Shown here: positions 1 through 44,981 of the stretch, in pieces
Numbering within the stretch: the stretch's first letter is position 1
Layout of the letters: every line of letters starts with the position of its first letter
DNA from: Akkermansiaceae bacterium
Lineage (GTDB): Bacteria; Verrucomicrobiota; Verrucomicrobiia; Verrucomicrobiales; Akkermansiaceae
Direction: 5' to 3'
Assembly: GCA_015062045.1 (NCBI GenBank)
Contig: SUVJ01000009.1
Coordinates: 1-44,981, forward strand
Length of the DNA: 44,981 nucleotides
Program-made: the position numbers and the translations under genes
The notes under the pieces: generated by a model
What the model was told of the DNA's origin: nothing
Databases searched by the model: none
Seen by the model: the letters and a program-made list of their open reading frames with translations, nothing else

Positions 1-174
1 CTCTATGGATTTTAACATGACTTAAGTGTCACCCGTTTCACGGGTTCCCTTTATAATTAATTAATTCGAGTGGTTGCGCCGCTGCGCGGCTCCACCACTC
101 GCTATTTGAAATGCCGCCCGCTTACGCGGGCTCAAAAATTTAGCTCGCTTACGGTCACGAAAAAGTCCGGTTAT
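1..174. repeat. array of GC-rich hairpins in the left intergenic region
   Basis: No gene was seen here. The stretch holds three separate perfect or near-perfect palindromes: ACCCGT-ttc-ACGGGT at 31-45, a long hairpin at 67-101 whose arms read CGAGTGGT and ACCACTCG with a GC-rich inner stem, and GCCCGC-ttac-GCGGGC at 116-131. The middle hairpin contains GGTGGAGCC on its minus strand, a string that also closes the right end of the window (about 44973-44981). This suggests a dispersed palindromic (REP-like) family. The hairpins may also end transcription of the minus-strand gene at 175-441, but none has a clean U-tract. Confidence 0.6.
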
Positions 175-441
175 TTATTCCGGCTGCTCATCGTTGCCGG
201 TGCCGTGTAGCCATTCTCTGGCTGCGTTAAAAACAACAGCAGGATCCGCTCCCGGTTGTTTCAGTTCGTAGAGTATGGCATCCCTCACTTCAAGAGCTGC
301 ACGAAACGCTGAGCGATACCCCTCAAACTGTTTGTCGCCAAAGTATTTGACAAAAGTATGCCCTTTGCGGGATATAGCAAGCCGCCAACCCTGAAAAGCT
401 GTTTTTTTGTATGTATAACGTGAAATGTTTTTGGCTCGCAT
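175..441 (-). CDS. small AP2-like DNA-binding protein
   Basis: An 88-residue basic protein. Residues about 17-62 follow the pattern of AP2/integrase-type DNA-binding folds: a GWRLAI strand, a basic RKGHTFVKYF hairpin, then a helix with AFRAALEVRDAILYEL. In bacteria and phages such domains bind DNA through the three-stranded sheet; that is family knowledge, and the assignment here is by pattern only. The gene has its own candidate promoter just upstream, with the -35 overlapping the stop of the metallophosphoesterase gene, so it is probably not simply the tail of that operon. No integrase or homing nuclease domain is attached. The codons look like those of its neighbours. It could be a domesticated mobile-element remnant or a small regulator. 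Confidence 0.6.
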   Translation of the reverse strand: MRAKNISRYTYKKTAFQGWRLAISRKGHTFVKYFGDKQFEGYRSAFRAALEVRDAILYELKQPGADPAVVFNAAREWLHGTGNDEQPE

Positions 442-466
442 AGATTAATAACTGTTATCTGCCGAT

Positions 467-494
467 ATTATCGCAAAAAATCACAAGTCGTCAA
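467..494 (-). promoter_or_regulatory. candidate promoter for the AP2-like gene
   Basis: On the minus strand, TTGACG (494-489) lies 16 bases from GATAAT (472-467), with an alternative TAATAT at 18 bases. The start codon at 441 is about 25 bases beyond the -10, giving a leader of roughly 19 bases. Confidence 0.45.
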
Positions 495-1336
495 GGGAAA
501 TTTTTCAAAATCAGTTTTTTGTAGGAGAGAACAGAGGCATCCTGCATATCGAGGTAGTAGGGGGTGGCATGTTTAAACCAAGCCCCGGTATTATAGATAT
601 GGCGGTTTTTAAAACGCCAATGACCGGAGCGGTGAAAATGCCCCAGTACCACGGTTTGAGCCTCGGGGAAAAAGCGCTCTGCAAAGCGGTTGGCGCGCTT
701 GCCGCAAGTAAGCCAGCAGCGTATGATGTTGAGAGGGCGCTGCGGAGGCCAAAAGCAGTGCAACAAGCCACGCAGGTATTTGTTCTTAATGCCTTTACGG
801 CGCAAAATAGGCGGGGTGAGTTGGCACATCGCCCTGGATAACTCCAAGCGGGACACTAAATTGGTGTCGGAATCTGCATAGTTAGCTATGAGCTTATGGC
901 ATTCTTCTTTATGAAGCAGGTACTCCCAGCTCCATGGGGCTACTTCTTTGTAAAGGGCATGCCCATGCATGGCAACTACTTTGCCCCCCCAAAAGCGGAT
1001 GAGCAGGGGCTCTGTGTCGGGGTCATGGTTGCCCGCTATTTCCACCAGCTGTACATTTTTTTCTTGGCAGGTGCGGCGCAGTTCTTCCCGCAGGGCTTTG
1101 CCCCGCGCTTGCCAGTCGCACACGCGGGTTTCTGCGGCATCTCCCACCAGCACCAGCATGTGTATGCCTTGCAGCAGCGTTTCTGCCAAGGTGGCTATGC
1201 TTGGCACCTCGCAACGCTCATGCCCCAAGTGTAGGTCTGAGACAAAGCGCACAACGGCCCCCTGTGGCGGTTCTATGGTTTCTATGGTTGGCAAAGGGTG
1301 GGGTGGGTTACAGGTTTCTTTGGCGCACGGCTTCAT
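491..1336 (-). CDS. calcineurin-like metallophosphoesterase
   Basis: A 281-residue cytoplasmic phosphoesterase with the complete five-block metal-binding signature: SDLHLGH, a GD in LVGDAAE, GNHD, a histidine in VVAMHGHA, and GHFH near the C terminus. These residues bind two metal ions in the family. Length and order resemble LpxH/YfcE-like enzymes, including UDP-2,3-diacylglucosamine hydrolases, but the substrate cannot be read from the sequence. The ORF track begins at a GTG (1348); the ATG at 1336 is preferred. Either start overlaps the 3' end of the rRNA methylase gene, so the two are likely co-translated. The middle region (about residues 125-210) is rich in Cys, Trp and basic residues and looks lineage-specific. 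Confidence 0.8.
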
Positions 1337-1925
1337 ACAGGCACACACCCGTGGCTACGGATACATTGAGGCAGGGAACGCTGCCGTACATGGGTATGCG
1401 GATGAGAAAATCGCAGTTTTCCTCCGTAAGGCGGCGCATGCCGTCTCCTTCTGCCCCCATCACCAAGGCAATGCCGCCTTTGAGGTCCATGGCGTAAAGG
1501 TCTCGGTCTCCGTGGTCGGATGTGCCTACAAACCAGATGCCTGCCTCCTTCATCATCTTCATGGTGCGGGCCAGGTTGGTTACCTGCACAAAAGGCACTT
1601 TCTCCGCAGCACCCACGGAGACTCGCAGCACGGTCTCTGTAATACCCACGGATTTGTCTTTGGGGGTGATGACAGCGGCCACGCCCGCGCCATCAGCCGT
1701 GCGGAGTATGGCCCCCAGGTTATGCGGGTCTTGCACGCAGTCCAACACCAAGTAAAGGCCTTGGGGCTGAGCCTCCAGAATATCTTGCAGGGCTCCTTCA
1801 TCCAGAGCCTTTACCACCGTTTTAGTGGGGGGCTTATCGTAGTGAGGCTGCCCTTTGCCACGAGGTCGGTCATCCGGGCGGGTGGTGTGCTTATTGGGGC
1901 GTGCGGTGCGATCGTTGAATTTCAT
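1308..1925 (-). CDS. SpoU/TrmH-family 2'-O-ribose RNA methyltransferase
   Basis: A 205-residue SPOUT methyltransferase using S-adenosylmethionine to methylate a ribose 2'-OH, probably in 23S rRNA (RlmB-like) or tRNA. Family motifs are clear: motif 1 [16 protein letters not shown], motif 2 [18 protein letters not shown] and motif 3 [13 protein letters not shown], which form the trefoil-knot SAM site. RlmB enzymes usually carry an L30e-like RNA-binding domain in front. Here it is replaced by about 40 residues rich in Arg, Lys and Pro, so RNA contact may rely on that basic tail. The gene follows the GH110 gene after a 9-base gap and overlaps the next gene, consistent with one transcript. The exact target nucleotide is unknown. 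Confidence 0.85.
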
Positions 1926-1934
1926 GGTGGTATT

Positions 1935-3941
1935 TCAGAGCTTTTGTAAATCTGTTTTGCCGCAGTGTTGCAGCACGTAAGGTTGTTTGTTGTGCATAGG
2001 GGCGTGCTTATCATCAAACTGCACCGTATTGTTGCGTAGGATGATGCCATCTGCCGATATGGCATAGATAAGCGGCACGCGGTGGGTAAGGAAGGTGTTG
2101 CCCTCTATCAATATATTTTGGTGATAACGCTCCGTCTGTTGCTCGGGGTGTTTTACCATGGGGTATATGGAGATGATACCCTCCGTAAACTGATAACGCT
2201 GTAACAGGTTGTGATCAAACAGGTTGTTGATGATTTTTACATCCAGGCAACGCCCGCTCTCATACCAGCCTTGGGCATCCCCCGCCAGCAGAATGGCGGA
2301 CCCGCCGGAGCCTATGAACTTGCACTCTTGCACCAACACGGGCTTGGGCGTGGTAAACAAGGTGCCGCGTGCGCGGTTGTGCTGTACGGTGCAGTTAGTA
2401 AAGCTGACGGCGGGGTACCAGTCTGCATTCTCAATGGCATCTCCTGCGCCTATGCCGGCGGGCAGGGGCGCTGCCAAGGTGATAAGCAGGTGGGTTTCAT
2501 TGATTTTTTTCACTCGGGCAGCTTTGATGAGCTGCGGGTGATTCTCCAGTGTTTTTCCCTTAATGAACTGAATGTGCTCGCCGGCTTCAAACACCTCAAA
2601 GCCCACGGCCTGCGGGTGCATGTATTCTGCAATGATTTCTGTGGGTGAGATAACTTGTTTGATACCCAAGCAAGTGGAGTGCACGTTGATGGCGTCGTCC
2701 ATCATGCCCTCGTACATTGCGCCGTTGACCGTGATGGTGCCTGCACAGTTGGAGAAGTGAGTGGCATCTGCCGACACGGTGTACACGCGCCCCTCTGCAC
2801 AAATGCAACCGCCACCGTTGATGCTGACATCTTTGCTGCGCTGGGCGATGAGCGCCATGCCCTGGCTGTCCTGAAACACTATGTTGTTGAGCGTTGTACC
2901 CTTGGCGCGGTACAACACCATGGTGGGGTGGGGGCGCCCATAGTGACGGTATACCAGCACTTGTCCCTCCTTAAGCCCTAATTCTGCCGCATCGTTATAA
3001 AACTTGACTCGGTTTTTACCGACTTGCTCGCATTTGTTGGGCCAAGGCATATCCCCCGCTTTGCCCGTGGCTACCATGCGTCCATCTGCCTCAAAGGCCA
3101 GCACAGCCCCGGGCTTGCGGGGGGTACCATCCCCCATCAGGTAATAATGCCCGGCTTTTACCTGCCATCGGAACTGCTCTGCAAACTCCAGCGTGGTGCA
3201 GCCGTCTTTTATCTCGACTATCTTCCCTTCGTTGTAGTAGGGGGCATCGTGCTTAATGGTAATATCGTTCAGCTCCACGCCCTCGCTGTCCATAATCAGC
3301 ACGGGCTGCATGGCCCCATGAAAGACGAATGTAGAGCCGTTGCCGTTGATTTTGAGGTTCTTTTGCCCCACAATCGGCACCCCCACGGGTTGCATGTCCT
3401 GCTGGTCGTGGTTGGAGATATAGTAGCTCATTTGCAGAGCCCCCTCGGGGTAGAAATGGTATTCTCCCTTGGGTATATTAATTGTTACCTCGCTGTCACA
3501 GCATCCGTGCCACGTGGCATCGCTTATCAATTCCCGCAGTGCAGGCCCGGCATCTGTACCGTCTGCTTTCATTTCTCCCCACCCGTTGCTGCCATCCGCC
3601 GATACCTGAATCTTTTTATCCCGCTTGGCGTAATAGATGCGGGTGGGCTCCCACCGTAGGGTGGTGGCGGCGCAGCTTGTGGCAGAGTCACTCAACAGGT
3701 AAAGTTTTTTGCAGTATGGGGTTATTTCAAAGGTTTCCCCGTCTTTCCCTTTCCACAGAATTTTTGTGCCGTCCGTTATGTGTAGTTTTTTACCTTGCGG
3801 GGCATGCCCCACCAGTTTTTTATCGCTTGGCACATCCACACTCACCATGCACCGCCCGCTTTGCAACATGTTGAGGGTTGCCGGTTCTGCCATTGCTGTG
3901 CATGCTGCTGCCATTGCTGTTAAAAATATACCTTTTGTCAT
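1935..3941 (-). CDS. secreted GH110-type alpha-1,3-galactosidase (beta-helix)
   Basis: A 668-residue exported protein with an N-terminal signal peptide (cleavage likely after ACTAMA) and a right-handed parallel beta-helix body. It fits glycoside hydrolase family 110, exo-enzymes that remove terminal alpha-1,3-galactose such as that of the blood group B antigen. The catalytic region is visible: an Asp in SADATHF (about residue 392) and an Asp pair in GMMDDAINVHST (about 415-416). As I recall it, the structurally studied PdGH110B uses D321, D344 and D345, which have exactly this 23-residue spacing. The position 4 bases after the restriction gene, inside a housekeeping run, suggests co-transcription. 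The role would be mucin or host-glycan degradation. A polysaccharide lyase-like beta-helix protein is the less likely alternative. Confidence 0.78.
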   Translation of the reverse strand: MTKGIFLTAMAAACTAMAEPATLNMLQSGRCMVSVDVPSDKKLVGHAPQGKKLHITDGTKILWKGKDGETFEITPYCKKLYLLSDSATSCAATTLRWEPTRIYYAKRDKKIQVSADGSNGWGEMKADGTDAGPALRELISDATWHGCCDSEVTINIPKGEYHFYPEGALQMSYYISNHDQQDMQPVGVPIVGQKNLKINGNGSTFVFHGAMQPVLIMDSEGVELNDITIKHDAPYYNEGKIVEIKDGCTTLEFAEQFRWQVKAGHYYLMGDGTPRKPGAVLAFEADGRMVATGKAGDMPWPNKCEQVGKNRVKFYNDAAELGLKEGQVLVYRHYGRPHPTMVLYRAKGTTLNNIVFQDSQGMALIAQRSKDVSINGGGCICAEGRVYTVSADATHFSNCAGTITVNGAMYEGMMDDAINVHSTCLGIKQVISPTEIIAEYMHPQAVGFEVFEAGEHIQFIKGKTLENHPQLIKAARVKKINETHLLITLAAPLPAGIGAGDAIENADWYPAVSFTNCTVQHNRARGTLFTTPKPVLVQECKFIGSGGSAILLAGDAQGWYESGRCLDVKIINNLFDHNLLQRYQFTEGIISIYPMVKHPEQQTERYHQNILIEGNTFLTHRVPLIYAISADGIILRNNTVQFDDKHAPMHNKQPYVLQHCGKTDLQKL

Positions 3942-3945
3942 TATT

Positions 3946-6672
3946 TCAGCTGTTCACTTTTTTACTATATTGCTCAAACAAATACGCTACGCGCTGCGCA
4001 TCATCGCCAAACTTGCGCCCATACGCCTTCTCCACCTCGGCATCAAGTTTGCGGTGGGCTGCCACCAGCTCCACTGGCATGGTCAGCGGGTCATACAAAT
4101 CTGCCAAGCTGCTATCAGGGTACAGGGCGCGGGCATCCAACACGCCCTGTGCCAATTCGGCTATCTTCTCCTGCTGCGCTTCCGTTGTCTCCGGCCACGG
4201 GAAATTATTGTAGACAATTTTGGCGGAGTATTGGTAATCGCTCTTCAATCGCCCACATACGGCTTTTGTCCAAGCCATGTGCATGGATGAGGTAAGTACC
4301 CCAAAGTGGTAGAGGGTAGCATGGGGAATGAGCCTGAGTTTATCGCTACATAGTATTTGCGGTGATAAAAAGCCCATAGGTATGTAATCTCGTCGCTCTG
4401 AGGAAACTTGAGGAATAGCTATGTAACTGTTGGTCGGTATGTTTTCCGTTTGGAACTTCGTTGGATATGCAGCAAGTTTTAAGGTAGATGCCCTGCTGCT
4501 TGCCAAGCGGAACAAGCGCACCGCTTCTATACGTTGCAGCACATGCGGCATTTTCTTCAGTTCATGGGGGGGAACCTGTGCAATATACAGACAATGACGT
4601 GGTTTGTTATTGATGAACTCTTGTGCTCCTAACCAAGGGTGAAAATAAGCAGCCGCTGCGGGTTCAAGCTTCAAAAATTCCTCTTTTTCTTCTGAAGAGA
4701 ATAGGTAGTTGCTGTTGTCAATGGGTTGATTACCCATGGCCATTTCAGGTACTGAGCAAATGGGATGATTGCGGTTTTCTATGTAAATATCAGGGGCATA
4801 AGTGAGGTACCCATTAATGTTTTCACTATTTTTTATGGTTACTTCATTGTCAAAAATAATTTTTTGTGCTGAGTACACACACGAAAAACCTACAATGACA
4901 CAATGCACACCGGCAACGCCCTTCGATTCATTTCTCCATTTGAAGGTACGGTAGGCAAAATGTATGTCTATCCCCAAATCCTGTTTCAAGTGTTTCCAGA
5001 TGATGGCCACAGATTGACCTTGACAAACGGAGTTTGTAGCCACAAAGGCTGTTTTGATGTTTGTGCCCTGCATGATGGTTGCAGCTATTTTAAACCAGCA
5101 TGTTACAAAATCTAAGTCACCTGCGTTTTTGACACCGTTAAAAATTTTCAGTAAATTCCCTTTTTGCTCCTTGCTCATGAATCTGGCACCGGAGAACGGC
5201 GGGTTGCCCATAATGTAGTTGAGTTTCTCTTTGGGAACAACGGTTTCCCAGTCAATTTGCAGGGCGTTGCCGCGAACAATGGAGGCAGAGGCGGTGAGGG
5301 GGATGCGGGCGTAGGCCTCGCCAAAGTAGTTGCCTACCTCAATATTCATGAGGTGGTCCATAAGCCACATGGCTACTTGTGCAATTTGGGCGGGGAAATC
5401 CTCAATCTCTATGCCGTAGAATTGGTTAACATTCACCAGGCACACATCATTGGCAGAGAGCATCCAATCACTGCCGGTGGTGGCGCGCTCCAGCTTTTCA
5501 CGCTCTGCAATAACGGCCAGCTCCAGGCGGCGCAGCTCTCTGTATGCCACTACCAGGAAATTGCCGCAGCCGCAGGCGGGATCCAAAAACCTGAGCTCTG
5601 AGATTTTTTTGTGAAACTTAGCGAGTTTTGATTTTCTTGCGGAGGATTTATCGTGCTGAATGAGCTCGAACTCCTCTCGCAAAGAATCCATAAACAAGGG
5701 GTTAATGAGTTTGAGGATATTGCGCTCGCTGGTGTAGTGGGCACCCAAGGCGCGGCGGGCGGTGGCATCCATCACGCTTTGGAACATGGAGCCGAAGATG
5801 GCGGGGGAGATGGTGCTCCAATCCAACGCGCAGCAGTTCAGCAGGGCTTGGCGCATATCCGCATCAAAGGCAGGCATGGGCAAAAACTCTGCAAAAAGCC
5901 CGCCGTTGATATAGGGAAACTCTTTGATAGCCTCATTACGGGTACAGAGCCGGCTTTTTGGTGGGGTATTGAGCACTTGAAAGAGCTCTGCGAGCAGGGG
6001 CGCCAGGTCTCGCCCGTCTTCTGCCGTGCAGTTCAATATGTAAGAGCGGAAGGCGTCTTTGCGGAATATGCCGGTATCTTCAGCAAACAGGCAAAAGAGC
6101 AGGCGCACGAGGTAGACCTCCAGCGGGTGGCCAATGTAACCAATCTCTTTAAGCCTGTCGTGTAATTTGCCCAACAGCTCGGCAGCTTGCACGTTGACGG
6201 GGTCTTCCTCCTGGTATTCTCGTTGCTCGTAGCCTGCTAAGAAGTGGAACAGGTGGATGTATTGAGGCAGCTCTGAGAGTGAGAACGTGGTGAGGCGGGC
6301 ATCTTGAGCCAAGTCGTAGAGGTGCCAGTTTTCGAAATCGCACACCAAGATGGCCTTGGGCAGCTCATGGGGAGCCAGGGTTTCTGCATAACGCTTGGCT
6401 TGTTCATAGGCTTTGGTTAAATCCTTACCGCGGGATTTCATCTCGATGAGGATTTTACCTTTCCAGAACAAGTCTATATAACCATTGCCGCCATCCGTAC
6501 ATTTGACTTTGTGCTCAAATATGGCAACTTTTTTGCGGTCCACCCCCAATACGTGAAAAAAGTCGATGAGAAAGGCCTGCGCCTCTGCCTCCTCACGCTC
6601 GGTGTTTTTCCATACCCCGGCAAATTTGGCGGCACGTGCGCTGATTTCATTTTGACTGAGAGTAATCGCCAT
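3946..6672 (-). CDS. MmeI-like type IIL restriction-modification protein
   Basis: A 908-residue single-chain restriction and modification enzyme. In order: an N-terminal PD-(D/E)xK nuclease with D-x9-ExK (YIDLFW through IEMKS; the residues fall at 70, 80 and 82 if counted from the upstream TTG, the same numbers I recall for MmeI); a helical linker; a gamma-class N6-adenine methyltransferase with GAHYT, DPACGCGNFL and NPPF motifs; then a target-recognition and C-terminal helical region. Family members methylate one strand of an asymmetric site and cut about 20 bases away, needing SAM. MmeI is about 919 residues, so the length fits. The ORF track starts at a TTG; I chose the ATG 9 bases later (6672). 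It sits between tcdA and the GH110 gene with gaps of a few bases. The recognition sequence cannot be read by eye. Confidence 0.88.
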   Translation of the reverse strand: MAITLSQNEISARAAKFAGVWKNTEREEAEAQAFLIDFFHVLGVDRKKVAIFEHKVKCTDGGNGYIDLFWKGKILIEMKSRGKDLTKAYEQAKRYAETLAPHELPKAILVCDFENWHLYDLAQDARLTTFSLSELPQYIHLFHFLAGYEQREYQEEDPVNVQAAELLGKLHDRLKEIGYIGHPLEVYLVRLLFCLFAEDTGIFRKDAFRSYILNCTAEDGRDLAPLLAELFQVLNTPPKSRLCTRNEAIKEFPYINGGLFAEFLPMPAFDADMRQALLNCCALDWSTISPAIFGSMFQSVMDATARRALGAHYTSERNILKLINPLFMDSLREEFELIQHDKSSARKSKLAKFHKKISELRFLDPACGCGNFLVVAYRELRRLELAVIAEREKLERATTGSDWMLSANDVCLVNVNQFYGIEIEDFPAQIAQVAMWLMDHLMNIEVGNYFGEAYARIPLTASASIVRGNALQIDWETVVPKEKLNYIMGNPPFSGARFMSKEQKGNLLKIFNGVKNAGDLDFVTCWFKIAATIMQGTNIKTAFVATNSVCQGQSVAIIWKHLKQDLGIDIHFAYRTFKWRNESKGVAGVHCVIVGFSCVYSAQKIIFDNEVTIKNSENINGYLTYAPDIYIENRNHPICSVPEMAMGNQPIDNSNYLFSSEEKEEFLKLEPAAAAYFHPWLGAQEFINNKPRHCLYIAQVPPHELKKMPHVLQRIEAVRLFRLASSRASTLKLAAYPTKFQTENIPTNSYIAIPQVSSERRDYIPMGFLSPQILCSDKLRLIPHATLYHFGVLTSSMHMAWTKAVCGRLKSDYQYSAKIVYNNFPWPETTEAQQEKIAELAQGVLDARALYPDSSLADLYDPLTMPVELVAAHRKLDAEVEKAYGRKFGDDAQRVAYLFEQYSKKVNS

Positions 6673-6683
6673 GGCCCTCAAGA

Positions 6684-7454
6684 TTAATTGTTTAAAAGCT
6701 TTAACGCAGCCCCCGCCATCAAAAAGCCGAAGGTGCCGGTAACATGGGTGGCAGAGCCGAACCCGGAGGCACAGCCTATGCCGCCTTTCTGCCCGGGCTC
6801 ACGCTCGCAGCTTACGCTGCCGTCGCAGCGGGGGAAACGCGGTTTCTCCGGGGAGTAGACGCAGGGGATGCCGATATCGGGGCATTTGTCGTGCAGGGGG
6901 AACCCGTATTCCTTACGCAGAGTTTTGCGCAGTTGAGAGAGCATGTTATCCCCACAGGTGCGGGCAAGGTCTGCCATGGTAATACAGGCGGCATCGATGC
7001 GCCCGCCGGCCCCGCCGCAGGTGATAATGGGTATGCCTCGCTTGTAGCACTCTGCAATGAGGTGGGCTTTGGGGCGCATGGAGTCTATGGCATCTATCAC
7101 GATATCGGGTGCGGTATCGAACAGCCGCTCGGGGTGGGATACGGTATAAAAAGAGAGCAGGGACTCCACCTGTACAGCGGGGTTGATGAGGCGTGTGCGC
7201 TCTGCCATTACCTCCACCTTAGCTTGGCCGTATGTGCCTTGCATGGCGTGAATTTGCCTGTTGGTGTTGGTAATGCACAGGTCATCCATATCTTGCAGTA
7301 TAAGCGTGCCCACGCCACTGCGTGCCAAGGCCTCCACCGCCCAAGAGCCCACACCGCCAATACCCACCACCGCAATGCGGGCTTGCGCTATGCGCTCGGC
7401 CTGTGCTACGCCGTACAAGCGGGCAATGCCGCCGAATCTTTCCTCATCTATCAT
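6684..7454 (-). CDS. tcdA: tRNA threonylcarbamoyladenosine dehydratase
   Basis: A 256-residue E1-like (ThiF/MoeB superfamily) enzyme that uses ATP to cyclise t6A37 to ct6A in ANN-decoding tRNAs. It aligns along its length with E. coli TcdA (CsdL): RFGGIARLYG, the nucleotide-binding loop VVGIGGVGSWAVEALARSG, DMDDLCITNTNRQIHA, IDAIDSMRPKAHLI, and GGAGGRIDAACI. The C-terminal part has several cysteines (CDGSVSCE and others). The ORF track start at 7502 lies inside the upstream gene; the ATG at 7454 matches the family start and overlaps that gene by only 11 bases. It is co-oriented with the YmdB-like gene and directly followed by the restriction gene. Confidence 0.9.
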   Translation of the reverse strand: MIDEERFGGIARLYGVAQAERIAQARIAVVGIGGVGSWAVEALARSGVGTLILQDMDDLCITNTNRQIHAMQGTYGQAKVEVMAERTRLINPAVQVESLLSFYTVSHPERLFDTAPDIVIDAIDSMRPKAHLIAECYKRGIPIITCGGAGGRIDAACITMADLARTCGDNMLSQLRKTLRKEYGFPLHDKCPDIGIPCVYSPEKPRFPRCDGSVSCEREPGQKGGIGCASGFGSATHVTGTFGFLMAGAALKLLNN

Positions 7455-8232
7455 AATCTCTGTTAAAGGCTTGTATGGATAGTGCCCGCCCCGTGTTTTC
7501 ATCTGCCGTAATCACCACGCCGCTCACACGGGCCGGGTAGCCGCCGATGTCGAGCTTGCAGGGCATGGCGGTAATTTGAGCTTGCAGCACTTGCTCGACA
7601 TCTCTGCCGATAACGCCGTCTCTGCTGCCGCACATGCCCACATCCGTAATGGCTGCCGTGCCGGCGGGTAAAATGCGGGCATCTGCCGTTTGTACATGGG
7701 TGTGTGTGCCCAGTACGGCTGTGGCGCGTCCGTTCAAGTGCAGAGCCAGGGATATTTTCTCACTGGTGGCCTCTGCATGTATATCTACCAAAATGGTGTG
7801 TATGCCTTGTGCGTGCAGGGACTCCACGGCACTTTCTGCCACCAAAAACGGATTCTCTGCGGCATAGCGCATAAAGGTGCGCCCGATAAGGCAGATAACC
7901 CCGACATCTCCCTTGGGGGTGTGGATGATACAGCTGCCTTTGCCGGGGTTGTTGCTTTGCAGGTTGAGCGGGCGCAGCACGTTGGGCAGGGTGTCTATTT
8001 GGTCTGCCAGAGATTGTTGATCCCACACGTGATCCCCCAGGGTGATGGCATCCACCCCGTGTTCAAAGAACTCATTTACCAACGGGGGCGTAATGCCGCG
8101 GCCTCCTGCAGCGTTTTCTCCGTTGACAATGACGGCGTCTGCCCCGTATTCTGCCTTAAGCTCGGGTATGGCACGGTATAGGGCGCGCCGCCCCGGCTCG
8201 CCCACGACATCCCCGAAAAATAGCAGTGTCAT
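7444..8232 (-). CDS. YmdB/TIGR00282-family metallophosphoesterase
   Basis: A 262-residue cytoplasmic phosphodiesterase homologous to Bacillus subtilis YmdB, which hydrolyses 2',3'-cyclic nucleotides and cAMP and affects biofilm and sporulation decisions there. Visible family blocks are FFGDVVGEPGR, VNGENAAGGRGIT, GDHVWD, RPLN, GKG, GRTF, DIHAEATSEK and GTHTHVQTAD, followed by ITDVGM. One metal-site position differs from B. subtilis: the Asn of GNHTWD is Asp here (GDHVWD). The ORF track begins at 8253, inside the UspA gene; the tandem ATGs at 8235 and 8232 directly after the uspA stop fit better, and the second matches the family start. It is part of the uspA-ymdB-tcdA run. Confidence 0.87.
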   Translation of the reverse strand: MTLLFFGDVVGEPGRRALYRAIPELKAEYGADAVIVNGENAAGGRGITPPLVNEFFEHGVDAITLGDHVWDQQSLADQIDTLPNVLRPLNLQSNNPGKGSCIIHTPKGDVGVICLIGRTFMRYAAENPFLVAESAVESLHAQGIHTILVDIHAEATSEKISLALHLNGRATAVLGTHTHVQTADARILPAGTAAITDVGMCGSRDGVIGRDVEQVLQAQITAMPCKLDIGGYPARVSGVVITADENTGRALSIQAFNRDYDR

Positions 8233-8237
8233 CATTT

Positions 8238-8717
8238 TTATTTGCTGCCGCACGGTACCACCGTAACGGGTATTTTAGCGGCACGCACCAGTTTTTCTGC
8301 CGTGTTGCCCAGCAATATGGAGGTGAGCAGGGAGTGGTGGCGATTGCCGATAACGAGTATGTCTATATTATGGCGTTTGCAGAAGTCGTGCACGCAGCTC
8401 ACAATATCATCCGACTCCTCCGCTTTGCCGTAAATGGGGATTTCATATTGTTTGCTGATGGCCTCTGCCAAGTGCTTGGCACGTTGATCTGCCATGGTCA
8501 GGATGGTGTTATCCGGTAAATCTTCTATGGTGGGCACCGTGGCATAGCCCCTCAGCAGGTCCTCTGCTGCCATGCTGCCGGCGGCATCCATCATGCAGGG
8601 TTCTACTGCGTGAAGCAAATACATTTTGCCCCCCGTTTGCTTGACCAAGTTTGCCGTAAAGTCAAGAACCGGGCGCCCGTCCTCCGAAAAATCCGTTGCT
8701 GCAAGTACTCTTACCAT
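8238..8717 (-). CDS. universal stress protein (UspA family)
   Basis: A 159-residue single-domain Usp protein with the Rossmann-like fold: N-terminal VRVLAATDFSEDGRPVLDFTANL, central helices, and a C-terminal block GNRHHSLLTSILLGNTAEKL ending in IPVTVVP. In ATP-binding members this block reads G-2x-G-9x-G(S/T). Here the second glycine is replaced by His, while the GNT end is kept, so nucleotide binding may be altered. Usp proteins support survival under growth arrest and stress; the partner is unknown. It is the first gene of a run with the YmdB-like and TcdA genes, and a strong promoter places the transcription start at or next to its ATG. Confidence 0.85.
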   Translation of the reverse strand: MVRVLAATDFSEDGRPVLDFTANLVKQTGGKMYLLHAVEPCMMDAAGSMAAEDLLRGYATVPTIEDLPDNTILTMADQRAKHLAEAISKQYEIPIYGKAEESDDIVSCVHDFCKRHNIDILVIGNRHHSLLTSILLGNTAEKLVRAAKIPVTVVPCGSK

Positions 8718-8723
8718 AGTGTC

Positions 8724-8752
8724 ATTCTAGCATGGGAGAACATGTTTTCCAA
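8724..8752 (-). promoter_or_regulatory. uspA promoter, predicted leaderless
   Basis: On the minus strand, TTGGAA (8752-8747), a 17-base spacer and TAGAAT (8729-8724) are followed by only six bases before the ATG at 8717. Transcription should begin about seven bases after the -10, that is at the start codon itself. Confidence 0.6.
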
Positions 8753-8779
8753 GAATAAAATGCCGGTTTGTGTGGCGAA

Positions 8780-9124
8780 TCAGAAATTTCTCTCGGTATA
8801 ATAGGTATAAATTCCCTTTGCCTTACCGGTATTCGCGTCAAAACGCCATACCTCTGCCAGTTGTTTATTGGGCTGCCCTTGATAATAGGGGGTATGGTGG
8901 CGGCGGAATACATACACGGCATCGCCTGTCTTTTTATCGGTAAAATGCAGGTCTACAGGTATATCCAGTGCTTTGAGGTCGGTTTCCGTAAAGTCGGCAG
9001 GTGCTTGCTGCACGTAGTGCCAAGCGGTGAAGTTGTCTTCAAAATAATCCGACGGGGCAAAAACACGGCAGGCACATAATATACCCGTGGCGGCCAGGGT
9101 GCTGAGTATCAGGGCGCGTTTCAT
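8780..9124 (-). CDS. small putative lipoprotein
   Basis: A 114-residue protein with a lipoprotein signal: basic start, hydrophobic core LILSTLAATGI and lipobox LCAC, so it should be acylated and held in a membrane. The mature part is rich in Tyr, Phe and His and has no domain I recognise. Its ATG overlaps the rseP stop codon by 4 bases (ATGA), indicating translational coupling. It may be an accessory envelope protein of the RseP transcript, but that is only positional inference. Confidence 0.7.
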   Translation of the reverse strand: MKRALILSTLAATGILCACRVFAPSDYFEDNFTAWHYVQQAPADFTETDLKALDIPVDLHFTDKKTGDAVYVFRRHHTPYYQGQPNKQLAEVWRFDANTGKAKGIYTYYTERNF

Positions 9125-10566
9125 GGCTGGGCAGGCAGGTTGAAGATGGGTTCCGGCAGTTGCTCTGCTTCATCTTCTCCCACCATGTCGCCAATGTCTT
9201 TAAAGGTGACAAATACAAAGAAGAACAGCAGCAGGAAGATGAAGCCGGTCATAATCCAGTCCAGGAACTTACCGCTCACGGGTTTGCCACGCAACATTTC
9301 ACAAATGCCCAGCACCACGTGCCCGCCATCTACCACCGGCAAGGGTAAGATATTGAGTACAGCTAAGTTGACATTGAGTACCACGGCAAACCACAGCAGC
9401 AAACGCCAACCTACAGAGGCGGGTAACTCCATCATTTTGTACATGTAAGAGCCAATGCCCACGGGGCCGCTCAAGTGCTCCATGCCCACGCTGCTGTCGG
9501 GGGCTATTAATTTATTGAGGGTTGTACCCATCCACCGCAAGCTTTGGCTGACTTGCTGTTGCGGGTTGGGGTATTCAAACTGCACTTGTTTATTGGGGTT
9601 ACCCCAGGCAATACCCAGCATGGGGGTGGCTCCCTGCTTACCTTGCCAGTTGTCGGGCAGGGCGGGGGTAAGGCGCAGGGTGTTACTTTGAGCATCTGCA
9701 CTTTGCACGGTGAGCTCCAGCTCTTGCCCTTTTTCGGACGCTTTGAGTATGGCTACCGGGGAGTAGATGCGCTGCCCGTTGAGGTGGGTGATGGTTTGCC
9801 CCGGCTGCAAGCCTGCTAATGCAGCGGGGGAGTTGGGTACCACGCTGTGCACCATGGATTCTTCTGCCCCGTAGATACCGATTTTGCGCATGGCCGAGCG
9901 TTGCCACCATTGGGTCTCGGGTTGAATGTAAGTTGTTTGGAAATCAAGCGTCACAAAGCTGCCATCCGCTTGCGGGCGGTCTACGGTGATGTTGATTTTA
10001 TCATGTTCACTCAAGGCGATAAGCTCTGTCACACCCTCCATGTTGCCCATCCATTTGGTGACGGGCTGACCATCTATCTTGCGGATGATGTCGCCGAGTT
10101 GCAGCCCGGCCTGTGCAGCGGGGGCGCCATCCACCAAGTAGCCAATCTGAGTGTTCGGTAGCTCTGTTACAGGTTTACCCACACCCCATACAATGCAGGC
10201 AAAGGCATACGCCAGCAACAGGGAAAACAACGGCCCGGCTGCGGCGATGATAACTTTATCTTTGGCTTTAAGCGGTTTGAGGTCTGCCGGCAGCTCTGCC
10301 TTGCCCTCAATGTTCTGCATGTCTTCCAGCTGCGGCAGGGAGACAAAACCACCCGCCGGAATCCACCCCAGCCCCCATTGCACGCCCCATATTTTCTTGC
10401 TCCAAATGGGCTTGCCGAACCATATCTGAAAGCGGTCTATATACGCACCACGCCATTTGCCGGCCAAAAAATGCCCCAGCTCGTGCACAAATATCATTAT
10501 GTTAAAGAACATAATGACGATAAAGATAATCCCTATGGATTGCAGGATTGATAAAAGAGTTTCCAT
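9121..10566 (-). CDS. rseP: RIP metalloprotease RseP (site-2 protease)
   Basis: A 481-residue inner-membrane zinc protease that cuts substrates within the membrane, classically anti-sigma factors and leftover signal peptides. The first transmembrane segment carries HELGH (about residues 28-32). Two PDZ domains follow, at about 135-200 (GAPAAQAGLQLGDIIRKIDG) and 245-305 (NSPAALAGLQPGQTITHLNG). The C-terminal segment has NILPLPVVDGGH (about 405-416), supplying the third zinc ligand. It has two PDZ domains like E. coli RseP and is about 30 residues longer. No anti-sigma factor or outer-membrane assembly gene is adjacent, unlike the common dxr-rseP-bamA arrangement. A near-leaderless promoter precedes it. 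Confidence 0.92.
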   Translation of the reverse strand: METLLSILQSIGIIFIVIMFFNIMIFVHELGHFLAGKWRGAYIDRFQIWFGKPIWSKKIWGVQWGLGWIPAGGFVSLPQLEDMQNIEGKAELPADLKPLKAKDKVIIAAAGPLFSLLLAYAFACIVWGVGKPVTELPNTQIGYLVDGAPAAQAGLQLGDIIRKIDGQPVTKWMGNMEGVTELIALSEHDKINITVDRPQADGSFVTLDFQTTYIQPETQWWQRSAMRKIGIYGAEESMVHSVVPNSPAALAGLQPGQTITHLNGQRIYSPVAILKASEKGQELELTVQSADAQSNTLRLTPALPDNWQGKQGATPMLGIAWGNPNKQVQFEYPNPQQQVSQSLRWMGTTLNKLIAPDSSVGMEHLSGPVGIGSYMYKMMELPASVGWRLLLWFAVVLNVNLAVLNILPLPVVDGGHVVLGICEMLRGKPVSGKFLDWIMTGFIFLLLFFFVFVTFKDIGDMVGEDEAEQLPEPIFNLPAQP

Positions 10567-10577
10567 AATGCACGCAT

Positions 10578-10607
10578 ATTATGCCATGAACCCACCGCAG
10601 CTTGCAA
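10578..10607 (-). promoter_or_regulatory. candidate rseP promoter, very short leader
   Basis: On the minus strand, TTGCAA (10607-10602), an 18-base spacer and CATAAT (10583-10578) are followed by the ATG at 10566, 11 bases after the -10. The predicted leader is only about 5 bases. Confidence 0.45.
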
Positions 10608-10673
10608 GCCCTCAGCCTGACATAAATGCACATGCCGCGCAACTATTTTGCTACGTGGGGAGAGGCCGAGGGT

Positions 10674-11864
10674 TTACTTCATTTTACGCGCCAAAAGCCC
10701 GGCACCTACCACGGCCAAACCACCGGTAAGGAACACGGCTTGGGGCCCACCCGTGTAAGACCATATCAACCCGCCGATAACGCCGTAGGTGATAGAGGCT
10801 GCATGGTTAATGGCAATACCCGTGTAAATGCAAGGGGTGATGTCTGCACGGCGCTCCCCGCAAATGCGGGCTATATAGGTAGTGCGTGCCATGCCGAGGT
10901 CAAAGAGTATTTTATCTAACACGAAACAGCAGGCTATAACAACCACAGCCCATTGTGCCGATAACAGGGTGGGGGCAAAAGCGTATGCCAAGCAGAGTAC
11001 GGATAATGCCATGCTGTCAAAAATGGTAACACGTTTTTCACCGTATTTTTTTATGCATTTGCCGATGGTGGGCTGGGTAAATAGCCCGATGATGCCGGCT
11101 ATGAGCATAATTTTGCCCACCTGTTCGGGCGGTTGCCCCATAGTGTTGACCAGCAACCAATAGCCGAAGGTGATATAAAGCTGTTTACGGATGCCGTGCA
11201 GGGTTTCTATACCATAATAAACGGCATATTCTCGGCGCAATATGAAGTTCTCCCGGAAACTTTTGCGGCGCGGAAAATCCGGGGCTTTGATGCAAAAGAG
11301 CATGATGGCGGCAATCACGAAAAACACAATCACCAGCACATAGTCCACAGCAAAGTTGTCGTTAAATTGCCACTTGAGCCACACATAACCCGCCCCCAGC
11401 AAGGTGGCGGCTGTGCCTAAAGCGCGCATTTGGCCTAAACGCAGGCTGCGGTTTTCGGGGCGGGCGGTGTGCATCACAATGGAATCCACCGTGCCCATCA
11501 AAATATGTAAGCCTAAACTGGCTGTTACCACGCAGAGACTCAGTTGCCAGATGCCGGCATGCGGCCCCAGGTTCATCATGAAAAAACTACCCACGGCAGC
11601 CAGCAAAACAGATACCGCTGCCAAGCGTACCTCATTCAGGAAAAACAGAGACCCCATCACCAGCAGGCTTAATACACCGGGTAATTCTCGCGGCAACTCC
11701 AAAAAACCGCGCTCTTGAGCGTTGAGCCCTTGTGCGTCGCTCAAGTAGTTGGTAAACAACAGGTCATATACTCCTGCGCCCAGTTGTGCCATAAATAATG
11801 CCGCCAACACTGCCACCATCACCTTGCGTATGCGCGGTGAGTTTTCATCTGTTCGGCTATTCAT
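10674..11864 (-). CDS. MFS transporter
   Basis: A 396-residue polytopic membrane protein with about 12 predicted transmembrane segments in two halves, separated by a basic cytoplasmic loop near residues 200-220 (PDFPRRKSFRENF). This is the architecture of the major facilitator superfamily; the substrate cannot be read. The ORF track starts at a TTG (11891) overlapping the MerR gene stop, and an ATG nine codons later (11864) is used here; both are possible and neither has a clear ribosome-binding site. It lies directly downstream of the MerR-type regulator, which makes it the probable regulated target, for example in drug or metabolite efflux. Confidence 0.75.
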   Translation of the reverse strand: MNSRTDENSPRIRKVMVAVLAALFMAQLGAGVYDLLFTNYLSDAQGLNAQERGFLELPRELPGVLSLLVMGSLFFLNEVRLAAVSVLLAAVGSFFMMNLGPHAGIWQLSLCVVTASLGLHILMGTVDSIVMHTARPENRSLRLGQMRALGTAATLLGAGYVWLKWQFNDNFAVDYVLVIVFFVIAAIMLFCIKAPDFPRRKSFRENFILRREYAVYYGIETLHGIRKQLYITFGYWLLVNTMGQPPEQVGKIMLIAGIIGLFTQPTIGKCIKKYGEKRVTIFDSMALSVLCLAYAFAPTLLSAQWAVVVIACCFVLDKILFDLGMARTTYIARICGERRADITPCIYTGIAINHAASITYGVIGGLIWSYTGGPQAVFLTGGLAVVGAGLLARKMK

Positions 11865-11887
11865 ATCGGGGGGTGTTTGCTTTGCGC

Positions 11888-12397
11888 TCAAAGTTCCGAA
11901 TCATCCCAAATGGCCGGCATATCCGGCTCCAGCTTGCCTTCATCCGTCATCATGGTGGGAATAGTGGCAATGCCTTCTCTTGTAAGCAGCGGGAATGCTT
12001 TGTCCGGGTCCTCTCCGTTTGCCATGGCTGTCAAAGCGGCGTTGGCTCCGTCTATAAAGAAATCTACCAATTTAATGCTCTTGGCTATGTTTGCCTGTAA
12101 GTCTAACAGATTCTCACGTGCAGAGGCTAACATCTCCAAACGACGGGGCAGGGATTCGCTCCCCTTGACCGTTAAGTCAAAAAACTCTTTTATCTGAGAG
12201 AGTGTGAGCCTGGCCTGCTTCATGCAAAGCGCTCCAATCAGGCAGCCAATGCTGTCTTCCCCGTAGATTCGTCGCCCGGATTCCGTTCTCTCTACGTGTC
12301 TGATAATCCCCTCTTTCTCGTAGAACCGAAGCGTGTGCACAGAGAGCCCCGTTTTGCGGGACAAGGCTGAAATGGAATAGCGAGCTTTATTGGACAT
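11888..12397 (-). CDS. MerR-family transcriptional regulator
   Basis: A 169-residue regulator. Residues 7-75 form the winged helix-turn-helix of MerR proteins (ISALSRKTGLSVHTLRFYEKEGI). A coiled-coil dimerisation helix covers about residues 80-120 (ESLPRRLEMLASARENLL). The C-terminal tail is acidic and lacks the Cys pattern of metal sensors, so a metal ligand is unlikely. Family members activate transcription by untwisting promoters, usually for adjacent genes; here that is the MFS transporter immediately downstream. Its own promoter has an ordinary 17-base spacer with an imperfect dyad near the -35, which suggests autoregulation. Confidence 0.88.
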   Translation of the reverse strand: MSNKARYSISALSRKTGLSVHTLRFYEKEGIIRHVERTESGRRIYGEDSIGCLIGALCMKQARLTLSQIKEFFDLTVKGSESLPRRLEMLASARENLLDLQANIAKSIKLVDFFIDGANAALTAMANGEDPDKAFPLLTREGIATIPTMMTDEGKLEPDMPAIWDDSEL

Positions 12398-12409
12398 GGC
12401 AACCGCAAG

Positions 12410-12439
12410 ATTTAAGCATATTCCCCCCTTAGAGTCAAG
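12410..12439 (-). promoter_or_regulatory. merR-type gene promoter with imperfect dyad
   Basis: On the minus strand, TTGACT, a 17-base spacer and TTAAAT are followed by 12 bases and the ATG at 12397, so the leader would be about 5-6 bases. The -35 lies within TTAGTCTTGACTCTAA, whose ends (TTAG/CTAA) form an imperfect inverted repeat that could be the MerR operator. Confidence 0.45.
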
Positions 12440-12513
12440 ACTAACTTTAACATTTTTCGGAATCTTTCAAAACTAGCCCGCTGTACATGAAAAAATGCGG
12501 CATTGTTACCCGT

Positions 12514-12963
12514 TTATCGACGGAGCAAATCTGCCGCCTTGCGTGCACAAAATGCCACGCAGCGCTCGCAGGGGCGGGCTGCGTAATAGGCTTGGGTGCG
12601 CTCGTTGGGGCGGGCTCCCTCTTGCAAGCCTTCATCCAAGTGCAACAGCTCACGGCAGGTGAGGGTGCCGAACTCTGCCTTGAAAGACTCCGCCAGCTCT
12701 CTCACCAGAGAGAAGACGACCTCTTTGTCCTCCGGCTCACCGGTGAGGTTGCCCTTGCAGTAGCCGGCCACCATGGTGAGCCCGCTGAAGGCACCACACA
12801 TGCCGCGCATGCGGCCCACCCCGGCACCAAAACCGGCAGAGAGTCGCAAGGCAAGCTCCTCGCTCAACCCTACATCCTCGGCAAATGCTGCAAAGACGGA
12901 TTGCGCGCAGTTATAGCCTTGGTGAAAATAAGCTAATGCTTTTTGTTCTGCCGTGGTACTCAT
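12514..12963 (-). CDS. C_GCAxxG_C_C family protein (putative redox protein)
   Basis: A 149-residue cytoplasmic protein with the conserved cysteine pattern of this family: GYNCAQSV near residue 18, GMCGAFSG near residue 55, then C in LTCRELL and a C-terminal CERCVAFCARKA. Family members are small proteins of unknown activity, suspected to bind a metal or cluster or to act in redox chemistry. It starts 12 bases after the helicase stop and is probably transcribed with it; no functional link is evident. Confidence 0.8.
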   Translation of the reverse strand: MSTTAEQKALAYFHQGYNCAQSVFAAFAEDVGLSEELALRLSAGFGAGVGRMRGMCGAFSGLTMVAGYCKGNLTGEPEDKEVVFSLVRELAESFKAEFGTLTCRELLHLDEGLQEGARPNERTQAYYAARPCERCVAFCARKAADLLRR

Positions 12964-12975
12964 GGTGTGGTGTTT

Positions 12976-14898
12976 TTATTTTTTACGGGGCTTTTTGCTG
13001 CCGGCAAACTTGGTGTAAAAGGCATCTGCCTCTTGTCGAGGGGCTCGGTCAAAGCGTTTGCGGAACCCGCCGTCTTTACCGGCTCCTTCATAGCGGTCAA
13101 ACTTTTCGCGGCGTGGGGCAGAGTAACGCTCTGCTCGCTCAAAGCGGCTGCCATGCTCGCGGCGGTCGGCATCCTTGCGGGCGGGGCGGTCAAATTTGTC
13201 GCTGCGGTCTCGGCGGTATGAGTCGGGCGCGTTGGTGCGGCGGTCTCTTACATTGACTCTCGGGCCGGCATCCTGCCCGGGTATGCCTTTGTCCTCTCTT
13301 ATGTTAACCTCATAGCCGCAGATATTGCAGGTAGCAAGTCGCTCGCAGAGCTGCGGGGCGAGCTCCGGCGATACCTCGATGAGTGAGTGCTTAAGGAAAA
13401 TCTTGATATCGCCCACGCTGCCTTTGGGGGCACCGCCCTCGTTGTAAAAGAGCCCGGCGATATCCTTGGGGCGTATGCCGATGAGCTTGCCACCGTTCAT
13501 GAACAAGGTAGTGCTCTCTTGCAGGGTGCTCCAATCGTTACCCTTTTCTGCCATTGGCATGTTGTCTGCGGCTTGCTGCTTGCCGGTATGGCGACCGGGG
13601 CGATCCTCGGGTATGGGGTGCAGCTCGCAACTGCCTTTGCTCACCAAGAGTTCAAACATGGCTGCCATAATTTGCTCGGCAGGCATGTCGATATCCTTGA
13701 GCTCATCGGGCAGTTCTGTGGCTTGGGCTGCTTTTTCAATAATGTCGTCCACCAAAGACTCCCTGCGGGCTTGCTCCACTTGGTGGGCGGTCATGACTTT
13801 TTCTCGCGGCATGCGTATGCCTACAAAGCGTTCTATGCGCCCCAGCAAAGAGAAATCTCTGCGGCCGATGAAGGTGACAGCTTTGCCCTTGCGCCCGGCT
13901 CTTGCCGTGCGGCCGATGCGGTGCACGTAGTCCTCCGGGTCCCGCGGTAATTCAAAGTTTACCACAATGTCTACATCATCAATATCTAAGCCTCGGGCGG
14001 CAATATCCGTTGCCACCAATACATTGAGGTTGCCCTTGCGGAAGGAGTCCATCACGCGCTCGCGCAGACTTTGCGGCATGTCTCCGTGCAGGCGGTCCAC
14101 AGAGTAGCCGCGTGCCAACAATCCGTCCACCACGTCATCCACCACGCGTTTGGTGTTGGCAAATACCAAGCCTCTCTTCATGCGGCCCATTTCGATTAAG
14201 CGGCTCAGTACCTCTATGCGAGAGGAGAACACTACCTCATACACGCACTGCTCGCAGGTGGGCACGGTGAGCACGGGACGCTCGATGCTGATTTCTTGCG
14301 GCTCTGCAGAAAGGCGGTTTATCAACGCCCGAATAGCGGGAGACATGGTGGCAGAGAAGAAAAGCGTTTGGCGGTTAACGGGTAGTTGTGCAACCACACG
14401 GTCAATATCCTCCTGAAAACCCATGTCCAGCATCTCATCCGCCTCATCCAGAATAAGGGTGGAGATATGCTCCGTCTTGAGTTCGCCTTGCTCCATCAGG
14501 TCTATCACGCGGCCGGGCGTGCCTACAACAAATTGTACGCCGCGTTGCAATGCTGCCAGCTGTGGTGCAAAGGAGGTGCCACCGTAAATCGGCACGGCAG
14601 ATACACCATCCAAGAACATGGCCAGCTTGTCTACCTCTCTGCAAATTTGCACCGCAAGCTCACGGGTGGGGGCCAAACACAGCACTTGTACTCCGCGCAC
14701 GGTGGGGTCTATGTTCTCTAACGCCGGTATGGAGAATGCCAGCGTTTTGCCGGACCCGGTGTGCGAGAGCCCCACAATATCTTTACCCTCCAGCGCGGCG
14801 GGGATGGCCTGCTGCTGAATGGGGGAGGGGGCCTCGAATCCGAGCACCTCTATCGCTTCTAAAATTTCCGGGCAAATACCGAGTTCTGCAAATGACAT
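12976..14898 (-). CDS. DEAD-box ATP-dependent RNA helicase
   Basis: A 640-residue RNA helicase that unwinds short RNA duplexes in ribosome assembly or mRNA turnover. All motifs are present: Q motif PSPIQQQA, SHTGSGKT (a Ser where AQTGSGKT is usual), PTRELA, TPGR, DEAD, SAT, LHGD, ARGLD and HRIGRTARAGR. After the core, about residues 460-540 resemble a DbpA-type RNA-binding domain (MNGGKLIGIRPKDIAGLFY), which in DbpA recognises 23S rRNA. The tail (about 550-640) is an Arg/Asp/Lys-rich low-complexity RNA-binding extension. The ATG at 14898 is preferred over the upstream TTG of the ORF track because it gives the usual family N terminus (MSFAELG). It is best called CsdA/DeaD-like. Confidence 0.92.
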   Translation of the reverse strand: MSFAELGICPEILEAIEVLGFEAPSPIQQQAIPAALEGKDIVGLSHTGSGKTLAFSIPALENIDPTVRGVQVLCLAPTRELAVQICREVDKLAMFLDGVSAVPIYGGTSFAPQLAALQRGVQFVVGTPGRVIDLMEQGELKTEHISTLILDEADEMLDMGFQEDIDRVVAQLPVNRQTLFFSATMSPAIRALINRLSAEPQEISIERPVLTVPTCEQCVYEVVFSSRIEVLSRLIEMGRMKRGLVFANTKRVVDDVVDGLLARGYSVDRLHGDMPQSLRERVMDSFRKGNLNVLVATDIAARGLDIDDVDIVVNFELPRDPEDYVHRIGRTARAGRKGKAVTFIGRRDFSLLGRIERFVGIRMPREKVMTAHQVEQARRESLVDDIIEKAAQATELPDELKDIDMPAEQIMAAMFELLVSKGSCELHPIPEDRPGRHTGKQQAADNMPMAEKGNDWSTLQESTTLFMNGGKLIGIRPKDIAGLFYNEGGAPKGSVGDIKIFLKHSLIEVSPELAPQLCERLATCNICGYEVNIREDKGIPGQDAGPRVNVRDRRTNAPDSYRRDRSDKFDRPARKDADRREHGSRFERAERYSAPRREKFDRYEGAGKDGGFRKRFDRAPRQEADAFYTKFAGSKKPRKK

Positions 14899-14968
14899 AG
14901 ACGGGCGCAAGAATGCACGATATACCCCCTTTTGTAAAGCTTTTTTTTAATTTATTTTGCTCTTTGTG

Positions 14969-15913
14969 TCAGTTTGAAACGGGCTGTATAAGTTGGGAGA
15001 AGTGTTTGTACTCTTGCATGGGCAGGTACATGCTTTCCTGCTCTGTGCAGTGTTGTTGGTTGCGGGCTGCATCGGCATGTGTTATCGACTGTGCATCAAG
15101 TTGTCCGATTGTTTTACCGGAGGCATCGTAAAAGCTGATGGTAGTTTTATGTGCCCGCAAGCCCGGTATATTGCCTGAGAATGCCAGTGGTTTGCATTGG
15201 CGCAGCAGGCGGCAAAGCTTTTGGGTTTCTGCCGGGGTTAATTTACGTATCCAAACAGCGGAAAACATGTTGCTGAGTGTGTACACCTCTGCTGTTTTGC
15301 AGTTACGCAGCAGGGCGTGTAAGTCTTTCACCGCTTGGCGGTGTTGTTGGGTTGCTGCCTCATGTTGCTGCTTGGTGGAAACGGTGTTTTCCTGGTATAC
15401 AATACGCTTCCAGCGGCGGTAGTTTTCATCGCTCAAAGCCAAGTAAGCACCCGGTGCATAGCCGTCTTTGCTGACCATGCTTTCCGGGCATAACAGAACC
15501 GTGTCGTGGTAGAGGCATTTGCCTTTTCTGTCTCGCAGCACCAGCTCAGTGCGCTCTGTTGCGGGAGTAATCGGTTGAATACTCGTGTCGTTCTTGACCG
15601 GGTGGTAGGTGGCTTTGAACAGAAGCATGCGCAGGGTTTCCTGCTCCTTGGGGTGCAAGCGGATTGTGCGTTTGTGCTGTGTGCCGCTTCGGGTGGTATG
15701 CTGTTCTAAAGAGATGCTTGCGGCATCTATGGCAGCATGCAGTATTTGTTTGCGGTATTCGTGGCTGGTTGTCTCTTTAGCCTGAATTTCCTCCCATGTG
15801 TATAAGCTGTCTTTGCCCCACTCCGGCTGTTCATTCTGTTGCAGAGCACACCCGCAAAGGCAGAGCGCGGCTATATGAGCCATGGCGAATTGTGAGAACT
15901 TGATGCATATCAT
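14969..15913 (-). CDS. putative lipoprotein with two copies of a ~95-residue module
   Basis: A 314-residue protein with a lipoprotein signal (lipobox LCGC) and no recognised family. Two segments, at about residues 83-172 and 217-310, share a layout: an L-x-P-x-E-x-x-x-L-x-x-L-L start, a strand ending in a (R/S)GK turn, and a closing (D/Q)E-Y-x-x-(W/F)-x-x-(I/L)(V/I) helix. The same layout occurs once in the neighbouring upstream protein. Its ATG overlaps that gene's stop by 4 bases, so the two are co-translated and are probably partners or paralogous products of module duplication. The location should be periplasm-facing membrane. Function unknown. Confidence 0.7.
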   Translation of the reverse strand: MICIKFSQFAMAHIAALCLCGCALQQNEQPEWGKDSLYTWEEIQAKETTSHEYRKQILHAAIDAASISLEQHTTRSGTQHKRTIRLHPKEQETLRMLLFKATYHPVKNDTSIQPITPATERTELVLRDRKGKCLYHDTVLLCPESMVSKDGYAPGAYLALSDENYRRWKRIVYQENTVSTKQQHEAATQQHRQAVKDLHALLRNCKTAEVYTLSNMFSAVWIRKLTPAETQKLCRLLRQCKPLAFSGNIPGLRAHKTTISFYDASGKTIGQLDAQSITHADAARNQQHCTEQESMYLPMQEYKHFSQLIQPVSN

Positions 15914-16413
15914 CGGATGGCTCCTTTTTCTATTTTTTCTTTGTGTTGCCTGACTCTGTCAATCAGTTTTCGCCATTGAGCGTACTCCTCGTCCGTCAAA
16001 ACAAATCGCCCCAAAGGGTAACTGCCGTCCGGGTCTGCCTCGCTTTTCTTAACAACGTCTAATTCATCCAAAGAGATGATAACGTTTTTACCCTTAAAAC
16101 ATACCCCGATGAATACAGACGGGTCAATTTCCACGTCCATATTGGTATCACACGGGCGCATGGCGGCTACCAGTCGGCGCATGGTTGCTGCCTCCGTCGG
16201 CGTTAAATGGGCAATGTATTCTGAGTCCTCCTCCCAGTCAGCAATAATCAAATACATCTCTGTACATGTGCTCGCCGCTTGTTGTAATAGCTTTAACTCC
16301 GCTGCGTTGTTTTCGATGGAGGCTCCTATTTCATCCTGCTCCTCCTCATGGGCCTTTATCCCCATTGCGCTTACCCAACATATACCGAGCATTATGGCCA
16401 ATAAATTTTTCAT
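15910..16413 (-). CDS. secreted protein of unknown function, single copy of the module
   Basis: A 167-residue protein with a Sec signal peptide (MKNLLAIMLGICWVSAMG, cleavage probably near MGIKA). Its mature part carries one copy of the module found twice in the downstream lipoprotein: HLTPTEAATMRRLVAAM, a strand ending FKGKNVII, and LTDEEYAQWRKLI. It overlaps the next gene by 4 bases. The fold is not recognised. It is the first gene of a two-gene envelope unit, separated from tRNA-Arg by a terminator hairpin. Confidence 0.7.
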   Translation of the reverse strand: MKNLLAIMLGICWVSAMGIKAHEEEQDEIGASIENNAAELKLLQQAASTCTEMYLIIADWEEDSEYIAHLTPTEAATMRRLVAAMRPCDTNMDVEIDPSVFIGVCFKGKNVIISLDELDVVKKSEADPDGSYPLGRFVLTDEEYAQWRKLIDRVRQHKEKIEKGAIR

Positions 16414-16490
16414 ACACTATTGTTAACTCACTTCATTGTAATGTCCGCGAAAAAAATTGCAAGTTTTTTTCCCTTCAAGGGTATAAACAA

Positions 16491-16517
16491 TTAAACCTGC
16501 CTATCAGGCAGGTTTAA
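16491..16517 (-). terminator. hairpin terminator of tRNA-Arg
   Basis: TTAAACCTGCC and GGCAGGTTTAA form a perfect 11-base-pair stem around TATCA, six bases beyond the 3' end of tRNA-Arg on the minus strand. Confidence 0.75.
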
Positions 16518-16522
16518 TGATA

Positions 16523-16594
16523 TAGCCCCGGCGGGAATCGAACCCACATCGAAGGTACCGGAAACCTTTGTCCTATCCATTGAACGACGGAGCC
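16523..16594 (-). tRNA. tRNA-Arg (anticodon CCG)
   Basis: Read on the minus strand, the 72 bases fold into a full cloverleaf. The acceptor GGCTCCG pairs with CGGGGCT (two G-U pairs), discriminator A. The D stem is GTTC/GGAC, and the anticodon stem AAGGT/ACCTT has loop TTCCGGT, giving CCG. The T arm has GGTTCGATTCC. CCA is not encoded. It should read CGG codons. A strong promoter (TTGACA-N17-CATCAT) precedes it. Confidence 0.93.
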
Positions 16595-16620
16595 ATGTGC
16601 CATAAACGGCAACGCAGGGT

Positions 16621-16649
16621 ATGATGTCAGATTGTGTTGCGATTGTCAA
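16621..16649 (-). promoter_or_regulatory. tRNA-Arg promoter
   Basis: On the minus strand, a perfect TTGACA -35 (16649-16644), a 17-base spacer and CATCAT (16626-16621) end 26 bases before the tRNA. Confidence 0.65.
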
Positions 16650-16800
16650 GCTACGAATGAGGCAGAGGGGGTAAAGTGGGCAAAATTCTGTGTCACCATC
16701 GAGACGATAATTTGTGAATTGACGGATTTACAAAGTATGTGGAGTGTAGCAGTTTGCCCACTCGTCGTGGGTTCGAATCCCCTACATACCAAAGTACGCA

Positions 16801-16842
16801 AAACAAAAACGGCACATCTAACGATGCACCGTTTTTTGTTTT
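16801..16842. terminator. hairpin with T-runs, copy 1
   Basis: AAACAAAAACGG and CCGTTTTTTGTTT flank an imperfect inner stem (two mismatched pairs) and a TAAC loop. The A/T-rich arms would serve as a terminator in either direction. Confidence 0.6.
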
Positions 16843-16997
16843 GAGAGCGGATGATGGGATTCTACCCGCGCCCCTCGCCCTTGCCGGTGGCAAGGGTTCC
16901 CGACAGGAGGTGTCCTGTCGGCTCGGGGCCAAACTGCTCGCTTGCTCGCAGTTTGCCCACTCGTCGTGGGTTCGAATCCCTTGTGCACAAGCATGCA

Positions 16998-17039
16998 AAA
17001 CAAAAACGGCACATCTAACGATGCACCGTTTTTGTTTTG
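16998..17039. terminator. hairpin with T-runs, copy 2 (downstream of tRNA-Gly)
   Basis: This is the same hairpin as copy 1 with one T fewer, lying just past the 3' end of the first tRNA-Gly on the minus strand. It is the natural terminator of the tRNA-Gly pair. Confidence 0.65.
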
Positions 17040-17041
17040 AG

Positions 17042-17113
17042 AGCGGATGATGGGATTCGAACCCACGACATCAACCTTGGCAAGGTTGCGCTCTACCACT
17101 GAGCTACATCCGC
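17042..17113 (-). tRNA. tRNA-Gly (anticodon GCC), copy 1
   Basis: A 72-base cloverleaf on the minus strand: acceptor GCGGATG/CATCCGC, D arm AGCTCAGTGGTAGAGC, anticodon loop TTGCCAA, T arm GGGTTCGAATCCC, discriminator U as usual for bacterial tRNA-Gly. CCA is not encoded. It is identical to the second copy 26 bases away. Confidence 0.95.
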
Positions 17114-17139
17114 ATGGAGGCTTGCGCCTTGTTATGGAG

Positions 17140-17211
17140 AGCGGATGATGGGATTCGAACCCACGACATCAACCTTGGCAAGGTTGCGCTCTACCACTGA
17201 GCTACATCCGC
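17140..17211 (-). tRNA. tRNA-Gly (anticodon GCC), copy 2
   Basis: Sequence identical to the neighbouring copy. It is the promoter-proximal member of the pair, so both are probably made from one precursor that starts near 17251. Confidence 0.95.
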
Positions 17212-17257
17212 GTTATTTTATGTGGTAAGTGTCTGCCTTGGCGGCGAGGACGGGGAC

Positions 17258-17285
17258 ATTATACACGATTGGAGGAAGGAGTCAA
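17258..17285 (-). promoter_or_regulatory. tRNA-Gly promoter
   Basis: On the minus strand, TTGACT (17285-17280), a 16-base spacer and a perfect TATAAT (17263-17258) lie about 47 bases before the first tRNA-Gly. Confidence 0.75.
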
Positions 17286-17388
17286 GCCCTTTTTTGTGAA
17301 AAATGTGAGATTTTTTGCAAAGACGGAGAAAATAGCCGGGCAATAAGCTGTGTATCAAGCAAAATGAGGGAGCAAAAAAAGTTTTGGC

Positions 17389-17417
17389 TTGCAAGCCGGT
17401 GTGTAGCTTGCTAAACT
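17389..17417 (+). promoter_or_regulatory. candidate promoter of the ankyrin lipoprotein gene
   Basis: TTGCAA, a 17-base spacer and TAAACT end 12 bases before the ATG at 17430, predicting a leader of about 6 bases. The rest of 17212-17388 shows nothing beyond the tRNA promoter. Confidence 0.45.
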
Positions 17418-17429
17418 GCGGGCGTAGTT

Positions 17430-18473
17430 ATGAAGTCAGCAGGTAATCACATCATTATATCCGCAGTGCTGAGTGCATTGATGCTCAGCTCTTGTGTGTT
17501 GCAGCGTCAAATGATAGCCGAGGATGCGGCAGCAGTGCGCAGTTTGCGTTCTATGGGGCTTATAGACAAAGCGGAAGATGTGAACGCTAAGCGTTTACCC
17601 AGTGGGGCAACGCTGTTGATAGATGCGGCTGAGAAGGGGAATGTGGCATTGGTGGATACGTTGATTCAAGCGGGAGCGAATCCCGATGGCAGGGGGTATT
17701 CTATCAACGCAGTGCCGCTTACACGCACGCAATCTGCGGAGGTGGTGGCGTCTTTAATTAAGGCGGATGCGGATGTAAACATTGCGGATGATACGGGTAC
17801 AACCCCATTAAGCCGTGCATTGAGCACCAATAATAAAGCGGGGGTGGAGCTGTTGCTGAAAGCGGGTGCCGGTGTAACGCCGGATGCCCCCGCAGATTCC
17901 CCCTTGCTGGTGGTGAGGGATGTTGCAACTGCCACGCGTTTGGTGGAGCTTGGGGCGGATGTGAACGGAGCCTCTGCCCGCGGGGTGACGCCGTTAATGC
18001 GTGCGGTTGCCAGAAATAATGAGGCGTTGGTGCGTTTTTATTTAGAGAAGGGGGCAGATGTAAAAGTGGCAGATGCCGCGGGTAATACGGCGTTGCATGG
18101 GGCAAGGTCTGCGGCAGTGGTTAAGTTGTTGTGTGAGGCCGGGGCAGACCCGGCTGCCGTGAATGCTAAGGGCGAGACGGCTCTATTTGATATTTTGCAC
18201 ACGCCGGCAACGGTGCAGGCTTTGGTGGGGGCGGGGGTGCCGCTCAATGTTATATCCAGCGCATCCGGCATGACGGCTTTGCTGGCCATGCTGGCCGATG
18301 AACGTGAGGATGATGCCGCTATTTTGTGTTTGATACGTGCCGGGGCAGATGTGCAGGTGCGTACCCCCAAGGGGGAAACCGCGTTGCAGTTGGCTCAACA
18401 GCGCAAAACAAAACGCCGTGTAGCTATCATTCGAGCACTGATTCAACGTGGTGCTAAGAACGCGGCTCAATAA
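17430..18473 (+). CDS. ankyrin-repeat lipoprotein
   Basis: A 347-residue protein with a lipoprotein signal peptide (lipobox LSSC, Cys about residue 22) and roughly eight ankyrin repeats filling the rest. The repeat pattern is plain in GATLLIDAAEKGNVALVDTL, TPLSRALSTNNKAGVELLL, TPLMRAVARNNEALVRFYL and similar lines, each ending in GADVN-like turns. Ankyrin repeats bind other proteins; as a lipoprotein it should face the periplasm or the surface. It stands alone with its own promoter and is followed by a second promoter before the deacetylase gene. The partner is unknown. Confidence 0.88.
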   Translation: MKSAGNHIIISAVLSALMLSSCVLQRQMIAEDAAAVRSLRSMGLIDKAEDVNAKRLPSGATLLIDAAEKGNVALVDTLIQAGANPDGRGYSINAVPLTRTQSAEVVASLIKADADVNIADDTGTTPLSRALSTNNKAGVELLLKAGAGVTPDAPADSPLLVVRDVATATRLVELGADVNGASARGVTPLMRAVARNNEALVRFYLEKGADVKVADAAGNTALHGARSAAVVKLLCEAGADPAAVNAKGETALFDILHTPATVQALVGAGVPLNVISSASGMTALLAMLADEREDDAAILCLIRAGADVQVRTPKGETALQLAQQRKTKRRVAIIRALIQRGAKNAAQ

Positions 18474-18507
18474 CCGCACCCTACTTTTTCTATGACGGCA
18501 AAAGCGG

Positions 18508-18536
18508 TTGCCAAAGTGGGAAGAAAGGGGTAGAAT
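18508..18536 (+). promoter_or_regulatory. promoter of the polysaccharide deacetylase gene
   Basis: TTGCCA (18508-18513), a 17-base spacer and TAGAAT (18531-18536) lie 22 bases before the ATG at 18559. The ORF-track start at 18508 falls on this promoter, which argues against that start. Confidence 0.55.
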
Positions 18537-18558
18537 ATGCCGAGATAACCTTTTTCTG

Positions 18559-19458
18559 ATGATGAAACGTTTTATCCCGGTTTTGATAAGCTTGGTGTTG
18601 GCTGCTTGTTCTACACAGCAGCAGCAAAAGGATGATACCCCAGATGTACTGTTGCCGCCTAAGGAGCAACCCACAACACCCGGCCAAACCATACCCCAAG
18701 TGAAACCGGCTGTTCCGGATAAGCCTTTTAAACCGGCTATGCCGGGGCTGAGGGTGTCTTCCGTCAGTGTGCCCGGTAAGTATGTAGCCATTACATTTGA
18801 TGACGGCCCCAGCTCCTCTTTAACCCCGCAGGTGTTAGATATTTTGAAGCGCCATGGTGCCAGTGCCACTTTCTTTGTGTTGGGTGACAATGCAGCGCGT
18901 AACCCGTCTATCTTGGCGCGAGCCGTTGCAGAGGGGCATGAGATTGGCAACCATACCTATTCTCACATCAAGATGACCTCTGCCTCTGCAGAGACAATCA
19001 GCTCCGAGATTTCTCGTACGGCTGCCGTGATTGAGTCTGCCACGGGGCGTAAAGCCAAAGTGATGCGTCCGCCGTATGGGGCAACCAATGGCAATATTGT
19101 CAATAATATGTATAACAATTACGGCATGCGCAGTATTTTGTGGAATATAGATACGCAAGATTGGCGGCATCCCGGTGTTGGGGTGGTGGTGCAGCGTGCC
19201 GTGGGTGGCGCAAAACCCGGTTCTATTATTTTGTTGCATGATATTCACTCCTCTACCTTAGCTGCGGTGGAGGGGATTGTAACCGGTCTGCAGGCTCGCG
19301 GGTTTAAGTTGGTGACGGTGTCTCAGTTAATAGAAATGGGCCGCCAAGCGGCTCAGCAGCCTGCAACCCCGGCAGCAGAGCCGACAACTCCTGCCGTGCC
19401 TGCACTTGCGCCCGGTGCCGCAGGTGCTGCTACAATTAGCGGGACTGCCTCCTTGTAA
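18559..19458 (+). CDS. polysaccharide deacetylase lipoprotein (NodB domain)
   Basis: A 299-residue envelope enzyme: lipoprotein signal (VLAAC), a Pro/Thr-rich linker, then a NodB/CE4 domain that removes N-acetyl groups from GlcNAc polymers, probably peptidoglycan. Motifs: TFDDGP (residues 79-84, catalytic base and metal Asp), HTYSH (metal His pair), RPPYG, LWNIDTQDW, and LLHD near the end (catalytic His). These are all the active-site residues, so it should be active. The tail is an Ala/Pro/Thr-rich low-complexity segment. The start was moved from the ORF-track 18508 to the tandem ATG at 18559, which gives a proper signal peptide. It may modify the wall against lysozyme. Confidence 0.88.
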   Translation: MMKRFIPVLISLVLAACSTQQQQKDDTPDVLLPPKEQPTTPGQTIPQVKPAVPDKPFKPAMPGLRVSSVSVPGKYVAITFDDGPSSSLTPQVLDILKRHGASATFFVLGDNAARNPSILARAVAEGHEIGNHTYSHIKMTSASAETISSEISRTAAVIESATGRKAKVMRPPYGATNGNIVNNMYNNYGMRSILWNIDTQDWRHPGVGVVVQRAVGGAKPGSIILLHDIHSSTLAAVEGIVTGLQARGFKLVTVSQLIEMGRQAAQQPATPAAEPTTPAVPALAPGAAGAATISGTASL

Positions 19459-19477
19459 TGATTTTTGTGTGTGAATC

Positions 19478-21007
19478 ATGAAAAAATCCAATATCGGTAA
19501 GGTTTACTTGGTAGGGGCGGGGCCGGGAGACCCCTCGTTGATGACGCTCAAGGGTCGTACTCTGATAGAGCAGGCAGATTGCTTGGTGTATGATGCCTTG
19601 GCTAACCCTGCCATGCTTGCATGGGCTACTGCCTCCTGCAAAAAGATTTATGTGGGTAAGCGTGCCAATCAACACGCCATGCCGCAACAAAAAATCAATG
19701 AATTGCTGGTGCAGGCTGCCGCAGAGTATCAATGTGTGGTGCGTTTAAAAGGAGGGGATCCGTATGTGTTCGGCCGCGGTGCGGAAGAGGCTGCTGCTTT
19801 GCATGCTGCCGGGGTGCCGTTTGAAGTGGTGCCGGGTATCAGCTCTGCCATTGCAGGCCCGGCGTATGCCGGTATACCGGTGACCCACCGCGCCTGTTGC
19901 ACGCAATTTACCGTTTTTACTGCTCATGAGGATGCGGATAAGACGGAGTCTACCTTGGATATTCCCGGTATTGCTGCGGCTAAGGGTACTAAGATCATGC
20001 TCATGGGCATGAGCCGCTTGCGCCGAACCCTGGAGGCCTTGATGGCTGCCGGGCAGGGGGGAGATGTGCCTGCTGCCGCTATTCAATGGGCGGCTACGGC
20101 GCGCCAGCGCAGTGTTAAATCTACCGTTGCCGGCTTGGCGGATGCCGTGGATGCTGCCGGACTTGGTGCACCTGCCGTTGTGGTTATCGGGGATGTTGTA
20201 ACCTACGCAGATTCGCTGGATTGGTATACAACATTACCGCTTTTCGGCAAGCGCATTGTGGTAACCCGCACGCGAGAGCAAGCCGGCGAGTTGTCTGCCG
20301 CGCTGGCTGCCTTGGGGGCAGATGCCATGGAGCTGCCCACCATCCGCATTGTGCCGCCTACCGACAGAAAAGATTTTGCGGCTGCTGTGGTGGATTGCCC
20401 GCGTTATGACTGGTTGGTGTTCTCCAGCCCCAATGGTGTACGCAAGTTCTTTGAGGCATTCTATGCCGTGTATGAGGACATACGCGAGATTGGCGGTGCC
20501 CGCATTGCTGCTGTTGGTCCCGGCACTGCCGCAGAGCTTAAAAAGCACGGTTTGATGGTAGATATCATGCCCCAAAAAGCCGTGGCGGAGGAGCTTGTGG
20601 CAGAGTTTGACCGCAAGGGCGATGAGTTTGGCGGTGTTGCCAATGTTACTATGCTTTGGGTTCACAGTGAAAAGGGCAGAGATGTTGTATATAAGGAACT
20701 GATGAAACGCCAAGCCATTGTGGATGAATGTATAGCCTATAACACCGTGCCCGAGACAGAAGACCCCGCCGGCACCTGCGCCCGCTTGGCGGATGAAGGG
20801 GCGGATGTCATTACCTTTACCAGCTCCAGCACGGTAAAGAACTTTATGGCTTTGCAAATCCCGATTCCGCAAAACTGCAAAATTGCCTCCATTGGCCCGG
20901 TTACAACGGCTACGCTGCGCGAGTTCGGGCTGGAGCCCCATATTGTCAGCCCCATGCATAATATACCGAGTTTGGTACAAGCCATAGCAGATTATTTCCG
21001 TAAGTGA
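19478..21007 (+). CDS. cobA-hemD: uroporphyrinogen-III C-methyltransferase / uroporphyrinogen-III synthase fusion
   Basis: A 509-residue two-domain enzyme of tetrapyrrole synthesis. Residues 1-245 are the SAM-dependent CobA/SUMT domain (VGAGPGDPSLMTLKG, VVRLKGGDPYVFGRG, VPGISSAIAGPAYAGIPVTHR), which makes precorrin-2 for sirohaem or cobalamin. Residues about 255-509 are HemD (KRIVVTRTREQAGELS, FSSPNGVRKFFEAF, ITFTSSSTVKNF), which closes the ring to uroporphyrinogen III. Such fusions are known in several phyla. The hemA gene follows immediately; its ORF-track GTG even overlaps this stop codon. No hemB or hemC lies in the window. Confidence 0.93.
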   Translation: MKKSNIGKVYLVGAGPGDPSLMTLKGRTLIEQADCLVYDALANPAMLAWATASCKKIYVGKRANQHAMPQQKINELLVQAAAEYQCVVRLKGGDPYVFGRGAEEAAALHAAGVPFEVVPGISSAIAGPAYAGIPVTHRACCTQFTVFTAHEDADKTESTLDIPGIAAAKGTKIMLMGMSRLRRTLEALMAAGQGGDVPAAAIQWAATARQRSVKSTVAGLADAVDAAGLGAPAVVVIGDVVTYADSLDWYTTLPLFGKRIVVTRTREQAGELSAALAALGADAMELPTIRIVPPTDRKDFAAAVVDCPRYDWLVFSSPNGVRKFFEAFYAVYEDIREIGGARIAAVGPGTAAELKKHGLMVDIMPQKAVAEELVAEFDRKGDEFGGVANVTMLWVHSEKGRDVVYKELMKRQAIVDECIAYNTVPETEDPAGTCARLADEGADVITFTSSSTVKNFMALQIPIPQNCKIASIGPVTTATLREFGLEPHIVSPMHNIPSLVQAIADYFRK

Positions 21008-21030
21008 TACACCGTGATAGAGAGATGCAA

Positions 21031-22083
21031 ATGTATTGCCTGGGGTTAAATCACCGCACGTCTCCCTTGGCAATAAGAGAGAAATTTGCCGTTGCCAAAC
21101 GGCACATGCAACAAAGCAATGCTGAGATTGCTGCCTTAGCCGCTGTGCAGGAGTGCGTACTGCTCTCCACCTGCAACCGTACAGAGCTTTATTATTGGAC
21201 ACAAGATGCCCAAGCCGCATACGCTGATATTATGGGCTATTTTCTCGGTACGGTGGTAGAAGAGGCCGAGAAAAAACAATTATCTGCCTGTTTTTATTGC
21301 TACGAGGGGGCGGCGGCTTTGCGCCATTTGGCGAGAGTAGCTGCCGGCATGGACTCTATGGTGATTGGCGAGACGGAGATTTTCGGCCAGCTGAAGGATG
21401 CCTACAGAGAGGCCTTGGCGGCAGATGCTACGGCATATTACGCCAACCGCACATTCCAGCGGGTGTTTACGATTGGCAAAAAAGTGCGCACGGAAACGCG
21501 CATTACCAGCGGCCCCACATCTATTGGTGCAGCCGCCGTGCAGTTGGCAGGCGATTCTTTGGGTGGCTTGAGCGGCGCAAAGGTGCTGATTGTGGGTGCA
21601 GGAGACATTGCACGCAGTACGGCTCAAAGCTTGTGCTCCCGTGGTGCGGAGGGCATTTTTGTAGCCAATCGCTCCTATGAACGCGCAGTGGATTTGGCGC
21701 AAAAGGTAGGCGGTAAAGTGATTCGCTTTACTGAGTGGGTGCCTTATCTGGAGCAAATAGATATTGTCATTGTATCGACCGCATCCCCGGTGTATGTGGT
21801 GGTGCCATCTGTGCTTCAACAGGCTCAGGCTGCAAGAAACGGTCGCCCCCTGTTCCTTATTGACTTATCTGTACCCAGAAACATTGACCCTGCCTGTGGC
21901 TTGTTGCCCGATGTTTATTTGTATGATACGGATACCCTGCAACGCATTGCCGAAAACTCCCACCATGCTCGCTGTGGGGAAATTGAACGGGCAGAGCAGC
22001 TGATAGACGCTTGGGTGCATGAAAATTTGGCAGATTTGTTGACCCCGCGTATGCATTTTGATGAAAAATTAGAAAAAAATTAG
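21031..22083 (+). CDS. hemA: glutamyl-tRNA reductase, short C terminus
   Basis: A 350-residue enzyme that reduces Glu-tRNA(Glu) to glutamate-1-semialdehyde, the first step of C5 haem synthesis, using NADPH. Motifs: GLNHRTSPLAIREKF, the catalytic Cys in STCNRTELYY (Cys48), GETEIFGQLKDAY, SGPTSIGAAAVQL, and the NADPH loop VGAGDIARSTA. Start choice: the ORF-track GTG at 21004 overlaps the upstream stop; ATG 21025 and ATG 21031 are both possible, and 21031 has AGAG at a good distance and the family start. E. coli HemA has 418 residues; this one stops soon after the NADPH domain, so most of the C-terminal dimerisation region is missing. Confidence 0.92.
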   Translation: MYCLGLNHRTSPLAIREKFAVAKRHMQQSNAEIAALAAVQECVLLSTCNRTELYYWTQDAQAAYADIMGYFLGTVVEEAEKKQLSACFYCYEGAAALRHLARVAAGMDSMVIGETEIFGQLKDAYREALAADATAYYANRTFQRVFTIGKKVRTETRITSGPTSIGAAAVQLAGDSLGGLSGAKVLIVGAGDIARSTAQSLCSRGAEGIFVANRSYERAVDLAQKVGGKVIRFTEWVPYLEQIDIVIVSTASPVYVVVPSVLQQAQAARNGRPLFLIDLSVPRNIDPACGLLPDVYLYDTDTLQRIAENSHHARCGEIERAEQLIDAWVHENLADLLTPRMHFDEKLEKN

Positions 22084-22145
22084 AATTTTTTGAACAAAAA
22101 ACAGTTCGTGACTGTCTATTCTAATGTAGTTTTTAATCGCGCAGT

Positions 22146-22739
22146 ATGAGTAACAAAAAAACAAGTGGCACAAATCTTACCGAGGATGACATTATCAGCC
22201 TGCTGGCTGAATTGAGAATGGAACCGCACCCTGAGGCTAATTTTGAAGACAGATTTGTTCACGATTTCAAAGAAAGAGTTGCTACATACGCCGTAACGCG
22301 TCCTGCCCGTAAAGTGCTTTGGGAGCATATTCTGCTGCGTTTAACAGGTATCGGCAAAATGAAATGGGCATGCGGTGCTACCACCTTGGGCGTTGGCGTT
22401 CTGGCTGTGGGGTTTCTCTCTTGGCCTTCTGACGATGCCTCGGAATCACAGCGCGTTGCTCCGGCTATCGGCTCTGCCAGAGTTGTCTCCAAAACGGCCC
22501 CGATAGTTGACCCGAGGGATGTCATTGTGAGCTCTTCTTTGGAGCTGGAGTCTGCTACTTGTATTTTGCCTGCTCAAGTGAATCCGGTGTTCGGGACTAA
22601 TCCTTCATATTCCTCTTTCGAGAACAATACCCATGTTTTTGATTCTGCGATAAATCCTCGCACCCTCCGAACAGTGCCTCAACAAATAACGCTTCCTGTC
22701 ATTGACTCCGGCGCTACGGTGGTGCCGTCAATGTTCTGA
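22146..22739 (+). CDS. single-pass membrane protein of unknown function
   Basis: A 197-residue protein with a cytoplasmic N-terminal part (about 1-75), one transmembrane segment near residues 76-96 (CGATTLGVGVLAVGFLSW) and a 100-residue Ser/Pro/Val-rich periplasmic tail. The N-terminal LRMEPHPEANFEDRFVHDF resembles the short helices of some anti-sigma factors, but no sigma factor gene is adjacent and no zinc motif is present, so this is only a topology comparison. It lies 62 bases after hemA and opens a four-gene run of envelope proteins. Confidence 0.65.
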   Translation: MSNKKTSGTNLTEDDIISLLAELRMEPHPEANFEDRFVHDFKERVATYAVTRPARKVLWEHILLRLTGIGKMKWACGATTLGVGVLAVGFLSWPSDDASESQRVAPAIGSARVVSKTAPIVDPRDVIVSSSLELESATCILPAQVNPVFGTNPSYSSFENNTHVFDSAINPRTLRTVPQQITLPVIDSGATVVPSMF

Positions 22740-22908
22740 GATTTCTTCCTTTTACCATAAAAACGGGCATGGAGCTTTTGCTTTATGCCTTTTTTCGTGA
22801 GCGGATACAGGGGGTATTACATAATTATCCTGAAATAATTATACCAAAAGGTGTAATTCAATGATTCCGTTCTTGATTGTGACCGTCATTTGTGCTATAT
22901 AATTGCAC
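22740..22908. promoter_or_regulatory. intergenic region with promoter TTGATT-N17-TATATA
   Basis: No gene fits here. TTGATT (22873-22878), a 17-base spacer and TATATA (22896-22901, overlapping TATAAT) put the start of transcription at about 22908-22911, right at the GTG of the next gene. An ATAATTAT sequence occurs twice near 22820-22845. Confidence 0.5.
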
Positions 22909-24477
22909 GTGGAAAAGGAATGTACGAGATGTCATAAAATGTTCCGGGCTTCGACGGAAAGCCAGGATGTGTGTCCGGCGTGCTTAAATGATGAATTCGG
23001 CTCCGGGGTGGCAGCAAAAGATTTCGGGAGAGAGGCATTTATTAAAGAGAACAGCGCAGCCATGCGCCGGCAGCAGGCTCGTGCCACCAGGTTAAGCAAG
23101 AATTTTCGTTCTGCCACGGCCTATAATTTGATTGGCATGCTCAGATGCGGGCTTGGCGTTATCCTGTTCATGATTTGTGTGCTGTTGTTCCTGATTTCCG
23201 ATGGGGATCAAATGACATTTCTCAATCAATTAGATTACACCTATCAGCTTTGTATTTCCCTGGGCACGGCTTTAATCTCAAGCCTGTTGTTGCTGCCGTC
23301 TTTTACTCGTCACAAAATTGTTGTGGCCTCTTTTTGGGTGATTATGTTATCCATGGGGGCTACAATGCCCTCCATGTGGCATTTTAAGGTGCCCAATGTC
23401 TCAGACTATGAGCCGGAGACCGCTGAGGAGAAGCCGGGGGATGATGCCGCGTTGACGAGTGGTCGCCACCTTACGGATGCAGATTTGGCGTACTTCAACG
23501 AGCTGAAGGAATCTCGTACCCGCGGGGTGCATTATTCCGTTTTTGTGCGTTGTGATTTAGTTAAAGAGGATGTTGCAGAGGGGATTATTTCATTTGGCAG
23601 AATGGAGCAGCCCACACGCAACCTTATTCGTACCTCTCTCTCTCGCTTGATGAAGGGGGCTAAGGTGGAGATTAATAACAGTGCAGACGGCAGTGGCGTT
23701 ATTTTCACCGTGGTTAATGTGCCGGATGAAAGAAAAAACATAAGCTCTATTCTGAATCGCTACGGGCGTGTATATTACAGTGAACCGGCAGAGGGTATCT
23801 ATGAGCTGTTGCTGGAGCCCGATAAAGTAAAAATCGGGGATGGGTATGATGCTGCTGTTATGTTAGACCCGTTGCACCCGTCTTTTGCAGAGTTGAATAT
23901 GAAAGCCCTGCGCAGTTTGGATGCCGAAATTGTGCGTGCCGCGGCTTCTCGTTTGGCGGAGGCTAACGTGAACCGCCTGCGTAACGATATTGCCGTGCGT
24001 ATCATTGAAGCATTACAGCAGCCTTGGGAGTCTGAGGCGGATACCTATAATGCATTGGCTGAGGCTTTGGTTGTGTATGCGCCGCATGGTATGCCGCAAG
24101 TTGCGGATATACTTTGGCGGTATTTCCAAAATAATATACGAGCCGGGCGCGGTGTTTCTCAACGCGTAGCTGTTCGTTTGGCTCAAGAAGCACCGGATAA
24201 AATGAAAACGCCTGTGCTTAAGTTATGGCAAGCTAACCCCACGGCGTGGAATGAGGTAGCCGGCGTGCTCGTGGAGTTTATGGAGCCTTATATGATTGAA
24301 CAATTGACAAAGAAAAATCTGAGTGTAAAAGATTTGACTCATGTCATGAACTACTTGCAGTCTTATGGTACGAGCAGAGCCCTGCCGGCTCTTCAACCAT
24401 ATGTGGAACACGGCGATAAAGCCATCACCCGTAAAGCCTCTAACACGATAGATTCTATCAAGGGAAGGGGTAAATAA
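22909..24477 (+). CDS. zinc-ribbon membrane protein with C-terminal HEAT-like repeats
   Basis: A 522-residue protein I do not recognise. It begins with a zinc-ribbon: two CxxC pairs in CTRCHKMF and CPACL, about 20 residues apart. Three hydrophobic segments follow (about residues 75-97, 107-125 and 128-150). A soluble mixed region with Asp/Glu-rich stretches comes next, then a helical C-terminal part (about 320-520) with HEAT/ARM-like pairs such as RSLDAEIVRAAASRLAEA and AITRKASNTIDSIKG. No in-frame ATG lies upstream before a stop, so translation must start at TTG 22903 or GTG 22909, or at ATG 22939, which would cut off the first CxxC. The GTG is favoured. It probably works with the two genes downstream. 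Confidence 0.7.
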   Translation: MEKECTRCHKMFRASTESQDVCPACLNDEFGSGVAAKDFGREAFIKENSAAMRRQQARATRLSKNFRSATAYNLIGMLRCGLGVILFMICVLLFLISDGDQMTFLNQLDYTYQLCISLGTALISSLLLLPSFTRHKIVVASFWVIMLSMGATMPSMWHFKVPNVSDYEPETAEEKPGDDAALTSGRHLTDADLAYFNELKESRTRGVHYSVFVRCDLVKEDVAEGIISFGRMEQPTRNLIRTSLSRLMKGAKVEINNSADGSGVIFTVVNVPDERKNISSILNRYGRVYYSEPAEGIYELLLEPDKVKIGDGYDAAVMLDPLHPSFAELNMKALRSLDAEIVRAAASRLAEANVNRLRNDIAVRIIEALQQPWESEADTYNALAEALVVYAPHGMPQVADILWRYFQNNIRAGRGVSQRVAVRLAQEAPDKMKTPVLKLWQANPTAWNEVAGVLVEFMEPYMIEQLTKKNLSVKDLTHVMNYLQSYGTSRALPALQPYVEHGDKAITRKASNTIDSIKGRGK

Positions 24478-24481
24478 TGAT

Positions 24482-24510
24482 TTGAATAAGTATTAGACTA
24501 ATTTTATTTT
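24482..24510 (+). promoter_or_regulatory. promoter of the transglutaminase-like gene, predicted leaderless
   Basis: TTGAAT (24482-24487), a 17-base spacer and TATTTT (24505-24510) are followed by seven bases and then the ATG at 24518, so the transcript should begin at or one base before the start codon. Confidence 0.5.
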
Positions 24511-24517
24511 ACGCACT

Positions 24518-27214
24518 ATGAGCCAGAATCTAGTAAAACTTTTAGTCGGAGTCTTTGCGTCCATGTTGCTCGGCTATTTGCTGCGGCCGTGCTATAATAT
24601 GATACGCCCCGATGCTGTTGCGGTGGATTATGCCCCCACACCCACAGAAACACCCGAGGCTGAGGCCGGACCGTCCGAAATTGATGTTCTGACAGATGCG
24701 GATGAGCATGCCCCGGTTGTTGTGCATACCGGCGAGGTGAGGGAGAATGTATCTGTTGCAGAATTGGATGATGAAGACGGCCTGGGCTCGGACGATGATT
24801 TTGAGGATGCGGACGATGATACCGTGGCAGATGACGATGCCGGGGAGGATTGGACAGTGGCACGAGACAATGATTCTTTTGTGCCGGAGAAAACGCCGCC
24901 GGCAGAGCTTAAACCCATTCGAGAGGCTAATGTTCAGGTGGATCCTAAGGAAGAGGTGGTGCCTGTTGCTTGTAACAAAGCCCGCAACCGTGCCTACAAA
25001 CGCATGGCAGATAACTTGGCGGACAAGTACGTGCGTGCAGAAAAAAAACGTAAGGATGGCGTGGGCTACTCTGATAAAAAGTTTTCTGCCGAACAATGGA
25101 AACGCCCGGATGTCATATACCGGGATTTGCTCACCAAAACCGTGCCGGATCTTGCTCGCCAGAAAAAACTTTGGACTGCCTTGGAATCCCCCGAGCGGCA
25201 GTTAGATTTAGCCCGCCTTACCTTGATTCGTAAGGTTGGTTATGAGGGCTTGTCGAAAGTGGCAGAAACCAAAATGGGGCTCCCCATGTTGGTGGCACTT
25301 ACCTCAGACCTGGATTGGATGCAGGGGTTATTGTACTCCGGCCCTACGGATAAGTTGGGTAAAGCCTTGCTCTACTTGTCTGCCATTTATGAAAGATATG
25401 TAGAGCAAATGGCCTCCCCTCACACCCGCCGTATTGCCACGACCACGGCATTGGAGTTTGCGCGGGAGGGGTGGTCCGAGCAGGAAATGATGGCACGCTT
25501 TGAGTACTACCACAAGAGTTTTGAGGAGGGTAAGCTCAATTATATATTCGGCACCTTAGGGTATTGGGATACCCGTATAGTAACCGGGTGCAAAGAGCCC
25601 GAAGGGTGGGGTAGCGTGCGCTCTCTCACTTGGCAGCGAGACAATGTGCGCTTGCCTGCCGAGGGATACTTGGGTGCGTGCAACCAGTTGGTATATCGTC
25701 TTCGCAATGTGGCCGGCGATTCCGTGTTCTCCGGGGATTATTTGGGGCCCATCCTTAAACATACCAACCATACAACGGCTTGGGCACACCGTGAGATTGG
25801 CGGTGTGTGTGGAGCGTGCTCTCACTACGGTGCATACGGTGCATTGGCTGCCGGTATACCTGCCATGACCATGGGCGAGCCCGGTCACTGCGCATACACC
25901 GTACGCATCGGTAATGATTGGCAAAAGAGCTATTCGATTTATTGGCAGCACTCCATGCACAAGACGTTTTTCGGCTTGTATGATTGGGATTTCTTGATTT
26001 TGACGCAGGATTTTTATTCGGACAAGCATCACCAACTCATTTCAGACCAATTATTGGCCGCAGCAGAGTTGTTGGCTTCCCGTAAAATGATGAAATCTGC
26101 CTTCAACTGCTATGATGCAGCATTAGTGGCTCATCCCCTCAATTGGCAGGCATACCGCTCATACGCCGGGTATCTTAAGCAGAAAGCCGCAGACAACAAA
26201 GAGCGTTGGAAAGAGCTGCATGATAAGGTGGTTGCCAATATGGCCGTTAAGTTTCATAATGCCGCAGCAACCTATTTATGTAACTATGTGTACCCGAACC
26301 TGCTGCCCATGATTCCCGAGAAAAATGTGCGTAACAAAATGTATGCAGCGTTCTTTAAACAATGTGCAACTTTTGGCACAAATCGTTGGGATATAGCCCC
26401 CCTGCTGACGGCCCAGATAGAGGGATGCACCAACACTAAAGAAAAACTTGCCTACATGAAAGAAGCCCTCAAAACATTGATGGGTAAACCGGACTATGCA
26501 GGGGCTGTGCTCACTTGGGGCTTGGATTATATCAGCAAGTTGCCTAAATCCGATAAGGATGCGGCAAAATTGCATAAATCATTCAGTGATATGATTGTAC
26601 GTGCCATGGGACGCGCTAAGGCCAATAAGAAGAGTGCCGACACCACTTGGGCTGCCCTGAGTGAGGCCATTTATGCCGCCGCTACAAATGGGGATAAACT
26701 CACGTTCCAAGCTATCGGTAAGTTGGCTTACCGTAAGTGTCGTAAGAACTTCCCCAAACAAAAGATGCGCTTCCGTTCATTCCCGGGTCGTGTGGTTTCT
26801 GCCAAAGGACTCATTCGTACGGCTACAACCATAGATCCCGGGCAGATGTCTCAGTGCTGTATGCATTGGGCGGTATTACAGAAACATGGTGGTAATATCC
26901 CTGCTAAGTTTGAGGGTAGTGCCGGTATGACGGTAGAGCTGGAGTCTCCCAGCCTGCTTAATGGTGTTGTTTGTGTGTTTAATGAAAACGTAAAAAATGA
27001 CCGCGACTTTAAACTGGAGATTTCTTCTGATGGTCAGAACTGGGAATCTACGGATGCCGTGCCGGTTGTAGCCGGTAACATGGTGCGTGTAGATGTGCGT
27101 AAAGAAAAATTAACAACCGGATTTGTTCGCCTTTTGAGGGATGGAGACAAGTGGGAGTCTACCGTTATCGGCTTTTATGTATACGGTCGACCTGCAAGAG
27201 GTGCTAAAAAATAA
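24518..27214 (+). CDS. membrane-anchored transglutaminase-like protein with discoidin-like end
   Basis: An 898-residue protein. It has an N-terminal membrane anchor (LVKLLVGVFASMLLGYLL), then a strongly acidic, Asp-rich linker (about residues 45-125), a helical region, and a segment at about 427-460 reading GGVCGACSHYGAYGALAAGIPA followed by GEPGHCAYTVR. This Cys...His arrangement is the core of transglutaminase-like thiol enzymes, which act as proteases, amidases or cross-linkers. A helical region follows, and the last ~120 residues look like an F5/8 type C (discoidin) beta-sandwich, often carbohydrate-binding. The substrate is unknown. It is directly followed by the thioredoxin-fold protein gene (15-base gap), so those two are one transcript. 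Confidence 0.7.
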   Translation: MSQNLVKLLVGVFASMLLGYLLRPCYNMIRPDAVAVDYAPTPTETPEAEAGPSEIDVLTDADEHAPVVVHTGEVRENVSVAELDDEDGLGSDDDFEDADDDTVADDDAGEDWTVARDNDSFVPEKTPPAELKPIREANVQVDPKEEVVPVACNKARNRAYKRMADNLADKYVRAEKKRKDGVGYSDKKFSAEQWKRPDVIYRDLLTKTVPDLARQKKLWTALESPERQLDLARLTLIRKVGYEGLSKVAETKMGLPMLVALTSDLDWMQGLLYSGPTDKLGKALLYLSAIYERYVEQMASPHTRRIATTTALEFAREGWSEQEMMARFEYYHKSFEEGKLNYIFGTLGYWDTRIVTGCKEPEGWGSVRSLTWQRDNVRLPAEGYLGACNQLVYRLRNVAGDSVFSGDYLGPILKHTNHTTAWAHREIGGVCGACSHYGAYGALAAGIPAMTMGEPGHCAYTVRIGNDWQKSYSIYWQHSMHKTFFGLYDWDFLILTQDFYSDKHHQLISDQLLAAAELLASRKMMKSAFNCYDAALVAHPLNWQAYRSYAGYLKQKAADNKERWKELHDKVVANMAVKFHNAAATYLCNYVYPNLLPMIPEKNVRNKMYAAFFKQCATFGTNRWDIAPLLTAQIEGCTNTKEKLAYMKEALKTLMGKPDYAGAVLTWGLDYISKLPKSDKDAAKLHKSFSDMIVRAMGRAKANKKSADTTWAALSEAIYAAATNGDKLTFQAIGKLAYRKCRKNFPKQKMRFRSFPGRVVSAKGLIRTATTIDPGQMSQCCMHWAVLQKHGGNIPAKFEGSAGMTVELESPSLLNGVVCVFNENVKNDRDFKLEISSDGQNWESTDAVPVVAGNMVRVDVRKEKLTTGFVRLLRDGDKWESTVIGFYVYGRPARGAKK

Positions 27215-27229
27215 AACATACAACATGTT

Positions 27230-28249
27230 ATGAAATATCTTTTCCTTTTATTAAGTGTATTCACAGCCGTGTTGCCGGCATATGCAGCAACGGCTCGTTC
27301 TTTTGATGATGCTTTGCGTAAAGCCGGGGGGCGTAAGCCTATTGTGCTTTTTTGCTATGGGGCCAATTATGATAAGGTAAGTGAGGCGGCGTATGAAACC
27401 TTTATCCGTAAACGCGGTATCGCCAATGCGGTGCGCTTCTCCGTCTTCTTGGAGGTTCCCGTCTATCAAATGCCCAACGAAAAAGAAAAAAAGGAGTGGC
27501 AGAAGGTAATGGGTAAGCATTCTTTACCGGGGGGGATATGGAGTTATCCCTGTTTAGCCGTGCTTGACGGCTCCGGCTCATTACGTGGTGTTGTGCAAAG
27601 TGCAGAGGAAATGAAAAACCCTGAGACCGCAGCTGCTGCGCTGGAAAAATTATTGGTGGCGTTCGATGCTCAGGAGGATTTACTTAAGAAAGCCGTCAGA
27701 ACGTCCGGCAGCAAGCGTTTGTCGTTGTTATCTCAAGCTGCTGATGAGCAGGCAATTTTGCCGGGGTCTGTAAGTGGGGGTACACCATTTGACCCCATTA
27801 CCGTTGTAGAGGCCTTGCAGCCGATGACGCATGAAGAGGCCAACAACTATGTGCGCCAGCTCATTGCCTCCGGTTATTACAGCCGCCGCCAGCGTCAGGA
27901 GATTATGGCTGCTTATGCGGGGCATATTCGCCGCAATGGCGGCTCCGCCAACCGTTTGCGTGCTATTTATACCGAGATGCGCAACATTGACCCCACCTCT
28001 ATATACGGTGCCTATGCAGAGGGAGCCATAGAGCTTTGGGTAGTGCCCAAAGAGGAGGACCCCTCCCTTGATAAACCCTATAAAACCCTGGCGCAGCGTC
28101 AAGCTGAGGAAAAAGCTAAAAAAGAAAGCGGCGGCAGTACGCCTACCGGTTCAAGCGATGATGAAGGGTGGACCCCCATGGGCAGCAGCAAAAAGCCCGG
28201 TGCCGACACCAAACAGACCGATGGCCCTATGGGCAGTACAAAAAAATAA
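27230..28249 (+). CDS. exported thioredoxin-fold-like protein without CxxC
   Basis: A 339-residue protein with a Sec signal peptide (cleavage after AYA). Residues 25-150 look like a thioredoxin-type fold: KPIVLFCYGANYDKVSEAAYETF, then YPCLAVLDGSGSLRGVV. The active-site CxxC is absent, with YGAN in its place, so it is unlikely to be an oxidoreductase. A helical middle part resembles the repeats of co-chaperone-like proteins. The tail (about 285-339) is Gly/Ser/Lys-rich with repeated PMGS motifs (PMGSSKK, PMGSTKK). It is the last gene of the run, ended by a clear terminator hairpin. Function not known. Confidence 0.7.
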   Translation: MKYLFLLLSVFTAVLPAYAATARSFDDALRKAGGRKPIVLFCYGANYDKVSEAAYETFIRKRGIANAVRFSVFLEVPVYQMPNEKEKKEWQKVMGKHSLPGGIWSYPCLAVLDGSGSLRGVVQSAEEMKNPETAAAALEKLLVAFDAQEDLLKKAVRTSGSKRLSLLSQAADEQAILPGSVSGGTPFDPITVVEALQPMTHEEANNYVRQLIASGYYSRRQRQEIMAAYAGHIRRNGGSANRLRAIYTEMRNIDPTSIYGAYAEGAIELWVVPKEEDPSLDKPYKTLAQRQAEEKAKKESGGSTPTGSSDDEGWTPMGSSKKPGADTKQTDGPMGSTKK

Positions 28250-28287
28250 ATATTGCCGTTTTACGGGGCTCGTGTCACGAAAAAGAC

Positions 28288-28316
28288 TTGAATATACGGG
28301 GGCAACAGGCTAAACT
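28288..28316 (+). promoter_or_regulatory. promoter of the CstA-like gene inside the terminator
   Basis: TTGAAT (28288-28293), a 17-base spacer and TAAACT (28311-28316) lie 25 bases before the ATG at 28342. The -10 occupies the loop of the terminator hairpin. Confidence 0.5.
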
Positions 28317-28330
28317 GTTGCTCCCTTTTT
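28298..28330 (+). terminator. rho-independent terminator overlapping the next promoter
   Basis: GGGGGCAACAG and CTGTTGCTCCC pair around GCTAAA, followed by five Ts. The loop contains the -10 of the following promoter. Confidence 0.75.
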
Positions 28331-28341
28331 GTGATAGAGTT

Positions 28342-29757
28342 ATGACCGGATTGTTGATATTTATACTGTGTGCATTATTGCTGGTAGGCGGTTATATGGT
28401 GTATGGCCGTTTGGCGGAGAAAATATACGGGCTGAACCGCAACATGGAGATGCCGTGTGATAAATTGGCGGATGGTGTGGACTACGTGTGCATGCCTACT
28501 TGGCGGGTGTTCATGATTCAGCTGTTGAATATAGCGGGGCTGGGGCCGGTGTTCGGGGCATTGGCCGGCTGTTTATTCGGCCCGGTGTGTTTGTTATGGA
28601 TTGTGCTGGGTTGCATACTGGCCGGGGCTGTGCATGATTTTATGGCAGCCATGGCATCTGCCGAGCGCAATGGAGAAAACCTGCCGGAGTTTATCGGGCA
28701 ACAGTTGGGCAAAACTGCTTTGCTGATTATGCGTGGCCTTTGTATTTTGCTCATGCTGCTGGTGGGGGTGGTGTTTACCTCCGGGCCGGCCGGTATGTTG
28801 CACGGCATGGTAGAGTCTGTCTCCGTGGTATGGTGGTGTGCCATTATCATGTTATATTACTTTTTGGCTACGGTATTGCCTATCAATGTTATCATTGGTA
28901 AAATATACCCTTTGTTCGGTTTTTTGTTCCTTTTTATGGCTATTGGCTTGGCCGTGGCATTGCCTTGCAGTGGGTATGAGATATTACCGAATACGGATTT
29001 TCTGATCAACGCGCACCCCAAGGGGCTTTCTGCTTGGCCTATGCTTTTTGTAACAATTGCATGCGGGGCCATCTCCGGGTTTCATGCCACGCAAAGTCCC
29101 ATGATGGTACGTTGCCTGGGGAGCGCAAAAAACATGCGCCCCGTGTTCTACGGTGCTATGATAACGGAGGGCTTGGTGGCCCTTATCTGGGCGGTGGTCG
29201 GTATGTCTTTGCGGGATGTCATCGGGCTGGATACCATAACCCCGGCTGTTGCCGTTAACAAGGCTTGCTCTTTGCTGCTTGGCCCGGTGGGCGCAGTGAT
29301 TGCCGTTTTAGGGGTGGTGGTGTTACCCATTACCAGCGGTGATACCGCTATGCGTTGCTGCCGTTTGATGCTGGCAGATGTGTTGCATCTTAACCAATCA
29401 TCCGTCCGCAACCGCCTTATCTTGTCTCTGCCTCTTTTTGTTCTGGTTATCATTATTGCCAATTTGGATTTCAGTATCATTTGGCGCTACTTCGGCTGGG
29501 CTAACCAAGCATTATCTTGCTTCACCCTGTGGGCGCTGGCGGTACTGCTCCGCAGCCGGGGGCGTTTTCATTGGGTGGTAAGCCTGCCGGCGTTCTTTAT
29601 GACCAATGTGTGTATATGCTTTCTCCTTTGCTCACCGGATTGCTTGATTGCGTTGCCCGTGGGGCTCTCCACTTGCGTGTCCGTAGCGGTTTCTGCACTT
29701 TGTTTCATCTGTTTTATGTGCTATTGCAAGCCCGAAAGCAAAAAGTTACCCCATTAA
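28342..29757 (+). CDS. CstA-family transporter (short form)
   Basis: A 471-residue inner-membrane protein with about 12-13 hydrophobic segments, matching the CstA N-terminal domain: GLNRNMEMPCDKLADGVDYV, the conserved HDFMAAMASAERNGENLPEFIG, and GAISGFHATQSPMMVRCL. CstA and YjiY take up peptides or pyruvate during carbon starvation in enterobacteria. Those proteins have about 700 residues; this is the shorter type found in several anaerobic lineages. The ORF-track start at 28168 overlaps the previous gene and terminator; ATG 28342 gives a proper membrane start. The substrate here is unknown. Confidence 0.85.
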   Translation: MTGLLIFILCALLLVGGYMVYGRLAEKIYGLNRNMEMPCDKLADGVDYVCMPTWRVFMIQLLNIAGLGPVFGALAGCLFGPVCLLWIVLGCILAGAVHDFMAAMASAERNGENLPEFIGQQLGKTALLIMRGLCILLMLLVGVVFTSGPAGMLHGMVESVSVVWWCAIIMLYYFLATVLPINVIIGKIYPLFGFLFLFMAIGLAVALPCSGYEILPNTDFLINAHPKGLSAWPMLFVTIACGAISGFHATQSPMMVRCLGSAKNMRPVFYGAMITEGLVALIWAVVGMSLRDVIGLDTITPAVAVNKACSLLLGPVGAVIAVLGVVVLPITSGDTAMRCCRLMLADVLHLNQSSVRNRLILSLPLFVLVIIIANLDFSIIWRYFGWANQALSCFTLWALAVLLRSRGRFHWVVSLPAFFMTNVCICFLLCSPDCLIALPVGLSTCVSVAVSALCFICFMCYCKPESKKLPH

Positions 29758-29791
29758 TCGGTACAGATAGCGGTGTAAACGCATTTGCACC

Positions 29792-29820
29792 TTGAAAACG
29801 CCTCCGTTTTCTGCTATCAT
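29792..29820 (+). promoter_or_regulatory. promoter of the PBP1A-like gene
   Basis: TTGAAA (29792-29797), a 17-base spacer and TATCAT (29815-29820) end 12 bases before the ATG at 29833; the leader would be about 6 bases. Confidence 0.6.
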
Positions 29821-29832
29821 TGTGTTGAAAAG

Positions 29833-32439
29833 ATGGACAATCTTGATGAATACCAAACCCGCCGTAAAGCGGCTGAGGCGCGTCGCAGAAAAATCTGCGA
29901 CGACCGTAAGGCTAACCCCGTGCGCAAAGGCAGTTGGTGGAAGCGTTTTTTGATACGCACCTCCATTATCATGCTTATCCTTACGGCAGCCGGGGCTGTT
30001 TGTGCTTATGCCGGATTCAAGATTTTTACTGCAAAATATGAAAAATGGGCAGAGAAGTTTAATTTGGAGGACATCAATAACTTGGACCATCCCTGCATTA
30101 TATACGACCGCAACGGCAAAGAGATAGGGCGTATATATGATGAAAACCGCAGCTATGTCACCTATGATAAGATAGCCCCCAGTATGATAGATGCTCTTGT
30201 AGCACAAGAGGATAAAACGTTCTGGACCCACAAGGGGTATGACCCCGTGGGTATTTTGCGTGCTGCAAAAGAGGCTCTGGCTGCCGGTGGTGCGGCTAAC
30301 CAGGGTGCCTCCACCATTACTCAGCAGCTGGCTCGCAATGCGTATGATTTGGAGCGACGCGTGCAGGCCATGGGGGGCAGCCGCTACGAGCGTAAAATGG
30401 TGGAAATCTTCTTGGCCATGCGCATTGAGGAGAAATACTCCAAACGCCAGATTATGGAGTTTTACCTCAACCGCATTTACTTTGGCTGCGGTTACTATGG
30501 CATACGCTCTGCCTCGTTGGGGTATTTTGGTAAAGAACCCGCAGATTTAACGATAAGCGAGGCCGCCAGTATTGCCGCCCTCATTAAAAACCCGGAGAAC
30601 TACAACCCCATTCGCAACCATGCGCTGAACAAAAAGTGGCGCAATGATGTGATAGACCGCATGCAACGTGCAGATTACCTCACCTTAGAGGAGGCGGAGC
30701 GTCTTAAGCGTACGGAGTTGGTGCTCAATTCTCAGCCGATTCGGCGCCAGACCTCTCACTTGCATTCTCTGATTCAACAGCAGGCCATCAGCATCTTTAA
30801 GGACCCCGCCCGTGGTGAAGAGATTATCAAAAGCGCCGGTATCAAAATCTATACTACCATAGATAAGGACATGCAAGATGCCGCCATGGCATCTCTGGGA
30901 AACAAGCTCAAGGAGATAGAGTCCCGCAGCGACTACGCACACAAGCGTTTCTCTGACCCTGTGCCTGCGGATCAACCCGCTGTCCACAATTATTTGGATG
31001 GTGCCGTTTACGCCGTTGAGAACAAAACCGGTGCAACCTTGGTGTATGTGGCCGGGCGTAGTTTTGAGCGTGCCAATTATGATTTTATAGAATCCGGGCG
31101 GCGCCCTGTGGGTACGGCATTGCTGCCGTTTTTGTACATGTGTGCCTTTGATAACGGCTATACCCCGTGCTCCAGGTTAGTGGATGATGCCCTGGATAAT
31201 CGATTGGCCGGCATTGGTGGCACAGAGGGTATTTTGGGTGAATGGGGGCTTGAGACCGCAAAGGGGCGTTATCGGGACTCCGTAACCATTCGCCAGGCCT
31301 TGGCCGAGTCCAAAATTTCATCTGCCGCCCGTTTGGGAATTGCGCTGAGCTCTAACCCCCATGTAGGGAGCAAACCTTTTATCAATACCTTGATCAAGGT
31401 GGGTATTACCCCGCCCATGCGTAACCCCGGCAGCACAGAGGCCTGCCCGCAGTATTATCCGCGTGTTTACCTGGGTACGGAGCCCATGTCTCTCAAACAA
31501 ATGGTGATGGCTTATACCGTGTTCCCCAACTGCGGGCGCCGTGCCATTGCCCCTTACATTATTACCAAGATAACGGACAGCAACGGCACCATTTTGTGGG
31601 AGCGTAAGGATAACCTTAAGGGGGAGCTGCTTGCCGGCGCAACACCTTGCTCTGCGTTCCGTATTCACTCCATTTTAAAGGATGCCATGAGCAGTGGCTC
31701 TGCCGTGCGCGTGCGCACGTTTATGCCGGCCTCCTTTAAAGGGGCGGTTAAAACCGGCACTAATTACGACTTTGCGGATACTACGCTCTTTGCCTATGAC
31801 TCCTCTATCACCTGCGGTGTGTGGGTGGGGTTCCTCAATGAGCACTCAGCCATTTACCCCACGGCGTTTGCGTCGGATATTTGCTCCCCTATCATGGGTG
31901 CTGTGTTTCATGCGGCAGATGGCCGCTACCCCAATGAGGAGATTATGCCCCCGCCGGATACAGAGGCGGTGGAGATTTGCCGGGCATCCGGCATGCGCGC
32001 TACAGACCATTGCTATAAGAGCACCATTCGCGGTTGCAACTCCAGTTACGATATGCTGACCTACCGCGAGTATTTCCCCAAGGGGGATACCTCTTTAGCA
32101 ACATGCTCCGTGCACGGTGCAGGGAGTCCCACGTTGGGGGATTTCATTGAGTATGGCTCCGGCCACACATCCTCTACCCGTGTTTTACCGGTCATGCCGA
32201 TTTTGCCGAAGGCACCTGCCTTGAGCGGTGTTGACCCGTATGGTTGCCAGTTAACGCTTAACCCCCGTTACAAGAATGAGGAGGATATTGCTCAGGTCCG
32301 GCAACAGGCTGTGGAGGATGATACCCTGAGCGTTGAAAAAGTTACGGAAGAATCGGAGGAAGAAAAAAGAGATGTCCTCATTCCGCTTACTCCCCCGCGC
32401 CCGCTGCGCGTGCCCCCCATCTTGCCACTCGAAATTTAA
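29833..32439 (+). CDS. PBP1A-like peptidoglycan glycosyltransferase with degenerate transpeptidase domain
   Basis: An 868-residue class A penicillin-binding protein: a basic cytoplasmic tail, one transmembrane segment (about residues 38-60), a GT51 glycosyltransferase domain, then a transpeptidase fold and a Pro-rich tail. GT51 motifs are intact: EDKTFWTHKG, GASTITQQLARN, and RKMVEIFLAMRIEEKYSKRQ, so glycan-chain polymerisation is expected. The transpeptidase domain aligns around RRPVGTALLPFLY, but the nucleophile motif SxxK is T428-A-L-L431 and the second motif SxN is S493-K-I495; only KTGT (640-643) survives. Cross-linking activity is therefore probably lost. The start was moved from 29785 to ATG 29833, which fits the promoter. 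Confidence 0.88.
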   Translation: MDNLDEYQTRRKAAEARRRKICDDRKANPVRKGSWWKRFLIRTSIIMLILTAAGAVCAYAGFKIFTAKYEKWAEKFNLEDINNLDHPCIIYDRNGKEIGRIYDENRSYVTYDKIAPSMIDALVAQEDKTFWTHKGYDPVGILRAAKEALAAGGAANQGASTITQQLARNAYDLERRVQAMGGSRYERKMVEIFLAMRIEEKYSKRQIMEFYLNRIYFGCGYYGIRSASLGYFGKEPADLTISEAASIAALIKNPENYNPIRNHALNKKWRNDVIDRMQRADYLTLEEAERLKRTELVLNSQPIRRQTSHLHSLIQQQAISIFKDPARGEEIIKSAGIKIYTTIDKDMQDAAMASLGNKLKEIESRSDYAHKRFSDPVPADQPAVHNYLDGAVYAVENKTGATLVYVAGRSFERANYDFIESGRRPVGTALLPFLYMCAFDNGYTPCSRLVDDALDNRLAGIGGTEGILGEWGLETAKGRYRDSVTIRQALAESKISSAARLGIALSSNPHVGSKPFINTLIKVGITPPMRNPGSTEACPQYYPRVYLGTEPMSLKQMVMAYTVFPNCGRRAIAPYIITKITDSNGTILWERKDNLKGELLAGATPCSAFRIHSILKDAMSSGSAVRVRTFMPASFKGAVKTGTNYDFADTTLFAYDSSITCGVWVGFLNEHSAIYPTAFASDICSPIMGAVFHAADGRYPNEEIMPPPDTEAVEICRASGMRATDHCYKSTIRGCNSSYDMLTYREYFPKGDTSLATCSVHGAGSPTLGDFIEYGSGHTSSTRVLPVMPILPKAPALSGVDPYGCQLTLNPRYKNEEDIAQVRQQAVEDDTLSVEKVTEESEEEKRDVLIPLTPPRPLRVPPILPLEI

Positions 32440-32458
32440 GTACCTGATTTTTACCATT

Positions 32459-33862
32459 ATGTCCGCAGAAACCCTTACACTCGCTGCTACTCAAGAAAAA
32501 GCGTTCCGTATTAATATGGATAAACGCATCTACGGCACCTTTGCAGAGATTGGTGCCGGGCAGGAAACCGCCAACTGGTTTTTCCGCTCCTCCGGTGCCG
32601 CCGGCACGGTTGCCAAAACGATTTCAGCCTATGATATGACCGTGAGCGATACGCTGTACGGACCCGTGCGGCGCTACGTGTCTCAAGAGCGCCTTGAGCA
32701 GATGATGGATTACGAGTACACCCAGCTTATTAACCGTTTAGGTGAAAAGCGCGGGGCAGACACCTGCTTCTTTGCTTTTTGCAACACGGTAAAATGCAAG
32801 GGGTATCGGGATAACGGCCCGTGGTCTGCGTGGATTGGGGTGCGTTTTCAGCTGCGCCCGGAGGCCCCGCCCAGTGATTTTGTAATGCATGTGCGCCTGC
32901 TGGTGCCCGACCACGATATCCAGATGCGCGTGCTGGGCATATTGGGCGTAAACTTGCTCCATGCCCTTTACTACAACCGCGACCACATGGATGAGTTTGT
33001 CAACAGCGTGGCAGATAACCTGGACCGCAGCATGTACGAGGTGGACTTTATGCGATTCTCCGGGCATGGGTTCGGCATGTTTGATAACCGCTTGTTAGCG
33101 TTGGAGCTGGTCAGAAACGGCTTGTCGGAGGCCACGCTCTTCTGCCCGGATGGCTCCGTGGCTCAGCCTGCGGATTTTCTTTACAAACGCCCCATTGTTT
33201 TGATGCGTGGCAGTTTCTTGCCCCTCTGCAAGATTCACCTGGAGATGATGGACAGTGTGCGTGCCAAGTTTACGGAAAGTCTGCCGCCCGAGCAGCATGA
33301 AAAAGTGGTGGATATTTGTGAGATCTCCCTCTCTAACCTCTTGCGTGGTAAGGAGGTAGACTTGCTGGACTTTATTGACCGCGTGGATGCCTTGGCGGCT
33401 TTGGGTAAAACGGTGATGGTGACGGATATCACACACTTCCACCGCATCTCCACCTTGCTGAATCAATATACCAAAGAGCCCGTAGCCATTGCGCTTTCCA
33501 TTGGCCTGCTCAACGAGCTGTTCAAAGACAAATGGGCAGATATACCCGGTGGAATCCTGGCCAGCACGGGGCTGTGCTTTGTCAACAAGACCAGGTTTTA
33601 TGTCACCCCGTGGATTAACCGCAAAACCGGTGAGTTTGTGACAGCCGGCACCTATGTTGCCCCGGAGAAATACCAACACCTCTACAAGCACCTGCTTGAA
33701 AACGGTGATATCATCTCCGTGCCTTATTTCAATCAAAAATTGCTCTTCCGTACCCCGCGCGACATTGTGCACATGATTAATGATGGTGACGAGTGCTGGA
33801 AAGAGTATGTACCCCAAGAGGCATACCGCATGGCAGAGCACCTCAAAACGCTTGAACAATAA
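32459..33862 (+). CDS. conserved protein of unknown function
   Basis: A 467-residue soluble protein with no signal peptide or membrane segment. Its N-terminal region (KRIYGTFAEIGAGQETANWFF, then a Gly/Ala-rich stretch and ISAYDMTVSDTLYG) belongs to a widely conserved bacterial family; I recall homologues carrying conflicting names such as TonB-dependent receptor or nicotinate-nucleotide adenylyltransferase. Neither name is supported here: there is no beta-barrel, and no nucleotidyltransferase HxGH motif. Start ATG 32459 follows the PBP gene by 19 bases, and its last base overlaps the sufS start (TAATG), so the three genes are probably co-transcribed. Confidence 0.75.
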   Translation: MSAETLTLAATQEKAFRINMDKRIYGTFAEIGAGQETANWFFRSSGAAGTVAKTISAYDMTVSDTLYGPVRRYVSQERLEQMMDYEYTQLINRLGEKRGADTCFFAFCNTVKCKGYRDNGPWSAWIGVRFQLRPEAPPSDFVMHVRLLVPDHDIQMRVLGILGVNLLHALYYNRDHMDEFVNSVADNLDRSMYEVDFMRFSGHGFGMFDNRLLALELVRNGLSEATLFCPDGSVAQPADFLYKRPIVLMRGSFLPLCKIHLEMMDSVRAKFTESLPPEQHEKVVDICEISLSNLLRGKEVDLLDFIDRVDALAALGKTVMVTDITHFHRISTLLNQYTKEPVAIALSIGLLNELFKDKWADIPGGILASTGLCFVNKTRFYVTPWINRKTGEFVTAGTYVAPEKYQHLYKHLLENGDIISVPYFNQKLLFRTPRDIVHMINDGDECWKEYVPQEAYRMAEHLKTLEQ

Positions 33863-35076
33863 TGGATTCTTCTGCTTCATACCCCATTCTTGCCACTCGT
33901 GTCGGCAAGGCTCCCCTCGTTTATCTCGATAACGCCGCCACTACGCAGAAACCCCGGCAGGTTCTGCGCTGTGAGCTTGAGTATTACGAGAAAATGAACT
34001 CTAACATTCACCGGGGGGCGCACTACCTGAGCCGCTTGTCGACAGAGGCGCATGAGCAGGCGCGTGATACCGTAGCTCTGTTTTTACATGCTGCCTCTGC
34101 CCGCGAAATCGTTTTCACCGCAGGCACCACCGCCGGTATCAACTTGGTAGCGCAGGTGTTGGCGCTTTCCTCCCTCTTTTGCGCGGGGGATGAAATTTTG
34201 GTGACGACAGATGCGCACCACTCCAACATTGTACCCTGGCAAATGCTGTGTCAGCGCACGGGGGCTGTTCTCAAACCCATCCCGCTTACGCCGGAGCTTA
34301 CATTTGATATGCATGCCTACTTGCGCATGCTTTCTCCGCGCACGCGCCTGGTTGCCGTGCCTTATATTTCTAATGCATTGGGTGTTATCAACCCGGTTCC
34401 GCAAATTATTGAGGCCGCCAAGCGCAATAACCCCGCTACAATGGTATTGGTGGATGGTGCGCAAAGCACGGCCCACATGGCGGTAGATGTTCAGGCCCTG
34501 GGGTGTGATTTTTACGTTTTCTCCGGTCATAAGGTATATGCCCCCACCGGTACGGGTATTTTATGGGGCAGGGAGGAACTGTTAGACCGCCTCCCGCCGT
34601 GGCAAGGTGGTGGTGAAATGATTAAGGAGGTCTCCTTCTCCGGCACCACTTACAATGACTTGCCCTTTAAATATGAGGCCGGTACTCCTAATATATGCGG
34701 TAATATTGTACTGGCAGAGGCTTTGCGCTATGTGATGGAGCAGGGGCTTGCCGCCATAGATGCCCACGAGCAGTCCCTCACCCGCCGCATGTATGAGGGC
34801 TTGCAAGCCATCGGTGGTATAGATATCCTTGGCCCCAAAGAAAATCGCGGGGCGCTCATCTCTGTTGTTGTACCCGGGGTTCACCATTATGACCTCGGCA
34901 CCCTGTTGGATCAAATGGGTATCGCCGTGCGCACCGGGCACCATTGCTGCCAGCCCCTCATGCAATACCTCGGTATTACCGGTACAACCCGTTACTCCTT
35001 TGCTCTTTATAACACGGCAGAGGAAGTGGACCGCGCCCTCTCCTGCACGGAGCGTGCCCTTAACATGCTCAGATAA
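33862..35076 (+). CDS. sufS: SufS-type cysteine desulfurase
   Basis: A 404-residue PLP-dependent group II cysteine desulfurase that takes sulfur from L-cysteine as a protein-bound persulfide for Fe-S cluster assembly. Visible: YLDNAATTQKP at the start, NIHRGAHYLS, the PLP Asp and Gln in VDGAQSTAHM, the PLP lysine in SGHK (K224), and the catalytic Cys in RTGHHCCQP (Cys362; E. coli SufS has C364 in HHCAMP). Other suf genes (B, C, D, U/E) are not in the window, which is unusual for SufS, so a specialised sulfur-donor role is possible. Its ATG overlaps the previous stop. Confidence 0.9.
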   Translation: MDSSASYPILATRVGKAPLVYLDNAATTQKPRQVLRCELEYYEKMNSNIHRGAHYLSRLSTEAHEQARDTVALFLHAASAREIVFTAGTTAGINLVAQVLALSSLFCAGDEILVTTDAHHSNIVPWQMLCQRTGAVLKPIPLTPELTFDMHAYLRMLSPRTRLVAVPYISNALGVINPVPQIIEAAKRNNPATMVLVDGAQSTAHMAVDVQALGCDFYVFSGHKVYAPTGTGILWGREELLDRLPPWQGGGEMIKEVSFSGTTYNDLPFKYEAGTPNICGNIVLAEALRYVMEQGLAAIDAHEQSLTRRMYEGLQAIGGIDILGPKENRGALISVVVPGVHHYDLGTLLDQMGIAVRTGHHCCQPLMQYLGITGTTRYSFALYNTAEEVDRALSCTERALNMLR

Positions 35077-35100
35077 ATTGATACTCCACCACTACACACC

Positions 35101-37119
35101 ATGATAGACCCTGCTAAATTACGCGAGCTCCTTGAGGATTATCGTTCTGTCTATAAGGAATCTCGTCAAAAACGCGTTAAATTAACTCTGGAGGCATCCG
35201 TTGCATTTCGTCAGGCGTGGGATGAATGGAGTAGCAATCCCTCCGACCGTAACGGATTGTTTAAGTGCATCGATGCGCTGAAAATAGCAGTGGATGTGTT
35301 CGGCGGTATTTATAATTATACCTATGTGTTTGGTGGTAAACGTGGGGGCTACAATTATGGAATGCTGGGGCTCATGTCTGAAGACTTGGAGGGTGAGGTT
35401 AAAGGTACGGGGGCAATCCTGGTACATGAAATGCTTACAACCCTGTTTGAACCCGGTGATATTAAAAACCGTTATGTGAAATTTGCGGATAAGGCTGAGC
35501 AGAGAGTGGAGAGTATTCGCCTTGCCGGTAAACTCAGGGAGTCTGATGGCCATCTCCAGCAGATTCACCCGGCTTCTGTTTATTGTTGGTTAAAATCCCC
35601 TGCCGATCACTACTACTTCTTTACCAATGAATACGTAAACCTGTGTGCTGCGGCGATGGGGGCTCCTGCTCTCGGTGGACGTCGTGCCAATTTCCTGGAA
35701 AGTGTTTATGCATATATGCAGGAGCTCAAGACGGAGTTCCTCCGTGAGTGGCATGACAATGTGTCAGATGAAGAACTATCTGCGCTGGTATGTGATTTTG
35801 TGGACTACGTGGGCTCTACCGTCAGGGAGCAACGCCAACAACCTACCTCCGGGTGCTGGTTGCTTATCGCGAACCCGAAACAGTGGTCGTTTGCCTCATT
35901 GGCCGTGGGTGAGGAGGTTTCTTATAGCCTTGTTAATGAAGATGGCAAAAAACGCCAGATTTATAAGCATTTTATGGCGGCTCGCGTAGGTGATAAAGTT
36001 GCTTGTTATGAGTCTTCTCCTGCGTGTGCTTTAGTGGCTTTTGCAGAGGTTTCTGCAGAACAGGATGGTACCTGTATTCGTTTCAAAAAAACGAGCAATC
36101 TGCAAACTCCCGTTCTTCTTGCGGATTTGAAAGCACACGCCGTTCTTCGAGAGCGTTTTGAGCATATACAAGGTAGCTTGTTTGATTTGACTCGTGAGCA
36201 ATATGCCGCATTGGAGCGCATGACTCAGCCGGCAATGCGTTGGCAAGGTCCGCACAATCGCATCCTCTTCGGCGCACCCGGCACGGGCAAGAGCTATTTG
36301 CTCAATGCGGATGCCGTTGCCTATTTCGGCGAGTCTCGCATGGAGCGTGTTACTTTTCACCCCGAGTATACCTCGTTTGACTTCATCGGCTCTTACATGC
36401 CAACGGTGCAGGGGCGTGGAACAGCGCAGGAGCATATCACCTACAGCTTTGTGCCCGGCCCGTTTGCCAGAGTACTGCGTAAGGCCCTGCTGCACCCGGA
36501 AACGCCTTATCTTTTGTTGATTGAAGAAATTAACCGCGCCAATGCAGCCTCGGTATTTGCTGATATTTTCCAGCTGTTGGATCGTGATAAAAAGGGGCAG
36601 AGCCTCTATTTTATCACTCCCACACCCCATCTTGCTGAGTATTTGGGGCTGGCGGAGGATGCTTCCTTACGCTTGCCCGATAACCTTTATTTGTGGGCAA
36701 CCATGAACAGTGCGGATCAAGGCGTATTCCCCATGGATACGGCATTTAAACGCCGATGGAACTATGAGTATTGCGGTATAGATGATGCCAAGGATGCTCT
36801 GCTCAGTGTCGGCTATTGTGCTGCAGATTGGAATAAACTGCGCAGCCACGTCAACAAACTGCTCCAGCATGCCGGTGTGAATGAGGATAAGCAAATGGGG
36901 CCATTTTTCCTCTCTGCCGTTGAGTTGGAAACCGTGGATTCCTTCTTATCTGCCGTTAAGAGCAAAGTACTCATGTACTTATATGAGGATGCTGCCCGCC
37001 ACAAGAGAGCTGCCGTGTTCAAAAAATCAAAAGCCCGCTATTCAGAGCTGTGCTCCTTCAATAGTTGCGAGGTAGATGAGATTATAGAGGAACTGTTCCT
37101 TGAAATTACCGAGGGGTAA
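35101..37119 (+). CDS. McrB-like GTPase with EVE domain (type IV restriction)
   Basis: A 672-residue AAA+ restriction motor. Residues 1-245 form a domain I do not recognise. Residues about 251-373 match an EVE domain: GCWLLIANPKQWSF, VGDKVACYES, LVAFAEVS, and SLFDLTREQYAALERM. EVE domains read modified bases. The McrB NTPase follows: Walker A GAPGTGKS (391-398), FHPEYTSFDFIGSYMP, Walker B LLLIEEINRAN (about 471-481), the sensor MNSADQ, and RRW (McrB of E. coli has MNTADRS). It abuts the McrC-like gene without a gap. There is no methyltransferase beside it, so cutting of modified DNA is expected. GTP rather than ATP use follows from family knowledge. Confidence 0.88.
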   Translation: MIDPAKLRELLEDYRSVYKESRQKRVKLTLEASVAFRQAWDEWSSNPSDRNGLFKCIDALKIAVDVFGGIYNYTYVFGGKRGGYNYGMLGLMSEDLEGEVKGTGAILVHEMLTTLFEPGDIKNRYVKFADKAEQRVESIRLAGKLRESDGHLQQIHPASVYCWLKSPADHYYFFTNEYVNLCAAAMGAPALGGRRANFLESVYAYMQELKTEFLREWHDNVSDEELSALVCDFVDYVGSTVREQRQQPTSGCWLLIANPKQWSFASLAVGEEVSYSLVNEDGKKRQIYKHFMAARVGDKVACYESSPACALVAFAEVSAEQDGTCIRFKKTSNLQTPVLLADLKAHAVLRERFEHIQGSLFDLTREQYAALERMTQPAMRWQGPHNRILFGAPGTGKSYLLNADAVAYFGESRMERVTFHPEYTSFDFIGSYMPTVQGRGTAQEHITYSFVPGPFARVLRKALLHPETPYLLLIEEINRANAASVFADIFQLLDRDKKGQSLYFITPTPHLAEYLGLAEDASLRLPDNLYLWATMNSADQGVFPMDTAFKRRWNYEYCGIDDAKDALLSVGYCAADWNKLRSHVNKLLQHAGVNEDKQMGPFFLSAVELETVDSFLSAVKSKVLMYLYEDAARHKRAAVFKKSKARYSELCSFNSCEVDEIIEELFLEITEG

Positions 37120-38613
37120 ATGCGTTCATCCTCAACAGCCGGAGCGGTTCATTCTCTCTCTTGGGTGAGAGAGCGCGTGGCGTATTCTGCCGATACCCTG
37201 TGTGAGCTGTTTGGGGTGCCTTCATCTGAAAAAGCCTCGTTGATGACATATCTGCAAGCAAAGCGCATCATTAGCCGCCGTGGCTTTGATAATATTGGGG
37301 GAACGGAGGATGCGGAACCGTTGGAATCTTACATCACCGGGGCGGATTATTCGTTTCGCTTTGTCGGCATGTATTGTAGGGCAGGTTATATGGTGTGCGT
37401 GCTCCCTAAGTATGCCAATGCAGAGTTGTTGAAGGTGCCGGACCAAGGGGATTTTCACAGACCTTGTCCGGCAGCACGCCGTGCCATTTTTTCGCAGGTA
37501 TTGAAAGCCGTACGCCGTTATAAACATTCTGCTCAATTCGAGTTGCCGGAGAGTCAGCAGGATTTTGCAGACTCAAACTATTTATCATTACTGATTACAC
37601 TGCTGAGCGATTTTGTTGAAAATGGTGTCTACCGAGACAATCGTACAACAGATACCTTGAATGCGCGTGGCAGAATCCTGTGGTCTGCCACCATCCGTAA
37701 AACAAATGCAGTGCTGCAAGAGGGCGGGCCGGTGTATCCTGATGTGGTTACTCGCAAAACAGAGTTTGAGCCGCAGCACCCCATTACGCTGTTGCATCGG
37801 CGTATTGCGGGGGAGTGTTACCACTGTTTACATGACCTGGGATTAATTGATTTGCTGGATTTGCCGGTGATTGATGATGAAGAGGTTCAAGCTTCATACG
37901 ATGCCGCACACATGCTGTATTTAGTGGAGTCTGAGTTGAATGTTCAATTTGATTCTCGTCGGCGCTACATTTTAACCTTGTTACGTGAGTATTTGCTTAA
38001 ACAATCGAGTGCAGATTCGGCTCAGGTGTCGGAATACGCGTTTGGGTGTTCATCCTTTAATCTTTTGTGGGAGGATGCTTGCCGTAGCGTACTGGGGCAT
38101 GATTATTCTCGCCTTTGGTCGATTTTACCACCCGATTGGCGTTTCCCTGACAGAACGCTGCCTGCGACCAAAAGCCTTGAGCCGGATATTATTATATGTG
38201 ATGAAACCGGCACATGCGTATTGGATGCCAAGTATTACCTGCCGATGGAATCCGCCACGGGGCTGCCGTCCGGACTCCCCGGCATAGAGTCTGTTACCAA
38301 GCAGTTTCTTTATCAACAAGCTTTGTTAACCCCGGATTCTATAGAGCTAACTAAGGGGCGCATGGTTCCCCCCATTTACAATGCATTTCTGATGCCGTTG
38401 CCGCAAAACACAGCACAGCATAATAAGACCGTGACTTATTATGCCACGGTTACGATGCCCCTGTTCCAGAATATGGAGATTATCGTCCTATGCATCTCCC
38501 CAAGCAAGTTATTTGCCTGTTATGCAGACAACATCAGTGCCCCGTATTTGAGGGAATCCGTATGGCACTCCATTCGAGCAAATGCATCTGCTGCTTTATG
38601 TTCTAAGGCTTGA
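37120..38613 (+). CDS. McrC/LlaJI-type restriction endonuclease subunit
   Basis: A 497-residue partner of the McrB-like protein, beginning right after its stop codon (TAAATG). The N-terminal and middle parts match the LlaJI/McrC family: YSFRFVGMYCRAGYMVCVLPKY and the block RGRILWSATIRKT. The nuclease core is a PD-(D/E)xK site: PD at 355-356 and DAK at 369-371 in a strand-turn-strand (EPDIIICDETGTCVLDAKYY). The acidic residue before Ala-Lys is Asp instead of the more common Glu, which is allowed in the superfamily. It should cut DNA when driven by the GTPase. LlaJI-type systems normally carry methyltransferases; none is seen here. Confidence 0.85.
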   Translation: MRSSSTAGAVHSLSWVRERVAYSADTLCELFGVPSSEKASLMTYLQAKRIISRRGFDNIGGTEDAEPLESYITGADYSFRFVGMYCRAGYMVCVLPKYANAELLKVPDQGDFHRPCPAARRAIFSQVLKAVRRYKHSAQFELPESQQDFADSNYLSLLITLLSDFVENGVYRDNRTTDTLNARGRILWSATIRKTNAVLQEGGPVYPDVVTRKTEFEPQHPITLLHRRIAGECYHCLHDLGLIDLLDLPVIDDEEVQASYDAAHMLYLVESELNVQFDSRRRYILTLLREYLLKQSSADSAQVSEYAFGCSSFNLLWEDACRSVLGHDYSRLWSILPPDWRFPDRTLPATKSLEPDIIICDETGTCVLDAKYYLPMESATGLPSGLPGIESVTKQFLYQQALLTPDSIELTKGRMVPPIYNAFLMPLPQNTAQHNKTVTYYATVTMPLFQNMEIIVLCISPSKLFACYADNISAPYLRESVWHSIRANASAALCSKA

Positions 38614-38902
38614 TTTTTAATGCTCTGATAAAGTTCAGGATTTGCCCCGTTGTAGTCCATTGTTGTTGGGGGAGGGGCTTACTCGTTTCGTGTAAGCATA
38701 AAAATCACCAATTGATACAGCGTAAAGCCTCTCCCTTTGTCATTTGAAAATGTGCCCCTCCCATTTTCATGCAGCGTACATATTATGCCACGCTAAAATT
38801 GTAAATTTTGCTTGACTTTCAGGGTGGGGGGAGTAGAATCTTCGCGCTTCATGGTGCTAATGTTGCAGCATGAACCGATGAATTATCAGCAAGCATACTA
38901 TT
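38614..38902. promoter_or_regulatory. aspS upstream region: promoter and structured leader
   Basis: The promoter is TTGACT (38812-38817), a 16-base spacer and TAGAAT (38834-38839), giving a 57-base leader before the aspS ATG. The leader holds a hairpin TTCATG-g-TGC/GCA-g-CATGAA (about 38848-38875). Further upstream, GGGAGGGGC (38670-38678) can pair either with AAGCCTCTCCC (38725-38735) or with GCCCCTCCC (38754-38762). These may end mcrC transcription; no gene was seen. Confidence 0.6.
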
Positions 38903-40756
38903 ATGAACAGTTACCGTACCCATACGTGTGATGAGCTCCGCCTTACAGATGCCGGCAAGCAAGTAACGCTTTGCGGCTGGGTGGATACCGTTCGCGACCA
39001 TGGTGGTGTGATCTTTATCGACCTCCGTGACCGCGCAGGAAAAACTCAGATTGTTTTCCACCCTGAGAATAATGCTGATCTTGCTGATAATGCTGAGAAT
39101 CTTCGTGTTGAATCCGTTATTCAAGTGTGCGGCACCGTGGTTGCCCGCCTTAAGACGGATGAGGTGGATGCCACTAACCCCGACCTTGCCACCGGTGAGA
39201 TTGAGGTGGATGCCTCTGCCATGACCGTGCTTAACCGCGCTGCCGTGCTGCCCTTCCAGCTGGACCGCAACGTGGCTAATGAGGATCTGCGCCTCAAGTA
39301 CCGTTTCCTGGACCTGCGCCGCACCGAGATGCAGCGCAACATGATTCTGCGCCACCGCATCACCAAAACCATGCGAGATTATTTGGATGAGCAGGGATTC
39401 CTGGAGATTGAGACCCCCATCCTCTCCAAGAGCACCCCGGAGGGCGCACGAGACTTCTTGGTGCCCAGCCGACTGACCCCCGGTACCTTCTACGCCTTGC
39501 CGCAGGCCCCGCAGCAGTACAAGCAGCTGCTCATGGTTGCCGGCATGGAGAAATACTTCCAGGTGGCTCGTTGCTTCCGCGATGAGGATTTGCGTGCAGA
39601 CCGCCAGCCCGAGTTCACGCAGATTGATATTGAAGCATCCTTCATCACCCCCGAGGACATTTACGCATGGATTGAGAACATGCTCAAGCGTGTGTTCAAG
39701 GAGTCCGTGGGGCGCGACATCGTAACTCCGTTCCCCCGCATGACTTGGAAGGATGCCATGGACCAATACGGCTCCGACAAGCCTGAGCGCCGCTTTGAGA
39801 TAAAGATTACGGAGTGCTCAGACATCTTTGCCAACAGCGACTTCCGTGTGTTCTCCGGTGCCATTGCCAATGGTGGTGTGGTTAAAGCCATCAACGCCAA
39901 GGGCTTCAATCCCTCCGTCGGTCAAATCGATTCCCTTACCCAAACCGCCATTGAGGCCGGAGCCAAGGGCTTGGCCTACATCAAGGTTCGAGATGTCAAT
40001 GACCTCAAGGAGTGGAAGAGCCCCATTACCAAGCGTCTTTCCGCCACAGAGGTAGAGGCCCTCAAAGAGCGCCTTAACATTGAGAGCGGCGACTGCATCT
40101 TCTTTGCCGCCGGTGAGTGGGAGCAAAGCTGCACCATCCTCGGCCGTGTGCGTTTGGCCTGCGGTGAGTTCATGGAGCTGCTTAAAGACAATGATGAGAT
40201 TGACCTCTTCTGGGTGAACCGCTTCCCGCTGTTCGGGTGGGATGCCGAGGAGCAGCGCTTCTGCGCCATTCACCACCCCTTTACCCGCCCCGTACCGGAG
40301 GACGTGGAGAAAGTGCTCAAGGGTGAAATCTCCACAGATATCTGTGCAGAGGCATACGATGTTATCTTCAACGGTAACGAGCTGGGCGGCGGCTCTATTC
40401 GTATTCACGAGAAAGAGCTGCAAGATGCCACCTTCCGCGCGCTCGGTTTGGATGACGCCACCATTGAGGAGCAGTTCGGCCATTTGCTGGCAGCCTTCTC
40501 CTTCGGTGCGCCTCCTCACGGTGGCCTTGCCCTTGGTCTGGACCGCGTGGTAATGCTTATCGGCAAGTGCGAGTCAATCCGTGAGGTGATTGCCTTCCCC
40601 AAGAACAACCGTGGGGCAGACCTCATGAGCGAGTCTCCCGCCCCGGCAGAGCCCAATCAGCTGAGAGATGTTCACATTCAAGTTAAGCAGCCTGAAAAGC
40701 TCCGCCTTAAACTGGAGGCAGAAAAAGCCGCTGCCGAGGCTGCCGATCAGGCCTGA
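38903..40756 (+). CDS. aspS: aspartyl-tRNA synthetase
   Basis: A 617-residue class II synthetase charging tRNA-Asp. The N-terminal anticodon-binding OB fold has VTLCGWVDTVRDHGGVIFIDLRDR; the core has motif 2 (RCFRDEDLRADRQPEFTQID) and motif 3 (APPHGGLALGLDR). An inserted GAD domain of the bacterial type (about residues 290-420) separates motifs 2 and 3. The size is normal for bacterial AspRS, with a short Ala/Glu-rich tail. Whether it is discriminating or also charges tRNA-Asn depends on whether gatCAB and asnS exist, which this window does not show. Its codons are strongly biased to C-ending forms, as expected for a highly expressed gene. Confidence 0.95.
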   Translation: MNSYRTHTCDELRLTDAGKQVTLCGWVDTVRDHGGVIFIDLRDRAGKTQIVFHPENNADLADNAENLRVESVIQVCGTVVARLKTDEVDATNPDLATGEIEVDASAMTVLNRAAVLPFQLDRNVANEDLRLKYRFLDLRRTEMQRNMILRHRITKTMRDYLDEQGFLEIETPILSKSTPEGARDFLVPSRLTPGTFYALPQAPQQYKQLLMVAGMEKYFQVARCFRDEDLRADRQPEFTQIDIEASFITPEDIYAWIENMLKRVFKESVGRDIVTPFPRMTWKDAMDQYGSDKPERRFEIKITECSDIFANSDFRVFSGAIANGGVVKAINAKGFNPSVGQIDSLTQTAIEAGAKGLAYIKVRDVNDLKEWKSPITKRLSATEVEALKERLNIESGDCIFFAAGEWEQSCTILGRVRLACGEFMELLKDNDEIDLFWVNRFPLFGWDAEEQRFCAIHHPFTRPVPEDVEKVLKGEISTDICAEAYDVIFNGNELGGGSIRIHEKELQDATFRALGLDDATIEEQFGHLLAAFSFGAPPHGGLALGLDRVVMLIGKCESIREVIAFPKNNRGADLMSESPAPAEPNQLRDVHIQVKQPEKLRLKLEAEKAAAEAADQA

Positions 40757-40782
40757 TTTTGCTCTTATTAATCTTTACCTGC

Positions 40783-40817
40783 AAAAGCCCGTGCCGCATG
40801 ATTCGGTGCGGGCTTTT
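40783..40817 (+). terminator. aspS terminator
   Basis: AAAAGCCCGTGCCG and CGGTGCGGGCTTTT form a long stem with two mismatched pairs around CATGATT, ending in a T run. It lies 27 bases after the aspS stop. Confidence 0.85.
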
Positions 40818-40829
40818 CTACACTAAGCC

Positions 40830-41273
40830 ATGTCCGCATTGTCCCCCACACAACAACAGACCTTGAACGCCGCCTTGCGAGAGGGCGAAACCGTATTGCA
40901 TGCCGCGCCCTGTGGCTCGGGCACCCCCGTTGCTGCGCCTAAAAGCTCATTCTGGGCTCGCTTGCTCGGCAAAAAAGCCCGGCCTGTCACCGCCGGAGCA
41001 GGGGCAGATTTTTTTGCCATAACCGCTAAACGTGTTTTATTGTTCAACGCAGCGTCTTCCACCCCCCGTGAGTGGTTTCTGATGTTAGGGATGATTCAGG
41101 ATTTTACCCTCCATGCGGATGGCTCCGGCAGCATTGTATTTGAATATAACCTTGCTGCAGATGGCACGCGCAGCCCCATCGGCCTGCTTGGCATAGCAGA
41201 TGCGCAGCAGGTGCATACGCTGCTGGCCTCTGCCATAGATGCCGCCTACAACGCCTCCCCGTGGTCCGTGTAA
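40830..41273 (+). CDS. hypothetical protein, PH-like fold possible
   Basis: A 147-residue soluble protein. The pattern FFAITAKRVLLFNAAS followed by alternating strands and a final amphipathic helix (HTLLASAIDAAY) resembles bacterial PH-like domains, which often begin with a strand reading similar to 'ALTDKRLIL'. The first ~60 residues are Ala/Gly/Pro-rich and may be flexible. It starts just after the aspS terminator. No function can be assigned. Confidence 0.6.
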   Translation: MSALSPTQQQTLNAALREGETVLHAAPCGSGTPVAAPKSSFWARLLGKKARPVTAGAGADFFAITAKRVLLFNAASSTPREWFLMLGMIQDFTLHADGSGSIVFEYNLAADGTRSPIGLLGIADAQQVHTLLASAIDAAYNASPWSV

Positions 41274-41318
41274 AATAGTAACTGTGCTGAATTTTTGCCA
41301 TAAAATAATGAGGGCTGT

Positions 41319-41576
41319 TTGAAAAAGGAATTGCCCAATGTGCTGAATGCTGCTATAATACGCCCCGCGCGCATGAGAGAAGAATTGCCCAAGAATGTAG
41401 ATGTTGTTGCAGAACAACAGGCTTGCAAGTTGCAGCGGGACCAGAAAAACGCCCGCCGCTGCGGCGTGAGCCGTGCTTGGGTGATTACCTGGTACCTTCT
41501 GGCGTTAATTTCTCTTTGCTTTTGGTTGTTGAAGCTTTTAGGCTATTTTGATTTGCAAGCCGCCTTGCTTCAATAA
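41319..41576 (+). CDS. small single-pass membrane protein (TTG start)
   Basis: An 85-residue protein with a polar N-terminal half (two similar strings, KKELPNV and REELPKNV), a basic stretch and one transmembrane segment near the C terminus (AWVITWYLLALISLCFWLLKLLGYF). No ATG fits a full-length start; TTG 41319 has GAGG five to six bases upstream, a good ribosome-binding site. A later ATG (41373) would shorten it to 67 residues. It is followed by a strong palindrome and T run. Function unknown. Confidence 0.5.
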   Translation: MKKELPNVLNAAIIRPARMREELPKNVDVVAEQQACKLQRDQKNARRCGVSRAWVITWYLLALISLCFWLLKLLGYFDLQAALLQ

Positions 41577-41841
41577 TAAGGCTGTTTACATTGATTCGGT
41601 TGTTGTATCGGAGCGTGTGAACAATTTGTGAAATGGCAATTTGTTTATATCGCAGGGTGGGACTTAAGTCCCACTTTTTATTGGGGGCATGCCTTTATAA
41701 TATATGTTGGACTAAAGTCCAACACTCCGATAATATTCGCCCCCGCAACTACCAATTTGTAGGCGCTCCGGTAGATAAAAAACAAACAAGCCACAGCGGT
41801 GGTGCTGTGGCTTGCTGAAAAAAGTGGGCAGCGCAAACTCT
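41577..41841. repeat. intergenic region with three perfect palindromes
   Basis: GTGGGACTTAAGTCCCAC (41657-41674) is a perfect 18-base palindrome followed by TTTTTA, a likely terminator for the small plus-strand gene. GTTGGACT-aa-AGTCCAAC (41706-41723) is a related hairpin. The strings AATGGCAATTTG (about 41634) and CAATTTGTAGG (about 41753) recur near 44888, hinting at a shared repeat. A third hairpin ends the minus-strand TPR gene. No gene was seen. Confidence 0.65.
41787..41814 (-). terminator. terminator of the TPR protein gene
   Basis: CAAGCCACAGC and GCTGTGGCTTG form a perfect 11-base-pair stem; on the minus strand it is followed by TTTGTTTTTTAT. Confidence 0.85.
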
Positions 41842-43215
41842 TCACGAGTAAGCGGACTCTACGCGGTGGGCAACATCCTTGTAGCCGTAGTCCACCTCGT
41901 AAATGGCTTTGAAGTTTTCCAAAGATTTCTCCTTGTTGCCGGCGGTCTCGTAGAGGGTGCCAATCATGTAGAGAATCTCCTTCTTGGTGTCGTCCATAGC
42001 CACCAGCTCCTTGTCGGCGTCCTCCAACTGGCGAATAGCCATATCCGTCATGTTCTTGGCTGCATAGCACTTGCCGAGCATGAGCATGGCCTTGATGCGC
42101 AGGTTGGGGTTGGTGCGGGCACGCTGCAAGGCGGGTATAGCCTCGCTCTGCATACCGGCATCGAACAGGGCCTGGCCATACTTGAACTGCAGCTGGGCAT
42201 CCGTGGGGTTGGCTTCCACGCGGGCCTTGGCATCTTCCACCACAGCCATGGCAACCTCTTGCTTGCGGGCGTCGTATGCGGCACGGGCCTCCTCGTTGGT
42301 GGGGTCTGCTGCCAGCACTTGCTCGTAGTAGGCAAGCTCTGCCTGCAGGGCTTTCTCGTGCATTTCAGAGGCTTTGTCGTTAATGGAAACGTCTGCACCG
42401 CCGCTCAGCTGGAATGCGTAAGCGTAGAAAGAGTAGGAGTTGGCATAGTCTTCCATCTGCTCGTAGATGGAGGCAATGTCTTTAACAACCTGCAAATTGG
42501 TGTTATCCACGGCGTATTGCTCAGAGAGTTGGGCGAGGCGTTGCTCCATTTCTGCACGGGTAAGACCCATCTTATCTGCACTTTCAAGATCGGTGGTAGC
42601 TGTGGCGTTCTTCATCTTGGTGCGGAAGTCGCCGGAGCCCTCCCAGTTACCCTTCTTCATGGTAGCACGGGCGGAGCAGTCTTTTTCACCACGCTGGGCA
42701 ATGGCATCCGTGCGGTCGATTTTGAGGATGCGCTGGTAGGCATCTGCCGCCTCGGCAAACATCTCGTTCTTGATGTAGTGGTTGGCCAGCAAGTGCAGGT
42801 GCTTCTTGGGGTTAGGCTGCCCTTGACAAATGGTCTCCATGGCAAAGGCTGCCAGTGTGGGCAGGCCTAAGTCATTGGCGGCATTGAAGAGCGCCTCGTT
42901 AGCCGTGACAGAGTAGGGATCCCTCTCCAACTCGTCCTCCACGCTCACAATAACGGTGGCAGGGTCTTTGCGAGAGGTGGTGATGCGCATGCCGCCGAAG
43001 AGAGAGGAGCGGCGCCCGGCATCCGGTGTGCTCTTAATCTCACAAGCGCGCAGTACCTTGCGGCCCTCCAGGAAACCCGGGGCGCGTTTAATGAGCGTCT
43101 TGAGAATGCTGACGGCGTATTTGTAGTTTTTTGCAGCCACAGCTTGCTGAGCCTTAACCCAAAGGGAGGCTTCTGCCGGCTCCAGCTGGCGGTCTGTTAT
43201 AATGCTGATACTCAT
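41842..43215 (-). CDS. tetratricopeptide-repeat protein
   Basis: A 457-residue soluble, helical protein with TPR units at both ends: ASLWVKAQQAVAAKNYKYAVSILKTLIKRAPG near the N terminus, AANHYI/EAADAYQRILKIDR around 150-180, and a run from about 290 to 450 (QLQFKYGQALFDAGMQSEAI and following). TPRs bind partner proteins. No signal peptide is seen if translation begins at ATG 43215, chosen over the ORF-track GTG (43293) because the promoter puts the transcript start between them. Like aspS it uses C-ending codons, suggesting high expression. It is transcribed against the flow of its neighbours. Confidence 0.82.
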   Translation of the reverse strand: MSISIITDRQLEPAEASLWVKAQQAVAAKNYKYAVSILKTLIKRAPGFLEGRKVLRACEIKSTPDAGRRSSLFGGMRITTSRKDPATVIVSVEDELERDPYSVTANEALFNAANDLGLPTLAAFAMETICQGQPNPKKHLHLLANHYIKNEMFAEAADAYQRILKIDRTDAIAQRGEKDCSARATMKKGNWEGSGDFRTKMKNATATTDLESADKMGLTRAEMEQRLAQLSEQYAVDNTNLQVVKDIASIYEQMEDYANSYSFYAYAFQLSGGADVSINDKASEMHEKALQAELAYYEQVLAADPTNEEARAAYDARKQEVAMAVVEDAKARVEANPTDAQLQFKYGQALFDAGMQSEAIPALQRARTNPNLRIKAMLMLGKCYAAKNMTDMAIRQLEDADKELVAMDDTKKEILYMIGTLYETAGNKEKSLENFKAIYEVDYGYKDVAHRVESAYS

Positions 43216-43283
43216 AAGTGTGTGTAAGAAAAATATGCGGCGATTACGGCATGCGTATATACCGTAACTCAGTACGTTCACCA

Positions 43284-43312
43284 TATATACCACATAATCC
43301 GCGTGATTTCAA
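43284..43312 (-). promoter_or_regulatory. promoter of the TPR protein gene
   Basis: On the minus strand, TTGAAA (43312-43307), a 17-base spacer and TATATA (43289-43284) give a leader of about 62 bases, which contains the hairpin TTACGG/CCGTAA. Confidence 0.6.
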
Positions 43313-43352
43313 CCTTGTTTTTTAAAAAAATTATGGCAAAATAACTTGCGTG

Positions 43353-44045
43353 ATGAGGATAGATGCCATTTTGAGCCGTTTTGGTTATTGCTCCCGCAGG
43401 GAAGCCGCCTTGTGGGTCAAGCGCGGGCGTGTTACGGTGCCGGGGAGAACGCTCAAATCAGCCTCAGACAAGGCAGAGCCGGCAGAGGTGCTCATAGATG
43501 GTGAACCTGTGGAGTTTGTTAACGGTTTGTATGTTGCCCTTCACAAACCGCTTGGTTGCACATGCAGCCATAAGGAGGCCGGTGAGTTGGTGTATGATCT
43601 GCTGCCCCCGCAGTGGCTTAACCGCAGTAATGGCGTGAGCACCGTAGGCCGATTGGATAAGGAAACAAGCGGCTTACTGTTGTTGACGGATGACGGCGCG
43701 TTTGTGCACGCCCTCACCAGCCCCAAAAAACATGTGCCCAAGGTGTATGAGTTTGAAACTGCTGCCCCCATCCCCGAGCCTGCCGTGGCTCTCTTTGCCT
43801 CCGGTGAGCTCTTGTTGGATGGCGAGACCACCCCATGCCTGCCTGCGGAGCTGCAAATCACCGCCCCATGCCACGGGCTGCTTACCCTGCACGAGGGGCG
43901 CTACCACCAAGTGCGCCGCATGTTGGCCGCTGTGGGTGCCCCTGTTATTAGCCTTACCCGCACCGCCATAGGCCCCTTAAAATTGGCAGATTTACATTTG
44001 ACCCCGGGGGAATGGGCAGAGATTGACCCCACCATCTTTTCATGA
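43353..44045 (+). CDS. rsuA: 16S rRNA pseudouridine synthase, RsuA-like
   Basis: A 230-residue enzyme of the RsuA/RluB/E/F group that isomerises a uridine in rRNA. The N-terminal S4 RNA-binding domain reads RIDAILSRFGYCSRREAALWVKRGRVTV. The catalytic Asp is in VGRLDKETSGLLLLTDDG, and the family ending LHEGRYHQVRRMLAAVGAPV follows. The length equals that of E. coli RsuA, which makes Psi516 of 16S rRNA; the RluB/E/F alternative is not excluded. ATG 43353 is chosen over the GTG one codon earlier. It overlaps the next gene by 4 bases (ATGA), so two pseudouridine synthases are co-translated. Confidence 0.85.
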   Translation: MRIDAILSRFGYCSRREAALWVKRGRVTVPGRTLKSASDKAEPAEVLIDGEPVEFVNGLYVALHKPLGCTCSHKEAGELVYDLLPPQWLNRSNGVSTVGRLDKETSGLLLLTDDGAFVHALTSPKKHVPKVYEFETAAPIPEPAVALFASGELLLDGETTPCLPAELQITAPCHGLLTLHEGRYHQVRRMLAAVGAPVISLTRTAIGPLKLADLHLTPGEWAEIDPTIFS

Positions 44046-44827
44046 GTTTCGACATGCCCATAGCCGTGCACGCCGACTTTACCGTGTTGTATGAAGATGC
44101 GGATGTGTTGGCTGTGGACAAAGCAGCCCCCTTGCTCACCCACCCCACGGGCGAGAAAAACGAGCCTACCCTATGGCATGGCGTAAAAGAACTGTTGGCG
44201 TATGAGCTGGCTTGCGGCGGGCAGGTGTCCCTGGTCAACAGGCTGGACCGCGAGACCAGCGGTATCACCCTCATTGCAAAAAATGCCGCTGCCGCAAGAG
44301 AGCTGGGCAAGGCCATGCAACACCGCCTCTTGCATAAAGAATACCTCGCCGTGGTGCAGGGTACCCCGCTGTGGAGCACCGCCTGCTGTGCAGAGCCTAT
44401 TTTACGGATGGAGGATGTTGCGCCCACCCGCATCCACGTGCGCCAATGTTGCCACCCCCAAGGCCGCCCCTGCCGTACGGAGTTTGAGGTGCTGCGCCGT
44501 GTGCCTGCCCGTAAGCATCTGCCTGCCATGGCTCTTGTTCGCTGCACCCCCCACACGGGGCGCATGCACCAAATCCGTGTTCACCTGGCCTACCTGGGAC
44601 ACCCCATTGTTGGCGATAAAATTTACGGAGGCGATGAGCAGAATTACCTGGACTTCATTGCCCATGGCTGGACACCTCAGCTTGCCTCCCGTCTTTTTTT
44701 GGAGCGTCATGCCCTCCATGCTTCCGCCCTCTCTTTCCCCTATGCCGGTACCTCCATTAACGTCAGCAGCCCCATGCCGCGCGACATGAGGCTGCTGTTG
44801 GAAGAAGGGGGTATTTTATGTTGCTGA
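44042..44827 (+). CDS. RluA-family pseudouridine synthase
   Basis: A 261-residue RNA pseudouridine synthase without an S4 domain. The catalytic motif is VNRLDRETSGITLIAKN; LHKEYLAVVQG, the CTPHTGRMHQIRVHLAYLGHPIVGD block and the closing helix are all of the RluA family. Possible targets are sites in 23S rRNA or tRNA; without the S4 domain it resembles the RluA/TruC type more than RluC/RluD. Cysteines are unusually frequent (ACC, QCC, GILCC). It overlaps the rsuA-like gene by 4 bases. Confidence 0.87.
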   Translation: MSFDMPIAVHADFTVLYEDADVLAVDKAAPLLTHPTGEKNEPTLWHGVKELLAYELACGGQVSLVNRLDRETSGITLIAKNAAAARELGKAMQHRLLHKEYLAVVQGTPLWSTACCAEPILRMEDVAPTRIHVRQCCHPQGRPCRTEFEVLRRVPARKHLPAMALVRCTPHTGRMHQIRVHLAYLGHPIVGDKIYGGDEQNYLDFIAHGWTPQLASRLFLERHALHASALSFPYAGTSINVSSPMPRDMRLLLEEGGILCC

Positions 44828-44981
44828 TTTTTTGCTAAATCCCTTTTTATCTGCCCTTCGTAAATCGGGGACCTCAAAAAACTCGCCAAATGGCAATTTG
44901 TAGGGGATACCCTGCGGACGAATGCCCGCCGAAATCAGAGCCCCGGCGAGGGGCGATATATGGTAGCCCGGCGGTGGAGCC
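44828..44981. repeat. right-end intergenic palindromic repeat (cut by the window edge)
   Basis: No gene was seen. The stretch contains AATGGCAATTTGTAGG (also partly found near 41634 and 41753) and a GC-rich palindromic segment with CCCCGGCGAGGGG and AGCCCGGCGGTGGAGCC. The last string matches one arm of the hairpin at 67-101 on the opposite strand, so both window ends seem to carry members of one dispersed repeat family. Confidence 0.55.

Follow-up and report, generated by a model that had tools for sequence, protein, structure and literature searches.

We found that a class A PBP-like protein of an uncultured Akkermansia combines intact glycosyltransferase (GT) motifs with a transpeptidase domain that is, in the reading best supported by the sequence, non-catalytic. 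The gene lies in a stretch of 44,981 nucleotides from a MAG that was analysed as a whole (the window); all coordinates are those of the window. It is established PBP chemistry that acylation is abolished when the SxxK lysine is lost. Because this lysine is missing and acylation is not expected, the Akkermansia protein should polymerise glycan only; that is, it should neither cross-link strands nor be acylated by beta-lactams. The protein is probably a membrane-anchored glycan polymerase whose transpeptidase domain is non-catalytic and has been repurposed, and its strands are probably cross-linked in trans. The MDNLDEYQ N-terminus is kept in orthologues, and the features of the gene are as follows.

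29833..32439, + strand: class A PBP-like gene, 868 aa, transpeptidase domain putatively non-catalytic (open reading frame without internal stop; profile and structure alignments)
29947..30018, + strand: N-terminal membrane anchor, residues about 39-62 (hydrophobic stretch; AlphaFold2 helix 35-74)
30115..30666, + strand: GT51 glycosyltransferase domain, residues 95-278 (PF00912, 195-200 bits)
30208..30237, + strand: GT51 motif I, EDKTFWTHKG, with catalytic Glu126
30391..30405, + strand: GT51 motif III, RKMVE, with Glu191
30991..31902, + strand: transpeptidase-fold domain, residues 387-690, putatively non-catalytic (PF00905 sub-threshold; AlphaFold2 and Foldseek; dN/dS)
31111..31131, + strand: GTALLPF at the position of the catalytic SxxK, residues 427-433 (Ser to Thr at 31114-31116; Lys to Leu at 31123-31125)
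31216..31254, + strand: signature GGTEGILGEWGLE specific to the clade, residues 462-474, on the loop that joins SxxK to SxN (column conservation)
31309..31317, + strand: SKI, the SxN motif with Asn to Ile (alignments)
31750..31761, + strand: KTGT motif, kept in the window protein (KSGT, KCGT, KPGT or QTGT in relatives)
31903..32436, + strand: C-terminal extension with conserved C716, C727 and C758 and a disordered tail (orthologues; AlphaFold2 model)

Profile searches gave a strong match to GT51 (PF00912, 195 bits) and a score below threshold for the transpeptidase domain (PF00905, 16.5 bits against a cut-off of 22.1). The protein also stayed under the curated cut-off of the NCBI PBP_1a_fam model (TIGR02074; 357 bits, cut-off 508.75) and under that of the monofunctional glycosyltransferase model (TIGR02070; 122.5 bits, cut-off 182.65), and it has a transpeptidase-fold domain in addition to its GT domain. 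A structure-guided alignment with PBP1A, proposed as a check in the original prediction, placed G-T-A-L-L-P-F on G-S-S-[FI]-K-P-F and S-K-I on S-R-N or S-K-N of the solved structures 4oon and 5u2g. That is, the catalytic SxxK and SxN are absent from the window protein, which has T-A-L-L and S-K-I instead, and KTG is present. The original prediction had read VGTALLPF at 31111-31131, with Thr and Leu replacing Ser and Lys. The two replacements are as described; the span itself encodes GTALLPF, and the V is at 31108-31110. The positions predicted for SKI and the retention of KTGT agreed with what we found. In the AlphaFold2 model a helix begins at residue 427, like the catalytic-serine helix of PBPs. 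We also looked across the whole protein for a substitute SxxK. None was conserved among orthologues (the best, in 8/18, is N-terminal and precedes the membrane anchor), and we rejected an alternative SxxK as the active site.

Full-length orthologues (31-40% identity) were found in other families of the order and class, and the clade that they form is present in many Verrucomicrobiae families alongside a separate canonical PBP1A. In a tree computed under a mixture model, with the motif and signature columns left out, a branch with SH-aLRT 99 split 33 clade members from 20 canonical PBP1A sequences; a larger tree was also built, and the sequences for the survey and the trees were sampled within the phylum. 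From these sequences we infer that this is an ancient clade of class A PBPs, a Verrucomicrobiae paralogue of PBP1A. All 24 canonical paralogues keep Ser, Lys, Asn and both GT51 Glu. The position of the catalytic serine is Thr in 78 and Ser in four of 82 clade members. The SxxK lysine is kept in 9/82 and the SxN asparagine in 40/82, and the two GT51 catalytic Glu are each present in 82/82.

The transpeptidase site thus appears to have eroded class-wide, with Ser to Thr nearly fixed and Lys and Asn variable. All 31 Akkermansiaceae sequences are without both the SxxK lysine and the SxN asparagine, and in the family's other genera the motifs read G-T-x-x-[LFYH]-P and SK[IV]. By this pattern, the noncatalytic state would be ancestral to the whole genus Akkermansia and to the family. 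Outside Akkermansiaceae the orthologues mostly have G-T-A-F-x-P, with Lys in a minority. The fewest changes required on the tree were four for Ser/Thr and nine for Lys. This suggests an early change of Ser to Thr and repeated loss of Lys, in a tree that does not separate reversion from repeated loss; Asn seems to have been lost in the Akkermansiaceae ancestor and in a few other lines. Activity may persist in parts of the clade, given the four members with Ser and the nine with Lys. One member (L098) has a complete canonical transpeptidase site.

The invariance of the two catalytic Glu bears out the claim in the original prediction that the GT51 motifs are complete. It also bears on a different reading, in which the protein acts solely as scaffold or regulator and its GT domain, too, is unused as an enzyme. 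The new conserved residues in the transpeptidase domain are of the type expected for partner binding, and a scaffold role of that domain is possible. However, the GT51 catalytic motifs are invariant in about 80 divergent members, and by dN/dS the GT domain is the most constrained region of the protein. We consider a wholly non-enzymatic protein quite unlikely.

The near-fixation of Thr could instead mean that the protein is a threonine PBP, with Thr428 as nucleophile and the KTG lysine (or the TxxK lysine where it is kept) as base. The conservation of T428 equals that expected of a catalytic residue, and this counts against the non-catalytic reading: Thr ranks 25th in conservation among 304 domain positions, and Lys 224th. 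Several relatives have T-x-x-K with complete SxN and KTGT motifs, and one of the clade sequences (L097) scores 74.6 bits against PF00905. But in Akkermansia the SxxK lysine (position 431) and the SxN asparagine are both missing, a loss of lysine that should by itself abolish acylation, and in relatives the KTG drifts to KPGT, RPGT, KGGT and QTST. A threonine nucleophile therefore seems very unlikely.

We also weighed the notion that the transpeptidase domain is functionless and has been decaying since duplication. The motif residues are gone, and a second Akkermansia GT51 protein (L003) illustrates how extensive decay can be. In contrast, selection on the transpeptidase domain is strongly purifying. 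For the closest pair in which dS was not saturated (97% identity), dN/dS was 0.018 for the transpeptidase domain and 0.015 for GT51; in further pairs, in which dS was saturated, it was 0.03-0.08 and 0.02-0.07, respectively. The domain is also predicted to fold. AlphaFold2 gave it a pTM of 0.89, and Foldseek with the predicted domain returned class A PBPs, active ones among them, at a TM of about 0.7 (0.64-0.77); the full model returned the same family. The model is consistent with the prediction that the transpeptidase fold is kept, and full length is retained across the families of the class. In addition, the very domain that would be decaying carries a near-invariant signature specific to the clade, G-x-L-G-E-W-G-x-E (residues 466-474), between the SxxK and SxN positions. 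Conservation within the clade is 1.00 at G466, 0.99 at G469, 0.99 at E470, 0.96 at G472 and 1.00 at E474, and these residues are rare in the canonical PBP1A paralogues. The signature is common to clade members that keep Lys and those that have lost it, and pLDDT is lowest (about 50-60) at the GEWG loop. Decay was rejected on dN/dS and predicted fold, and we regard it as highly improbable. The signature, the constraint and the fold together therefore point to repurposing and not to erosion of the domain.

Within Akkermansia the substitutions are uniform. The survey of related genomes suggested in the original prediction yielded 70 distinct Akkermansia sequences, and T428 and L431 were each present in 70/70. 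Residue 495 was Ile in 67, Val in two and Thr in one, so the SxN asparagine is lost in all; KTGT has become KSGT in about half. An orthologue was present in 58 of 59 sampled genomes of the genus (in G012 as a mere fragment at the edge of a contig), and the lone genome without one (G010) is an assembly that is 84% complete. Isolates of A. muciniphila and A. glycaniphila have the orthologue and are represented among the 70 sequences. Among named records the nearest, at 97%, is a MAG from goat cecum. Because T428, L431 and the replacement of Asn at residue 495 recur in distinct sequences, isolates included, and the helix start at 427 and independent alignments concur, the chance that sequencing or assembly error or a misaligned active site explains the motif loss is negligible, even though the window sequence derives from a MAG.

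To return to a glycan polymerase with a repurposed domain, the following sequence of events would fit these results. The D,D-transpeptidase site would have been given up in the Verrucomicrobiae paralogue of PBP1A, starting with a change of Ser to Thr close to or at the root of the clade; most lineages would then have lost Lys, and Akkermansiaceae the SxN asparagine as well. The transpeptidase domain would have stayed folded, rebuilt around the conserved GxLGEWGxE loop. The GT51 domain would polymerise lipid II into glycan strands. Cross-linking would occur in trans, putatively by the canonical PBP1A and class B PBPs, by L,D-transpeptidases, or by both, and the dead domain would bind a partner or nascent stem peptides without chemistry. 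It is possible, and we suggest it tentatively, that the L,D-transpeptidases are the cross-linking partner. More doubtful is the specific notion that the dead domain is a binding module that uses the GxLGEWGxE loop and the fixed Thr to recruit L,D-transpeptidases or to present stem peptides. If this scheme is true, a penicillin-insensitive glycan polymerase together with 3-3 cross-linking would be a permanent feature of wall growth in Akkermansia.

The other PBPs of the genome, which the original prediction had proposed looking for, include a canonical PBP1A (L002; S-L-F-K, SRN, KTGT), a PBP1C-like protein that is cut by a contig end (L004; S-T-L-K, SQN) and two proteins with strong stand-alone transpeptidase matches, which we take to be class B PBPs. 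The genome also encodes 11 YkuD L,D-transpeptidases and 2 S11 D,D-carboxypeptidases. Among 113 genomes of the class, the median YkuD number per family was 6-17 in families with the clade vs 0-12 in those without it, the families being related and not phylogenetically independent. Shared descent from one ancestor could account for this correlation, and the YkuD count is 12 in one family with only the canonical PBP1A.

The fourth GT51 protein of the genome (L003, L282; on contig C123) has no recognisable transpeptidase motif. It and its relatives (L272-L281) are about 585-640 aa long and have lost all transpeptidase motifs, and the protein was present in all Akkermansia genomes examined for it. 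Two of the four GT51 proteins in the genome are thus without a working transpeptidase site, as judged by their motifs. In a genome of another genus (G063) a homologue of this second protein adjoins the canonical PBP1A gene, suggesting tandem duplication.

The window protein resembles the class A PBPs of known structure (PBP1A of Pseudomonas aeruginosa, 4oon; Haemophilus influenzae, 5u2g; Acinetobacter baumannii, 3udf) in domain order, GT51 motifs, transpeptidase fold and KTGT. Unlike PBP1A, it has TxxL for SxxK and SKI for SxN, with the GxLGEWGxE loop between them, and it scores below both the NCBI PBP_1a_fam and the Pfam transpeptidase cut-offs. Its expected activity, glycan polymerisation only, is that of the monofunctional GT51 enzymes (MgtA/Mgt). 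In contrast to these, it keeps a full, conserved domain of about 300 residues with the transpeptidase fold, and its score falls below the mono_pep_trsgly cut-off. Natural pseudoenzyme class A PBPs are, to our knowledge, little described. The closest parallels are engineered: E. coli PBP1b S510A and a C. difficile PBP1 transpeptidase mutant retain the GT and have lost transpeptidase chemistry, whereas the loss in Akkermansia arose naturally, is fixed in genus and family, and goes together with newly conserved residues. PBP1b S510A serves as the source of glycosyltransferase activity for YcbB-mediated cross-linking, with YcbB and DacA doing the rest (PMC5089857). In C. difficile the transpeptidase activity of PBP1 is needed for growth and is dispensable for division (PMC12539705).

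One point against our reading is that peptidoglycan of Verrucomicrobium spinosum, a species open to targeted mutagenesis, has been described as having a canonical composition (PMC12283558); no measurement of 3-3 cross-links was found in the main text of that paper, and class A PBPs are absent from the main text of the V. spinosum essential-genome paper. A. muciniphila was listed among the classical aPBP species in a 2021 survey, and the passages found in it make no mention of the clade (PMC8406291). Targeted full-text searches of a limited library of open papers found no earlier description of the clade. If our reading is right, a noncatalytic class A PBP has gone to fixation in a gut genus of medical relevance and across much of the class to which it belongs, and genome surveys that score this protein as bifunctional overstate both the capacity for D,D-cross-linking and the number of beta-lactam targets. 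The clade also offers a natural system in which to ask what a transpeptidase domain does besides chemistry, and whether supplying L,D-transpeptidases is a routine task of class A glycosyltransferases.

We found no operon partner of the PBP gene that is conserved class-wide. In Akkermansiaceae the gene at 32456-33862 lies directly downstream of the PBP gene or one gene off, and in one other family a homologue is 3.8 kb from it. Its product has no Pfam or NCBIfam match, is better conserved than the PBP, and contains a degenerate RGSFxPxxxxHLEM stretch (seen by eye) that recalls nucleotidylyltransferases. In A. muciniphila and other genera (L187, L193-L204, L271) a membrane-protein gene lies between the two. 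This membrane protein has a zinc-ribbon-like N-terminus and no Pfam match, and neither the window lineage nor A. glycaniphila has its gene there. Upstream, a divergent Methyltransf_28 (MidA-like) gene adjoins the PBP gene in 17/27 loci of the class (L193, L201, L252-L257 and others); it is not beside the Akkermansia copies. Farther along the window, at 35101-38613, genes for an AAA (McrB-like) protein and an LlaJI-type restriction endonuclease, likely a restriction system, sit between a sufS-like gene and an aspartyl-tRNA synthetase gene. Restriction genes at this site were found only in the two closest relatives.
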